Assembly (NCBI GenBank): GCA_037179385.1
Contig: CM074181.1
Coordinates: 52,090,297 to 52,154,296 of the forward strand
Length of the DNA stretch: 64,000 bases
Direction of reading: 5' to 3'
Source: Holothuria scabra
Taxonomy: Eukaryota > Echinodermata > Holothuroidea > Aspidochirotida > Holothuriidae
In this document: positions 1 through 64,000 of the stretch, piece by piece
Layout: each line of letters starts with the position of its first letter
How positions within the stretch are numbered: position 1 is the first letter of the stretch
Program-made: the position numbers and the translations under genes
The notes under the pieces: generated by a model
Told to the model about the DNA's origin: nothing
The model's database searches: none
What the model saw: only the letters and a program-made list of their open reading frames with translations

Positions 1-190
1 AACCTTGGGTTTGGTTCTCTCAAAGTGTGGTCTGCTCCCCAGTTATGAATATTTACCTCAGTACTGTGTACATAGCCAAAACAAAAGGGCATTGTTTAAG
101 CAAAATTGAAGGTGGCCTTGAACTTAATTCAGCATGGTAAGTGGTCAATGATGATGAATTAATTGCTTTGTTGGGCATTTGTCTCCACAG

Positions 191-218
191 GATCTGGACA
201 AACATCCAGTCAAACATG
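191..218 (+). CDS. candidate 28-nt micro-exon upstream of RAF
   Basis: A pyrimidine-rich acceptor (tgtctccacag) and a strong donor (gtgagt) bound 28 nt that read DLDKHPVKH plus one base. The exit phase (1) matches the entry phase of the candidate exon at 2420, so it could begin a chain that runs in frame into the RAF linker exon at 8.54 kb. No RAF-specific motif is visible, and a 28-nt exon can arise by chance. It could equally belong to another gene or be a decoy. Low confidence. Confidence 0.25.
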
Positions 219-2419
219 GTGAGTACATAAATATTATTTGAAACTGAAAGGTCAAAGGGTGTGTTGTAACCCCTGTGCATTTTGTTTTGCATGACAAAAG
301 TTTTACAAGTACTAACTTGTGGGGTTGTCAAAAGAAGGAGAGTCTCAGCAATGCTACCAATATTTGTGCAAGATGATTTACACTGTCAGAGTTCACTTTA
401 AAATCCACAGAATGGGTAAAGCATCCCTCAGAACAGAGTACCTGTGGTCATGAAAAACGTGGGAATGCGGAAATTCATTTCAATGCTTGGACTTGAAATT
501 AATGGAAATTGTGGGAAGTCATGGAAATTTTGACAGGTTACAGTGTTCCATTGTAACTTGGAATATCAACATGTGTTTCCACCTAAAAATTTTAAAATTT
601 AATATTTTGTTCAACTCCTATTTTATGTATTTTTGTGTAAAATGCCTGGGTGGAGGTGTTGGAAATATCTTAATTTAGACCTGAGAGTTCTGCAAAAGTC
701 ATAAAAATGGTTTCCCAGAAAATACAAGAACCTTTTTACAAAAAGAATTTTTAACATTTCTCCAACGGAAAGTTGAGTTAAATCTTTTTACTTATCGGAT
801 CAAATTCATATTGTATCTATGGGAAAGGATTAACTTTTTCAGATTTGGTTTGTGGTTAGTCTGAAGTTTTCACTTCTATGAAAAGCATTTGATCGTGGAA
901 GGAAATCACATTTAGAAGCTCAAAATTTTCTTTTCTATCTGAGCTGTGATCACATTTGTATTAAGCTTTGCATGTCAGGGTGGGTGCTTTCACATGCTGT
1001 TTCAAAAATTTGTTACAATTGAGGGTATGAAAAGCTGGTAAGGTGCAGTTGAGATAGATATGGGCTGAAGGTCACAGCAGAAGTGTAAGGAGCAAAAGAC
1101 TATAAAAGATAGAAAAGAAAAATATAAGAAGAAAACCAGGTATAAACTGAGAGGATAAAGAAGTTTAAAAACTGGCCAGCCTCTCAAAGGCTGCATCTTA
1201 CAGTTTGAAAGAAAGGATCTCGGTGCTCATTCATTTTACCCCAGCCAATAAATAAAACAAATAAAAGAGAAAAGAAAAACAAAAGCAAGAAAGAGCAGTA
1301 TTTTTTAAGTCCTGTCCATGTCATGTCGAATTTTAACAAACAAACAAATAGATGTTTGATGAGCATGTCAGTGGTTCAAATGTGGCCAGTTAATTTTTTA
1401 TTTCATTGCATTACATATCGGGTGGCTAGGACATGGGTTGGTGGGGAGTCAGGTGGTCAGTCAGATGAGATTTTAAACGTCACTCTAACACGAATGTGTA
1501 ATATATGGTGTAAACTAGATGAAAAAGTAAAGTTTAAAAATATATAATATTCAAATACGGTTCATGTTCAAATTTGGTTTCAAATACAATCCATGTCCTC
1601 CCCTTAAGTGCCCTTGTATGACACTTGGGAAATACAGCCCAATGGGCTGGGAGTTATAGGGGAGGGGGTTTGATTGAGAAGGAGAGGAAACATGGTGTTA
1701 CAAAATTGGAATATATGGGTAGAGAGTTATCCCTTCCATTATTTTATGTCATAGATGGTGACACATGACAAATTATTCTAGATTTGAGCCTTCTACTATC
1801 AAATTGGTTGAACTGCCCCTACATGCTCAAAGGGTGCAACTTTATTTGTGCAAAGCTTATTTTGTATTTAAGTATGTATAAGGAATATAAAAAAGAAAGG
1901 AAATAATGTATATTTGTATGTGTGGTAGGAGGGGATTAGATGCAGTGCAAAATATGGCTGGGGCATGCTTGTCAGTGTGCCTATGAAATGTATGAATTAA
2001 GGGGTGTATGTGCATGCTGTGATTATCATAAATCCATCATCACACATTGTTGCAGATCTGTCCATATTGGTTGCCTGCATGTAAAATGTTTTGATCCTTT
2101 GGAATTCTGGGAAAAATTTGCTATGCCCACATGCTAGTCAATCCCCTATCCTTTCAGTGAGGGACTCATTATTGTACATTGTTGTACAAGCTCGTTTCCC
2201 CCCACCCCCCAAGTGGTTAATATCATGAATTTTTGACTTTGTTGGTATTTATTTATGTGTGGAATTCTACAAATGAGTTGAAAGGAAGTTTTGATAAGGG
2301 ACATGTGGACATAAGTAAGATAGTTATAGTGACGGAAAGCTTCAGTATCAATCCATTACCTGGCAGTTATTGCCCTAGACTGTACCATACATGCTAAATA
2401 TTTACCTTCTTCTTGCCAG
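219..2419. other. unassigned, probably intronic
   Basis: AT-rich non-coding DNA. The open frames here are short and have no recognisable motif. It contains low-complexity tracts and one copy of a 'gggaagtcatggaaatt' repeat phrase (around 515) that recurs near 4890 and 12000. I see nothing else in it. Confidence 0.5.
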
Positions 2420-2482
2420 GGTATCATGACAAATCTAATGGCACATTTCCTAGGGCTGTACTAAGTTACTTTGATCCCAGAG
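2420..2482 (+). CDS. candidate 63-nt exon, probable RAF linker or an unknown gene
   Basis: A textbook acceptor (accttcttcttgccag) is followed by 63 nt open in only one frame, reading YHDKSNGTFPRAVLSYFDPR, and then an AG/GTTTGT donor. Entry and exit phases are both 1, so the exon is symmetric. It splices in frame to the candidates at 191 and 3099. The peptide is not a motif I recognise. RAF proteins have a variable linker between the cysteine-rich domain and the kinase domain, and this may be part of it. An unrelated gene is the alternative. Confidence 0.3.
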
Positions 2483-3098
2483 GTTTGTACTTCTCTATCA
2501 TGTTGACCCCTTAATTCTTCATGGGATGGGAAATGGAAACAGGCCCCCTCTATTCCTTAACGCATAACTTTAAAAAAAAAAGCACTTTCCGGAGCACTTT
2601 TACTTCATCATCATCTATGCTTAGAAGAGCTCTTAACAACACTGAGGGGGCTAGCCTGGTATGAAATAATAAAAATATCAGACTTGGAAATATTATGTTG
2701 AGAGGGAGGGGAGGTGGGAGTTCATTTACTTTAGGTTGTTTTGTAATATTGTTTAAAACAGCTTTGTGGGATGGTCTGTGAAATATGTTGTTAAATTTGC
2801 ATTTTTCCAAAAAGTTTTACGTTTGTTATGATTGTGACTAACAACCTTTCTTCTTCTTTCTGCATCACACTGTACGCTTCCTGTTTGTCTGTTTGGTTTC
2901 CTCTTTGTATGTCTGTGTTTATGTTTCACAATGCCACTATCAGTCTGCACAATTGATGAAGTTTGCACCATTGGAATACAAAATTTTCTTCAGCGGTTTG
3001 TTTGTTTGGATGAATATGACCATTTAGGTTTGCTTGACTCTCACCTGCTTGCATTACCCTGATCTTTCCTATTGCCCTCTCCTCCTTCACTAACTTAG
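2483..3098. other. unassigned, probably intronic
   Basis: AT-rich sequence between two candidate exons; I see no gene, repeat family or structure in it. Confidence 0.4.
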
Positions 3099-3197
3099 AC
3101 TTTTCAAAGCAAAGGCATCACTTGGTGAGCTCACCTATGACTTTACGCAAGAGAGTGCAACCGCATCAGGAAGGTGTCTTTGACTACAATTTTCCTG
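3099..3197 (+). CDS. candidate 99-nt exon, probable RAF linker or an unknown gene
   Basis: A branch-point-like ctaac and a pyrimidine tract precede acceptor ttag; donor gtgagt follows. Only one of three frames is open through all 99 nt. It contains SSPMTLRKRVQPHQEG and ends in NFP. Phase is 1 at both ends, matching the neighbouring candidates at 2420 and 5272. The basic, Ser/Pro-containing composition would suit a kinase linker, but no diagnostic motif such as the CR2 14-3-3 site is present. Confidence 0.35.
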
Positions 3198-5271
3198 GTG
3201 AGTGGTTTTTTCCCAAAGGCAGGAATTAACTGTCGTCGAAAATGAACAAAGTTTCATGCCAGTCGGAGTTTTTGAAAAATGAACAATTTATAAGGCTAAA
3301 ATTCTCTATGGACAAAAGGAGAACTCATAATGTTGGAACTTACATAATTTTTATGTTTCAACTGACTGCTATGTTATGTAAGTCAACTCCATCCTTACTA
3401 AGACTCTATGGGCAAAACTGTGAACTGCCAAATCACAAAAATGATTTTCAGGTTATAAAGAAACTGACTGTAGCTTTGATCACATGTTAATACTGATTTT
3501 CAGTTCAGATTTCAAAACAAAACTCTATGCAGATTTAGAGAACAGATAACAAAATGGACTTTGGCATTTTTGAAGGAGATAATTCCTGTCTATACTCTTG
3601 CCCCAGAGGCAAGAAAATGTAGAACAGAGGGCTGTGTGACCAACTGTGTTACTTTCTCAAACAAGCTTTGGTGTACCATACTGATTGCAGGGCCTCTCTT
3701 CATTGGCCTATCTTGATGATGAGTCTGCATCATTTCAGACTCAATGTATGTGGTGCAAACCAAACTTGACAAAATTTCAAACTTGATAATATTAGTATTT
3801 TTGGTGCCCTTTGGTTTTCCCCAAAAGTTATGTTTTGTGTACATTTTAAACTGTTCAGGGTAGGTCTTACTTTTACCCAGAAGAGATATTATCCGTCACC
3901 CATCTTCAAAGCTTGAGGCACAAATACTGTGGTCACCAAGGTTGGTGATGTGTTATTTTTTTTTTTTATTTCATATAAAATATGATTTTCACAATAAAAG
4001 TCATGATTAAACCCATAGCCCACTGGGGCAAGGTTTATGTCAAAGGTCAATGAAGATCACTGAGTAAATGTAAAATTCTTAGATGTTACTTTAGTAACAA
4101 ACAAACTAAGATTCTCATGGATTTGTTACCTGTAAAATTTGGGCCCCATGGTTAAGGTGTAGTCAGAATATTTGAGATTTACAGGTTTGAAAATGTAGAA
4201 AAACACTGGCTATTTTGTAAAATTAAATATGTAATCAAACTGATGTTCTGCATTGTCACATACACCACCAGCAGTAGGGAGTTTTTCACAGATTGTAATG
4301 ATAAGATCCTAGAAATATTGCTGGTCTAAGTGAACTGCTTAGTTGGTTCAAAGTTTTCCATTGGTTAAAGAGATAAACAGAGTATGACAGACACTGTTAA
4401 AGGTTTGTTCGAGCATATCATTTTCCTAATTTCTGAACTGATTGTTTGTCAGAATACAAAAACATTAAAGGGGTCTTTCAGGTTATAAGAAATGTTTAAT
4501 TTGTGATAACGACTGTTGAATGAAGATTTCTGCATTTTGTTTGGGTAACAAGATTCCACAGAGATGTAAGACTAGACAGCTTCCACTACACTGCAACCAA
4601 TCACACCATTATACCTAGATCACAGACCAATTTCCTGTTAGATTTAAGTCAAATTTACAAATGTGATGCAGAATTAAAGGTGGAAAAAAAATTGTGAGAA
4701 TACTGTGATTCCTGCTTTGATGGCAGGAGTATTTGGTTTATGTTGTGCTTGTGAGAGCCTTAGATAAAGAAGTGTGCAGCTTACGTATTTCAAAAAGGGG
4801 GTGGAATAAGATTAGGGTATTCATTTGGAACTACTTTTGTGGTTAAACACTGTTGTTTCCTTAAACAACATTAAATAAAATACGATTAGTGGGAAGTGAT
4901 GGAAATTGGTGGGAATTAATGAAAAGCGCTGAATTTCTCCATAGTGAATTAAACTTTAAACAGTTAAGGGCTGGGTTAACTTCTTAGTAAACATATCTCT
5001 GCAGGGATCATTGAAAGCAAAGTTCTATAACATGAACTGAATACTAAAGTCACAATTAACACGTTCCGATGCCCTTTTGACAACAAATTACTGTCCCTTT
5101 CTCACGAATTTTCCGACCCAAGAATGGGCCAAATCCCAAAAAATATTGCCCAAAATATGGCACCTAAAGGGGAAATAGAGAGAAAATCTACACGGACCTC
5201 TTTGACTTCTCTAAGGATAACATGTATGGCACTGTAACTGCCACGCCCTTAATGACACACAAACTGTTCAG
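3198..5271. other. unassigned, probably intronic
   Basis: No coding frame of note. There is a T tract near 3958 and a near-match to a DR1 motif around 4038 (tgtcaaaggtca). Nothing else stands out. Confidence 0.4.
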
Positions 5272-5343
5272 GTACTATCGCAGGATATCTCCCATGGTAT
5301 GATGAGACTGAGGGTAGGTCTGGAAAGTACAGTATAGCCAAAG
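5272..5343 (+). CDS. candidate 72-nt exon, probable RAF linker or an unknown gene
   Basis: Acceptor actgttcag has a weak pyrimidine tract; donor AAG/GTATGT is good. The frame that continues from the exon at 3099 is open throughout and reads TIAGYLPWYDETEGRSGKYS and then IAK. Phase is 1 at both ends, so it also splices in frame to the RAF exon if that exon begins at 8536. A second possible donor (gtaggt) lies inside. I recognise no motif. Confidence 0.35.
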
Positions 5344-7212
5344 GTATGTGAGCTACCTTTTACATGTAGCTAATGCCAGCTGGGAATTAAATGTATATGA
5401 GAATGTAGTCTGAGGGTCATGGCTCATGGGACAAAGGGCAAATAAGTTTCTGCAAACGAGATGGCAGTCTCTACTGTACACCAACTTGAACACTTACATT
5501 TACACAATGTACTTGTAGCTGATGTGGAATTACTTTCATACATGGCTTAAAATGTGACAAAAAATCCTGGAAAGAGTTAAATAAATATGCAAATAGATAT
5601 ACAAAGTGTGGGATCTTGCCTTTGCCAACACTTCTGCATACTCATCATGTTTGCATATCTTATGCATATATTCTTGCTGCAGGAGTTATCACAAAATCAT
5701 TTTCATAGAAAATAAAGTGATTGTAATTTGGCGGTGCTTCCTCTTTTGACAGTGTTTATTGCTGAAGTAGTTAAAGTGGGCATGACACTGCCAAAGTAAG
5801 TTTCTCGGAAAATAGTCTTTGGGTACAGCTTGACATAAAGTGAATGTTTTCCCGACTAAATTATGTCCATAAATACCGAAATACAACGTTGAGAGTTCAC
5901 AATTACAGGCCAGGCTCAGCCCATTTGTAATCTGAAAGTGAAAAAACGTATGTGAGTGCGTCTCAAGATGGTGACATCATTGGAGGCAGGGTTAGCAACA
6001 CTACCAGGGAGCTCACAATCATTGAATCATGTGCATGGTAACGTGCTTTAACGAGTACATCATTGCAAACACTGGTGCTACGATAGCAGTGAGCGGGGCC
6101 ACTGACTACATTGTGATTTGTGCATTGTGCAGTGACTGCTTAATAGTATTTGCAATAGCCATATAGCACCTTCACCAAACAGCTCATACAGTAAAGATGC
6201 TCTCGTTGTGGGGATGTGCTTGTCGTGGATTGTCGATACATGTTTATAGCCGTTCTGTATAGCGCCTGATATATAGGTGTCTTTCTTGCCCAAAAACAGA
6301 ACCTTTTTCACACGCATGCATATGCATGCGAACAAATTGGCCAATGATTTGCCCCGAATCTTCACCATGGTGGACGAGGATTGTGGTGCAATCGTTTCCA
6401 TGAAGTTGCTAAGATGAGATAACTGAGCTTTACATTAGTTCTACATCTAAATGCGCTTTCTTAAATAGGGCGGGGTTTGTGCCACCATTTGCATCATAAA
6501 AGTCAGGTGACCTGTTGCGGCATTTTTCAAAATTGGATTTTGAACGTTTCCTTAAATATCATTTATGCTGAATTGTACAGGTTTTAAATGGGGTTGTGAG
6601 ATGATATTTGTTAAATACTGCATGGAATCATGCAATACACAAAATTTTTGTGGCCGTGTCATGCCCACTTTAAATAGAAATATTGCATTTCTTTGTACAG
6701 GAAAACATTTTTTTTTCAAAGAAATATTAATTGACATAATATGATAGATAGGTAAAAAAAAAGGCTAGGAGGACTACCTTCTCTTAAAAAATGTTCTCAC
6801 TGGAAGAAATTCAGTTATTTGCTGCTCCAGAATAGTTTGCTCCCTGAGACTTTAAAAATTTCAAATCATGCAAATTTTGTTCTCAACCCCCATTCCTCTC
6901 ATGTTCATACTGTATACTTGTGAAAGTGGTAACAAAAGAGAAGGCACAGGTATTAATTTTTTTTGTAAAATTTGATCAATTTTGGTAGCAGATAGTTTCT
7001 TTATGCTATAGGACTTCTGTGTTTGGTTTTTGCATATTGCCTTACCATTGGTAGATTTTAGTTCTCCTGTACCCCCCCCCTTTCTCCCCACCACATGTGA
7101 GTGATGTTGTAACTAGTCTTCATTGAGAATTTCGAAAGCCCTGTCATGTTGTGAGTAGAGGTATTTTGGTTGGTTTAATTGCTGCTACCATCCTTCAGAA
7201 TGTATGTTAACA
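5344..7212. other. unassigned, probably intronic
   Basis: No recognisable gene. Open frames on either strand have no motif and uneven composition. I see no inverted-repeat element until 7213. Confidence 0.4.
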
Positions 7213-7450
7213 CTTTACCGTTGTGCTCCAATCGGGGCATATTTGCGTGCCTCGGGAGTGGGCGGAAAAGCGGACGTAGCACGCCCTGCATCAGCTTCCG
7301 TAGGCTATTGACCCAGTGACCTTAAACTATTGTCTTTCTCGTTGTTGTGGCCAAATTTTCGGGTAGCTACTTGCAGTTTCAAGCTCCATGTAAAACAGTA
7401 AAGATGGGTGACAGCCTCACTCTCTGTCTGGGTCCCAAACAACGGTAAAG
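7213..7450. mobile_element. possible MITE with 12-bp terminal inverted repeats
   Basis: CTTTACCGTTGT at 7213-7224 recurs as its exact reverse complement at 7439-7450. The 238 bp between are visibly more GC- and CpG-rich than the surrounding intron and contain no coding frame. No clean target-site duplication is visible, so the exact ends and superfamily are unknown. Confidence 0.4.
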
Positions 7451-8138
7451 GGATAAAAGACTTTGTTTTTGCCCCATTTAGTGTCCATTAACAAAATCAA
7501 TTTTGCATTTAAAAAAAAAACTAATTTTTTTTTTTGGCTAGATTTTGATTTTATGGATTTTAATCATTATCTGACTGAAATGTTGAGTTATATTAAGCAA
7601 ATTTTCTTGGAATAAAAAGTATGATGAAAGGTTAGATCGGCTTATTAGGTTTTTTAGTCATTAATTGAAAAAAAATTAAAAACAAAAATGTGCAAAATCT
7701 GTTTGGATCAGTGATGAGAAAGAGCCTATCATTTTGATAGGTCCTTTCAATGTAAATTATTTTGTTGAACGTATAAGAAGAGACTATGAAAGATTTACTA
7801 AAAATTGGGGTTTTTTTTACGATTATGATGGTAAAATTTTCCTCAATGTTTTTGCTTTATGAAATACCTTGAAGAAATTCCATGGAGTTCAGCTTTGTGG
7901 TACATGGTGTAGGACCTTTATCACTAAGAGTTCTTCTGTTTTGGTAGTAATTGACAGAAAACTGATCAAATACTGTAACAAGTTAAAAACATAACGTCTT
8001 TCACAGTCCTCAGTACACCTTTCCTTTTCAATGGATGCCTTATGCATGACTCTAAAGAATTTGTGCCTTAAGCAAGCACTACTTTTAAAAATTTAAGTAG
8101 GAAAGCCTTTCGCTGATGATATTTTGTCCATCGTTTAG

Positions 8139-8176
8139 ATGAGAGAAGGAAGTGGGGCCAATCAAGGCAGATTCAA
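8139..8176 (+). CDS. alternative 38-nt RAF exon candidate
   Basis: Acceptor catcgtttag and donor AA/GTGAGT bound 38 nt. Read in phase 0 it gives MREGSGANQGRF and exits in phase 2, which would join the RAF linker exon at an acceptor after 8545 or 8548. It cannot be joined in frame to the candidate chain at 191-5343, which exits in phase 1. Vertebrate BRAF has a similarly tiny exon (37 nt, as I recall) just here, which is why it is kept. It may be alternatively used or spurious. Confidence 0.3.
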
Positions 8177-8535
8177 GTGAGTGGAATTAGTCTTCAATCC
8201 AAGAAGTATAAATTTGGGAAGATATTAGTGGGATGAACACTCCATGTAAAATCATCCCTGGCTGGGGATGGGGGTGGGGAGATCTATTCTTTCCTGTTTT
8301 GTGCAGGCATTTTTAAGATTGTATCATAAAAAGTAGCAGGATGTGAGATCTCTATCAGGTTGTTCCTGAAGTAAATTTTATCTGGGTTATAAATTTATTT
8401 CCAGACAACAGCTTGTAGAGTAGTTTGATTTGGGCACAGGCATACCCCATTCCTGTATATGTCTTCATATCGATCCATGGATAAATTGCTAAATAATTGA
8501 TCAATTGAGTCTCTTGCACTTTCTTACGGTATCAG

Positions 8536-8693
8536 TTTTAGCTAGCAGTTTACCGAATTCAGTGGAACAGAGTCCACATAGGATCCATAAATCAGTGAGT
8601 GCTCAGGCATCTCCAACCCATCAAAGCAGACACAAGACTAGAACTAATTCATCTTCAAATGTCATAGACGACAAAGTGACACAGAGGCCAAAG
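8536..8693 (+). CDS. Raf: RAF linker exon immediately upstream of the kinase domain
   Basis: Encodes a Ser/Thr/His/Lys-rich linker (VEQSPHRIHKSVSAQASPTH ... VTQRPK) ending in phase 0 at donor AAG/GTGAGT, and splices straight into the exon bearing the N-region and glycine loop. Vertebrate RAFs have a comparable low-complexity stretch here. The 5' end is ambiguous: acceptor AGs lie at 8535, 8541, 8545 and 8548. The first two keep phase 1, and the last two (TAGCAG) keep phase 2. 8536 is preferred because it is the first AG after the pyrimidine tract and matches the candidate upstream chain. Confidence 0.65.
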
Positions 8694-8959
8694 GTGAGTT
8701 TCATTTTTCCCAATTTCTAACAGAACCAGGAAATTTATAACTGGAGGCACCAACCCAACCCAACCCAATTTGTTAAGAGGTCCTTTTTTTGGAAGTAGCA
8801 AAAATATTAGAATGTTGGGGTTTCTTGCTCCACATTAGGAAAAAGTTTCGCAAGAAATGACTCGGTTTAAGTAAAAGATCGCTAAGTCTACATTTATTTT
8901 CCATACTAGGAAAAAACGTAGAATCAATACCCATAGTTGGCACATCTGGTGGACTAAAA

Positions 8960-9260
8960 GACCAAGCTTTAACGTTCCTGGAAATCTTTGAAAGTGAAGT
9001 AAAACTGAAACGATAATTTCCGGACCTGGGAATTCAGGAAAAGTGAGCAGTGTTGAAACAGGTCCTGAAATAGTCAGGGAATAATTCTAGGAAAGTAGAC
9101 TGATTGCTCCAATGTTTGATAATGTTGAAATACATGATTTTTTGCAAAAAAAAAGATAGCAAGTATGGAATCTGGCTGCTTTCAAAGGTCCTGGAAATAT
9201 CAGTGGAAGTCCTTGAAAGTTGTGAAAAAGTCGCAGAATTTGTTGTTTAATGTGTATAAA
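8960..9260. repeat. dispersed repeat, 'gtcctggaaa..gtcaggga' family
   Basis: This stretch aligns by eye with about 17.75-18.33 kb in the same order: a phrase ending ggtcctgaaatagtcaggg, then a Tgattgctccaatgttt-like block, then ggtcctggaaatatcag. A third, weaker copy sits around 13.2-13.5 kb. It is non-coding and lacks obvious terminal repeats; the class is unknown. Confidence 0.5.
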
Positions 9261-9739
9261 TCCTGTGGAGAAGACCAATCCAAAAGGGTTGGAGAACCTA
9301 AGGTTCCCAAACAGATACTCATCTGTTAAATATGAAGTTAGTATCAGGGCTCATTTACTCCTAATCTAGAAAGTTTTGGAGAATTTGATCTCCCTAAGGA
9401 GAAATTGGTCCGTTGACAAGCTGCCCTGACAAAAAATTCCCCCGGTTTGGAAGATTCATCAAAGGATTGTCCATCTACTTTGCTCCCCATTCTAGTTACA
9501 GTGCCCCCTATGTAAGCCTGAGTTTTGGGGGATCTGAAGAGTACAAAATCTCCCTCTGCAAACTGCAATTACCCCTCATCCAAAATGAAATGGAGAATCT
9601 CCATCCTCCCCCCTCCCATCCTTAATTTATTTAAAGCAGTAGTTTTCAGTGCAGTAACTGGCCTTAAAGCTTTAACAGGAGAGATCAGTCATGGTCTACA
9701 CCTTAAATATGATTCCAATTTGTACACCTGTGTGGAAAG

Positions 9740-9905
9740 TTTGGGAAACTGGGAGGTGATCCTTCCCAGGCAATGTGGGGATCTGGAGGGAAATTTCACA
9801 TTTCTTTACATGAAAATATAGGAAGAATTGTGGGTTATTTTCTCCTGTCCTGGGAAATAATGTTACCACCTTATTGGGAAATATGCCTTTTTCTACAGCC
9901 CTGTG
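9740..9905 (+). repeat. dispersed intronic repeat, copy 1
   Basis: A phrase running from 'ggaaagtttgggaaactggga' through 'aggaagaattgtggg' to 'cagccctg' recurs at about 10.90-11.09 kb and 21.24-21.74 kb in the same orientation. The three copies are diverged, and the last is split by a MITE. It is non-coding, probably an old transposon family. Confidence 0.5.
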
Positions 9906-10095
9906 TGTACATAAGCCGTGATTGGATCATTATGAAGCAAACTTCTGTGCCCATATATTACCTTTCTTGTTTTTTTCATAATTCTTACATCTCATTCATT
10001 TTAACAATATTAGAGCATATTACTCTGGTAACATCAGGACTAAAGGAATGTTTGAATCTTCTGATTGACTAATTCATATTTATCTTTTGTTTTAG

Positions 10096-10210
10096 CAGAG
10101 AGTACGACGAGATTCAAATGATGATTGGGAGATTCCAAATGAAGAGATATTGTTAGGACCTAGGATAGGCTCTGGTTCGTTTGGGACAGTATACAGAGGT
10201 CAATGGCATG
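10096..10210 (+). CDS. Raf: RAF kinase exon: N-region and glycine-rich loop
   Basis: Encodes [11 protein letters not shown] and then the P-loop [15 protein letters not shown]. The acidic N-region (D-S-N-D-D) resembles the primed BRAF type rather than the SSYY of vertebrate RAF1. The GxGxxGxV loop binds the ATP phosphates. The acceptor is a NAGNAG site (TAGCAG), so the exon starts at 10096 (extra Gln) or 10099, both in frame. It ends in phase 1 at CATG/GTAAGA. At 112 or 115 nt it is close to the vertebrate BRAF exon 11 (118 nt, as I recall). Confidence 0.96.
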
Positions 10211-10644
10211 GTAAGATTCACACTTTTCATACTGGACATACTATTGTTACAACTGTCCTTGAATTGAAGATTGCAAACGAACTACAATAGCCATGTATGA
10301 CATGTTCCTCCCTAGACATCACAAGATTTGCATATTAAGCTCATGCTTTTGCATTATTAAATGCTAATCAGAACTTACCCAGTAAAATATTCAATTTTTT
10401 GTATGGGAATTACAGCCATTTTGTTGGCTTTCAATTTTTTCACATCAGATACCGAACTTTGCCATTTTAATGTTACATGACCTTTAAATTTCAGTTGCTG
10501 CATAGATTTAACAGCATTGAAGCATTCTTTGCTGTACAATCTCTGAAGATATCTGGAAAAAAGCACAAAAGCTTTGTAAGTTGTTGCAAGTGATTGCTTT
10601 CAAACTTGTTTTAATTCGGTATCACTATTTTTCCTGTTCATCAG

Positions 10645-10729
10645 GTTCTGTAGCAATCAAGAAGCTCAACGTTAAAGATCCTACACCCTCTCAACTCCAG
10701 GCTTTCAAAAATGAGGTTGCAGTGTTGAG
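10645..10729 (+). CDS. Raf: RAF kinase exon: catalytic lysine and helix C
   Basis: Encodes [16 protein letters not shown] followed by [12 protein letters not shown]. The first Lys of VAIKK is the ATP-anchoring lysine, and the Glu of KNEV is its helix-C partner. The exon is 85 nt, entered in phase 1 and left in phase 2, identical in length and phase to vertebrate BRAF exon 12 as I remember it. Acceptor tcatcag, donor AG/GTAAGA. Confidence 0.97.
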
Positions 10730-10894
10730 GTAAGAAACATTGAAATTCTCCTTCTACATTTCCTGTACCCCCAGTATGTGCTTCTCCAAAATAGTGATCT
10801 AAAATGTAAAAATTTATTTAACTAAACCTTGCCTGTGGTTTGTATAAAAAATTTAATCAGAATTTCAACCAAGTTAGATAATATAATTGACATG

Positions 10895-11095
10895 GGTGGA
10901 AAAATTTGGGAAGCTGGGAGACTCCTTCCTGGGAAATTTGGTCATCTGAAGGGTAAATTTTGGCAATTCTAGTGAAACTTCCCTTTTCTTTACAGGAAAA
11001 AATAGGGAGAATTGTGGGAAATTCTACCTTCCTGAAAAGTAATTTTACTCCCTTCCTTGGAAATAAAACTTTTTTTCCAGCCCTGATTATTGATG
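10895..11095 (+). repeat. dispersed intronic repeat, copy 2
   Basis: Diverged copy of the family at 9740-9905 and 21235-21740, lying in the intron after the helix-C exon; it ends ttttttccagccctg. Non-coding. Confidence 0.45.
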
Positions 11096-11677
11096 TGCCT
11101 TAAACTTGCCAAACTTGGAATAAAGAATCACTGCTAACTGATCATTGGAAGAAGCTGCTGTCTTTCTACTACTGGAGCATATGTCATTTGACATTCAACT
11201 TTTTGGGGGGAAATGTTGTAATCTGCTTAATCTCAAATTGAGCAAATCATACATAAATAAATGGCTTGTTAGCGCTGTGGGCTACCAATCAGAAAGAGAG
11301 AGAGAGAAAGACCTACAGCTATTTACCCATTTTGGTATACATTTTTTGTCACTTTGAATAGTTTAAGGTTTTCATATTCAGAATCCACTGGCCATGTGAT
11401 TAGAACAATTCGTTGATGTGAAGTTAAAATGATGAGCAGAAATCTGCATATTTAGCCCAGAAATTTGAACATGTATTTAATGGGATGATTTGGTTTGAAA
11501 GCTGACTCAGAACTTTGGAAAGAAGGAGGAGATGAAATGGACAGAGAAAGACTGTTAGATGATGTGGAGAGATAAAAAGGGAGTAAAACTGGAAGGTGTT
11601 GTCAATTGGTGTGGTATAACAGAGTTTTGCATCATCATGATCCATGAATGAACAAATAAAATGAATTGATTTTACAG

Positions 11678-11854
11678 GAAAACAAGGCACGCTAACATTC
11701 TACTTTTTATGGGCTGTACATCGAAGCCTGAGTTAGCCATCATAACACAGTGGTGTGAAGGTTCCAGCTTATATAAGCACCTGCATGTACAGGAGATGAA
11801 GTTTGAAATGTACCCACTCATTAGCATAGCCAGACAGACAGCCCAAGGAATGGA
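11678..11854 (+). CDS. Raf: RAF kinase exon: beta4/beta5, hinge and helix E
   Basis: Encodes [20 protein letters not shown], then the hinge [16 protein letters not shown] and helix [13 protein letters not shown]. The [10 protein letters not shown] stretch and the hinge Trp-Cys are hallmarks of RAF kinases and include the dimer-interface region. It is 177 nt with the same phases as vertebrate BRAF exon 13. Acceptor ttttacag, donor GA/GTGAGT. Nothing suggests damage. Confidence 0.97.
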
Positions 11855-12489
11855 GTGAGTATTCCATTAAGTAAATAAGAATAATGTGAAGTTTATACAT
11901 AGCACTTTTTCACCGGTGGGTACTCAAAGTTCTTCTCATAACAGGATTCCCCCGGCCTGTAAAGGTCATGAATATTTTTTTTTTCCAGGCCTGGAAAAGT
12001 CATGGAATGTTGTTAAATAGAGAGGAGAAGTCATGGAAAAGTCATGAAATGTATCCCAGATCAATCTTTTAAATTTTACAAGTAGCTAGTTTACTCATTT
12101 GTCATGGTCATAAAATAGTCATGCTAAGGTCATGAAATAGTCATGAAAAAGGCATGAAACTGTATTTGCCTTACCCTTACAGTGCAGGAACCCTGGTCAG
12201 CAGTGACCCAACCTAGACAACCCTTCAAGTAGGCTGCTGCTTGATTAGTGCCAACTGGTACAAGTAACCTTACCGATACCTTTAGAAAAAGACTTAAGCA
12301 TCCTGCTCTTAGGACACATTGTAGTGAATCTGGTAGGACCCGAATGGCTTGGATCTCAAGTCTGATGCTGTAGCCAATATTTCATCAAGCTCTCATAGTC
12401 GATGTTTTATAATTCCATCGTAGAGGCAAAGGTAGGGGGAAGGCTTCAAGGTTGGGATGTGTTAGTTAGTTAGATGATGTTTTACGATT

Positions 12490-12970
12490 CAGTTTCTAAC
12501 CAACTGGTTTGAGTCTTGCCAGTCACAGCCTTTTCTCCAGTTGTGGCTCACTGGCTTGTTTTCCGTACTCCATTGCTTTTGCTGAGCACCAAGCATAGGT
12601 GCCTTTTTTAAAGTCTTCAGTACACAGGGTTCGACAAATCCCCCGCCTGACAGTCCGGGACAAGTAAAAAATGACTCTGACAAGTGAACTGCTCAATACT
12701 GTAGCCCGTCGGGCAAGCAGTACAAAAGTCTTTTTCACATAGGAATTCAATGGCTAGTACAAGATAATTAGATATGGACTATGCATAGTCATGCGGACAA
12801 GTAGACTTTGGCAATCAATAGCCCGATGGAAAAGTAATAAAAAAACGAATTTGTCGAAGCCTGTCAGTACATATAAACTGGTTAGCAGTCAAAACTCCAA
12901 ACCTCCCAACTGCAAGTCAAATGCTCTAATCACTTGACCTTGCAGTTGTGGATGGGGAGATGGTAAGACA
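12490..12970 (-). repeat. tRNA-derived SINE, split by a MITE
   Basis: On the minus strand a tRNA-like head (about 12960 to 12880; A-box-like GGTCAAGTGATTAGAGC, then a degenerate B box) is followed, after the insertion at 12625-12863, by a body (about 12616 to 12490) containing TGCTTGGTGCTCAGC and AAAACAAGCCAGTGAG. The same body occurs at 59.80-59.94 kb, 33.96-34.08 kb and 40.19-40.29 kb. Such SINEs are transcribed by Pol III and mobilised by a partner LINE. The copy is broken by the insertion. Confidence 0.65.
12625..12863. mobile_element. hAT-like MITE inserted in a SINE
   Basis: 239 bp bounded by CAGGGTTCGACAAATCC and, inverted, GAATTTGTCGAAGCCTG. It is flanked by a perfect 8-bp target duplication TCAGTACA (12617-12624 and 12864-12871). 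An 8-bp duplication with CAGG termini is characteristic of hAT elements. It has no coding capacity and needs a transposase in trans. A diverged relative lies at 30456-30669. Confidence 0.85.
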
Positions 12971-12981
12971 GCATCAGGGGG

Positions 12982-13134
12982 CATAGGTGAGAGGGGGTAA
13001 TTTTTTTGAGGGGGCAAGAGCATTTTTTGCCCAAATAACGGCACCATTTTATGTTTTGCTCGAATGAACCAGCTGTTTTTGCCGGAATTGGGAGGGCGAG
13101 TGCTCCCCCTGCGCCCCTGCCTCGTAGGCCTATG
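12982..13134. mobile_element. hAT-like MITE, CATAGG family, degraded copy
   Basis: 153 bp with CATAGGTG at the left and GGCCTATG at the right. It aligns along its length to the reverse complement of the better preserved copy at 29651-29808, sharing GGGCAAGAGCATTTTTTGCC. Flanks TCAGGGGG and TTTGGGGG agree at 6 of 8 positions, consistent with an old 8-bp duplication. Confidence 0.6.
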
Positions 13135-13596
13135 TTTGGGGGTAGAAAGTGGGACTGTAAGCATGATGGTTGATGTATGTTATCTCGAGAATATGGTTAT
13201 CTGCACAGAGTCCCTGTTGTCAGAAAACCTGGAGCAGACAAAAATATTTTGAAAATTATTTAAAGGCCATGAAAATTCTTTAAATTACAGGAGATTGTAG
13301 TGAAGTACTTGAAGAGTTTTGAAACTTACCAAGTGACATTGTTCCATTCTTACTTGTAATATCAAAATGTTGCGTCACTCATAATTCCAAAATTTATAAC
13401 TTCTTTTGCCTCAAATTTAATTCTGCCTGCTTAACAAAAATTATGACATGAATGTGTTCAAGTCATTGAAATTCTTTGTTTGGTCGTGTGAAAATCAGGA
13501 ATATCATGTAAATTGGTTCCCCTGAAAGTGCAGTTATCCTGTCTTCATACAAGTCCAAGAAATCATGTACGTAGCTGTGGTGAAAATAGGGGTTGC

Positions 13597-13784
13597 TACA
13601 GTTCTGGACAAAATTATTGGAACAAGTCCAGACCTGCCACGTATTTAAACCCTATACTCCTTATTCAATTTTGAGAAAAAGAAGAGCACGCTTTTTGCTA
13701 AAGCATGCAACTTTTATGCACCCTCGAAACCAATATGGAGATGGGGCGTGCTGAATTGTCTCAGATAATTTGTCCAGGATTATA
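13597..13784. mobile_element. possible Tc1/mariner-like MITE
   Basis: TACAGTTCTGGACAAAATTA at the left is approximately repeated in inverted form at the right (ATAATTTGTCCAGGATTATA), with TA at each outer edge. The length of 188 bp and the TGGACAAA-type ends suggest a Tc1/mariner derivative. The inverted repeats are imperfect and the element has no frame. Confidence 0.4.
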
Positions 13785-14554
13785 GTTACTATGCAGTCTA
13801 TTCAGTGAATAACAATGAAGTAGATAGGGCTAATTGCAATACTATACATAGTTTTGACATTGTAAATATTTGTAAAGTCAGTTTCAAAGCAGCAGCCTTT
13901 GAATTTTTCTGGGTGGTTTTCACCAGCATTTATATAAGTAATGACAAGATCTGGTGTTACATTTCTTGTTTCATGAAACCTCATCAACATAAACTTGGCA
14001 ATGCACTCTGCATTTGTAAGTATCGTGTACCTTTGTTGCAGACAAAGAGAATGCATGATGGGGGGGGGGGGTGCAGTTTACTTTGAGTTTATACTTATGT
14101 ACAGAGGGATTAATACAAACATTTATCTAGTAGAGAAATGTATGGTTTGAAATAAATTGGAGTGTATTTTAGTATGATTTTTGCCATGTACATGTACCAT
14201 ATTATGGAATTGACTCAGTGCTTTCTCTTCCAGTGCACCTTGGAAAATGTAACTTTAGAAGAGTTTAAAGTAACTCTCATGAAGTTTTTATTTAGAGGTT
14301 ATTTACCAGTGCTTACCCTCCCCCCTCCAAAAAAAAGGCCTCCCCCCCCCCCCAAAAAAAAAAAAAAGACAAAAAAACATGAAAAGAAAGTTAAGCCTTA
14401 TGCAATACAGTGATTAGTAAAGGGTCAATCTAGCTCTGTTTATAGGTGGTGACGTGGCAGTGTTGAGATTTCTTGTGAAAATCTTTCAGAATATTGCAGT
14501 CTGATAGTAACTGGCTTATAGTCTAAATTTGTTTTTTCATTTTATCATCCACAG

Positions 14555-14601
14555 CTATCTTCATGCAAAGAACATTATACATCGAGATCTCAAGTCAAAC
14601 A
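14555..14601 (+). CDS. Raf: RAF kinase exon: catalytic loop HRDLKSN
   Basis: A 47-nt exon, the same length as vertebrate BRAF exon 14, encoding YLHAKNIIHRDLKSN. The Asp of HRD is the catalytic base, the Lys of DLKSN contacts the phosphate, and Asn binds magnesium. It is entered in phase 2 and left in phase 1. Acceptor catccacag; the donor (gtatcc) departs from consensus after GTA, so it may rely on exonic signals. Confidence 0.96.
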
Positions 14602-14689
14602 GTATCCTTGCGAGTATGTTCTCATACTGTCACTAGGGGGAGATTTTGTAGGTTATTTGGAATTTGTTTTCATAAATGTAGTTTACTGC

Positions 14690-15490
14690 ATAACTATACT
14701 TGAAAAACAGAAAAACAGCAACCTAAGCCTGTTTTTGATATGAATATTTTTTTTTCTGTAAGGGGAACCATCCCGTTACACTCCTTCCCCAGACTGAAGG
14801 TCATGGATAACTTACCCATGGTTTTTGATTTCGATGATACGAGAAACCTTTGATGACATGTGTGTATGTATGTGTGGATGTGCATAAGTGTGCATGTGTG
14901 TTCTGACACTTTGCTCGTTAACACGATCCCAAGATTGGAAAGTCTGACAGTTTTCAAATTTGGTACATAGATGCCCTATATTGAGAGGAAGATTCCTGTT
15001 GATTTTGGTGGAGGTCAAAGGTCATGTGGGTCAAAGTCTGAAAAACCTTGTAAACACGATTTCTTAAGCTTTGAAACTTGGATAGATTTTATATTTAGCT
15101 CATGGTTGTATTAGGGTAAGCTGATGGTCCCTTTCTTTTTTAGCGGAGGTCAAAAATCATCTGGGGTCACAGAGGTCAAACTCTGAAAACATTGCTAACA
15201 CAATATTTCAAGGTAGAGAACTTCGATAGATTTCATATTTAATATGTAGATTCGTTTTAGTGAGATGATAGTCTATATCATTTTTGGTGGAGGTCAAAGG
15301 TTATCTGGGTCACCATGGGTCAAAATTTGAAAACCTTGTTGACACAATATCTCTAGACAGGAAACTTGGATAGATTTCATATTTGGTATAAGGATACATT
15401 ATGATGAGCTGATGGTCTCTATCGTTTTTGGCAGAGGTCAGAGTTCATCTGGGGTCACCAGGGGTCAAACCCTGAAAACTTCATTAACGT
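14690..15490 (+). repeat. dispersed AGGTCA-rich repeat, copy 1
   Basis: Several rounds of a loose 135-150 bp phrase: 'cttggatagatttcatatttggta', 'tggtggaggtcaaaggtcat', 'tggggtcaccaggggtcaaa', 'gaaaaccttgttaacac'. Related copies lie at 16.36-17.40 kb, 18.42-18.90 kb and 37.25-38.05 kb. The phrase contains tandem AGGTCA hexamers, including a perfect DR1 at 15012. Non-coding; class unknown. Confidence 0.7.
15012..15024 (+). promoter_or_regulatory. perfect DR1-type AGGTCA motif
   Basis: AGGTCA-A-AGGTCA is the consensus direct repeat with one-base spacing bound by RXR/HNF4/PPAR-class receptors. It lies in a dispersed repeat within a RAF intron. Binding is not shown by sequence alone. Confidence 0.4.
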
Positions 15491-15796
15491 GGATGAGGTA
15501 GGAAAGAGCAAATCTTCCTCTTCTCTCATTATTACTTGCCACCACGAAGCTTTGGATGTGGTAACCTTTGGCTGTAGGAATTTCCTCTGATTCAGATACC
15601 TTGTGTAGTAAAATGAAGTGGGGCACCCTTTGGGTTTTCTATAAAGCCATCTGGTCACGCTGTAGACTTGTCAAAGGATTACTGCAGGTTCCATGTTAGT
15701 AGGGTTACATAATGTAAATTCTAAGTGAGCTGGTAGGTCTCCAAACCAGGGAGTTTTCAGGAATTTCATGATGTATGAAACATATTTTATTCTTGA

Positions 15797-16111
<315 letters not shown>

Positions 16112-16499
16112 GATAAATTTAGTATAGGGGTTGGTCAGTCATCTAGTTCTTTTCATTACCCTTGCAACATTGAAGTGAAAACAGCAGCTGACTGGATTGC
16201 TGTCTAAAACTGACCCCATGCCCAGCCATATTAAAAGGGAGTGCCATTGTATAGATAAATTCCTTTTCTAGTCAGGAAAAAATCAAACACCAAAATTAAC
16301 CTTGTATAAAATCTTTACTTTTTCATTTTACATCATGCATTGATCATTAGCTCAACTAGTTGAGCTATTGTCATGGCAAAGTGTCTGTCTGTCAAGTTAA
16401 AACAACCAGCTGCTGTCCGCAGGTTCTTTGACCAATCTTTTTCGAAGTTGGTAAGGTCTTAACAAATATCAAGGGTTTCAAATTATGGTAACAGCAAGT

Positions 16500-16512
16500 A
16501 GGTCAAAGGTCA
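16500..16512 (+). promoter_or_regulatory. perfect DR1-type AGGTCA motif
   Basis: AGGTCA-A-AGGTCA within the dispersed repeat in the RAF intron; same reasoning as for the site at 15012. Confidence 0.4.
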
Positions 16513-17082
16513 TGTGGGGCCAGGAGAGGTGAAAAACGTGAAAGCCTTCAACACCTCTGTTTGGGGGTTCAGTGATGCTCTTATGAAATGAAGCCAAAGT
16601 GTTCATTTGTTGGTGGGACACTGAAGTTAAACTGTTAAAGTAGGTCAAAGTTCATGTGGGGTCTTTTAGAGGTGAAACAGTGGAATCACTCTAAAGTCTT
16701 CAATTCATGGGTATCATGACCAAAATCTTATTCAGTTTGGTCTCTGAGTATTCAGTCAAAAATGGGTCATCAAAGTTGTACCTCTGAAGTGGGTCAAATA
16801 TCATTTGGGGTCATGCAGAGGTCAGACAAAGAAATTATGCAAAAACCCCTTCTTTTCCTAGAGGTATTGAATTATTTAAATATATGGCTTGCACTCAGCT
16901 AATGAGGGCTCATCAAACATCTTTTTTTTTTTTTTTTTTTAAGTAGTTCATAGGTTTTGGGTTTGAGAGAGGCCAAGCATAGGAAGCACTCTTTAAGTCT
17001 TTGACCAATATGGGTTATATCCAGATCTTATCAAAGTTGGAAGGACTATTCAGAAGATGTCGTATCATATTCTCATTTTGGA

Positions 17083-17095
17083 AGGTCAAAGGTCA
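17083..17095 (+). promoter_or_regulatory. perfect DR1-type AGGTCA motif
   Basis: Third perfect AGGTCA-A-AGGTCA, in the same RAF intron and repeat family. Confidence 0.4.
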
Positions 17096-17749
17096 TTTGT
17101 ATGATAGAGCAGCTTTTAGAAAATGTGTTTAGGTCTTATCAAAGTTTGTAGAGGTATTGAGTCTGTTGTTGGGTCATGAAAGTGTAGTTTTGAAAAAGGT
17201 CAGTGGTTGTTGGAGGTATCAAACAAAGAATTTACCTTTAAAGAGAGTTGTGTTCTAATCTTTTCAGTGTTGACCAGTTTGTTCTGTGAATGATGGATCA
17301 TCATAGCTATACATTGTGCTTATGTGAAATGTTAGTTGAGGTCATGAAGGGTCACACATTGTATTTCCTTTTGATAAGAATTTTTTTTTTTTTTTTTTGG
17401 GCAAAGCCATGGGGTGATATTTAGATCTGTAATAAAACTAAAACTATGTCTGTAGATTTACACATGCCAAAATCACAAATGTTTTGCCTTCACTCTTTAC
17501 TCATCTGTATTTCTTTGCATTTTATTTTGTTGCATAAGGAGGTTTTTAAAAGCAGATTGATCGTAGATAAAATTTGGTTCCTTGAGTTTCTGTTTTGAAC
17601 AGATCATAAAAATCGTGTAAGCTTCACAACAGCATTGCTGTTTTAGTTAGGTAATGTATTTATACCACTTCTTCTGGGTCTGGTCTCACCATATTTTTCA
17701 GAGACCCTGTGTCTGTCTCTGAAAGTGTTCACAAAGTCTTGGAAATCCT

Positions 17750-18330
17750 GAGAAAAATTAAATACTTAGTTTCCAGAGCTGGAAAGTCAGTGAAAATGAG
17801 TAATTTTTGAAATGGTTCTTTAAAAGTCAGGTAATTTTAGGAAGTGCACTAATTGTTCTAATTGTTCAATGTTCAGATACATTATCTTTTGGAAAGAAGA
17901 CAGAAATGTGGAATCTTATTGTTTTTAAAGGTCCTGACTATATCAGTCAAGGTCTCAGAAAATCATGGGTTGTGTCATTTTGTATATGTGCTAACCCTGT
18001 CAGATTGCTTTCTATTAGGAAGGCCAGTAGTTTTATCTTTGTCGCAAATGCTCTCACATCCTGTACAAACTGCCAAGCAAGAGAATAGAAAGTTACTTAC
18101 ATAGAACCCCTTTTGGCTGTGGTTCATTCTGCTATTTTGTGGCAAGACACATTTATCTTGAAATATGAGGTCAGATTATGAATTTTAAGTGAAAGAATAT
18201 TTACACAAAAAGATTTGACAGAGTGAATGAATACTCACCTGGAAAAGGTAAGGAGGAGAACTTGTGAGATATCAAAATGTCAGAAAAAGTCTTGCAGGGA
18301 ATAATTTAGCATTCAAATTTTGCATAGCAG
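17750..18330. repeat. dispersed repeat, second copy of the 8.96-kb family
   Basis: Contains, in the same order as 8960-9260, gtcaggtaattttaggaa, attgttcaatgttcagatac, aaatgtggaatct and aaaggtcctgactatatcag. Diverged and non-coding. Confidence 0.5.
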
Positions 18331-18419
18331 TTTTGAAGATATTTGTGGACTCTCACACTTTTTGGTGAAAATGCAAGGATTATGTACACAAAAAATTGCT
18401 ACACAATTTTTGGTTCCTT

Positions 18420-18461
18420 GCGGCAGCAAAGGAACCTATGTAGTCAGGTTGGCGTGTGTGT

Positions 18462-18492
<31 letters not shown>

Positions 18493-18900
18493 ACACTTGC
18501 TTCGGTACGCTCTAACTCAACAAGGGAAGGTTGGATGGAACTTGGATTTGGTACATAGATTCGTCATAGGGAGAAGGTGTGCCCTATTGTTTTTGGTGGA
18601 GGTCAAAGATCAGTTGGGGTCACCAGAGGTCAAAAACTAAAAACCTTCTCAACACGATATTTCAAGGTAGGAAACTTAGATAGATGTCATCCTTGGTATA
18701 TGGATGTGTTATGGTGTATGGATGAAATTGGATATGTTTGGTGAAGGTCAAGAGGTCATCTGGGGTCACCAGGGGTCAAACGCTGAAAAACATTTTAACA
18801 CAGTATTTTAAGGTAGAAAGGACAGATTTCAATTCAATCTGTGTTTGGTTAAGGGCAAAGGTCATCAAGGTCACTGGAGGTCAACTGTGGAAATGTTATT
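18420..18900 (+). repeat. dispersed AGGTCA-rich repeat, copy 3, with TG microsatellite
   Basis: Starts with ttccttgcggcagcaaagg, then a (TG)n tract at about 18453-18492, then the same 'aacttggatttggtacatag / ggtggaggtcaaagatca / ggggtcaccagaggtcaaa' phrases as copy 1. In copy 1 a TG-rich stretch (tgtgtatgtatgtgtgg) occupies the matching place, which supports common origin. Confidence 0.7.
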
Positions 18901-19918
18901 TAGAAAATCTTGTAAGCTAGATAAAGATAGGTTCAACAGTTTTTTTATCTCACCTGGTTTTTCATGCTTATACACCCAAACACCTTAGAAATTTGGCCTT
19001 TACGTTTGTTCAGTAATGATTCCTTCGGGTTGTACACATATTTTGGATCATTCAAAGTTTTAAGAGGGCAATAACTGAAATCTGTAGATTTCACTGAACA
19101 CAGGTCACTCTACATTAAACTGTCTCTTTGCCAGTGGAAGCAATGCATAGATTATACAGTATGTCTCTTTAATACTGCTGTGCTCTTTGGGGGTAACCTA
19201 ATCCTCATTCTATTATCACACCCCATTAATCACTTGCTTTCTGCTTAACTGCTGAATAAACACTGTTTTCTGTGTAGAGGTAGCAAACAGGACAAATGGT
19301 AGATTGCTTTAAAGTAATAGCAAGTTTTATTTGAGAGCAGGTAAAAATAAATTGTGAGAGAAATACAAGGGGTGTTTTTCTCTCTCTGACCACATTGTGT
19401 ATTGTTTATTGGTGATAATATCAAGTTTGATAACAAGCATAAATACATATGGAAATGAGGAAATGTTTTTGAAGGATCACCAAGTATTATAAAAGTTGAA
19501 TGTAAGTAAGGCCACAAAAATTTAATCATTGATTTCATGTAATATTGGTACTAAAATACCCCTTGTGAAGATGTTACAAACATTGAGTATGAGCTTTTGC
19601 TTAGCTCTATTTTGGAGACTGGCTGTACATTCTTATAATATCCAGCAAGGAACCACAGTGCCCATTGGGCTCTTGTTCATTTGTGTAGCAACTTGGCCTG
19701 TTTGTGTAGCAAATTGCGATGCAATACTGGATAGATTATTCCCTTGTCATGATATGCACACTGGCTTTTTTGCTTTTTTCAGTCTCTGGAATAAAACTTT
19801 CAATTAATAAGAGCTCTCTATTTTACAGCATAGGTGTAACTGATACATGATCAGCAAACTTTCCCTTTTGTTCTTATTCTCAAATTTTCTTTTTGAATTC
19901 ATCTCTTCTCACCGACAG

Positions 19919-20050
19919 GCACCAGAGGTAATTCGAATGCGAGACCCCAACCCTTACTCATTCCAGTCAGATGTGTTTGCATTTGGTATTGTACTCTATG
20001 AACTGATGACTGGATCTCTTCCATACTCAAACATTAGCAACAAAGATCAG
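19919..20050 (+). CDS. Raf: RAF kinase exon: APE motif and helix F
   Basis: Encodes [20 protein letters not shown] followed by [20 protein letters not shown] and NKDQ. APE closes the activation segment. SDVFAFG holds the helix-F aspartate. It is 132 nt and phase 0 at both ends, as in vertebrate BRAF exon 16. Acceptor tctcaccgacag, donor CAG/GTAAAA. Confidence 0.97.
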
Positions 20051-20911
20051 GTAAAAGGAAATGTAATAGCTGGGCTAAGAATTAGCTTGAAAAAGGGCCC
20101 AGCCATAATGAAAAATTTGACTGTCAATCTGCATTGTGTCATGGGATTTTTCTGGGAGGGCACTACGTCCATCAGTAAAAGGCCATGTAGCCATGGCTAA
20201 TAGTGCTGTGGGTTATTTTTAGCCTTGTCATAGTTCCATTAGTCACATCATGATTGTTTTCACTGCTGCCATCATAATTATATAAAATATTTACATTTTG
20301 CACAGATTTCCAAAATGAACTCAATGCCAAATGCAAGGCTCGTATGAAACAAAAGAAAGGTGCAAATGCAGACAAAGTACATAGTATCAATTAATTGAAG
20401 TCCTGGTTTGGCTGGAACTTTCCTTTGTTATTCTCTCTCCCATCCCAGTAGAGGAGGGATACCTAACGGACTCGGATTCGTAGGGTGGCAGGAATTGTCT
20501 CCACTGAAAGATTCTGCTAACATTATATACATGAACATAAGTGCAGGAAATTACACATTACACATTTACATTAAAAGGGTACATCTTGATGTTTTCTGAC
20601 ATGTTGACTGGGGCCAGGATTCTTAATGACAGTTTTTATGCGGTAGGATACCTTCATGCAGACGGTTTCCTTAATAAATGTAGTGGCTCCTTGGAATATC
20701 CCAAAAGTGATTGAAATATCTGCCCCCAGGCTTCAAACAACCCTAAAGCTGTGCCTTTATGGCCTATAGTTCAGAAATTTCTTTGAAGGACCATGCTTGA
20801 GATGATTTCTTTACAGATTAGTTTAACTCATGTAACTTGGTATGTGTAATACTTGAGGTGGTATATAGAGACCCTCCAAAAAAACCTCACATGTGCTGTT
20901 TTCCCCCACAG

Positions 20912-21046
20912 ATAATTTGGATGGTTGGTAGAGGCATCCTTAGTCCTGATGCAGCGAAAATCCGAAACGATGCTCCTAAGGCAATGAGAAGATTGTTTTT
21001 AGATTGCTGTAAGACGAACAGAGACGAAAGACCACTGTTTCCCCAG
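20912..21046 (+). CDS. Raf: RAF kinase exon: helices G-H
   Basis: Encodes [20 protein letters not shown] then [20 protein letters not shown] and [14 protein letters not shown] carries the conserved helix-H/I arginine. It is 135 nt, phase 0 to phase 0, as in vertebrate exon 17. Acceptor gttttcccccacag, donor CAG/GTAACT. Confidence 0.97.
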
Positions 21047-21234
21047 GTAACTATTATTATACTCACTGCAAATTAATACTTTACATATTTCAACTTTGAT
21101 AGACTGAGTTGTCCTGGTTTAGAATCTTTTTGAGTTTAAAGATGAAGCTGTATATAGTGTATGACAAAAAAGATACATTGACCTGGATGATTTGTCTTGA
21201 TCCCATGAGTGGAAAAAGTTAACAAGCTCCTTTA

Positions 21235-21740
21235 TATATGTATGGAAATTTCGGCATCTGGATGGAAATTCGGGTACTTGGAGAGAAATTTCTTTTTTCT
21301 TGACATAAAAATATAGAATGCATTGTGAAAAATTTTACTACCAGGGATTCCGCCAGAAACACAAAAAAAGGGGGGGGGGGATTTATTACTGCTAAACCTC
21401 AAGTCCAAATTGATGCTGTCCTAGGCTATGAGTTATGCGTGGGTTCAGGGGGACAAAAACTTGCTTCAAGGCCCCTGTAAGGTGCAATTTGAAGGTTTTA
21501 AAGGCCATTTATTTGTGCAAGTTCAAACATTGCTGCAAAAGTGTTGTCTTTTTAAGTAAGAAACCAAGATGTTGACAATTTTCTTATTTTTATGGAAATG
21601 AAAAGGGTGGTGGGGTGGATTTTACCCACCTTCTGGAAAGGGGGGGAGGGACAAATTCCCCCTTTCCCCCTCTGACAGAAACCCTGACTACCTAGTCAGT
21701 TTTTTTCCCCTTCCTGGGAAAGAAGTATTTTTGTCCAGCC
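21235..21740 (+). repeat. dispersed intronic repeat, copy 3, split by a MITE
   Basis: The left part (ggaaatttcggcatctggat to attgtgaaaaattttactac) and right part (actacctagtcag to gtccagccctt) together match the families at 9740 and 10895. The middle is the insertion at 21342-21686. Confidence 0.5.
21342..21686. mobile_element. 345-bp MITE with CAGGG ends
   Basis: CAGGGATTCCGCCAG at the left matches the reverse complement of the right end (CTGACAGAAACCCTG) at most positions. The direct repeat ACTAC flanks it (21337-21341 and 21687-21691). It contains G- and C-rich runs near both ends and no coding frame. The 5-bp duplication does not settle the superfamily. Confidence 0.6.
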
Positions 21741-22604
21741 CTTTATATGTAACAGCTGGTATATAGTTGCTAACATCTGATTGGTTGACTCACTTGAGAT
21801 CTTAAGTGAGGGTCACACAACAGCAATATCAGATAGTATAATGGAGCAATTTTTGTGAGTTTTTTAAGTAATAATCTCTAAATTTAAGGAGGGTAGAATT
21901 GGTTCTAAACAAAATTCCACCAAACTCTGTGTAGCATTGATACCATTTGGAGAATAAAACTATTTTATTTGTTCAATTCAAACATGTTAATATATATTGT
22001 CACCTTTGCCAGTCACTCGCTGTATCCTTTAAAGCATCTCGAAGTGTGAAATGTTTTACATTTTATCATAAAATCTATTAGCTTAGTACCATAGAATACT
22101 GAAGAGTCACTCAGAATTTGAACTTTATTTTTTGAGGGGATATTTTGGCTGGTATGTGAGCAAACCCATGTGAAAAAGAAGACAGAGCCATTGAAACCCA
22201 TCGTTTATACTCCCCTGTTTTCATAAAGCTTTATGTGAATTTAGATATTTTATATTGGATTGGCTTCATACCTTTGCTAATTCAATGATAGAATAACAGT
22301 TACATTATCTTGTTTGGTCTGACCAAGTGTTTTCCCAGCCATTATGTTCAGATGAAAAGTTCAATTACAGTGGATCAAGTTTCTTAGCACAATATTTGCA
22401 GAGAAATACAATAGCTCTCATGCTTCAAAATTTGGTTTATTTGCCATCATGTTTAAATAAGACAATGAGAGATTCCTCCAGGGAGGGTGGCATGACCAAC
22501 AAAGGTAGTGAAAGTTGGAAAAAACAGTAGATTTTCCTCCTGTTTACCATTAGGTAACCCTACTTACCTGTGGTAATCCTTTGGCAAGTCTGCAGTGTGA
22601 CAGG

Positions 22605-22665
22605 ATAATTACAAAGAAAATGCAGCTTTCACTCATAGCACTGCTGCATAGTTTCTCTGCTTCAA
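22605..22665 (+). repeat. direct repeat unit of the last RAF intron
   Basis: A phrase 'caggata..t..aaagaaaa..cagctttcactcatagcactg' occurs here and again at about 22772-22815, roughly 170 bp apart. Both probably derive from copies of one small mobile element. Confidence 0.5.
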
Positions 22666-22774
22666 GGTTCCGCTTGATCACACATTTACAAATGTATTGA
22701 GAGTTTGCAGGGCAGCTGCTATAGTTCAACTTTTATCAACATTGGTGCTCTGACTGTTTCTTTGTTACTTTCAG

Positions 22775-22908
22775 GATATTTATAAAGAAAACCCAGCTTT
22801 CACTCATAGCACTGTTTCTAACTTCTCTACTTTTTCGGCATCTGTACAGCGCATCGAGCATTGTTTTTCTCTGGATTCTGCGCTATATAGGACTTATTAT
22901 TATTATTA
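22775..22908 (+). mobile_element. retroposon fragment abutting the last RAF splice acceptor
   Basis: 134 bp flanked by the exact 10-mer TTACTTTCAG (22765-22774 and 22909-22918). It ends in a (TTA)n tail after a phrase (ctgtacagcgcatcgagc ... gcgctatataggac) of the kind seen at 3' ends of LINE/SINE families. The flanking 10-mer looks like a target duplication that includes the splice acceptor itself. Confidence 0.6.
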
Positions 22909-22918
22909 TTACTTTCAG

Positions 22919-23104
22919 ATCCTAGCAGGATTAGAAGGGCTAGCCAAGTCACTTCCCAAGATCCACAAAAGTTCTTCAGAACCTTCCATGAACAGGGCCA
23001 GGTTTAACTCGGAGGAATTCATGTACTGCCCATCCCCTAGGACTCCAATACAGAGCCAGTTCGGGGCATTCCCCTTCTTTACAAGCAATGAAGGTGTACT
23101 CTAG
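22919..23104 (+). CDS. Raf: RAF terminal exon: kinase C-lobe end and C-terminal tail
   Basis: Encodes [40 protein letters not shown] and [20 protein letters not shown], then Leu and TAG at 23102-23104. KSSSEPS is the C-terminal 14-3-3 docking site; the usual leading Arg of the RSxSxP motif is Lys here. SPRTPIQ is the conserved proline-directed feedback-phosphorylation region. Phase 0 entry. The tail after FGAFPF is about as short as in vertebrate BRAF, so the C-terminus looks complete. Confidence 0.96.
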
Positions 23105-23415
23105 TACAAGAGTTGCTAGTGAATCGGTTTTTCCAGCAAGAGTCTCCTCTAATTTGAAGAGGAGCGAGGCCTGTGGCAATCAGCACAAGGCATGAGAGTC
23201 TTTGTCGAAGCATTTTTGGCTGTGATATGCAGAAAAGTAGCCATGGAAGATGCTTTGTCGTGTACATGCTGATCACAAAAAGATGGCCAAATTTTGTCAA
23301 GGGATGGATGAGTCAGAGGGCGTAAGGAGAATGCACAGCTGCTGGTGGCTATGATCTTTTTGCGTCATGTAGCTAACAGAAAGATTGATGTAATAAAGTT
23401 GGCACATTTTGTATT
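23105..23415 (+). other. Raf: probable RAF 3' untranslated region
   Basis: Follows the stop codon directly, with no splice sites needed. A canonical AATAAA lies about 290 bp downstream, and a T-rich stretch follows it. Longer isoforms cannot be excluded. Confidence 0.6.
23392..23397 (+). terminator. Raf: polyadenylation signal AATAAA for RAF
   Basis: First canonical AATAAA after the RAF stop, followed within 15-60 nt by T-rich sequence (gtattttttt, cctttttttt). Confidence 0.6.
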
Positions 23416-26095
23416 TTTTTCATAAGTATTATTAACCTTTTTTTTTAAAGAGTGCTATCATGAATGGTTTGAATTCAAAGCATATTTCAGTGTCAGGTAT
23501 GGAGATGAACAATTGTTGTAATATTCCATTGTTTTGTGATGATGGTGTTTGTGTCTCTTGAGATTTGAAAGATGCAAAGGAGGTTGCCACAAGAGGGGAT
23601 GGCAGATGGAAAGTGAAGAGGTGTCTTTACAGTGAATTCAAGACAAAAGAAGATGAGTAAGCATACAATGCAATATTGAAGTAAATACTGGCTGAGTTTA
23701 GAGGGTGAATTTAATCATGAACAAGTAAAATTGTGCAAGTAATAATATTGAGAACTTGATTAGTTTCGAAATTACTGCCATAAAGTTTGAAACTTTTGCA
23801 CTTGCTAGAGGACGGCAAGGCAGGCCTAGCTAAATATTGTGGAGAGTTTGTATAGTATTACTTCGTGCACACACCTAGCTGTCATGCAGTGTCCGAAATT
23901 CCAAATGAAATTTTGTTCTCAAAAGTTCACATACATTACAGCCACGTTTGAGTATAAACAGTTATTTTTTGAAGTAGGAAATTCTTGTTCTTTGCTGTAG
24001 ATGTGTACCCTTTCGTTATATGTGCAGAATAGTGTATTATATGTGCTTTTTTGTACATCCATGTTACCTTGGAGTGTGTAAACAAGAAACAGTATGTTTG
24101 TTAATGTTTGGAAGGTGATAGAATGAACAAGTGAAATATGAGTGAACAAACCAGTATCACCCATTAAGTATTGGTGTTTGTCAGTTCATTCTGAGCTTTA
24201 TAGGAGGTGGTTAGGTTTGTATGTGAACAAAAAACAGATGCAACTTGTCACTGTCACTTCAGTATTAAAACATTTAAAATTTTAAGTCACATGACAGACA
24301 AAAGTTTTTGATTTTGTTTTGAAAAATGTCCACTTCATTTCATACATTTACATGGGCTTATCAAAGTATGTTATTGTCACGTACAGAAGCAATTTTTCAA
24401 ATAGTACTTGTATCCATCATTTAAACTTGAATCATGTTACTGCAAGCGTTCAACTTCATTCTGCACAACATTTACTCCTCCCACTGTGTCTTTGTAACAC
24501 AGTGGTAAGTGTAAAAATGGCTGTTATTGACTGCCATAATTCTGTTAAACTGTAATAGTAAAACTTGATTTAAATCGATCAATTGATTTGAATTGATAAG
24601 AATCAATGAAATCAATATTTTTTTTATAACCTCAATTTAAATCTTAATTTTTCAATTAAAATCATGATTTGAATTTCAAATTTTTCAAAGTCAAATAAGA
24701 TTGTAATCATTCTTGTTTTTAGGGTTGCATTAAGTTTTATAGACCATCATGCTGTTTATCAAAGGTTTCTCACACACATATTGATCAAGAAAAGGGAAAC
24801 AACTTATGTGCATCATTCCTATGCAAATTAGGGGGAGGGGCATTCAACTGCTCCAAGAAGGATTCTTTGTGTAATTCTGCATACTCCCCCACTTATGGAG
24901 AATTGAACTTAACAACTTTTTTTTCCATTTTATAGTTTTGTGATTTTACAAAATTGTAATGTTTGGTGATTTTTTTAGGTTTAAAATTCAATGATTAAGA
25001 ACAACAAATGGGAAAATTACTATTAAAGGTTTGTGAACATAAAGTTGTAACACCAACCTGTTTAATGTAAAGAACATTTTAAACATTTAAAATAGACACA
25101 ATTCCCATCAAATTCCATCAAGAACTTCCTATTTCACAAAAAAGTTACCACTTTTGCACTTGCATCATGAATAAACATTAGCTACATATGCAAATTTGTG
25201 ATACAGAAGAGGGAGAATTGTACTACAATAGATTGGTGCAGAGATTACTTACACAGTTGAGCAAAAACTTGCTTTCCACATGGCAGAAAATAACATTTCC
25301 TTTGTCATCTGTCAGAAGTTCTTATTTCATTGATGTACAGAGGTGGTATATTCAGGAATTCATGACTTCTGGAGAGCATTTTTTTTGTGCTCTGAAGTCA
25401 TCAAAGAAAATAGATCTTCCCATGCTTTCTAACAGAGCATGTAACGTGGATGTCCTATCCGTAGATGGTGGCCACTGACTGGGACAAAAAAGGTACACCA
25501 AGATGGCCGCCTTGAAGCTATAAATTGTTTGATTTGACAACGACTCTGTAATATTTAAAACAAAAGTTAAACTTAAATGGCTTACAATATCATATTCCTG
25601 CAATACGTGAAGTGGTTTTGACCTTACCTTGCCAGATTTCAAAAATATTACCTATTTAACTTTCTTGCAAAATATGGTGATATACCTGAGCAAGTCCAAG
25701 CTTTCACACAAAACTATAGCAGACGGCCATCTTGGTGCCCTTTTTGGCACGCGTACGGTAGGGACAATGTGCAGTGCAGTATGCTCTGTCCATGTATAGG
25801 AAGTCTGTGTAGCCTGTACATTTTACGTAAATGTTAGATGAGACTTTGACAAACTGGCAAATGCCTTCAAAATCTATCATCCAAAAAGTGACAAAATAGT
25901 TGCTGTGGGTAAAATCCAACACTCTTGATCTCTGAAATAGAATTTACTTTTCAGATTTGCAACCCCTGCAAAAAACTGTGAATTATTTTGCAGGCTAAAA
26001 GGTCAAATGGAAGGCTAGGATACATGATTGTTTATCCCTGTTTTTTTTTCTATGTCATTACATGTTATGTGGAGTTTCCTAGGTGTTCTCTAATT
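23416..26095. other. intergenic, no gene seen
   Basis: No frame with a recognisable domain. Around 24565-24690 there is an AT-rich cluster of TTTAAATC/TTGATTT phrases (attgatttgaattgataag and similar) with internal palindromes, possibly a satellite remnant. Nothing else is assigned. Confidence 0.5.
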
Positions 26096-26099
26096 TCCA

Positions 26100-26720
26100 G
26101 TTCGTGGCTTGTGTTTACAAGATCACAACCTTACTGGAATGCTGTCCACGTTGTATTTGGTCATGTTCACAACCTCAATTGAACATGGTTGTTTTGTGTT
26201 CTGGTCATGTTCACAACCTCAATTGAACATGGTTGTTTTGTGTTCTGGTCGTGTTCACAACCTTAGTGGAACATGGCACTAAGTTCTAGTTGACAACCTA
26301 TTTTCAAAAAAATCACAACCTCAGTGGAACTCTTTTTATGTTTTGTCTGGCCATGTGCATGACCTCACTGGAATGTGGCACTGATTCCCACCTTCCCGAC
26401 TCATATTCACCAGTTCACAACCTTAACGGAAAAATGTTCTGTGTTGTGTTCTGGCTGTGTTCACAACCTCAATGGAACATGTTTTGTGTCATGTTCTGGC
26501 TGTGTCCACAACCTCAGGGGAACATGACACTAATTTCCAGTTCAAGACCCTTGTTTACAAAATCATGACCTCAATAGAATGTTTTCTATGTAATGTTCTG
26601 GCCGTTTTCATGACCTCAGTAAATATGGCCTATATTCCCAGTTCACAATTGATGAATGATGAGGTCATGACCTCAGTGGAATGTTTTCCATGTGGTATTC
26701 ACTGTGTCAATAACCTCAGT
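26100..26720 (+). repeat. degenerate 45-50 bp minisatellite
   Basis: About a dozen imperfect units built from 'gtgttctggtcatgttcac', 'aacctcaatggaacatgg'. Two adjacent units near 26160-26250 are almost identical, while the rest have drifted. It opens chance reading frames that are not genes. Confidence 0.85.
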
Positions 26721-26739
26721 GACATTACTAAAATTCTCA

Positions 26740-29640
26740 TTGGATGAAGAAAGTTCTGTTTTGGTACCAACTCCACAGGTCTTTAGGATTAATATTTCAC
26801 CTCATGGAATTACATTCGTTGGCTCAGGGATATTATACAGGCAGAGCAGGCAAAGCAAGTCAAGGAAAAATGTGGATACGCATTTAGAAAGAGAGATGGG
26901 TTTTTTATGGAGATTGTATTTTTAGACATGTTATATTATTCGGACATTTTTAAAGATTCAGTAGAGAAATATTCCTTATTAGCTATTTTCAGGAGGTACT
27001 AATATCATGCTTTTTTATAGAAATTTTCTACTAAAGAAATTATGTGACAGAAGATGCTCATTGTTATATAAGACTGGCATCTCTGTTTTTCATTAACAAA
27101 ACCTGTATTAACTGTTTGCGTGAACTTTTTAAATTTGAATATCTATTGAAAACATTAACATCTCAAATTGTACATGATTTTAATATCAGGAAGAAAGACT
27201 GCAAACAGTGATAAAATAATATGGTATAATTTAACCCAAAATTTGAATCAGGATGTGTGAAATAATTTGATAAATTGGTGGGAATCTCTGGAGTCCCCCC
27301 TGCTCTCCAAACTTGGCACTATCTGGATTATTTATCTTAAAGGGATGCCGTGAGATTGCGAAAAAGGAAAATACATAAAAAATTTTAGTTTAAAATTTAA
27401 GTCACTCGTCTGAGACGACCATCTGAACAATAAATGAGGAAAAGTAAGGTCTATGCTGCAAATTCCGGCATCAGCCTTCAAATTCTCGTGAAAATAACGT
27501 CTAAACTTGAGGAATTAGAAAATGTGCCACACACAAACATTATTCAAACTCTTATGGGCCATCTGTTGAGCAGACCAATCAGAACGAAGGTGTAAACAGC
27601 TGATCAAAGTGACACAATGAACACAAGTGAACAAGACTAGTGTTCGTGTGTGGTCGTTTATACCAGGGAGTTGTCTAATAACAACTCTCTGCATACATAC
27701 TGTACCGTGCCTGCCATCGTACTTTCTCTCAATGACTGTGCAATACGAGTTCACGTAAACGACATACTAAGAGAAACAGGGGTCAGTGACTACAGGAACG
27801 GCTAGAAGAGTGTTAGCAGTAGGTACCAAAGAGTGTAAGACAGTGACATTTTCAGGAGTAAAGGAAAGCAATTTTGAGAGTGCACAAGTAAGTTATTGTT
27901 ATCGAGCGCTTGCTCTTCAGTGAGAGGTAGCCAAGTCTGAGTGGTATGGAATGATTTTAATCAGGTGACACCTCGATACTATTGCATATTCAACACCAGT
28001 TTAGTTATGTAACGGTCTATAATGAGTGCTGTTTTTGAAAAAGGGCCTTCAAAACTTTACCGATTTAAGCTGTTTAGGTTAGTTCCAGACACTAAAACTT
28101 CCAGTCCGCAGTTTCGATTTGTATTCTTCAATACATCGTTGCACTCGCTGCAATGTCATGGATAAATAGAAACATAGGAAAAAGTATAATTTAATGTTTT
28201 TCCTTTTTGTAAACTCACAACATCACTTTAAATTCTTTACAAGTCTCACTTTGCTATACTTTCCTTTCCCTGTACTACAGTAGCAGGACAAAACTAACAA
28301 CAGAGTTACAGGGGGAGGGTTCTAGCAACGGAGTAGAGGTAGGGCGGAGGAGTGAGACTAACAACAGAGTAGAGAGGGGGAGTGGGGCCTGGTGCAAATA
28401 CGATGTGTGCTACAGAAATGTATGTGTCAGGAGGGGGGGGGGGTGATCCAGGTTTCTAGGCAATGTACACAGCTGGGTTGAATTTACAAGTGATTCTGGT
28501 ATTTATTATCTGGGAATATTTGTTTTGACCAGTCACCTGGGTTTTGTTCTCAATACAACAACTGTTGGCACTATTAAAGCCAACATCTTTCCACATTATG
28601 GAAAATGGGCAGAATTCATAAAGTCTGTAGTAGACCCTGAAATTTGGGATTGTGATGGATGATAAAAACGTAAAAAAAACTGGGGGAAATGTAGTGGAAA
28701 TTTGAAAATTTCAATTTTAGAAGCAGAGAAAGAGAAGAATGGATACTGTCACAGTTTATTAACTAAGATCTTTTACAACTCTGTTACAGCTCTGTAGCAT
28801 TAAAAATGTATGCGTAAAAATTCTTCGTGTAGTGAAAAATAAACGCAGAAAGTGATGGAAAAACAGGCATATTGAGGAAAGTTAAGATCCAGTAAAATGG
28901 AATCCAGAATATGGAAAATGGAGAAAATTTAGGCTTTGGGAATAAGGATGATGCTATGGAAGGATTGCTGGTAGTTTTGCACTGGAATGGAGGATGCCTC
29001 ATTTCTCTGTTTGAAGATTAAACTTAGTGCATTTCCTCCTGTTCGATAGGTCATCTTAGTGGTGTTTTTGTACCATGGGCTCTGTATGCCCTCATTTACA
29101 GTTTAAAAAAAAAACTTTTTAACTGCCAATTTTGGATCATTTCTACTCGCTTTGATCCAGCATTGATAAACAGTACTCCACAATTAAGCCGAGAATGATT
29201 TTGTCAGCCTAAACTTTAAATTTCCTTGATTTAAGGAAGAACTCAACACAAGTGTACAGAAACCATTAATAACACATTGTAAGAATCTTTTTGCTAAGTT
29301 CCAACTCAACTTATGAATACCTCTATTGACAAAATTGACAATCCGCTTTTTAAATCTGTTAGAATGAACTAATATTTTAATCAGGCCTCAAGAAAGTCTC
29401 TCATTTATTAACTGCAGGTGATTAGTGTTTGCCTGCATTGAGGATGTAATCATGAAGCTGCTTAAATTTTGAGGGCAGGTGAGATTACAACTTTATCAAT
29501 GCATCTCTTTATACATGAGATATTTTTTCTGTTTTTATCTGGGAGTTTTAAAGTGGCTCATTGAGTGGTGTAATGAAATTCAAATTTTTCAAAAGCTGTC
29601 AAGTTTTTTTCACATACCAACAACAAATGTTCAATCTTAG
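26740..29640. other. intergenic, no gene seen
   Basis: Nothing with a recognisable domain. A more GC-balanced patch at 27.35-28.1 kb contains a good donor-like site (cacaa/gtaagtt at about 27888), which could mark an unlinked first exon, but no supporting frame exists. At 28.30-28.38 kb 'aacaacagagta.ag' occurs twice in a purine-rich stretch. Confidence 0.4.
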
Positions 29641-29650
29641 ATAATCTCCA

Positions 29651-29808
29651 CATAGGTGTACAAGGTGGGGGTGCAGGGGGGTGTACTCGCCCTCCCAATT
29701 CAGGCAAAAAGCAGTTGGTCTATTTGTGCAAAACATGATAGATGGTGTCATTATTCGGGCAAAAAATGCTCTTGCCCTTCTAACAAACATGACCCCTGTA
29801 CCCCTATG
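29651..29808. mobile_element. hAT-like MITE, CATAGG family
   Basis: 158 bp starting CATAGGTGTACA and ending TGTACCCCTATG (imperfect inverted repeats). It is flanked by a perfect 8-bp target duplication AATCTCCA (29643-29650, 29809-29816). It is the inverted relative of 12982-13134. No coding capacity. Confidence 0.85.
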
Positions 29809-30455
29809 AATCTCCATATCCTATGTGCAAGTAACCATTTTATGTGTGCGTACTTTAATAACAGTTCAATTCAGTTTTCAAAAATTGGTGTCCAGACACT
29901 TTTTCAAATTATGCACGAAACTGTAACAGAAGTGAGGAAACTACAAAAACTTCAAAATTTCAACTTTTTCCATAACTGTTGGATGTGAAACTTGGACTCA
30001 TTGTGTTAACTTTGTAAGCATTGACATGTGCTAGTGACCATTTAATACACTCTTTAAGTTATTGCTGTCAACTCAATGGGCCCCTTTAAAAGGAAGGTTA
30101 GAAAATAAGGAAATTTAGACCCTGGTTTTTAAATGAAAAGAACCTGTGTTATTGTATGAAACCAAAAACAAGTAATTGGCAGCTGTGGAGTATTTTTTGT
30201 AGAACCATGATGATTATTTTGTTTTTTTATTTTTTTTACATGCTTTAGAAAGCCAACACATTATGGTTTGGCTTTGAAATATGTTGTGTGACAACATGTT
30301 GTTTGTGATGGAAATTTTTAATTTATGTAGTGTACAAATTAGATTAGTAACTTTATGCTTTAATTAAATAAGTTTTGAAATTATTGTGATAACATTTTAA
30401 TGATGGTTGTCAAAAGAAGGTTGTTATATTGAAAACAAGTTAGTTGTTAGAGAAC

Positions 30456-30669
30456 CAGGCTCCACTGGATAGTCTGTGACAAGTAAAGAACTTATGTGGG
30501 CAAGTGTACTGCTGAGTATTGTTGCACCTTAGGCAAGTACCCCATCAGTCTGCTCCACAGAATAGTTAAGTGGGCGTGTTAATATTGGGCAACTAGACAC
30601 TCACGCCGACAAGTAGACTTTCTGACCAGCTTGCTAAATTAGTAGTGAAAAAAAATTTGTTAAGTCCTG
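30456..30669. mobile_element. hAT-like MITE, diverged relative of 12625-12863
   Basis: 214 bp starting CAGGCTCCACTGG and ending AATTTGTTAAGTCCTG. Internal phrases (gacaagta, gcaagtgtactgctgagtat, ccgacaagtagactttctg) match the element at 12625-12863 in order. Flanks TAGAGAAC and GAGAGAAT share the central 6 bp. Confidence 0.65.
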
Positions 30670-30989
30670 GAGAGAATCAGCAATATTTTCAGTTTGTGGA
30701 ATGGGGAATAAAGGGAAATTAAACAAGTTGACAAACAGGAATTTGGCTATGTTTCTGGCAAATTGGCAATCATTCTGGCAAATTGACAACCTTTTATTAT
30801 GATTGAAGGAGTGATTGCAAGATTTACAAAGTAAAGTTGAAAAGATTATTTTACTGACAGTACTGGCTTCTGTTGAGGGATTCTGCAACAAGGAAACCAA
30901 AAACAGCTGATCATTCAGGACTTAAAGAGAAGTGAGAACAAAGTCAGCTCCCTTGCACAAAGGAAGGGGGAAGTGGGGGTGGTTTGCAA

Positions 30990-31155
30990 CAGTAGTGTAG
31001 CCAAGATTGTGTCATGGGGGGGTTTAAGGGCACAACTCAAGGGAAAAGTCTAATGTGAGAGAGAAAAAAACGCTTTGTTAGGCGTTTTTTGCATTGCAAG
31101 GTTGGGTCCAGGGGGGTGGTCAGCCCCCAAAACCGCCTCTGTGGCTGTGTCACTG
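30990..31155. mobile_element. short hAT MITE, GTGGCGTAGCCA family
   Basis: 166 bp with CAGTAGTGTAGCCA at the left and TGGCTGTGTCACTG at the right. It is flanked by a perfect 8-bp duplication GTTTGCAA (30982-30989, 31156-31163). The termini resemble those of the large element at 60492-63315 (CAGTGGCGTAGCCA). Confidence 0.85.
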
Positions 31156-31163
31156 GTTTGCAA

Positions 31164-33955
31164 ACCCTCTGGGTTTTGGTGCTTAGGCCAAGTATATTCT
31201 TCAACTGGATCAAAAGTTGCCAACATCATTCTTCCGTTTGGTGAAGTCCTCTCTTTTGACCACGAGTAAAATGAATATGCACTTCTGTCTGTTTTATTTT
31301 CTCTTTGGTTTCGCTTCACTTTCCCACAAATGACTTCATTTCAGTTCAAGGATTAAATTTATCTATTCCTGTTCAGCTTTTTGGCTGTAGGAGTCTTGGT
31401 TTTGAAGCCCCCTAGAGGTACTGTTGTGCCTACTATTCTATTTTGTCCCTTCTTGTCCTCTTCAGTTTGCTACTGAGCTCTCTTTTTCGACTTGTTTAAG
31501 TAAATACATGCTTTTTTTTTTTTAACAAAAACCAATTTATATTTCAGTAAAGCACCTGAAAAATGTGAAACATTAATGTAGCTGAACTCTGAGCTATGTC
31601 TGTGATCGCTCCAAAAGAGAAAGGGGAGGCCATTCATGGTTCGTGAGGCATTTGCGAATTTGAAAGTGTAAACTGGCCTTCAACCTTTACATTATTTGAA
31701 CAGATATTGCTTTCTAAATTGAGTCTGTTTTTGAATATGTTATTGAATATGCTTATTTCTTCATCCAATGGTGCTGTTTTTGTAAATTGCTTAATTGTAA
31801 ATAATGAGTGGGACAATATACTGCCAAAAATGTGCATTTGAACAAAGCAACCCCCAAAAAAGGAAGTTTCTGAAAACCGAGCATCAAAAATGACTAACAT
31901 GACACCACATGTAGCAACAAAAACAATGTTGACTGGCAGAGAATGTCACTTCCTGCCATCCTCCCAGAATAATAGCATGTTAGTCTTTCCTAATTTTACT
32001 GGTGGTCTTTCTGTGACCCATCATTAACCACTTCTGATAGTGGGAGCTGAACCCAAGACTTAGCAGGGTTATTCAAAGTAAAATGAACAAACATTCAAAT
32101 AGAAATTGTAGCATTGTTAATCCTTTTTATTTTTGTAAATGGCTACCAAATGTTGATACTAACAATTTTAACCATTCTGAGAAATGACGTTTTTCATTTT
32201 CCTTAAATGGTTCAATGTTTAATAGGTAAGTTTTTGGAGGTTTTGTTTATGTTTGGCATTGACCGTAAATTTTTATAATTCAAACACTTTTAACGAGACT
32301 TTCATCATTGCTCTACAGGTATTATGAAAGTATGTGAATGATCAGTGTGTTGCCATGACCATGGGACATGGTTTTAGATAAATGGTTTCACCTCGCAGTT
32401 TATCTTTTTCAAATGTGTAATTTATGAAAGTTTTAGACAATAAGAGACTTGTATAATAAGATGCAGCAGTTTAGAAGAATTTAATAAGAAAAGTCAAAGA
32501 TATAGTACATTTGCTGAGGCCACTCCCTAGCTTATTTGTAATTTCAATTCTTTTTATGAGTTATTTTTATACCAAGTTGTTTGAACACAAAAAATGTAAA
32601 GAAAGGATTGCAATTTTTTCTTAGCTTTCAGTATTCAGACTGGTCACAGTAAGGTTAGTTTTAAAGGGGAAGAGGAGTCAGATGTAGAACATCTCACTGA
32701 ATTTGCTCTGAAATTTTCTGAAGTACTGTTGAAATAAGAATCATGTTTGTCTTTAAGCATTGAAAAAAACAACAACTCACAATTTGAATTACTTTTCTCC
32801 ATATTTTTGCCAGAAACAAAAAGAATGATGGTGATATGCCTTGTTTATACCTATTCTGGCCTGAGTAGAGGGCGCTCGAGTATTATTAATGGTAGTAATG
32901 TTTCTGACATTATTGTTGAATTTTGCTTTGTTGTGAATAATTTGAGTGAATGAATCCTGATTGAATTTTCCTTCCCAATAACTTTTACGCAAAAGCCAAA
33001 AGTATTACATGTTTCCAGTGTTACAAAGTATCATGTGTGAGTCCATCTTTAATATAAACAAAAATTTGGTTCAAGTTTCTCTCCCTTTGTCAATCGAAAT
33101 CATGATTTGCCCTGTCCAGGGCTTGTATTGGCCACATTGTCTGAGGTTACACCCTGATATGTGTTGTTTCTATCAAATGTGTTAGTGTCTCCTCTCTCTT
33201 GTGAGAATTTTAAAGAAGTGTGCTAAGGAATCGTTTGTCAGTTCAGGTATACTGTTTTCATGTACTTTTAATGTGTACAAACTGAACATACCAGAGCCGT
33301 GTATTTGGCTCTGGAACATGCATGCAAATAGCGCCCTCTATTTACTACATTTTTTTATTCAGTGTGATGCAGTCACGCCTCTTAAAAAGAATGGGAATTT
33401 CATTTTTTGCAGTGTAAGCTCTCAATACTGGTAAGAATAACTTCTTAGAATGGTCTGAAAATGTGACCTACATCATGTATTGATATGGTTAGCATGCACT
33501 TAGACTGTACTGCAAAGGCTCAGCCTGACAGTGCTGGCCACTCCTTATTCTTTTTCAAAGAAATACTCCGCTGGCCTCGAGACTGTGCTGCTTGTAAGTT
33601 AGTGCTGTTAGAACCAATATCCATCAAAAGTAAGAGTATATTCTGATGTATTGGCTTCACCTGAAGTTATAAAGGGATGATGGAGGTCGCCCTCACATAT
33701 TATTCTTAAGCCCTGTCTACACAATCACAGTTTCCACAAAACTTCATCATCTGTAGTTAGTTATCCTGGGCTTTTATGCCTCAACGTACATATTTTCCGG
33801 TTAAATCTAGTGGCCGCAACAGCTTTATTTCCCTTTCGTTGGACAATGTATTGTTTTTCCTACTTCATTAGTTTATGCCGAGCACTGCTCACAACGGCAT
33901 TAGGTGGCATATCTAGAGTCTTTAAAAAGGGCTTAAAAATGGAATCTACTGTAGT
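31164..33955. other. intergenic, no gene seen
   Basis: No convincing coding frame or element. The 11-mer TAGAGGGCGCT at about 32868 occurs inverted (AGCGCCCTCTA) at about 33330; this is too short to call an element. Confidence 0.4.
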
Positions 33956-33957
33956 TG

Positions 33958-34085
33958 TGCTTGGTGTTCAGCATTAGAAATGGAATAGGGAAAACAAGGC
34001 AGTGATCCATAACTGGTAGAAAGGCCATGGTTAGCTCAATTTAAGGTTGGAAACTGGGCTGTAAAACTCCCATCTAACTAACAAG
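33958..34085 (+). repeat. SINE body fragment
   Basis: ttgtgcttggtgttcagcat, ggaatagggaaaacaaggca and cataactggtagaaaggcc match the body of the SINE at 59.80-59.94 kb in the same order; the end (ctgtaaaactcccatctaac) matches too. The tRNA-like head is absent. Confidence 0.6.
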
Positions 34086-34782
34086 AGTCTTTGGTATGAA
34101 TAGACCTGGGCATCGAAGTCAGGCTTTCCAGGTTAAAAGCAGATACTATGTCACTTCATCAAACACGCAGTCAAAATGATCGAGATTTTCATGACCAATG
34201 TTCGACCATGTTGATGGACTTCCCCCCACCTGTGTTTAACAATGGCATGTATGACGGTATTTACTTTTTACACAATGATTCATCTTCCCGATAATTACTT
34301 AAAATATTTGCAAGCTCTTGCCTTATTATCAGCATTTGCTCCGTATTATAGGTGGTCCTAGTATGAGAAAAATATTTATTCGCCATCACGTGATTGTAGT
34401 TATGGGTCTTTTCCAAGCTTTTGTCAGCTTAAACCAACAAATTAGGGCATTTGAAGTGTAAGAAGTTTGGGATTCATTTCTATGGCACATGAACATTGTA
34501 CCTTTAATAGCACATGGTGGTTTTATACTCTTCAACATTAATCTATTTAACCACGCTATGCATCTGTATTTTTATATGAGGATGGTCATGACCAAATGTG
34601 TAATCGCGTAGATGAGTCTTTAATGCCCAAATTATCTGACCCAAGATAGTTGCAATTCTCCTAACCTACTTACTAAAGCCCCTCCCACAGCTGTCTTCAT
34701 CCTGACTCAACATCAGTTTTTTCCTTTTCAGGGTGAGTGTACAAGACCCCAATGTGTAATTAAAACACTTTCAGCACAGTAT

Positions 34783-34895
34783 ATGCTATGTAGTATGAGC
34801 TACAGTAGTACTCTCTATTTTTAGAGTTTGCTGTCAATCAAAGGGCTGTGTCAATTGAATTTTTCTGTAGACTACTACAGAACTTGTAGTTTGGG
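34783..34895 (+). repeat. direct repeat pair with 36025-36125, first copy
   Basis: 'tgtagtatgagctac', 'gctgtcaatcaaagggctgt', 'caattgaatttttctgtaga' and 'cttgtagtttgggt' recur about 1.24 kb downstream in the same order and orientation. It could be the ends of an unknown element or a local duplication. Confidence 0.5.
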
Positions 34896-36024
34896 TTGAG
34901 AATTGACTGCCTTTAGATGTGTCATTCTTCGTCATTGAATACAGTAAATCTTACAGCTCCAATTTCCCTTTTTAAGGGTATTATGGGAAACGTATTGAGT
35001 TCAGTTTCAGCTCCTTTCATAGGGCTTGTTAATGAATATTTGATTGCTTGGTTGGGCCTATGTGATAAACTCTTAAGCTTTCCACTCCTTGAAGGTCAAC
35101 AACCGAACTGAATGTTAAGTGGATTTTGTGGACTTGCAAAAGTCCATTTTATTTCGCAAAGAGCTTAGGGGCGAAACGACAGATTTTGTGTGGTATGGGA
35201 CTGTTGAGTGGAAAGATTATATTGCCACTAAGCACTCGTGTATTGAGTCCAATTTTATGGTAGGTTTGTGGGAAAGTAGAGACGTGCGATGGCAGGGGGA
35301 AATGGTGGTTGTTTTATTTGTCTCATTTGGGAAAACATGAAAAGACAACGTGGGGCAAGGGTTATTCCCATCCATTCGGGAATAGAATTTTATAGGGGAA
35401 AACCACAACAAATGAGGGTTTGTCCATGAAAGCTGAATAAAACTGAACATATTGTGATATCCTCAAACGATATATGCTTAACGCCTAATTTAGTCAACGT
35501 ATAGATGGCGCTGTGTAACTTTGGTTTGTCCGACCCATTAACGTGTGTAAAATGGTAAGGGAGAAATCAATGTTCCAGTTTGTCTATTAACACTTTCCAC
35601 AGGTTGGACAAAACCTTCCTCAAATTCTCCAAACTATAGCACTTCTTGGCATCTGTAGCTTTGTAGGTAAAAGAAGTACGTGTGTAGGTCAACCTTACTT
35701 CCGCCTCGAACATGCCATGTTTTGTTACAGCTCCACGAGCTGTATGGGTTTCAGTAATCTGAAGATAATTTGAAATTTCGGTAGAGGACGTCCTCTTCAC
35801 TCATGAAGGTTAATTTCAAGTGCAATAGATGATGTACCATATTTCATGTTTAAAGGCAAGTTATACATCTGCCCAGATCTACCCAGTCTACTTACTTCTA
35901 CCTGCCCCCCCCCCCCCTTTCATCCACACAACTGTCTCCCACTCAGATACAAGTCTTCTAAATTGGTTCAGGGCATACCCTAGTGAGGATGCAGGACCCT
36001 AGTCAGAACGCCCTCACCGCATAA

Positions 36025-36125
36025 TGTGTAGTAAGAGCTACTCGGCATTTTGTAATTTGATGTCAATCAAACAGCTGTACCAATTGAACATTTTGGTAGA
36101 CCCCAGATATGATTGTAGTTTGGGG
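36025..36125 (+). repeat. direct repeat pair with 34783-34895, second copy
   Basis: Carries 'tgtagtaagagctac', 'tgatgtcaatcaaacagctg', 'caattgaacattttggtaga' and 'gattgtagtttgggg', matching the upstream copy with substitutions. Confidence 0.5.
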
Positions 36126-36129
36126 TGAC

Positions 36130-37250
36130 GAAGAAAAGCCAATATGTTGTTATTACATGCCAGTATAATGAAAGTATCACTTTTTGGTGGGGCGTATTTT
36201 TTCCATGTAGCTTAATAAAATATAATTCTCACAATGCTCTATGAGGTGGTATACCATTTTAACGATAACTATGAAACTAAAGATCATATAATAGTTTTGA
36301 TTCAACGTTGTTTGGACTAGGAATTTTTACTAATAATTTCCAGTTCCAATAATAAACAATATCACCACACATGGGGCCTGGGATAAGAGGGCGGTAAGGC
36401 GTGTTTTTGCTTTTAATATTTTGTGATTTCGAGACGTGGTTAAAATAAAGATTTTTATCTTCAGTATTATGTCTGCAAGCGTTATTAGTCGATCAGAAAG
36501 AGTGGTACAGATGTATAGCGAGTCGTGTTGAAGAAATATCGATATTTTTATATTTAATGAATGTATGGTGTGTTCTGCGCAGTCACGCAGATTGAAATGT
36601 TCTGTTCTCAGTTTTTATTATCTTTGTGCGAAGGTGATGTCATGCTTATTGATATAATAAACACTAGAAGGCAAAAATCGCAGGGGAATGGGACAATGAG
36701 AAGGCTCCACGAAATTTGCCAGAGTAGAGATGAAGTACAAGCAAACCGGTCATTTGTTCCAGTAGAAGCGAAAAATAAAGGTTTTTATAGTTGTGTCATT
36801 TTAACGTGAATTGTTAAGAAAATTATTGAGTGACATAAATGTACGTTTTTTATGATTTCAGTTATATTCTGTGGTCTTATCATTTGCAGAAGAAAGTAAG
36901 AGAGAAGCTTTTTACTCGAAAGATTTTTAATTTTTTCTTTGAGGATGGATGTACAGTTTTGATTTCCATAAAATTATTTGTTGCCTTGAATGCATAATAC
37001 ATTATGTATAAATAGAAAAGTAATGTAATGAAGGCTACGGTCGTCCAACGGTGAAGCTACGTGCAAAACAAATTAGTTCCGCCTTCCTTTTTCAAAAGTT
37101 GTACAGTATACATAGTTCATTTTTGTGAATAAAGTGAGACTAATCTGTTGTTTTACACATGTTGGTCGTTCTTGTTGTTTTCTGGGGATGTATATTTTCG
37201 TAGTGTTGTGCCCAATGAAATGACTGTAAAATGTCGGTGTAGAATACTAG
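36130..37250. other. intergenic, no gene seen
   Basis: No domain-bearing frame. AATAAA followed by T-rich DNA occurs near 37128 without an associated gene. Confidence 0.4.
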
Positions 37251-37254
37251 CCGT

Positions 37255-38060
37255 TGTACATTCATGATCCCTATTGTTTTTTCTGGTGGAGGTCAAAGGA
37301 CATTTGGGTCATCGGAGGTTAAATGGAAAATACATTGGAAAACGAACACTCTGAGGAGGTGTCTCGTTCATAACATGTGGATAACACGTATGGGAAAGAT
37401 GATTTTTTATTGTTTTGGTAGAGGTCAAAAGTCATTTGGGTTACCAGTGGTGAAAAGTTTAAGCATCATAAAACAAGGCATGTATGACAGGGGGACTTTG
37501 ACTTTGATATTTAGTACGTGGATTGGAAAAAAATGCTAAGTTAATCATCCCAGTTGTGTTTGATGGAGGTCACAGGTCATTTAAGGTTATCTGAGGTCAA
37601 CACAACATCGTAAGCGGGAAACTTTTTGGATCTCATATTTGGCAGTTAGTTAGACTATAAATTAAAAAAAAAATAGTCCTTGCCGACTTTGCAGGGTTCA
37701 AAGTTCATTTTAGGCCACGGCAGGTCAAAAGGTCAATACTCTGTAAACATGGTGTCTCAAGCGTGGAACCTGATGAATATTATACTTCACATGTGGATGG
37801 CCAATATTAATGTAATGATACCCAGCGTTGTTTTGTAGTGATCAAGGTTATGTTGCAGAGTTCGAAAAGTTATAACCTTGCAAAGAAGGTACCTCAGCAT
37901 GAATATAACTCCCTGGAATGCATCTTATCCTTAACATGTGTTTGACTCGTATAAAATTAATAATCTCGGCTGTATTTGGTGGAGGTCATAAGGAAGGTCA
38001 TGAGAAGCTTAAAGTCACACACGATATTTCATGCAGGCAAGCTTCAAGGGATCTCATACT
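37255..38060 (+). repeat. dispersed AGGTCA-rich repeat, copy 4
   Basis: Rounds of 'ttggtagaggtcaaaagtcat', 'tgggtcatcggaggtt' and 'gtgtctcaagcgtgg' like the RAF-intron copies, more diverged. A perfect two-base-spaced repeat AGGTCA-AA-AGGTCA (DR2 type) lies at 37722-37735. Confidence 0.6.
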
Positions 38061-38532
38061 TGACACGCAGGTGATCCTCACCGAGTGGATGAAAACTGAA
38101 AATAACCACAGAGGTGTTTAGACTTTCACATTCTGACATTGTTATTTCAGGAGTGTTGCGACTCAATTGACGGGCGCAAGAAAGAACAATCATACATTCG
38201 AGGGGTAAGAAATCGCCAGTCCTTTTGACTTTGGCTTTCTGATTTATAGCGTTTGAGTTTATTTCCACAGTTTAAATACAAAAGGATACAACAATTAAAC
38301 AAGGCGGTGGAGGAGGACTGAAAAGCAAAGCTTATGCTAGCAGTCCCCCTTTACAAAAAGAAGAAAAAAAAAATCATGACAAAATAGAACAGCAAGGAAA
38401 CAAAGAAAGCCTAAACCACCTAAGAAGAATAATCGCTAGGCAAATGGGATTTTAATTTAGTTTTGAAAGAAAATACAGATTTAGCATCTTTTAAGGTTCT
38501 GCGTAGTGAGTTACATATACTGACCCCGGTAT

Positions 38533-38973
38533 TTATGAAAAGGCGGCGTGATATTTCTGTGTAGAAAAAAATGTACGCATATGTTGAGAAAAACGTGTGT
38601 TATGGGTATGAACATCACTGTAAAACTTGAAGTATTCATCAAAACTGCGGGGTAGAAATCTGTTAACATATTTATACATAAAAACACCGGCTTGGAATTT
38701 GAAGGTATCGAAAATCGTTAGAATTTTTAGGTTTGAAAAAAGGATGGCACTGTGGGCACAATAACTAGAATTCGTAATAATACGAACAGCTTTCTTTTGG
38801 AGAACGTGTAGACGGTTTAAATAAGAGGGAAAAGCATTTCCCCAGATAATATTGCAATAAGACAATTTAGATTGTATAAGGGAATCGTATAATGTTTTCA
38901 GAGTATGGGAAGGCACAAAAAAGCGAATTTTATGGAAGATCCCCTTAAGAGATGTTAGAGCAAAGATAGTCAA
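38533..38973 (-). pseudogene. LINE reverse-transcriptase C-terminal fragment
   Basis: 146 codons covering the region after the RT palm typical of CR1/Jockey-type ORF2 (S-L-x-Y-x-x-x-I-W-G, then L-Q-K-K-A-V-R). It has no host-gene features and is out of frame with the upstream RT segment. Confidence 0.8.
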
Positions 38974-39214
38974 TGTGATTTTTCCAAGATAGTTGGGAAT
39001 CTAAGTAAATACCGAGAAACTTAGTTTTGTCAACTAAATTAATTTCATTGTTATCGAAATAGATGTGAATCGTATCAACTTTACGTTGGATGGGACGAAA
39101 TATCATGAAATTTGTTTTACTTGTATTTAATGCAGTAATGATAGCTTGTTTACCCTAAACCATGTGGAAACGCAACTTAACTCAGCATTAATAATGCGGG
39201 AAACATGATGAATG

Positions 39215-39424
39215 TCACTGCTTGAACAAAATGCTGGTATCATCAGCAAATAGGGTAATATTAAGCAAGGTAGAACACTTACATAGGTCATTGATGTAAA
39301 TGAGAAAGAGTAATGGTCCGGGTATAGAACCATGTGAGACACCACAAGTTACAGAATCGTACTTTGAAAATGTCTTATTTACGCATGCAACTTGAGTTCT
39401 ATCGGATAAAAAGCTTCTAAACAA
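39215..39424 (-). pseudogene. LINE reverse-transcriptase palm fragment
   Basis: Contains GPLLFLIYINDL and the catalytic FADD box in one short frame. The expected GVPQGS motif is altered to GVSHGS, a sign of decay. Flanked by frameshifts. Confidence 0.8.
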
Positions 39425-39509
39425 ATGGTAACAATTCCTCGGATTCCATAATGAGTAAGTTTCTTAAGCAAAATATCATGGTTAACAGTGTCAAAAGCTT
39501 TGGAGAGAT

Positions 39510-39734
39510 CTAAAAAACACCAATGGTTATTTCATTATTGTCGAATCCCTTAGCAATGTAATTCACGATTTCGGCTGCCGCCACAGAGGTACATGAATTT
39601 TCACGAAAACCAAACTGGAACGGTGAGAAAATATCATTGTTGTTTAAGAAGTCGATGAGTCTACTGTACATTAATTTTTCAAGAACTTTTGAGATGGTAG
39701 GAAGAATGGAGATTGGCCTATAGTTGGAAAGCAC
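39510..39734 (-). pseudogene. LINE reverse-transcriptase N-terminal fragment
   Basis: Contains SNYRPISILPTISKVLEKLM and FGFRENSCTS, the standard RT fingers region. Frameshifted relative to both neighbours. Confidence 0.8.
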
Positions 39735-40189
39735 AGCTTTAAAAACCAGATTTAAAAATGGGAGTAACTCTAGCTATTTTCATACGGCTCGGAAAAATTC
39801 CACTGAAGAGGGAAAGATTACAGATATGCGTAAGGGGTAAGATAATATTTCGGTCAAGGTTTTGTGAAGTCAAGAGAGCCTTTTCTCGGGCGCATTCGGT
39901 GCTCAAACGGTATTACGATTTCAGAAAAAAGACTTTTTGAACATTATTCTCATAGGGGAAATAAGGAAGCCGTTTGATTATGTAGGAGTTTTGTCAGGCA
40001 CTAGCCTTTGTTACGCCTTCGTGGCTACGGTTACTTAGTTGGGATTTTCGTAGCGATGAGAGGGACGGGCAGAGAGGTCCTAGAAAGTTCGTACTACCAA
40101 TGACGTAACACATCTTATGAATTTTGTTCCCTAACAAAAATATATTTCGCCTGCTCCCTCTCCTACCTTCATTACGTTGTCTGGATACC

Positions 40190-40290
40190 GGTTAAATCCC
40201 TTCCCACGGCCATTGTGCCTGATGCTCCGCATTAGCGATGGAGTAGGAAAACATTCTGTTTTCCTACAACTGAGAAAAGGTCGTGGGAGC
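40190..40290 (+). repeat. SINE body fragment
   Basis: gccattgtgcctgatgctcc, gcgatggagtaggaaaac and ctacaactgagaaaagg parallel the SINE body at 59.81-59.89 kb with small gaps. Confidence 0.5.
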
Positions 40291-40299
40291 CGCAAGATA

Positions 40300-42838
40300 A
40301 CACCCGTCCGGAAGGTTGTAAGTATAGAGGCCAAAAAAGATTAAGTAACCCTTCTCGTGGTCGATTCGTGTCAAACATGAATGAATATTACATTTGAAAC
40401 CATGGTGTGCTGAAGTATTGCATTATAATCTTCCTGTCATGATAGGCCCATTTCCCCTTCTCCATTGACCAGTTCTGAATACAGGCTGGTTTAAACCCCA
40501 TTTTTTCGAAATTGGCCCGGTGAATAAAAAGCCAGGGCGAGTCCGGACTCGGACTCGAAATTTCAGAATTTGAAGGAATCGACCAGATAGGTTGATTTTC
40601 TTTCCCATTGAGAAAGTACAGGGTCTCGAGTCTGAGTCCGGACTTAAGTCCTTTAAAGTTGAAAATTGCCGGACTGGTAACTCGGACTCTCCGGGCTCGA
40701 CTTCAGCCCTGCTCTAAACTTGAAAATGTTAAGCTGATGCGTGACCCGTATATACCCTTTCATACCAGCTGAAGTATTTACTGATCTACCTGGGTATTGC
40801 AAATGGACCGTTCGTCTCTGTTTCCAAACACGAAAAACTGAAAAAGCTCTATGCTTCATGATGTGGCACTTCCATATTGCTTCATTACTTGATTGGTTGG
40901 CAAGTTATTGAAATTTTAATTCATCGCTTACTAACAAACAAAATGATACAGCAACATTGCACAAACCGGAAATACTTAAAATCTGAAAACATCTGTTTAA
41001 TCGTCCTATACCAGTGGTCAGAAACCAGTGAGTCATTTTTGACCATCGGTGCAGATTTTAATGGGCTCAGTAATTGTGGAAAACTGATAGAAAGTGGACC
41101 TTGAAACAGAGCTGGTCCAATTGTAAAGTTCAGTGTTGCTTACAGGCAACCCAGTCTGATCAAAATTGTTTCTTTTTGGATTCAGCCTTTGTATGGCACT
41201 TCGAATTTATTTTAGCAACACTAAGTTTGTATGGGCGTGGCGAAGGGGGATTGGATGAGGTGTTTATCATGCTGGAAATACTAAAAATTAGAACATAGAC
41301 CAAAATGACCCGCCAGTCGTGATGGTGGCGTTTCACCTAGAAACCTTAGATAGTCTGGAGGCATCATGGTGACCTATGGGTAAGTATGGGCCTCTATTCT
41401 CACATCCCACATATGGGCGCGAATAAAACAGTAGTCGGTTGACCTTTGTTACATACACCCACGTATGTAAACTTATAACTGATTTCTATAGTTTTTTCTC
41501 CCTAACGGGATTTAAATGCACATAGTGACATGTGGGGTTGTGCTAACACTAACTAGATGGGTGGAGTGATCATTGCTGTTGCTGCATGGGATCTGTGCAT
41601 TTTGAAACGGTTCTTTTACCTAAATTTTGTGAAAATTGATCCAGTCTTGTACTGTCTATAGCTGATTTTACTCCAGCTTTTATAGTTTTTTTTTTGGCGA
41701 CACTATATAACACATTTCTGTTGGTGTGCCGTTAAATTCCATCTGACAGCAGGCACGTTGCCACGGGGGGGGGGGGGGGGGACGTTCCCCCCCCCCCAAA
41801 TTTTTCAATAAAAGGTTTTGGACTTAGGGAGAAAAAAATTATCCCCATTAAATCACCACAAACTTCAAAATACCTAGTCTGAATTCTGTCAAAATATCTC
41901 CCACTTTCGAACAAAAAAAGTACACCTTAACTCGGGTAAGGAGCGTATGAACGACGAACACAACTATTTCTGTCAATTATTAGTAGTCCATAGCGCGTGG
42001 AGATCCCTTCAGTCGAGGAGGTTACGCTAGGTATTGTTTCGAGCCTAATTTCGCACGTCAATGTATCATTCAGCTGTCATATAAGTTCTTACGTGCGAGT
42101 AATGTACATTTCCCTGGTTTCTGGGCCGGCGTTGTAGGCAGTGCAAAAAGAGAGACTTCAGACACAAAATAATTTAATGAAGTTATCCTTAAAATTTATT
42201 CCTTAAGAACAGTTTTAGGAAAAGTGTCTGGAATTACCGTATACCGCAAAAAACAATAAAGCAGTTAAATACAAGTAAAATAAACGTCTTTCTGATATAG
42301 GAGTAATTTATGTGTCCGGGGAACGGAGCAAGCAAATGCAGATCAACCCAGATGAAGTTGTTACGAAATTTTCTAACCGAGAAAAAAGAACCAGTGAGTA
42401 TCAAACTCTTTCAAGCAAGAAAGTACTTGACATCACCAATTAGCCTTGACAACCTCGTTGGCAGCTTGTTTTCATAATATCCATATTTTTCTATTTCATT
42501 TTCACTTTTAGTGTAAAAAGGGACAGTTTTGTTATGAGACCAGCTTTTTCGGAGTACAAGTATATCAAAGAAATATGCAAAATTTCGCACCATTTTGCAT
42601 CTAGAGTCCTTGAAATAGGCAAAAAATTTTCAAAGGGCAGGGGGACACCCCCTCCCCTTAGACCCCTCCCCCAGGCCGGCGAAATTCCAATAGTGATGTC
42701 CCCCCAAGTTGATTATTCTGGCTACGGGCCTGTCTGACAGACTGACTGACCGACCGACCGATCGACTTTTCGTCCCGATCAAACCTACTGTCATATCTTT
42801 ACTTGTTTGCACCTTAAAAGTATCCGTAGTCTGGTCCA
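40300..42838. other. intergenic, no gene seen
   Basis: Holds a short run of GAGTCCGGACTCGGACTCG-type repeats (40.53-40.70 kb), a G17-ACGTT-C11 snapback at 41765-41797, and C-rich DNA at 42.64-42.72 kb ending in ggctacgggcctg, a phrase common at the ends of DNA transposons. No gene. Confidence 0.5.
41765..41797. repeat. homopolymer palindrome G17-ACGTT-C11
   Basis: A run of 17 G, the loop ACGTT and 11 C. It could fold as a hairpin, or the G run alone as a quadruplex. It may also be a place where assembly length is unreliable. Confidence 0.7.
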
Positions 42839-43000
42839 TGTTATGCAAGGGTATCTCATGTTACACATCCGGAGAAACCACGTGTATGAGCTGGTGAAAT
42901 AAAAGCAGTTGGAAATAGGCTGCCCAAGGAACTACATACTAAGTTGTCTTTCTCGTTATTCTTCCTAACCTTCGAGTCAATACTCTTTTAGGACATAACA
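42839..43000 (+). repeat. 5' LTR of a Ty3/Gypsy element
   Basis: 162 bp starting TGTTATG and ending CATAACA, a perfect 7-bp terminal inverted repeat with the usual TG...CA ends. The same sequence forms the interrupted 3' LTR at 48850-48921 plus 51940-52028. The length is very short for an LTR, as in some Mag/SURL-type elements. Confidence 0.92.
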
Positions 43001-43002
43001 AT

Positions 43003-43014
43003 TGGCGACGAGGA
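43003..43014 (+). promoter_or_regulatory. primer-binding site, tRNA-Ser type
   Basis: TGGCGACGAGGA, two bases after the LTR end, is complementary to CCTCGTCG plus CCA, the 3' end of a serine tRNA (the GCT isoacceptor, as I recall). Twelve bases match before divergence. Confidence 0.75.
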
Positions 43015-43081
43015 CTAAAATTGGTGACTGAAATCGTAAGCGCACCCTCCCGTGACTTTCAATCATTTCATAACATTTACT

Positions 43082-44365
43082 ATGGAAGTTTTCGGCAACG
43101 TGGGGCAATTTGACGGAAAGTCTGAAACTTTCGATGATTATGCCGACAGGTGCGACTCCTTTATACACTCCAACGCTATTTCTGCTGGGAAACAGACAAA
43201 TTTCTTTTTGGCCATGGTTGGACCGGACACGTACAAGTTATTAAAAACAGTTTGCAGCCCTGCCAAACCTAATATCAAATCTTATGAAGAGTTGAAAACC
43301 TTGCTTCGGAATCATTTCTCTCCAAAACCTATTGTTATAGCTGAACGCTTCAAATTTTGGACAGCAAACCAAGGTTCAATGGACTCTATGTCTAGTTTCA
43401 TTGTGCGGTTAAAAGACTTAGCCACTCATTGTGATTTCAACAATTTCCTCCAAGAAGCTCTGCGAGATAGATTGGTATCTGGTCTACATTCACGATTTTC
43501 AAAAACGCAGACTCAACTTCTCGCTATTCCAGATCTTACTTTTGAGAAAGCCAAAGCTAAATGTATAGCTGACGATATGGCTCATACTGCAACTGACGAG
43601 CATCAAAATGGCGCCTCCTCTTCTACTACCACTCACAGACTCACCCATCAAGGTCACCATCGTAGCTACCAGACGAGACAGTCTAAAAATAAGTCTTCGC
43701 AGCCTTGTAAATGTTGCGGAGGTAACGACCACCAGCATGAAGATTGTAAATTCCGAAACGCAACATGTCACTCTTGTGGTAAACAAGGGCACATTCAGCG
43801 AGTATGCCGTTCTAAGGGGAAGAAATCTACATCTACATATCATGGCTCTAGACGGGAAGGACATGGACGAAGCAACCCAAATTCTACATCCTCCCACACC
43901 CGTAATTTAGAGGAAATTTCCGACAATGAGGTTCACCATAGTGTCAATGAGCAGGCTTCGGAGCTGATTTCCACATCAGTGGACAGCGTGCGAACCGATG
44001 AGGACAGTTACAGCTTCGGGTTATTCAATATTTCTGGGGATACGGAGAGTGTCAGTAGAAAACCTTACCTGATTACGTTATCTATTGGAGAGAAACAAAC
44101 GCCCGTATCGATGGATTGGACACAGGAGCCTCTCGCTCCACTGACTATTTCCGAAAGTGTTTACAGAGCTCACCTGTCACAATCATACCCACTTAAGAAC
44201 TGTAACCTTACCCTGAGGGGATATTCAGGTGAGAAAATACCTGTTTTAGGTAGCATTTCTGTACCAGTTAAGTATAATAACAATTCGGAACACATGATGG
44301 AGTTGGTTGTAATTAAGGGCAATATGCCATGCCTATTTGGTAGAGATGGTCTGTCCAAAATCAAA
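43082..44365 (+). pseudogene. gag-protease region of the Gypsy element
   Basis: The Met at 43082 (MEVFGNVGQFDGK) is the likely start, because upstream in-frame codons lie in the leader. Residues about 1-165 form the capsid-like part. Two zinc knuckles follow, Cys209-Cys212-His217-Cys222 and Cys229-Cys232-His237-Cys242 (CX2CX4HX4C), which bind genomic RNA. The protease region starts near residue 325. Its active-site D-T-G-A-S (44119-44133) is encoded in a different frame from the surrounding open frame, implying two compensating indels. The frame ends in the inserted LINE sequence, shortly after GRDGLSKIK. Confidence 0.9.
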
Positions 44366-44870
44366 TCATCGAAGAAGATATAATCTTCTCCAGCCATATA
44401 CTAGGACAATGTTTGCACACTCTCACGTGAGAAGTAGCGGGGTATCTCTCTGGAACTCTCTTGACATTAGCATTAGAAATGCCCCTAACATTAATCTATT
44501 CAAGAAGTATTTAAAGAAATCTTTTTTATTATTGTACGTGGATAATTAATCTTACCTGGCTAAAAAATAAATAAATAACCAAATAAATAAATAATTTAAA
44601 ATCTGGCTAAAAGTAAGCATCAAACTAGCAGCAATTCTTTATATACCATCATGTAAATGCTATAGGAGTCATATCCGTATTTATATATATTCTAGTTGTG
44701 TAAGCAATTAAGAACATCTCAGTTATTAGGGCCAGACTAGAAAAGCTTGCAAGCTTCATCTGGTTCCTTTTTTCTACTGTCTTCATACTCACGTTTCTTG
44801 TAAATATCATTACGTGTTGTATCATAATAATAATGATAATGACTGTACGTTTGTATGTAGTAAAGTTGAA

Positions 44871-44905
<35 letters not shown>

Positions 44906-44906
44906 A
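44366..44906 (+). mobile_element. 5'-truncated LINE 3' end inserted between protease and RT
   Basis: Starts inside a LINE ORF2 C-terminus (RTMFAHSHVRSSGVSLWNSL, then INLFKKYLKKSF and stop at 44547-44549), followed by about 350 bp of AT-rich 3' UTR and a (CAA)n tail ending at 44906. Host reading resumes at 44907 with LNWESIF, exactly where the Gypsy frame broke off after LSKIK. A short CAAA is present at both edges, compatible with a target duplication. Confidence 0.85.
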
Positions 44907-45645
44907 CTTAATTGGGAATCCATATTTTTGACCTCTGTTTCAAAGTTACCAGGTCTAGATAAAATTTTGAGGGAAAATGAGGTGTTGTTTACGTCAGAGG
45001 GGTCTGGTATTAATGGGTTTTCAGCAAGTTTGAAAGTAAAACCTGGTAGCAAACCAATGTACCAGAAATATCGGCCTGTTCCCTACAAAATGGTGTCCCA
45101 AGTTGAAAGGGAGTATGAGAAATTGATCGGGGCTGGTGTTCTCACACGTATAGATTACTTCGACTGGGCATCGCCAGTAGTAAATGTCTAAAAGGATAAC
45201 GGGGCCATTAGAGTGTGTGGCGACTATAAGGCCGTCAACGAGTGTATTGAAGATGACGGTTACAAGCTTCCCTATACTCAAGACTTACTTGCCAAGTTAG
45301 CACAAACTGGAAGTAGGCCTAAAGTATTCTCTGTGATTGATCTTTCAGGGGCATTTAATCAGTTGACCCTCGACGAGGAATCTAGCAAAATCTTAGTCAT
45401 GAATTCCCACAAAGAGTTATTAGCCCCCAAGCGATTATGTTATGGGGTAAAAACTGCCCCGCCCTTTTTCAGGCCACGATGGACAAACTTCTAGCTGGCG
45501 TAGACCAAGTATTTTGCTACATCGACGATATTCTTATCGCTACAAAGTCAAATGAGGATCATATTAAGGTCTTAGATCAAGTATTTCAAAGATTGCGAAA
45601 ACATAATGTACGATTGAACGCAGAGAAGTGTAAATTTTCAAGTCT
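44907..45645 (+). pseudogene. Gypsy reverse transcriptase, broken
   Basis: Recognisable RT blocks: RPVPYKMVSQVEREYEKLIG, DWASPVVNV, VFSVIDLSGAFNQL (first catalytic Asp) and the YIDD box at 45518-45529. Damage: an in-frame TAA at 45189-45191, a frameshift near 45465-45475 (between YGVKTAP and the next block), and another near 45645. RT copies the element RNA into DNA; this copy is inactive. Confidence 0.92.
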
Positions 45646-46570
45646 TCAATAACGTATTTGGGACATGAACTAAGTGCAAAAGGGATCAGCCCTTTGCAAG
45701 ACAAAGTTGGGGATATTCGCAGGGCACGTCGCCCAACTAATGTGTCGGAACTTAAGTCTTTCCTGGGGATGTTGAATTATTACGGTTAATTTATTGACAA
45801 TTTGTCTTCTAAGATGTAACTATTGTATGCACTATTACGCCATGACTCTAACTGGGTTTGGAGCTCAGCACGTGAAAAAGCCTTCCAAGAGGCAAAACAA
45901 ATCCTAGCAAGTGAGCAAGTACTTGCACACTTTGATCCTTCTCAAACTATTGTGTTAAGTGTAGATGCAAGCCCTTACGGGCTCGGTGCGGTATTAAGCC
46001 ACAGCTTTGCAAATGGGTCAGAACGACCGATTGCCTACGCCTCTAGGACACTTAGTAAGTCAGAGAAAAATTATGCCCAAATCGAGAAGGAGGCCTTGGC
46101 GATAATATTTGGGATTAAGAAATTCCACTTGTACCTGTATGGTAACCATTTTGTATTGATTACAGATCATCAACCTTTAACTAGAATTTTCGGCCCCAAA
46201 TCTGGTATTCCAGCACTGGCGGCGGCTAGAATGCAGAGATGGGCTGTACTACTTTCAGCATATCAGTACACAATTGAACATAGGCCATCAGCGCAAAATG
46301 CAAACGCGGGTTTGTTGAGTAGGCTTCCCGTGGGTGACCCATGTAGTGGGGACCCCGAAGAACATTTTGTCTTTGCAATTGGAGTGGACGATGTACCTAT
46401 TACAGCGTCCGAAATTGCAACAGCCACAAGCCGCGACACAGTTTTGCCTAAAGTGTATGACTTAACACTCAATGAATGGCCTATTCACACGGATAATACA
46501 AATTTAAAGCCATTCTTAAGACGAGTAGATGAGCTGTCGCTAGAGGACGGTTGTGTACTTTGGGGAAGGA
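45646..46570 (+). pseudogene. Gypsy RT connection and RNase H, broken
   Basis: After TYLGHELSAKGISPLQDK and ELKSFLGMLNYY, stops lie at 45787-45789 and 45817-45819. From 45823 an open stretch encodes the RNase H: LSVDASPYGLGAVLSH, AQIEKEALAIIFGIKKFHLY, ITDHQPL, and ends with a chromosomal-type linker. The metal-binding D, E and D positions are all visible. A frameshift near 46570 separates it from integrase. Confidence 0.9.
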
Positions 46571-47530
46571 GGGTATAGTCATTCCCGGTAAGCTGCAAGA
46601 CTTCCTGCTGGAAGAGCTTCACGAGGGACACCCAGGCATGAGTAGAATGAAAGCCATCGCGTGGTCTCATGTCTGGTGGCCAGGAATTGACAAGGACATA
46701 GAGGAGAAAGTACGCAAGTGCGCGCAGTGTACCCAGGTGCAGAGAGCTCCGAAGCCGGAGCCACTGTTGTTATGGCCATGGGCCACTCAGCCTTGGCAAA
46801 GAATTCATATTGACTACCTAGAAACCAAAGGTCAACATTTTCTGCTTGTAGTGGACAGTTATTCGAAGTGGTTAGAAGTATTTCCTATGCACAGCACCAC
46901 TAGCTTAGCCACCATAAATGCATTGAGATCATTGTTTGCCCGTTACGGCCTACCAATTCAATTAGTCAGTGACAATGGCCCTCAGTTCACATCTGATGAA
47001 TTTAGGGCATTTCTTAAGTCAAACGACGTGGAACACACGTTAGCCCCACCCTATCATCCTGCAAGTAACGGTCTGGCGGAACGCAATGTTCAGACATTTA
47101 AGAATGAATTCACTAAATCCAATGCAAAGGATTTATCCCACAAAGTTGCTAGTGTATTGTTTTCCTTAAGAAACACCCCAAACTCCACAACAGGAAAAAC
47201 TCCAGCCGAGTTGTTTTCAATCGCTACCCCCGAACTAGGCTCTCTTTAGTGAAACCTTGCTTACAGAGGAAGGTGGACAGGAGACAATCAGCCACTAAGC
47301 AACACAAGGATAGTAAGAACCCCAAGGTGAGAAAGTTTGATCTTTTTCAACCGGTTCGGGTACGAAATAAAAAGGGGGGTAGGGAAAAATGGATCCCAGG
47401 GACAATTATCTCGATCAAGGGTCTACGTACATATATAGTTAGGATTCCAGGGAACAATCGTAGGTTTGTCCATTCAGATCATCTCATACCGGATGACACA
47501 GGTAGTTTCTCAGAGAACCTAAAAAGATAA
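46571..47530 (+). pseudogene. Gypsy integrase, broken near the C-terminus
   Basis: The zinc-binding HHCC module (HEGHPGMSRMK ... CAQCTQ) is followed by the DDE core: HIDYLETKGQHFLLVVD, LVSDNGPQFTSDEF and PYHPASNGLAERNVQTFK, with D, D and E visible. A TAG at 47247-47249 and a frameshift separate the C-terminal module, which has a GPY/F-like RVRNKK...WIPGTIISIKG pattern and ends at 47528-47530. No chromodomain is evident. Confidence 0.92.
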
Positions 47531-47846
47531 TGACAGTGATAGACTCCCTTTGTCATCTGAAGACCCAGTTCAAAGAGGCACCGAAGTCTTAATTATTATT
47601 CACCTCTTACTTCCTTAAATTTACAACAATTAATCTTAAATCTACTTACAATCTTTTACAGCTTAAGGTATCACTCTTTGTCCAAGGGGTAGTGTTGTTA
47701 GCGTCGATTGTACAGCAGCACAGCGTAGGACTCGGTTCTGCGAAGGCAGGATGAAGACTATAGTGATCGGTAAATGGCGACACAATTACAGCGTTAAGCG
47801 GTGAAGCAGGCGTCTGGTCTCTGTATTATCTGTGTATCTTCCGTTC
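47531..47846. other. Gypsy 3' non-coding region
   Basis: Sequence after pol and before the MITE; no env-like frame and no polypurine tract seen. Confidence 0.5.
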
Positions 47847-48519
47847 GGTGCTAATTTAGAATCCGTGCCCGGAAGTAGACATAATTTTACTCACTTCACA
47901 ATTTCCAAAAGAGGGCGCTCAAACTTTAAGTTTTTTCTTTTTTAAGTAAAAAACCCTTTTCTTTTTTTCCTCACTCGAGGAACAGCGCTATAACTGTGTG
48001 CTGAGGAAAGAAGAGAATGGTTAGTGCTGTGGAAGAAAGAAAAGCATTGTTAGTATCGACCCTAGCGATATAGCGATTTTAGGTCATGAAGACCAGCGCG
48101 CTCCGACCCCGCTACGAAGAGGTTGCTCTACTGATTACATAATCATTGACTAATGATATGTGTTGTAAAGAAAGAAACTGTAGGTATACGTAGTTACGTT
48201 AAGTGCTTGGAAATTTATATGAAAAGTGTGGTTGCCTTCTAGTGTGAGTTGTGACAAAGGAATTGTTTATATACCCCTACGTATACAGTTCCTATGCATG
48301 CGTACACCTGCATATGGCCCACCCTAACCCTATACCTATGCGTACGTAACCCTAACCTTATTACTATGCGTACGTAACCCTAACCTTATTACTATGCGTA
48401 CGTAACCCTAACCTATTACTATGCGTACGTAACCCTAACCTATTACTATAGCTATGCATACGTAACCCCTAACCGTACAGCTATGACGCAGTTCCGGGCA
48501 CGGATTCTAAATTAGAGCC
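47847..48519. mobile_element. 673-bp MITE with 28-bp inverted repeats
   Basis: GG(TG/CT)CTAATTTAGAATCCGT and eight further bases at the left are the reverse complement of the right end; the inner 24 bp match perfectly. A perfect 8-bp direct repeat TTCCGTTC flanks it (47839-47846, 48520-48527). It has no coding frame. The 8-bp duplication fits hAT- or P-like elements, though the termini do not match a family I recognise. It sits between pol and the 3' LTR of the Gypsy copy. Confidence 0.88.
48336..48478 (+). repeat. telomere-like minisatellite inside the MITE
   Basis: Five units of TATGCGTACGTAACCCTAAC plus a short spacer, with starts near 48336, 48364, 48392, 48419 and 48453 (26-34 bp spacing). 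Each unit embeds CCCTAA, the metazoan telomere hexamer on the complementary strand, but the array lies inside a transposon and is not a chromosome end. Confidence 0.85.
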
Positions 48520-48849
48520 TTCCGTTCTCTTCTCTCCTGTCACACTGCTTGCATGACCTTTTATATATCTGGTAGTTCTTCCAGAAAAGTCTGGAACTCT
48601 TATGGAAACGTCTCGTTTGATCTCGTACAAAACAAACAGCGAACGTTCTGGGCTCAGTAACCCATAACCACAAGTTGGCTATTATTAGGCCATTCCATCA
48701 TACAGTAGTTTCCAGTACCTGTGCGAATGTTCTCTGGGGTTACCTGTTGAATATGCTCGAGAGACAACACCGATGCTAGCACTTTCTAGAACTCTCCACT
48801 TGCTCGTCCATGGATTCAATCTGGTTGATGTCGTCTCGTAACAGGTCCA
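48520..48849. other. Gypsy 3' non-coding region
   Basis: Between the MITE and the 3' LTR. Ends gtaacaggtcca; the same GGTCCA precedes the 5' LTR. No purine-rich tract is seen where one is expected. Confidence 0.5.
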
Positions 48850-48921
48850 TGTTAGGCAAGGTATCTCATGTTACACATCCGGCGAAGCCACGTGTATGAG
48901 CTGGTGAAATGAAAGCAGTTC
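48850..48921 (+). repeat. 3' LTR, left part
   Basis: TGTTAGGCAAGG...AAAGCAGTT matches the first 72 bp of the 5' LTR with a few substitutions and one missing G. The match stops at AGTTC, where the LINE begins. Confidence 0.92.
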
Positions 48922-48991
48922 TGGATCTGGAAAAATACTGCACAACACTCCTGGTGGAGTCAAACGTGCAGGGTTGAGTGTGCGTATGTAG

Positions 48992-49507
48992 TTAGTCGTC
49001 CCGTCTGAGGATCCTCAAGGCTGCGCTCTTGAATTGCTTGGGGTCCTCGAGATCTATAATGTTCTGGGGGAGTAGGTTCCAGTCTCTGACGGTCCGAGGA
49101 AAGAAACTGTATTTGTAGCAGTCCTTATTGGTTGGTATATTTGTAAAGCTATTAGAATGGTGATGCCTGGAGGGCCGCCGGACCGGTTGTAGGTTGTTGA
49201 TTGGCAAGGCTAGGAGGCCCAATCTGGCTTTGTGAAGAATTGCTAGCCTGTTGGCAGTACGCCTGTTTTTGAGACTATCCCACCCTAGGTCATTTAGCAT
49301 TTCAGTCACACTACTATGGGGGGGAATAGTCATTATAAACAAACCTAGCAGCCCTACGTTGAATTTGCTCAACCTTATTGGATAGGGAAGTGGTGTAGAG
49401 ATCCCAAACAGAAGATGAATACTCCAATAAATGCCTAACAAGTGTGAGATAGGCATTAGCTTTGACACTCTAGGGCAGGAGTATAAATTTCTTTTAATAA
49501 AAGCCAA
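48992..49507 (-). pseudogene. CR1-like ORF2 C-terminal domain
   Basis: 171 codons with RRTANRLAILHKARLGLLAL and the terminal FFPRTVRDWNLLPQNI typical of CR1/L2-group ORF2, ending ILRRDD and stop. Out of frame with the RT segment. Confidence 0.88.
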
Positions 49508-49631
49508 AGACCTATTTGCCGACGAAGTGATACGATTAATATGTCTATTCCAGGTAAGGGTATTAGAGATGTCAACTCCCAGATAAGTGTGGCAATCGGC
49601 AGACTCCAGGGTATCGTTATCTAGAGTATAA

Positions 49632-50285
49632 TTAAAAAAACTTGGGTTTTCTTGAGTGAGTTATCCTCATAGAAAAGCACTTCTTGGTATTAAAGTGCAT
49701 TTGCCATTTATTTTGCCACTCAGAGAGGGTGTTTAGATCATTTTGGAGTTGAACCTGGTCAAGATTATTCTTTATCTGTCTATAAATTACACAGTCGTCA
49801 GCAAAAAGTCTTACTTCAGAAGAGATATTATCGGGCAGGTCATTAATATAAACTAAAAACAACAGGGGACCCAAGACTGTACCTTGGGGAACACCAGAGA
49901 TAACGTCCACCCAATCAGAAAAATCACCACTCACTGCGACTCTCTGCTTCCGGGACTTAAGAAAATTAGCAATCCAGTTAAGGGTGTTGCCTCTAATACC
50001 ATAGTTTTGTAATTTACAAAGCAGACGGTTATGAGGAACCGTATCAAAAGCCTTAGAAAAATCCATGATAATCATGTCAGTCTGGGATCTAAGATCTAGA
50101 GACTGCACTAGGTCATTGGTTGTTAAGATCAATTGAGATTCACAAGAATGGCGTTGTCTGAAGCCATGCTGCCTGTTCGTGATAACTGAGTGGTTATCAA
50201 AGTGATGCATAATATGAGAATGTATAATGTGTTCCAGGACCTTGCAACAAATCGAGGTAAGAGAGACCGGCCTATAGTTTGAGGC
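49632..50285 (-). pseudogene. CR1-like reverse transcriptase core
   Basis: The frame opens at about 50280 with SNYRPVSLTSICCKVLEHII and continues through HGFRQRHSCESQL, MDFSKAFDTVPH, ISGVPQGTVLGPLLFLVYIN and the catalytic FADDCVIY. All core RT motifs are intact in this segment; it is frameshifted from the endonuclease upstream and the C-terminus downstream. Confidence 0.9.
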
Positions 50286-51934
50286 TAGGGAACGGTCACC
50301 TTTTTAAAGATAGGACTAACATTGGCACATAACCAAGAGGAGGTAAATGACCAGTGTCCAGTGATTTTTGAAAAAATGGAGCAGAGGGCAGGAGCAACCT
50401 CCTCAGCGGCCAATTTCAGAACATGAGCCGGTATACCGTCAGGACCTGAAGCTTTGTTTGGGTTCAACTCCTTGAGCAACTTCACAACACCATCTAAGGA
50501 TATCTCAATATCAGACATGGTGGGTATGGTGTTCGCTTCAACTGGAGGTAAGGTGACATTCTCACGGGTGAAAACCTTTTGGAACTGCTCATTTAAGATG
50601 TTAGCCTTCTGCATGTTGTCCGAGACCAATATCCCATCAGATTTCAGGGAAGGGATACCAACACTATCACATCTAAGGTTTTTAATAAAGGACCAGAAAC
50701 GTTTAGGTGAATCAGTACAAACTGTGTTGACATAATTTCTGTAAGCGGCTCTTGTTGTTTTGTGAGTCGCTTTACGTTGGGTTTTGAAGTTTTGTTTCCT
50801 ATTTAATAGTCGTTTAATAGTCTTATCAATCCAGGGGGTTTGGTTCCTCTTTCTAACAACCCGAGCTGGAACATAGACATCCATTACCTCTTTGGTTTTG
50901 TTCTCAAGGGCAGAGTACATGACCTGCACAGAGCACTCACGTTTAACCAGGTCAGAGCTGAACTTACTAAGCTCTGCCTTGATTCCACTGACATCAGCTT
51001 TGTGAAAGCTATACACTTTCCTAGGCTTTTGTTTAGTTGTTTTAGGCCTAGTGCTTATCATAATCAAAGGGATACCATCATGGTCAGATATGCCAGGGAT
51101 CAGGGCAGACCTATCCACTAGAGTAGGATTAGATGTCAAGAAAATATCCAAGATGTTGTTAACTCTAGTAGGCTCACTTACCATTTGGTCAAGACCAAAA
51201 TCATTGCATATGTCAAGCATACATTTGGATAAAGCAGGATACTGTGAGCCTGGTTGGACAGACCTAGTGAACCAATCAACATCAGGTAGATTAAAGTCCC
51301 CTGCAAGATAGATCTGTCCATTCTTATTCTTACTGGCCTTAACGAGAGAAGCCCGAAGCTGGTCAAGGTAGTCTGTTGAGTTGCCATATTTATGTGAGCG
51401 GTAAAAAGACCCTATAAGTATTTGTTTGGCACCTTGGATTTCGAGAGAAACCCAGACTACCTCACAATCCGAATCAAGGTCAGGTCTATAGGTAGCAAGG
51501 AGGTCTTCTTTAGTGGCGATAAGGACGCCCCCTTTAGACTGACCATAATTTCTGTCTTTTCTAAAAACAGTATAATTACCAGGAAACAATTCATTACTGG
51601 TGACAGAGCTATTTAAGTGAGTTTCAGTACCTATAATCACGTCAGGGTTATTTTCATCAATGCAAGCATTTAAGTCTGCAACCTTATTACGAATGCCTTG
51701 AAAATTAATAACAAGGACTTTTAAACTATTCCTAATCGGTTTAGAATTGGGTCTACGTTCAGGTCGAAGTTTATTGGTGTCTGGGGAGGACGACAACAGA
51801 GGCGAAGTTGGGGGGTCGCTGGTAATACTGTGAGCACCAGGAGAAAGACAGGCAAAACTATTCGATAATTCAGGGTCAGAATTGCTAAAGAGTGAACTTG
51901 AAAAGTTGGGAATACCACATTGGCAGCAAATCCA
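50285..51934 (-). pseudogene. CR1-like endonuclease and RT N-terminus
   Basis: About 549 codons. After ICCQCGIPNFSSSLF (end of a PHD/zinc-like module) come APE-endonuclease motifs: NFQGIRNK, IIGTETHLN (catalytic Glu), SFYRS, GDFNLPDVDW and SDHDGIPLIM (catalytic His). RT entry follows with NPNKASGPDGIPAHVLK. The seven most upstream codons of the open frame lie in the Gypsy LTR, so the natural ORF2 start is missing. Confidence 0.92.
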
Positions 51935-51939
51935 AGTTC

Positions 51940-52028
51940 GAAATAGGCTGCCCAAGGAACCACATACAAAGTTGTCTTTCTCGTTATTCTTCCTAACCTC
52001 CGAGTCAATACTCTTTTAGGACATAACA
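51940..52028 (+). repeat. 3' LTR, right part
   Basis: AAATAGGCTGCCCAAGGAAC...GGACATAACA matches the last part of the 5' LTR with few changes and ends in the same CATAACA. Confidence 0.92.
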
Positions 52029-55000
52029 CCTACCACAAGAGATGCCGAGACAATCATGATGGAACGCGTTTGTGCCCCCACTCAGCCGTCTGCCTACCTT
52101 GAGACTTATAGCTTGCAAGTTACCTGCGACCCCTTCAAACCTCGAAAAAGATGCCTGATTGGAAAGTTTGTTCGCATTTGTAACAAGATGTCACTAAAAG
52201 GAGTACCTCGCAAGCTCTAATCGCAAGAGATCGCAAGGTTCTGTTCAAGTCTCTTATGACCCATTGCAACCTCTGATGTCATCTTGTTGTCAAGACCTAC
52301 GATCAAATCACCTTCGACTCAGTAACTTCCTCTTCGACGTCCAAGGAGTCTAAAGTTTGACAGTCGGCTTTACTAACATTCGGAAGAAACATGAAATCAC
52401 ATATCCGTGATAAAAGTTCAATCACCCTTTACACTTTTCGTCCAGTATTGTCGGCATCTACTAAGGACAGAAGACGTGATGTTATCTGCAACATAAAAAA
52501 CTAATGTACCGGTATAAAGTAAGGGTAACATTCAACCACATAATATCAAAACCAGCATAAAACCAATCAAGCCCACCCAACCATGAACCGCCATCCCTGG
52601 ATCGACTATACATATAGAAGCACAATCTACGAAACCCAATTTATTATTGTGAGCAGCTGGTAAACTGGTGATACTGAATTACAGACAGATTGGAAAGTAC
52701 AGATTTAAAGAACAGACTCTACATCTGAACCAACAAAAAGGAAAATATTTTAACAGGTTTGCAGGACGATTTCAGCATTTTAAATTTTCTTTTCTAAGTA
52801 GGACTGACTTATTTTTTACTTTACCCGGGTCATGCAGTATATCTCTAAAGTTCAATATTAACTTGTTAAACACATACATTGTGCATATCCGAATTCACGT
52901 AAATATCTGCAATCGTATAGTATTCTCCAAGCACATTGCATGAAGTCATGTACTGTTTATCCTCTAAGAACCAAAGCACTTGTAAAAGTCATTACGCCTT
53001 GTGAAAAGTGGGTTCGGTTCGTTTTGGTGGCTGTGCACATGTGCGCATCCTCCAAATCTTCGGGATAAACAAATTCCTGCACCTACAATAAGCATACCAA
53101 AATCACGTAAAAATTTTGTGAAACATTCATTCTTAATCCATCAATAATATAAGGAGGGATCTCAAGTGTGGTTTTAGGCAGTGGATTGAGTCTAAATTGT
53201 ATTTGGTGTAAACATTTACATTTTATTTGCCTTAAAGTGGTACTGATACCCCTAAAATCGTTCGAGTTGTCTATACCCTTTGTGTTGCATACATGTACTG
53301 GCGAAACCGTGGTACTCCATGCACAATGATGGTGCTGAGCTCGATTTGAATATCACACGCGGCTATTCCATGCGGCAACGAATTCACAAACTCGTATTAT
53401 TACAGCATGCACTATTGTGATAGTAGCACATGACATGTAAAAACCTACATAGCGAAATGGGTAAGCTAATAACACCTTGCTGAATTCATAAACGTTACCA
53501 CTGATCCAGAGGATAATATTAAAACATTCAAACAGAAAGCAAAAATCGGCACTAAAATGGGTGTGTTCAGTGGTAGTCCTCTTTGCTCCCACTGGCTATG
53601 GTCTTGATGAGAATTCACAAATAGGCCTATAAGTTTTTGCTTAAAGCACGACGTCAGTTGGTAACCTTGGTTAGAGTCTAATACGTAATCAGAGCAATAT
53701 TTACCTAGTATAAAATTTAAGGTACTCGGGTTGCATCTTTTCTATCTACTCTAAACAGCTCTAAGTTTTAAATACAAGCAGCATTCCAAAACTGATCATT
53801 TCATACCCCCCAACTGACAGAACGGGGATATAGGATTGCCTGGGATGAACAAACATCTTCGGATGTCAAATAACACATGATGTAAATATATCCGGTAAAA
53901 ATATCACATTGTGTTTTTTTAGCTTGTAGACATTTGCGTTCATGGAATAAATTTGGATTTATTTTAATCGAAGAGAATAACGGTATGTACTCGAATACCA
54001 AAGGGGATGGATGGATTTATTTAACTTAAAATAATGTTTCTATTACTACTATAGGCGTTCGAGGAAAGGGGGACGAGGAAGACTGCCCCCTTAAAAATGC
54101 AAGATCTAAAATTCGGGCAGGAATTTTAAGAATATTGGGCAGCCATTTGGGTTGGAAAGAATTAGCATGGTATCAATTGCTCAGAACATTCCCAAGCGTG
54201 CTAAAATTTTAAAAAGACATTTTTATTTAGCGTTAACATTTTTAAAAGAAATCAACCAGATACAAACTTAATTTTATTCGGTACATATTTGGACAGAGCA
54301 GAAAAGGTTATTATTCAAAACTTTAACTTTAATTCGCAGTTTTTTCGCAACACAATACCGGAAACGGTCGAATATGCGGATTTTTCCAAAAAATTGCCCC
54401 CAAATAAGAAAGTATCATGTTCATATTTTCATGAAGAACTTAAAAAATTAAAATCGTGACATATTTAGGTAGCTTATCACTCAAAAGAAACAATCATTCC
54501 TCTGCCTGTTTTAAACCTTGCGCAATACAATGTCCGAAACGTCCGATTATATCTATTTTTGTTCAAAGCTTTGCCTGAATTACAAGAAAACACCATATTC
54601 ATCGAAGTTAAATTTTCATGGAAAACAAAAATGATTATACAAATTTGCGACACATTCGGACAGCTGCGATGGATTTTTCTTCCACAACGAAACTTTATAA
54701 TACAGTCTTGTAAAAACTGTGCCTGAAATGATAATGTTTTCGGTCAGTCGGTTGATTGGTTGGTTAAAAATTGTTCTGGGATGTTTTCATTTGCCAAATT
54801 ACATGGACAGACAAGCGAGTTCAGGTACATTACCCAACGGTTTGCCATCGGCCCCACTCTTACAGCAAAATACGGGCGAGGTAATGAATATTGGGATAGG
54901 TTGTTTTTCAATATGATGTCATAGTGTGAGAATGTCTTCCCATATGCTACGTAACATAACATGACAGGCATATTTTTAAAAGACGTGAGAAGAAAATCAT

Positions 55001-55460
55001 TCTAAATCGGGAGTTTGGGCAGTCACATAGGCAAATTCATCAATTCAGTAGACCTTAGATTTAGCCAAGAGTCGCAACAGATCAGAGTCAAAAACTTGAC
55101 TCGTTTTCAAGTCCGGTAAATATTATTGTCCCCCGTAAAGACACAAACCATTTCATCCAATGGAAGGGGTAAACGAACATTTTATCTGATAATTTTCTGA
55201 TGACTTGACAAGTTGCTGAATTTTTCTTTTGTAGTGAAAAATTTTATTGTAAACTAAAGCTAAATATGACGACTGCTGTATTTCTCGTCAGAAGCCCGAG
55301 AAATGTCATTTCCGACTGTCAACTAGGGGGAAACTTTTTAAATTTTCTTGTGCGCCCCGACAACCAATGGAGGCAATCCACAGAGACATTGCTTCGATCG
55401 AACATATTACTTAACAGATCATTTCAGGCTTTCAAATCATCTCCCGTGTTTGTCAATATT
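52029..55460. other. intergenic, no gene seen
   Basis: No frame with a recognisable domain; no inverted- or direct-repeat element detected by eye. Confidence 0.45.
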
Positions 55461-55804
55461 ACACTCTAAAAAAAAACCAGTGAAATTTCACTCGTTCGAA
55501 GTGAAAGTGGAAGTTGAACCGTGCAGTCCAAAAGAACGGAAATTCACTCCAAAAAAGAGTGAAAATCATTCCAAAAAAGCAAAGCTCTACTAATTGATTT
55601 GATTGCCTGCGTGGCCCACTCTTAATGTAGAGTGATCCTGTAGGCTCTCGTTAAAGAGTGAATTTTCACTCTTCGTAGAGGGAATTTTACATTTTTGGAG
55701 TTAATTTCACTCTTCTTAGAGTGAAATAACGCTCCCATGGAGTGCATTAACACTTGTCACTCTATTTAAGAGTAACTAAGCTCACTCTTTGAGTTTTAGA
55801 GTTT
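55461..55804. mobile_element. MITE with AGAGTGAA palindromes
   Basis: 344 bp. The left end ACACTCTAAAA and right end TTTTAGAGTTT are inverted repeats. The interior is built from AGAGTGAA/TTCACTCT pairs, including AGAGTGAATTTTCACTCT, an almost perfect palindrome. It is likely to fold strongly. No clear target duplication, so the superfamily is open. Confidence 0.65.
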
Positions 55805-56481
55805 AGGAATTATTATTCATCGATAGCATGGAAATCACAACATTTTCAGAAAATGGAACACGTAGAAAAAGAAAGAAAATATAGTACCATTTTGCATATA
55901 AGCCCCTTGAAACAGCGAGCCATTTTATCCCCCCCCCCCGACATTGGTCAAGAATCTGGACGATTAGTAGACTTTGCTCCTCCCTACACCCCCCAAAATT
56001 GACTACCCCCTGTGTATTTTCTAATACATTTCTGATCACTTTCCTAATTTATCTGAATTGAACATTTTATTGCAAACGAAAGCTCAAAATATCGACTGGT
56101 AAGATTCTTCCTGTATATAGGACAATGCAATTTCCTGCTATCTAATGGGTGGCAATTTTTCAATTGTGTCTGTAGGCTCTGCGTCAACTAGTGGTGGCGC
56201 TCCTCCTAAAACTGTAAAAGGTAATTTTGCTCAAATTACATTTTTCGTCCAAAAACCTTTCTTGTTACCTCAACTGAAAATGCTCCCTTACCCCTTGGAT
56301 CTAGTACAAATTTAATGTCTCTAGTATACTTGGCCAACCCCTCTACTATTTCTGTTTCACTCCTATACGTATGAAACTTTTTTCAGATCACACCCATACG
56401 ACCTTAGTAGAACCCAATAACGACCACCATGCAGTTAACTGTACTTAATTTTTTAAAAAAGTTTCTTTCTTTTGAATACAG

Positions 56482-56566
56482 GGAGGATTTGAGACCTTTC
56501 TAGATATCCATCAACGCCGGCGCTACTTCCCCTTTTCGCTCAAAATATATCAAATACGATTTCAAC
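56482..56566 (+). other. 5' UTR exon part of the FF-like gene
   Basis: A strong acceptor (gtttctttcttttgaatacag, ending 56481) precedes the ATG by 85 nt, suggesting an upstream non-coding exon and a 5' UTR intron. No TATA box or first exon was identified. Confidence 0.5.
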
Positions 56567-58168
56567 ATGAAAGTTCCGATGCCACTTAGTTCATCCTTTC
56601 TTATGAAAAATATTTTCTTTCTGACGACTGTTTTCAACATCGTTGTCACCAGTCAAAGACCGGGTTGTACCAAGGAGGTGTACATCACCAGTGACGTCAG
56701 TTTCACGTTTGCCAATAACACCACTCTAGATCTAACTACCAATATAGATCTCATGGGCGAAATTATGCTCTTTGACAAAATTTGCTTCTATGTGAAACCT
56801 GAGTTGCATGAGGATATTTATCAAACTTACGATGTGGAGATCGATGGCAACTACGAGGAGTCATATCCCCTCGTTTACGAGTTGAATCTGATCGATGTGA
56901 CCCGGATCTACCCCCTGTATGATCAGTTCACTTTTGTAAAACCCTCTTTATCATTTGAATGCATTTGTGACTGCCCTGGTGGAGATGAACACTGTCCAGA
57001 AGATACCGATCGGTGTGTCGATAAGCCAGAACCAATGTGCGTCACCGTAAGCGTGGACACCGAGGCAACAGGTTGCCCTTTGTCACTTTTTTCAGGTTCT
57101 ACAACCACCTGTTGCTCTGTGACAATCTCTCAATCAGGTGACGATAACCAATACATAGCCTACCGTCTAGCAGATTCTGAAACTTCATTTACATTTACAT
57201 TGTATGCTTTCTACACAAGCGACGAAACGGTTTTTGAGCCTCCTCGACAAATGACGGCGATGCTAATATCCGACGGTACCATTGATGACAAGGATGAACC
57301 AGAAATAGCCATCACAGCAAATAAATTGGACGCTCTAGATATTCCGACATCGAACCTGTATTCGAATGTTAAAAGTGGTCAAGTCATGTCGGGTGTTGAA
57401 GTGAATGCAATCGACGAATGGGATTTTCACAAACTTGGTTGGTTTAGAGTATCAGACTCGACGGTTACAGTTGAAGATCCGCCTAGACTTGAAGATGTCG
57501 TTGACATTAATGTAACCAACTGTCTGGTGGACGAGTATTCAGCCACAGCCAATGTCAGTTTCGATGGGAATGACGTAAAAGGTTGGGGAAGTCCCCTCAC
57601 TTATTTATCAAATGGTCACGTCCTTTTAGCATTCTACGATCCAGAAGGAATGTCTGCAGAAATTCATTATCAAATATCACCCCGAATGACTTTTAAACTA
57701 CCCTTGAATATACAAACTGAATCTTTCTATCAAGTTGGTGAGTCGAACTTTGAAAATTTTAGAGTAGAACCCTCCGATGTTGGTTCTAAAGTAATTATAA
57801 AATTTACTGGAACCTCTGGCATCATATCAGGCGATGTTCAGTCAGGGAATGATACTGACGGATACAGCATCCTAGATGACGTCCATTTTATTGTACCAAC
57901 TTCGTCTGATGAAATCAGCGTCACTTTGGCGATGTTATCAACAAATGAGACAATTACGAGAGTATGTCTTCACCATATATCAAGTCCTAGTGACATTATT
58001 TGTAATAATGTTGGGGAGAGTACGGACAGTTTTCAAGGGAAGGGGAAGAATGCTAAATGGTATATCATTGCCTTTGTGCTTGTCATTGTCATTGTCATTG
58101 TGATACTCTTCCTTTTCCTCAGAGGAAGAGAGATGCTCCGAACATCGCCGCAGACAAACATAATCTAG
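56567..58168 (+). CDS. EFF-1/AFF-1-like (FF family) type I membrane glycoprotein, candidate class II cell-cell fusogen
   Basis: 533 codons, one exon, no disruption. Residues 1-29 form a signal peptide (MKNIFFLTTVFNIVVTS is the hydrophobic part; Met14 is a possible alternative start). The ectodomain (30-497) has 14 cysteines (34, 73, 132, 134, 136, 143, 150, 158, 170, 182, 183, 319, 467, 479) and six N-glycosylation sequons (50, 51, 315, 329, 428, 460). One membrane segment is at 498-518, followed by a 15-residue tail. The blocks RIYPLYDQFTF + CICDCPGGDEHC, TTTCCSVTI and DFHKLGWFR match the pattern I recall for nematode EFF-1/AFF-1, which fuse cells by acting on both membranes. The cysteine-dense part would be at the junction of domains I/II. 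The intronless CDS could reflect retrocopy origin. Alternative: an unrelated adhesion ectodomain. Confidence 0.68.
   Translation: MKVPMPLSSSFLMKNIFFLTTVFNIVVTSQRPGCTKEVYITSDVSFTFANNTTLDLTTNIDLMGEIMLFDKICFYVKPELHEDIYQTYDVEIDGNYEESYPLVYELNLIDVTRIYPLYDQFTFVKPSLSFECICDCPGGDEHCPEDTDRCVDKPEPMCVTVSVDTEATGCPLSLFSGSTTTCCSVTISQSGDDNQYIAYRLADSETSFTFTLYAFYTSDETVFEPPRQMTAMLISDGTIDDKDEPEIAITANKLDALDIPTSNLYSNVKSGQVMSGVEVNAIDEWDFHKLGWFRVSDSTVTVEDPPRLEDVVDINVTNCLVDEYSATANVSFDGNDVKGWGSPLTYLSNGHVLLAFYDPEGMSAEIHYQISPRMTFKLPLNIQTESFYQVGESNFENFRVEPSDVGSKVIIKFTGTSGIISGDVQSGNDTDGYSILDDVHFIVPTSSDEISVTLAMLSTNETITRVCLHHISSPSDIICNNVGESTDSFQGKGKNAKWYIIAFVLVIVIVIVILFLFLRGREMLRTSPQTNII
58082..58099 (+). repeat. hexanucleotide repeat coding the membrane segment
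   Basis: Three exact GTCATT units encode alternating Val-Ile in the transmembrane helix of the FF-like protein. In-frame gain or loss of units would change helix length by two residues. Confidence 0.8.
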
Positions 58169-58690
58169 CTTAAACTCAGGGTCGGCGTCAAGGGGTGGCA
58201 AGGGACGATAGCCCCCTATATTCGCAAGAAAACGTGATAAGAAATGAAAAAAGGGGGAAAAAAGAAGAGAAAAGGTGTTATCTGCTTATGCTGTGTCTCC
58301 TATCAAAATATCCTGGCGCAGCCCAACTGGCATTATTCGATATGACCCAACAGATTTGAGGTGATCGATTGCGTTCTGGAGCACTCATGCATTTTTTGTG
58401 TACTCTTGATTTTTCTTGTACTCATGACTTTGTATTCAAACTCGTATCCACAGATATATTGAAAATAAGGCAATGTGCTCCCGCTTAAAAAAATTTTGCC
58501 CTAGCTATTAGGACCTTGTCCTCGCATTTGTAGTTGGGTACTTTCGATTGTTGACATCTCAATCAGTCATAATACTATTCTGTGATCGTTAGTTAGAATG
58601 GTCAAATCTGGTAAACTTTAGTTAATTTTCATGCTTCCTGCCCGATAAACAAAGACACAGTCTCAATAAAGAAAATAAAAACTATTTTGT
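58169..58690 (+). other. probable 3' UTR of the FF-like gene
   Basis: Directly follows the TAG stop; ends near a canonical AATAAA. No other frame. Confidence 0.5.
58665..58670 (+). terminator. polyadenylation signal AATAAA for the FF-like gene
   Basis: First AATAAA downstream of the stop on the plus strand, about 500 bp into the putative 3' UTR, followed by A/T-rich DNA. Confidence 0.5.
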
Positions 58691-59718
58691 TGATAAGAGG
58701 TCCAAAAGACCTGAAAACAATTTGTTTTCATGGAAAGTAAAAAAAGAAATTGGCGCACCATTTCATTGTCTTCTTCTTCTTTACTCCTGATCCAAAGGAA
58801 ACATTACCTCGGTATAAAACCATTGCACAGCAGACCGTACATATCGTATGAGTGACGTCATGTTCGTGTTTCCTAGGAACTATTTGGTGCCACCCCTACT
58901 TATTTGTTATGTCCTTTAAATTGAGGCATGCATGTCAATTACGTCGACACAAATTTCATGTTTTCTCATATATTCTCCTCGCACTCGAGTAAAACTTTTC
59001 TGCTCAAAATTTTTGGAGGGCTTTTCGTGAAAAACTGTATCAAATAACCTGCAGATTTAAACGTTCTATATAAGTTCAAATTTTATTGGTTTATTCTTAT
59101 TGTACTCAGAACTTTATACTTTAGCTTTAAAGTTTGCACTCAAATACACAATATATGACCTACATCATATCAATACATATGTAGATATATTTTACTTGTA
59201 GTCTGAACACAATATGAAATAGTGGCGCCTCTACGAGGAGGAGGGGCAAGAAGGGGTAATTTCCTCCAGACTTTGTCCTTGCGCCTCACTTGTCCACCGA
59301 GTTAGGTCAGTTAGGAGTTGGGTTAACCGAAAAAACTTAATAACGTACCTCTCCTGAGACTTACTTTTTCATCCAGAGATTTGCTTAAATCTAAAGCTTC
59401 CGAGGGCTTGGCTTCGGACCCCCAACACTAGGAACCGGCGGTTTAGATTCATTTTCCTGCTGCGCCTGAAAATTTTTGCCCCCAACATTACTCTTTGCCC
59501 TTAGTTTGCCCCCCAAATTTTAACATTCTGGCGTCGCCACTGCTCTTAATGGCCTGGAGCAAAACACTTTTCCCAACTGAAGATATCTCACTTAAAAAAT
59601 TTGTTACTCCTTATCACCTTAAATTTTAACAAAGCTTTCTGGAAGTATTGTAAAATGTAAGTACATTGCCTCAGATTACTCAGAGGTTTGTTTTTCTTTT
59701 GAAGTGAATGCCCTTTCC
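58691..59718. other. intergenic, no gene seen
   Basis: AT-rich; no coding frame or element recognised. Confidence 0.45.
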
Positions 59719-59719
59719 T

Positions 59720-59960
59720 GCATGGTCAAGTGGTTAGACTTGTGGCCGGGAGGTCGGGAGTCCGAGGCCTGGCCGGGTCATACCGAAGACTTAAAAAAAA
59801 AAAACCGGAAACTAATGCCATTGTGCTTGGTGCTCAGCGTAAGCAATGGAGTAGGGAAAACAAGCCAGTTAGTCACAACTGGAAAAAAGGCTGTTGCCTG
59901 CTCGACTTGAATCAATAGGTTGGTAACTGGTCCGTAAAACTCCATCTTACCTAACCTAAC
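59720..59960 (+). repeat. tRNA-derived SINE, most complete copy
   Basis: The head holds an A-box-like TGGTCAAGTGGTTAGACT and a B-box-like GGTCGGGAGTCCGAGGCC, spaced as in a tRNA. The body has a poly-A tract, TGCTTGGTGCTCAGC, GGGAAAACAAGCCAG and CTGTAAAACTCCATCTTAC-like sequence ending in CTAACCTAACC. Related copies are at 12.49-12.97, 33.96-34.09 and 40.19-40.29 kb. It does not fold as a functional tRNA. Confidence 0.75.
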
Positions 59961-60587
59961 CTGTAGATCTAGCATTGCCCTATGTCTTATGTGGAATATA
60001 GCTTTAAAAAAATGTTTCAACATATTGGCATCAAAATTAAGAATAAATTAAGTGCAATGTTAGACTAATGTGCCGCGACGACGTAACAGATTTCTCATAA
60101 TGATATATCTTCAGAACAATTGCATTACTTTCAAAATTAGTATCTTCAGAACGCTACGTGCTATTAAACTGCGTTTTTTACATCCGGAAAGAGAAAAATT
60201 TTCTGTGTATGTTGAAGTCAATTGATTTTGTCTAGTGCAAATCCTTTTAAAGTCATTATTTTCTTTCTTTTTATTTTTTATTTTTCCATCATTTTTGTTT
60301 TGCTGTTAAAGTGTTCGATCACAAAAATGGCTATGCGGATATATTAAAAAGTTTAAAACACTACAAACTTCAACTTAGAAATTGTATTCGTAAGGATTCA
60401 ATTTACATGCACTATGTCATTCCTGTAAATAAAAATAGCTAAAGGAACATGATTAATCTTTGTTCTAAAGGAGGGATATCAGGGATTACACCAGTGGCGT
60501 AGCCAGGATGGAATTTTTTTTAGGGGGCCTAGGTAACAAGTGGGGGCGGGCTGGTACCTCCGAGGGTCAGGCACGGCAAGACTATCC

Positions 60588-61042
60588 AAGCGGAGCGCCA
60601 CCATCGGTTGGCGCGGAGCGTACAAGAAAATTTGGGGCTTTAAAACCCCTCCAGATGGCCGGAAACGGCACTTCCCATGTGTTTTAAGCTGGATGTACCC
60701 AGCCTTGAAATACGAATCTCATGTCTGCGATGTCTCAAATAATGAGAATAAAAAATCAATCTATGAAAAATGGTAATACATACACTTTTTAGGGACCTCA
60801 AAACTGGGCACTTCTGATCTGTGGCCTGGGGGATGAGACTAAAGGAACCGGTATCTCCCTTCCCCTTGGGAAAAATTGTAAATTTCAGAAGCACGTAGAT
60901 CGCAAATGCGGCAATATTTGAATCTAAGCGGAGCGCTACCATCAGTTGGCGCGGAGCGCACAAGAAAAATTTGGGCTTTAAAATCCCTCCAGATGGCCGG
61001 AAACGGCACTTCCCACGTGTTTTAAACTGGATGTACCCAGCC
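60588..61042 (+). repeat. internal direct repeat of the hAT element
   Basis: The 117-bp segment 60588-60704 recurs at 60926-61042 (period 338 bp) with about ten differences: 'aagcggagcg.caccatc', 'ggttggcgcggagcg', 'ccctccagatggccggaaac'. It contains a small inverted pair GCGCCACC/GGTTGGCGC. Confidence 0.85.
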
Positions 61043-61336
61043 GCAAATTCGGCAATATTTGAATGGATTTCAGCTTACCTAAGGCAGTACCTCACCCTTT
61101 AACAGGAAAACCAAAAGTAGTTGTGTCCCCCTCTGAGAAACTTTCTTTGCGTTAGATTTCCTAGATGCAAAATGGTGCTATGTTTGGCAAAACTTTGAAC
61201 TGATTATAGGCCTGAGTTTTCGGATTTTCCCTCTTTGGGGAGCATGAAAAATATAAAAATATTTTTAGTTTTTGTAGAGATTTTTAAGAGACATACATAC
61301 TACCAAAGATACAATGTGCAAAATGGTGCAGTACAC

Positions 61337-62577
61337 TGTTAGAAATTTCTCTGTAAAATTTACATAATTTTTATGGCAAATTTTTTTCCAACCAAATAAT
61401 GTTTTTTTTACAGCCAGACTGTAATCATGAAAAAACATTAAGTGTTTGTTTTTTCTTTACAGTTTTTGCATGTAAATTAGTTTACAAATGTCTACTGTAA
61501 AATCGAATTACAGAATTGTTCTGTTTTTTTTTTTTTACCTTAATTTTATGTGAATTTACAGCCTACTGTTTTCATTCTCGGCGTTTTAATATTTATTATA
61601 ATATCGCTTTTTTCCTGTCATATGTTATTACGTAACATACATTTCACCATTACGTAGATCAGGTATTTGCTTATCAACGTAATGTGTCGTTACGAAGTTA
61701 TTTTCAATCAAAACACAATGAGGATACTTTGTTATCACATTGTTGTCCAGTAGACTGCTATCTCTAGGAACTTTGTAATTGGAAAGTCACATTTTTGGTA
61801 CAATATAATAATTGTTTTTAAAATAAATATGACAAAGAATGCAAATACATTGGTTGCAAACATTTCCAGACAAGGTAAACAATAAGTTTATCACTTCCTG
61901 ATTAAAAAAAGCCAAAAAAGATATTATTCAAAGCAACAGCAATCCTTTTGTTAGGAAAATGCCTACAAAATAAGCTCCACCCATTTATGCAAAATGAGAT
62001 TTACGTCATAAAGTGGTAAATTTACAGACTCTTTCAAGTAAATTTGTTAAACGTTTTTAATTCGATCAAGTGCATGAGCGCCTGTGGCGATGAGTTGACA
62101 TCAGTATACCAATTGTCAGTATAATAAATGTAAGCTAATTTTCAAATAGGGCCATAAATTTGCCAAAAATGTTTTCTTTTTTAACTGAAACTTCGCAGAA
62201 CGATGCATGTTATATATTGAAAATTTTCTGGCTATTTCTTATTTGTTTGTTTGTTTGGGCTTATTTTTGTTTCTTTTTCAGCGTAAAAACAAAAGGAATG
62301 TTTGTTAAATGACAGTATATTTATGTGAAATCAGAAAAATACAAAATACTGTTAAAATTTCTGTACATTTACAGAAAAAGTTTTACAAAGCAGTAAAATT
62401 TGGTTAAAAAAGCAGACAGAAATGGTTTTTCAAATAAACAGAAAATACATGTTAAACAACCTTTTTTTATTGTAGAAATACAAAGTGTCTGTAAGGATAC
62501 AGAAAATCTCTATTAAAAGTAAAATACAAAAAGTTTAAGTTAAAAAAAAGTCTGTAAATTTACAGAAATTTTTAACA
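61337..62577. mobile_element. possible second element nested in the hAT
   Basis: TGTTAGAAATTTCT at the left roughly matches the reverse complement of the right end (AGAAATTTTTAACA). Both sub-terminal regions are dense in CTGTAAATTTACAG-type palindromes, unlike the rest of the hAT element. No frame and no clear target duplication. Confidence 0.4.
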
Positions 62578-63323
62578 AATATATTTGTTCATCGGTACAT
62601 TACGTGGTAAAAATTAAAATACTACGAATAAATCCCTAAAAATAATTGAACCTCGAAGCAGAAGTATGGATCATGTGGGAAACACATGAAATCCGGACCT
62701 TGTGGACATTTTACAAATCCCCCGGACGCCAGTGCCAACTACTAAAAAGAGGACTTGTCGAAAAAAATCGTTTTACAGTGGCACTTGTCATGGGCAGGAG
62801 TGAGGCACGACATAGGCCTACTTGTTAAGGATGGAAGGGAAGAATTATCCGAAGGCAGTACCTTTCCCTTATCTGCTTACGGCATATTTTGTGTAAAATT
62901 AAGTATAGGAAGGGTCGTGTAAGAGTGGTCTCCAGTGTACGATTGCCTTATTTTCAGTAAATCAATCAGCCATCCGAAAGGGAGAAAGGGTCTTAACCTA
63001 ACAAAGTCGCTTTAAAGTTTGTCGTCGAGACTTTCGTTTCATCTTCGAAGTGAAATGCAATAAACTACAGTGCAGATCACAAACGGTATCTAATTTAGTG
63101 AAAGTAGGCATTTTGAAGTTATTGCTTGATTTCATACGTGCGGACAAAATGTGTTTTACACACATTCATCCATTTTTTCTTTTTTTTTTAATTTTTACAC
63201 ATTTTTTTATTTTTATTTTTTTCAATTACTTTATTAGGACGCAAAAAATCTGGGGGGTCCTGAAGAAAATCTGTGGGGGGCCTAGGCCCCCTAGGCCCCC
63301 GTGGCTACGCCACTGGATTAAAC

Positions 63324-64000
63324 AATTCAGTCAATTCATTTTCTAATTGTTGTAGAACATTTTTTACCCAAGAGTTCCCCCTTCTTGACATAAATACAAT
63401 GTTAAGCTTTTATAAATTTTTAGACTTGCAAAGTAAATTCTTTAGCTTATATACAAAGAGGGAATTTCGTTATCATGTTTGTAACAGAAAATATTGAATG
63501 TTTCTTATGCAATATGAGGAAATTATAAGGATGGTAAACTGTGTTATTGTAGCCGAAAAAGTATCTTGCATGCTTTGTAAAGAAAAACTGTGTATGCAGA
63601 AAATTGATTTTTACTTAGTTAACGGAAAGGTGAAAGTAAAATCTTCGAAAATGTATCCGAATATTTTGCCTCAATGTTTCAAATTCAAAAGCCTTTTGGC
63701 TGGCAAAGTCCAGAACAAAATTATTGACTGAAGTTTTAGCTTCATTAATGGGTTTTCTGTCTTGCAATTAGAAAGGGCAGGAACATTTATCAGTTTATGA
63801 GCTGTGGGTTAGGATTCCTCCATATACTTTAAAGTACTGCCATGTTAGGTTTCTGAAATCAAAAACTAAAAGGCGGGTATCCAGGGAAGAGCTGTCGGGG
63901 AGATTGGGAAATGAGAGCGAGAGAAAATAAATGAGAAGAGAGGAGTAAGTAAGAGGAAAGAAGAAGATTAGAAGAGGCGAAGAGGAAAGCATAACAAGGA
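63324..64000. other. intergenic, no gene seen
   Basis: AT-rich with a purine-rich (AGAGGAAGA) end; open frames lack motifs. Confidence 0.4.

Follow-up and report, generated by a model that had tools for sequence, protein, structure and literature searches.

The window analysed here is a stretch of 64,000 nucleotides (assembly GCA_037179385.1, contig CM074181.1, positions 52,090,297 to 52,154,296 of the forward strand), which the preliminary description had ascribed to a probable deuterostome; it comes from a sea cucumber that is in all probability Holothuria scabra. The window contains a gene, FF1, whose position and parts are listed in Table 1. Its open reading frame is intact, with exactly the bounds and the length first reported, and the sequence blocks that had been singled out as reminiscent of nematode fusogens are all present: RIYPLYDQFTF (residues 113-123), CICDC (132-136), TCC (181-183), and FHKLGWFR (287-294). 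The single membrane segment and short tail described earlier are equally clear, since hydropathy rises strongly at only one place (KD19 of 3.86 at residues 500-518) when membrane segments are called at a cut of KD19 > 1.6. The hydrophobic stretch near the N-terminus (around residues 13-30) remains below this cut and was read by eye as resembling a signal peptide. The coding region has no introns, unlike that of Caenorhabditis elegans EFF-1. A by-eye comparison with the three paralogues introduced below shows that acceptor-like sites followed by similar sequence also occur in FF2 (10 pyrimidines out of 15) and in FF3 (8 out of 15, the weakest), and that none is evident in FF4. Because FF1, FF2, and FF3 share both the site and the sequence that follows it, the 5' UTR of FF1 may be spliced.

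Table 1. Coordinates of FF1, of its parts, and of two paralogues (positions in the window unless a locus is named)
Feature	Position	Strand	Extent	Basis or remark
FF1	56567..58168	+	complete EFF-AFF family CDS, 533 aa + stop, without coding intron	single open frame
Acceptor-like AG, possible 5' UTR intron	56480..56481	+	85 bases before the FF1 ATG	pyrimidines 11/15
N-terminal hydrophobic stretch, probable signal peptide	56603..56656	+	residues 13-30	by-eye reading
Cysteine-rich block CxCxC ... CC	56960..57115	+	residues 132-183	8/11 of the cysteine columns shared with EFF-1A lie inside
FHKLGWFR block	57425..57448	+	residues 287-294	aligns to FDRLGWYR of EFF-1A
Putative equivalent of EFF-1 domain III	57737..58024	+	residues ~391-486	transferred from the FF2 model through the alignment
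Short membrane-proximal stem	58025..58063	+	Cys479 to Trp498, 20 residues	
Transmembrane segment	58064..58120	+	residues 500-518, then a 15-residue tail	KD19
AATAAA polyadenylation-type signal	58665..58670	+	~500 bases past the FF1 stop	motif only
FF3	L003:1447-3180			carries an extra aromatic membrane-proximal stretch
FF4	L004:1462-3252			carries an extra aromatic membrane-proximal stretch

The gene had been said to lie amid decayed transposons, which is a fair account of its upstream side. One element there, at 43040-47249 (+), is a gag-pol retrotransposon split over several open reading frames, which we take to be of the Ty3 type; its RNase H and integrase domains score over their cut-offs, and its gag match is just under (22.8 bits for a cut-off of 24.1). 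The other, at 48992-52015 (-), encodes an endonuclease and a reverse transcriptase in three overlapping frames, one of which (48992-49660) has no family match, and is LINE-like. Both presumed end regions of this second element have short copies, which are found together at 42850-43000.

The protein encoded by FF1 matches the Pfam family EFF-AFF (PF14884) far beyond chance (121.6 bits for a cut-off of 25, E 4.4e-35), with residues 69-492 aligned to positions 4-432 of the 467 in the profile. This bears out the assignment to the FF fusogens, for which a search with this very profile had been proposed. When FF1 was compared singly with the solved structures, EFF-1A was the only molecule retrieved, in all four rows at E ≤ 10 (best E 6.1e-11), and it was again the only one in the four rows obtained with a profile at E ≤ 1 (E 2.4e-15). 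A profile comparison with the 407-residue fragment of EFF-1A gave a probability of 97.4 and an E of 1.2e-11. FF1 is about 21% identical to this fragment. The cysteines tell the same story: 11 of the 12 in the EFF-1A fragment fall in columns where all five sea cucumber rows tested (FF1-FF4 and HOLleu_05235 of H. leucospilota) have a cysteine, which none of 100000 random placements matched. Across nine sea cucumber proteins the number of conserved columns drops to 10, since in one column a tyrosine of HOLleu_05232 takes the place of the cysteine. EFF-1 of C. elegans (PDB 4OJC, 4OJD, 4OJE, 4CYL) thus shares with FF1 the Pfam family, the cysteine pattern, and the LGW block, as well as a single membrane segment on the C-terminal side. 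These sequence comparisons support the inclusion of FF1 in the FF fusogen family of EFF-1 and AFF-1.

HAP2/GCS1 and the class II fusion proteins of viruses form, with the FF family, one superfamily of folds, the fusexins (according to PMC8784728). They have no sequence match to FF1, and the HAP2-GCS1 profile is not among the five Pfam families reported for FF1 up to an E of 10, a range in which the HMMER filters drop most matches above ~0.1. The first 27 residues of the FF1 cysteine block are poor in hydrophobic residues; in all nine sea cucumber proteins this part is acidic and has just 2-4 of them. The alignment suggests that the block may correspond to the tip loop of domain II.

The comparison of folds with EFF-1, also proposed at the outset, gave a positive answer for domain III, in the paralogue FF2 rather than in FF1 itself. 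The AF2 model of FF1 was useless for the fold (mean pLDDT 34, pTM 0.28). That of the FF2 ectodomain (mean pLDDT 43, pTM 0.31) was usable in its last ~95 residues only, where the part corresponding to domain III has a pLDDT of 64-87 per block and matches residues 406-506 of EFF-1. The model thus supports an EFF-1-like domain III in FF2. Because model confidence was low elsewhere, we relied on the sequences for domains I and II, which would be class II-like.

FF1 is one of four family members in the genome (1,192,178,128 bases in 31 contigs). The four matches are on the same strand of contig C3, with starts at 52,146,863, 52,182,192, 52,379,253, and 52,407,065, and the same loci were recovered with a second query and with a search for the Pfam family. 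All four frames, FF1 to FF4, are open. A fifth hit to PF14884, on contig C11, had 24.7 bits (E 0.0039) with 5 internal stops, and combining it with adjacent matches put it at the cut-off of 25; reading it in six frames showed short frames only, and we dismissed it, by judgement, as chance. There were no degraded copies in the 264 kb examined around FF1 and FF2 (FF3 and FF4 lie outside), where the weak tblastn rows (best E 0.022, 73 amino acids, 27% identity) are at the level of chance.

The undamaged frame had been taken as a sign of selection, and the comparison of the four copies agrees. The dN/dS values (NG86) of the six pairs range from 0.24 to 0.35 (bootstrap limits 0.15-0.44), with 0.24-0.31 for FF1 and its three paralogues and 0.31-0.35 among the other copies; dS is near saturation (0.95-1.56), so these ratios are to be read as well under 1. 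In neutral simulations of FF1, the frame stayed open in none of the 2000 runs. The FF1 frame is therefore under purifying selection. A pseudogene in decay, or a frame open by chance, would suit repeat-rich surroundings such as these, but 533 open codons, the outcome of the simulations, and the strength of the profile match exclude this for practical purposes.

A further possibility is that FF1 is the captured envelope gene of a virus or of an LTR retrotransposon. Nucleotide similarity among the four copies is confined to the coding region. No pair of direct repeats of at least 60 bases brackets FF1 between 38000 and 64000 of the window, the minus-strand element stands between the retrotransposon and the gene, and the family matched is EFF-AFF. 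A narrow test in viral contigs gave 83 stretches that fit two holothurian-derived patterns, none of which encodes a relative. A retroelement envelope is unlikely, and we give very little credence to a captured envelope of either source.

Searches of the protein database (5339, 6300, and 6608 candidates) returned the same five proteins of H. leucospilota only (HOLleu_05232, 05235, 05236, 05238, and one named 'Cell fusion protein aff-1'), with BLASTP identities to FF1 of 48-59% over 90-99% of its length. This does not show absence from other animals, because EFF-1 was not returned even though one query held the EFF-1A fragment. PF14884 matched none of the 14 control genomes. EFF-AFF is the sole Pfam family at E ≤ 0.001 in the nine sea cucumber proteins scanned, the five of H. 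leucospilota being in this respect like FF1. The UniRef name of HOLleu_05235 starts with 'Calx-beta domain-containing'; this is probably a misleading automatic label. The family is known to reach beyond nematodes: PMC4723337 lists members from a few arthropods as well as from a ctenophore, a chordate, and a protist.

The phylogenetic reconstruction grouped FF4 with HOLleu_05232 (support 95/99) and HOLleu_05236 with HOLleu_05238 (100/100), these being the two well-supported inner branches out of seven. The latter are a young pair without counterpart among the four genes of H. scabra, and for FF1 the tree supports no H. leucospilota protein as a one-to-one partner. The branch of FF1 is rather long (0.45), that of FF4 is 0.51, and that of the EFF-1A fragment reaches 4.85. 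Given this weak support, the long branch of the fragment, and a bootstrap that had not settled, we draw nothing from the tree about vertical or horizontal descent.

The copies differ most visibly next to the membrane. The stem, measured from the last cysteine of the ectodomain to the tryptophan preceding the membrane segment, is 20 residues long in FF1 versus 46-71 in the other eight sea cucumber proteins (49-71 in those of H. leucospilota). In EFF-1, the stem has 52 residues (E510-D561), and the membrane segment and tail span I562-I658, versus a tail of 15 residues in FF1 (PMC9259645). An extra YLFPGQW-like stretch just before the membrane segment is found in FF3, FF4, the H. leucospilota 'aff-1' protein, and HOLleu_05232; it is absent from FF1, FF2, and the other H. 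leucospilota proteins (two of the five have it). A stem as short as that of FF1 might not allow full closure of the hairpin, in which case the protein could have kept the fold and lost fusion, and might act in adhesion or else pair with, or inhibit, the other three copies. Its branch length and its lack of a clear partner in H. leucospilota would fit this, even if FF4 has a longer branch. However, the dN/dS of FF1 is not above that of the other copies, and the shared cysteines are retained, which makes such a loss rather unlikely.

We thus regard FF1 as likely to be functional and to belong, with its three paralogues, to the nematode-type Fusion Family (EFF-1/AFF-1). Its product would be a type I glycoprotein of the membrane, in which a class II-like ectodomain of three domains is followed by a short stem, a single membrane segment, and a tail of few residues. 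It probably works like EFF-1: the protein would be displayed on both partner cells, and the ectodomains would associate across the intercellular gap and refold into trimeric hairpins, zipping up the membranes of the two cells with no hydrophobic fusion loop involved. EFF-1 and AFF-1 are described as fusing cells only if present on both membranes (PMC9259645 and PMC8784728). In EFF-1 the tip loop is acidic, where viruses have a hydrophobic one (PMC4050280), and the acidic cysteine block of the sea cucumber proteins fits the EFF-1 mode if it forms the tip.

The likeliest uses of the FF genes would be in somatic syncytia, either of coelomocytes, which are phagocytic and would fuse round foreign bodies, or of the mesenchyme that forms the skeleton. 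To our knowledge, no membrane fusogen has been named for the skeletogenic cells or the phagocytes of echinoderms. Echinoderm phagocytes have been cited as highly fusogenic on a substrate, in a study that itself saw no multinucleated cells (PMC9763293); the phagocyte cultures of sea urchins are syncytia-like, with fusion argued to be likely and explicit proof lacking (PMC3629189); and fusion is described for the skeletogenic cells of sea urchins (PMC10874539). The genes could instead serve the fusion of gametes, as does the related class II fusogen HAP2 (PMC8784728), which was undetected in the H. scabra genome. The absence of HAP2 is not established, since the same search also matched none of the 14 control genomes, and the cells that EFF-1 and AFF-1 fuse are somatic (PMC9259645); we consider a role in gametes unlikely. 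Returning to somatic fusion, one may speculate, at quite long odds, that the clustered set of Holothuria, with its differing stems and membrane-proximal regions, is a matching code in which the copies that meet determine which cells fuse into phagocyte or mesenchyme syncytia, perhaps linked to self-recognition.

Four intact and constrained genes of a nematode fusogen family in a sea cucumber make the question of echinoderm syncytia directly testable. They add echinoderms to a family of nematodes and a few scattered lineages (PMC4723337), and bear on whether it is ancient with frequent loss or was transferred sideways. What is new is the FF gene set of H. scabra; the existence of the family beyond nematodes and the 'aff-1' annotation in H. 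leucospilota were already known. In the open-licence literature searched, we found no work that treats FF proteins in echinoderms, and the main text of the H. glaberrima genome preprint has no occurrence of fusogen or AFF-1 (PMC13228809).

Two other features of the window deserve mention. An exon of a Raf kinase lies in the open stretch 19844-20197 (+), with B-Raf as best match (E 1.5e-21, residues 25-78), and offers a landmark for synteny some 36 kb upstream of FF1. Past the gene, at 60584-61042, a 121-base repeat is present in two copies, 93% alike and 338 bases apart from start to start.
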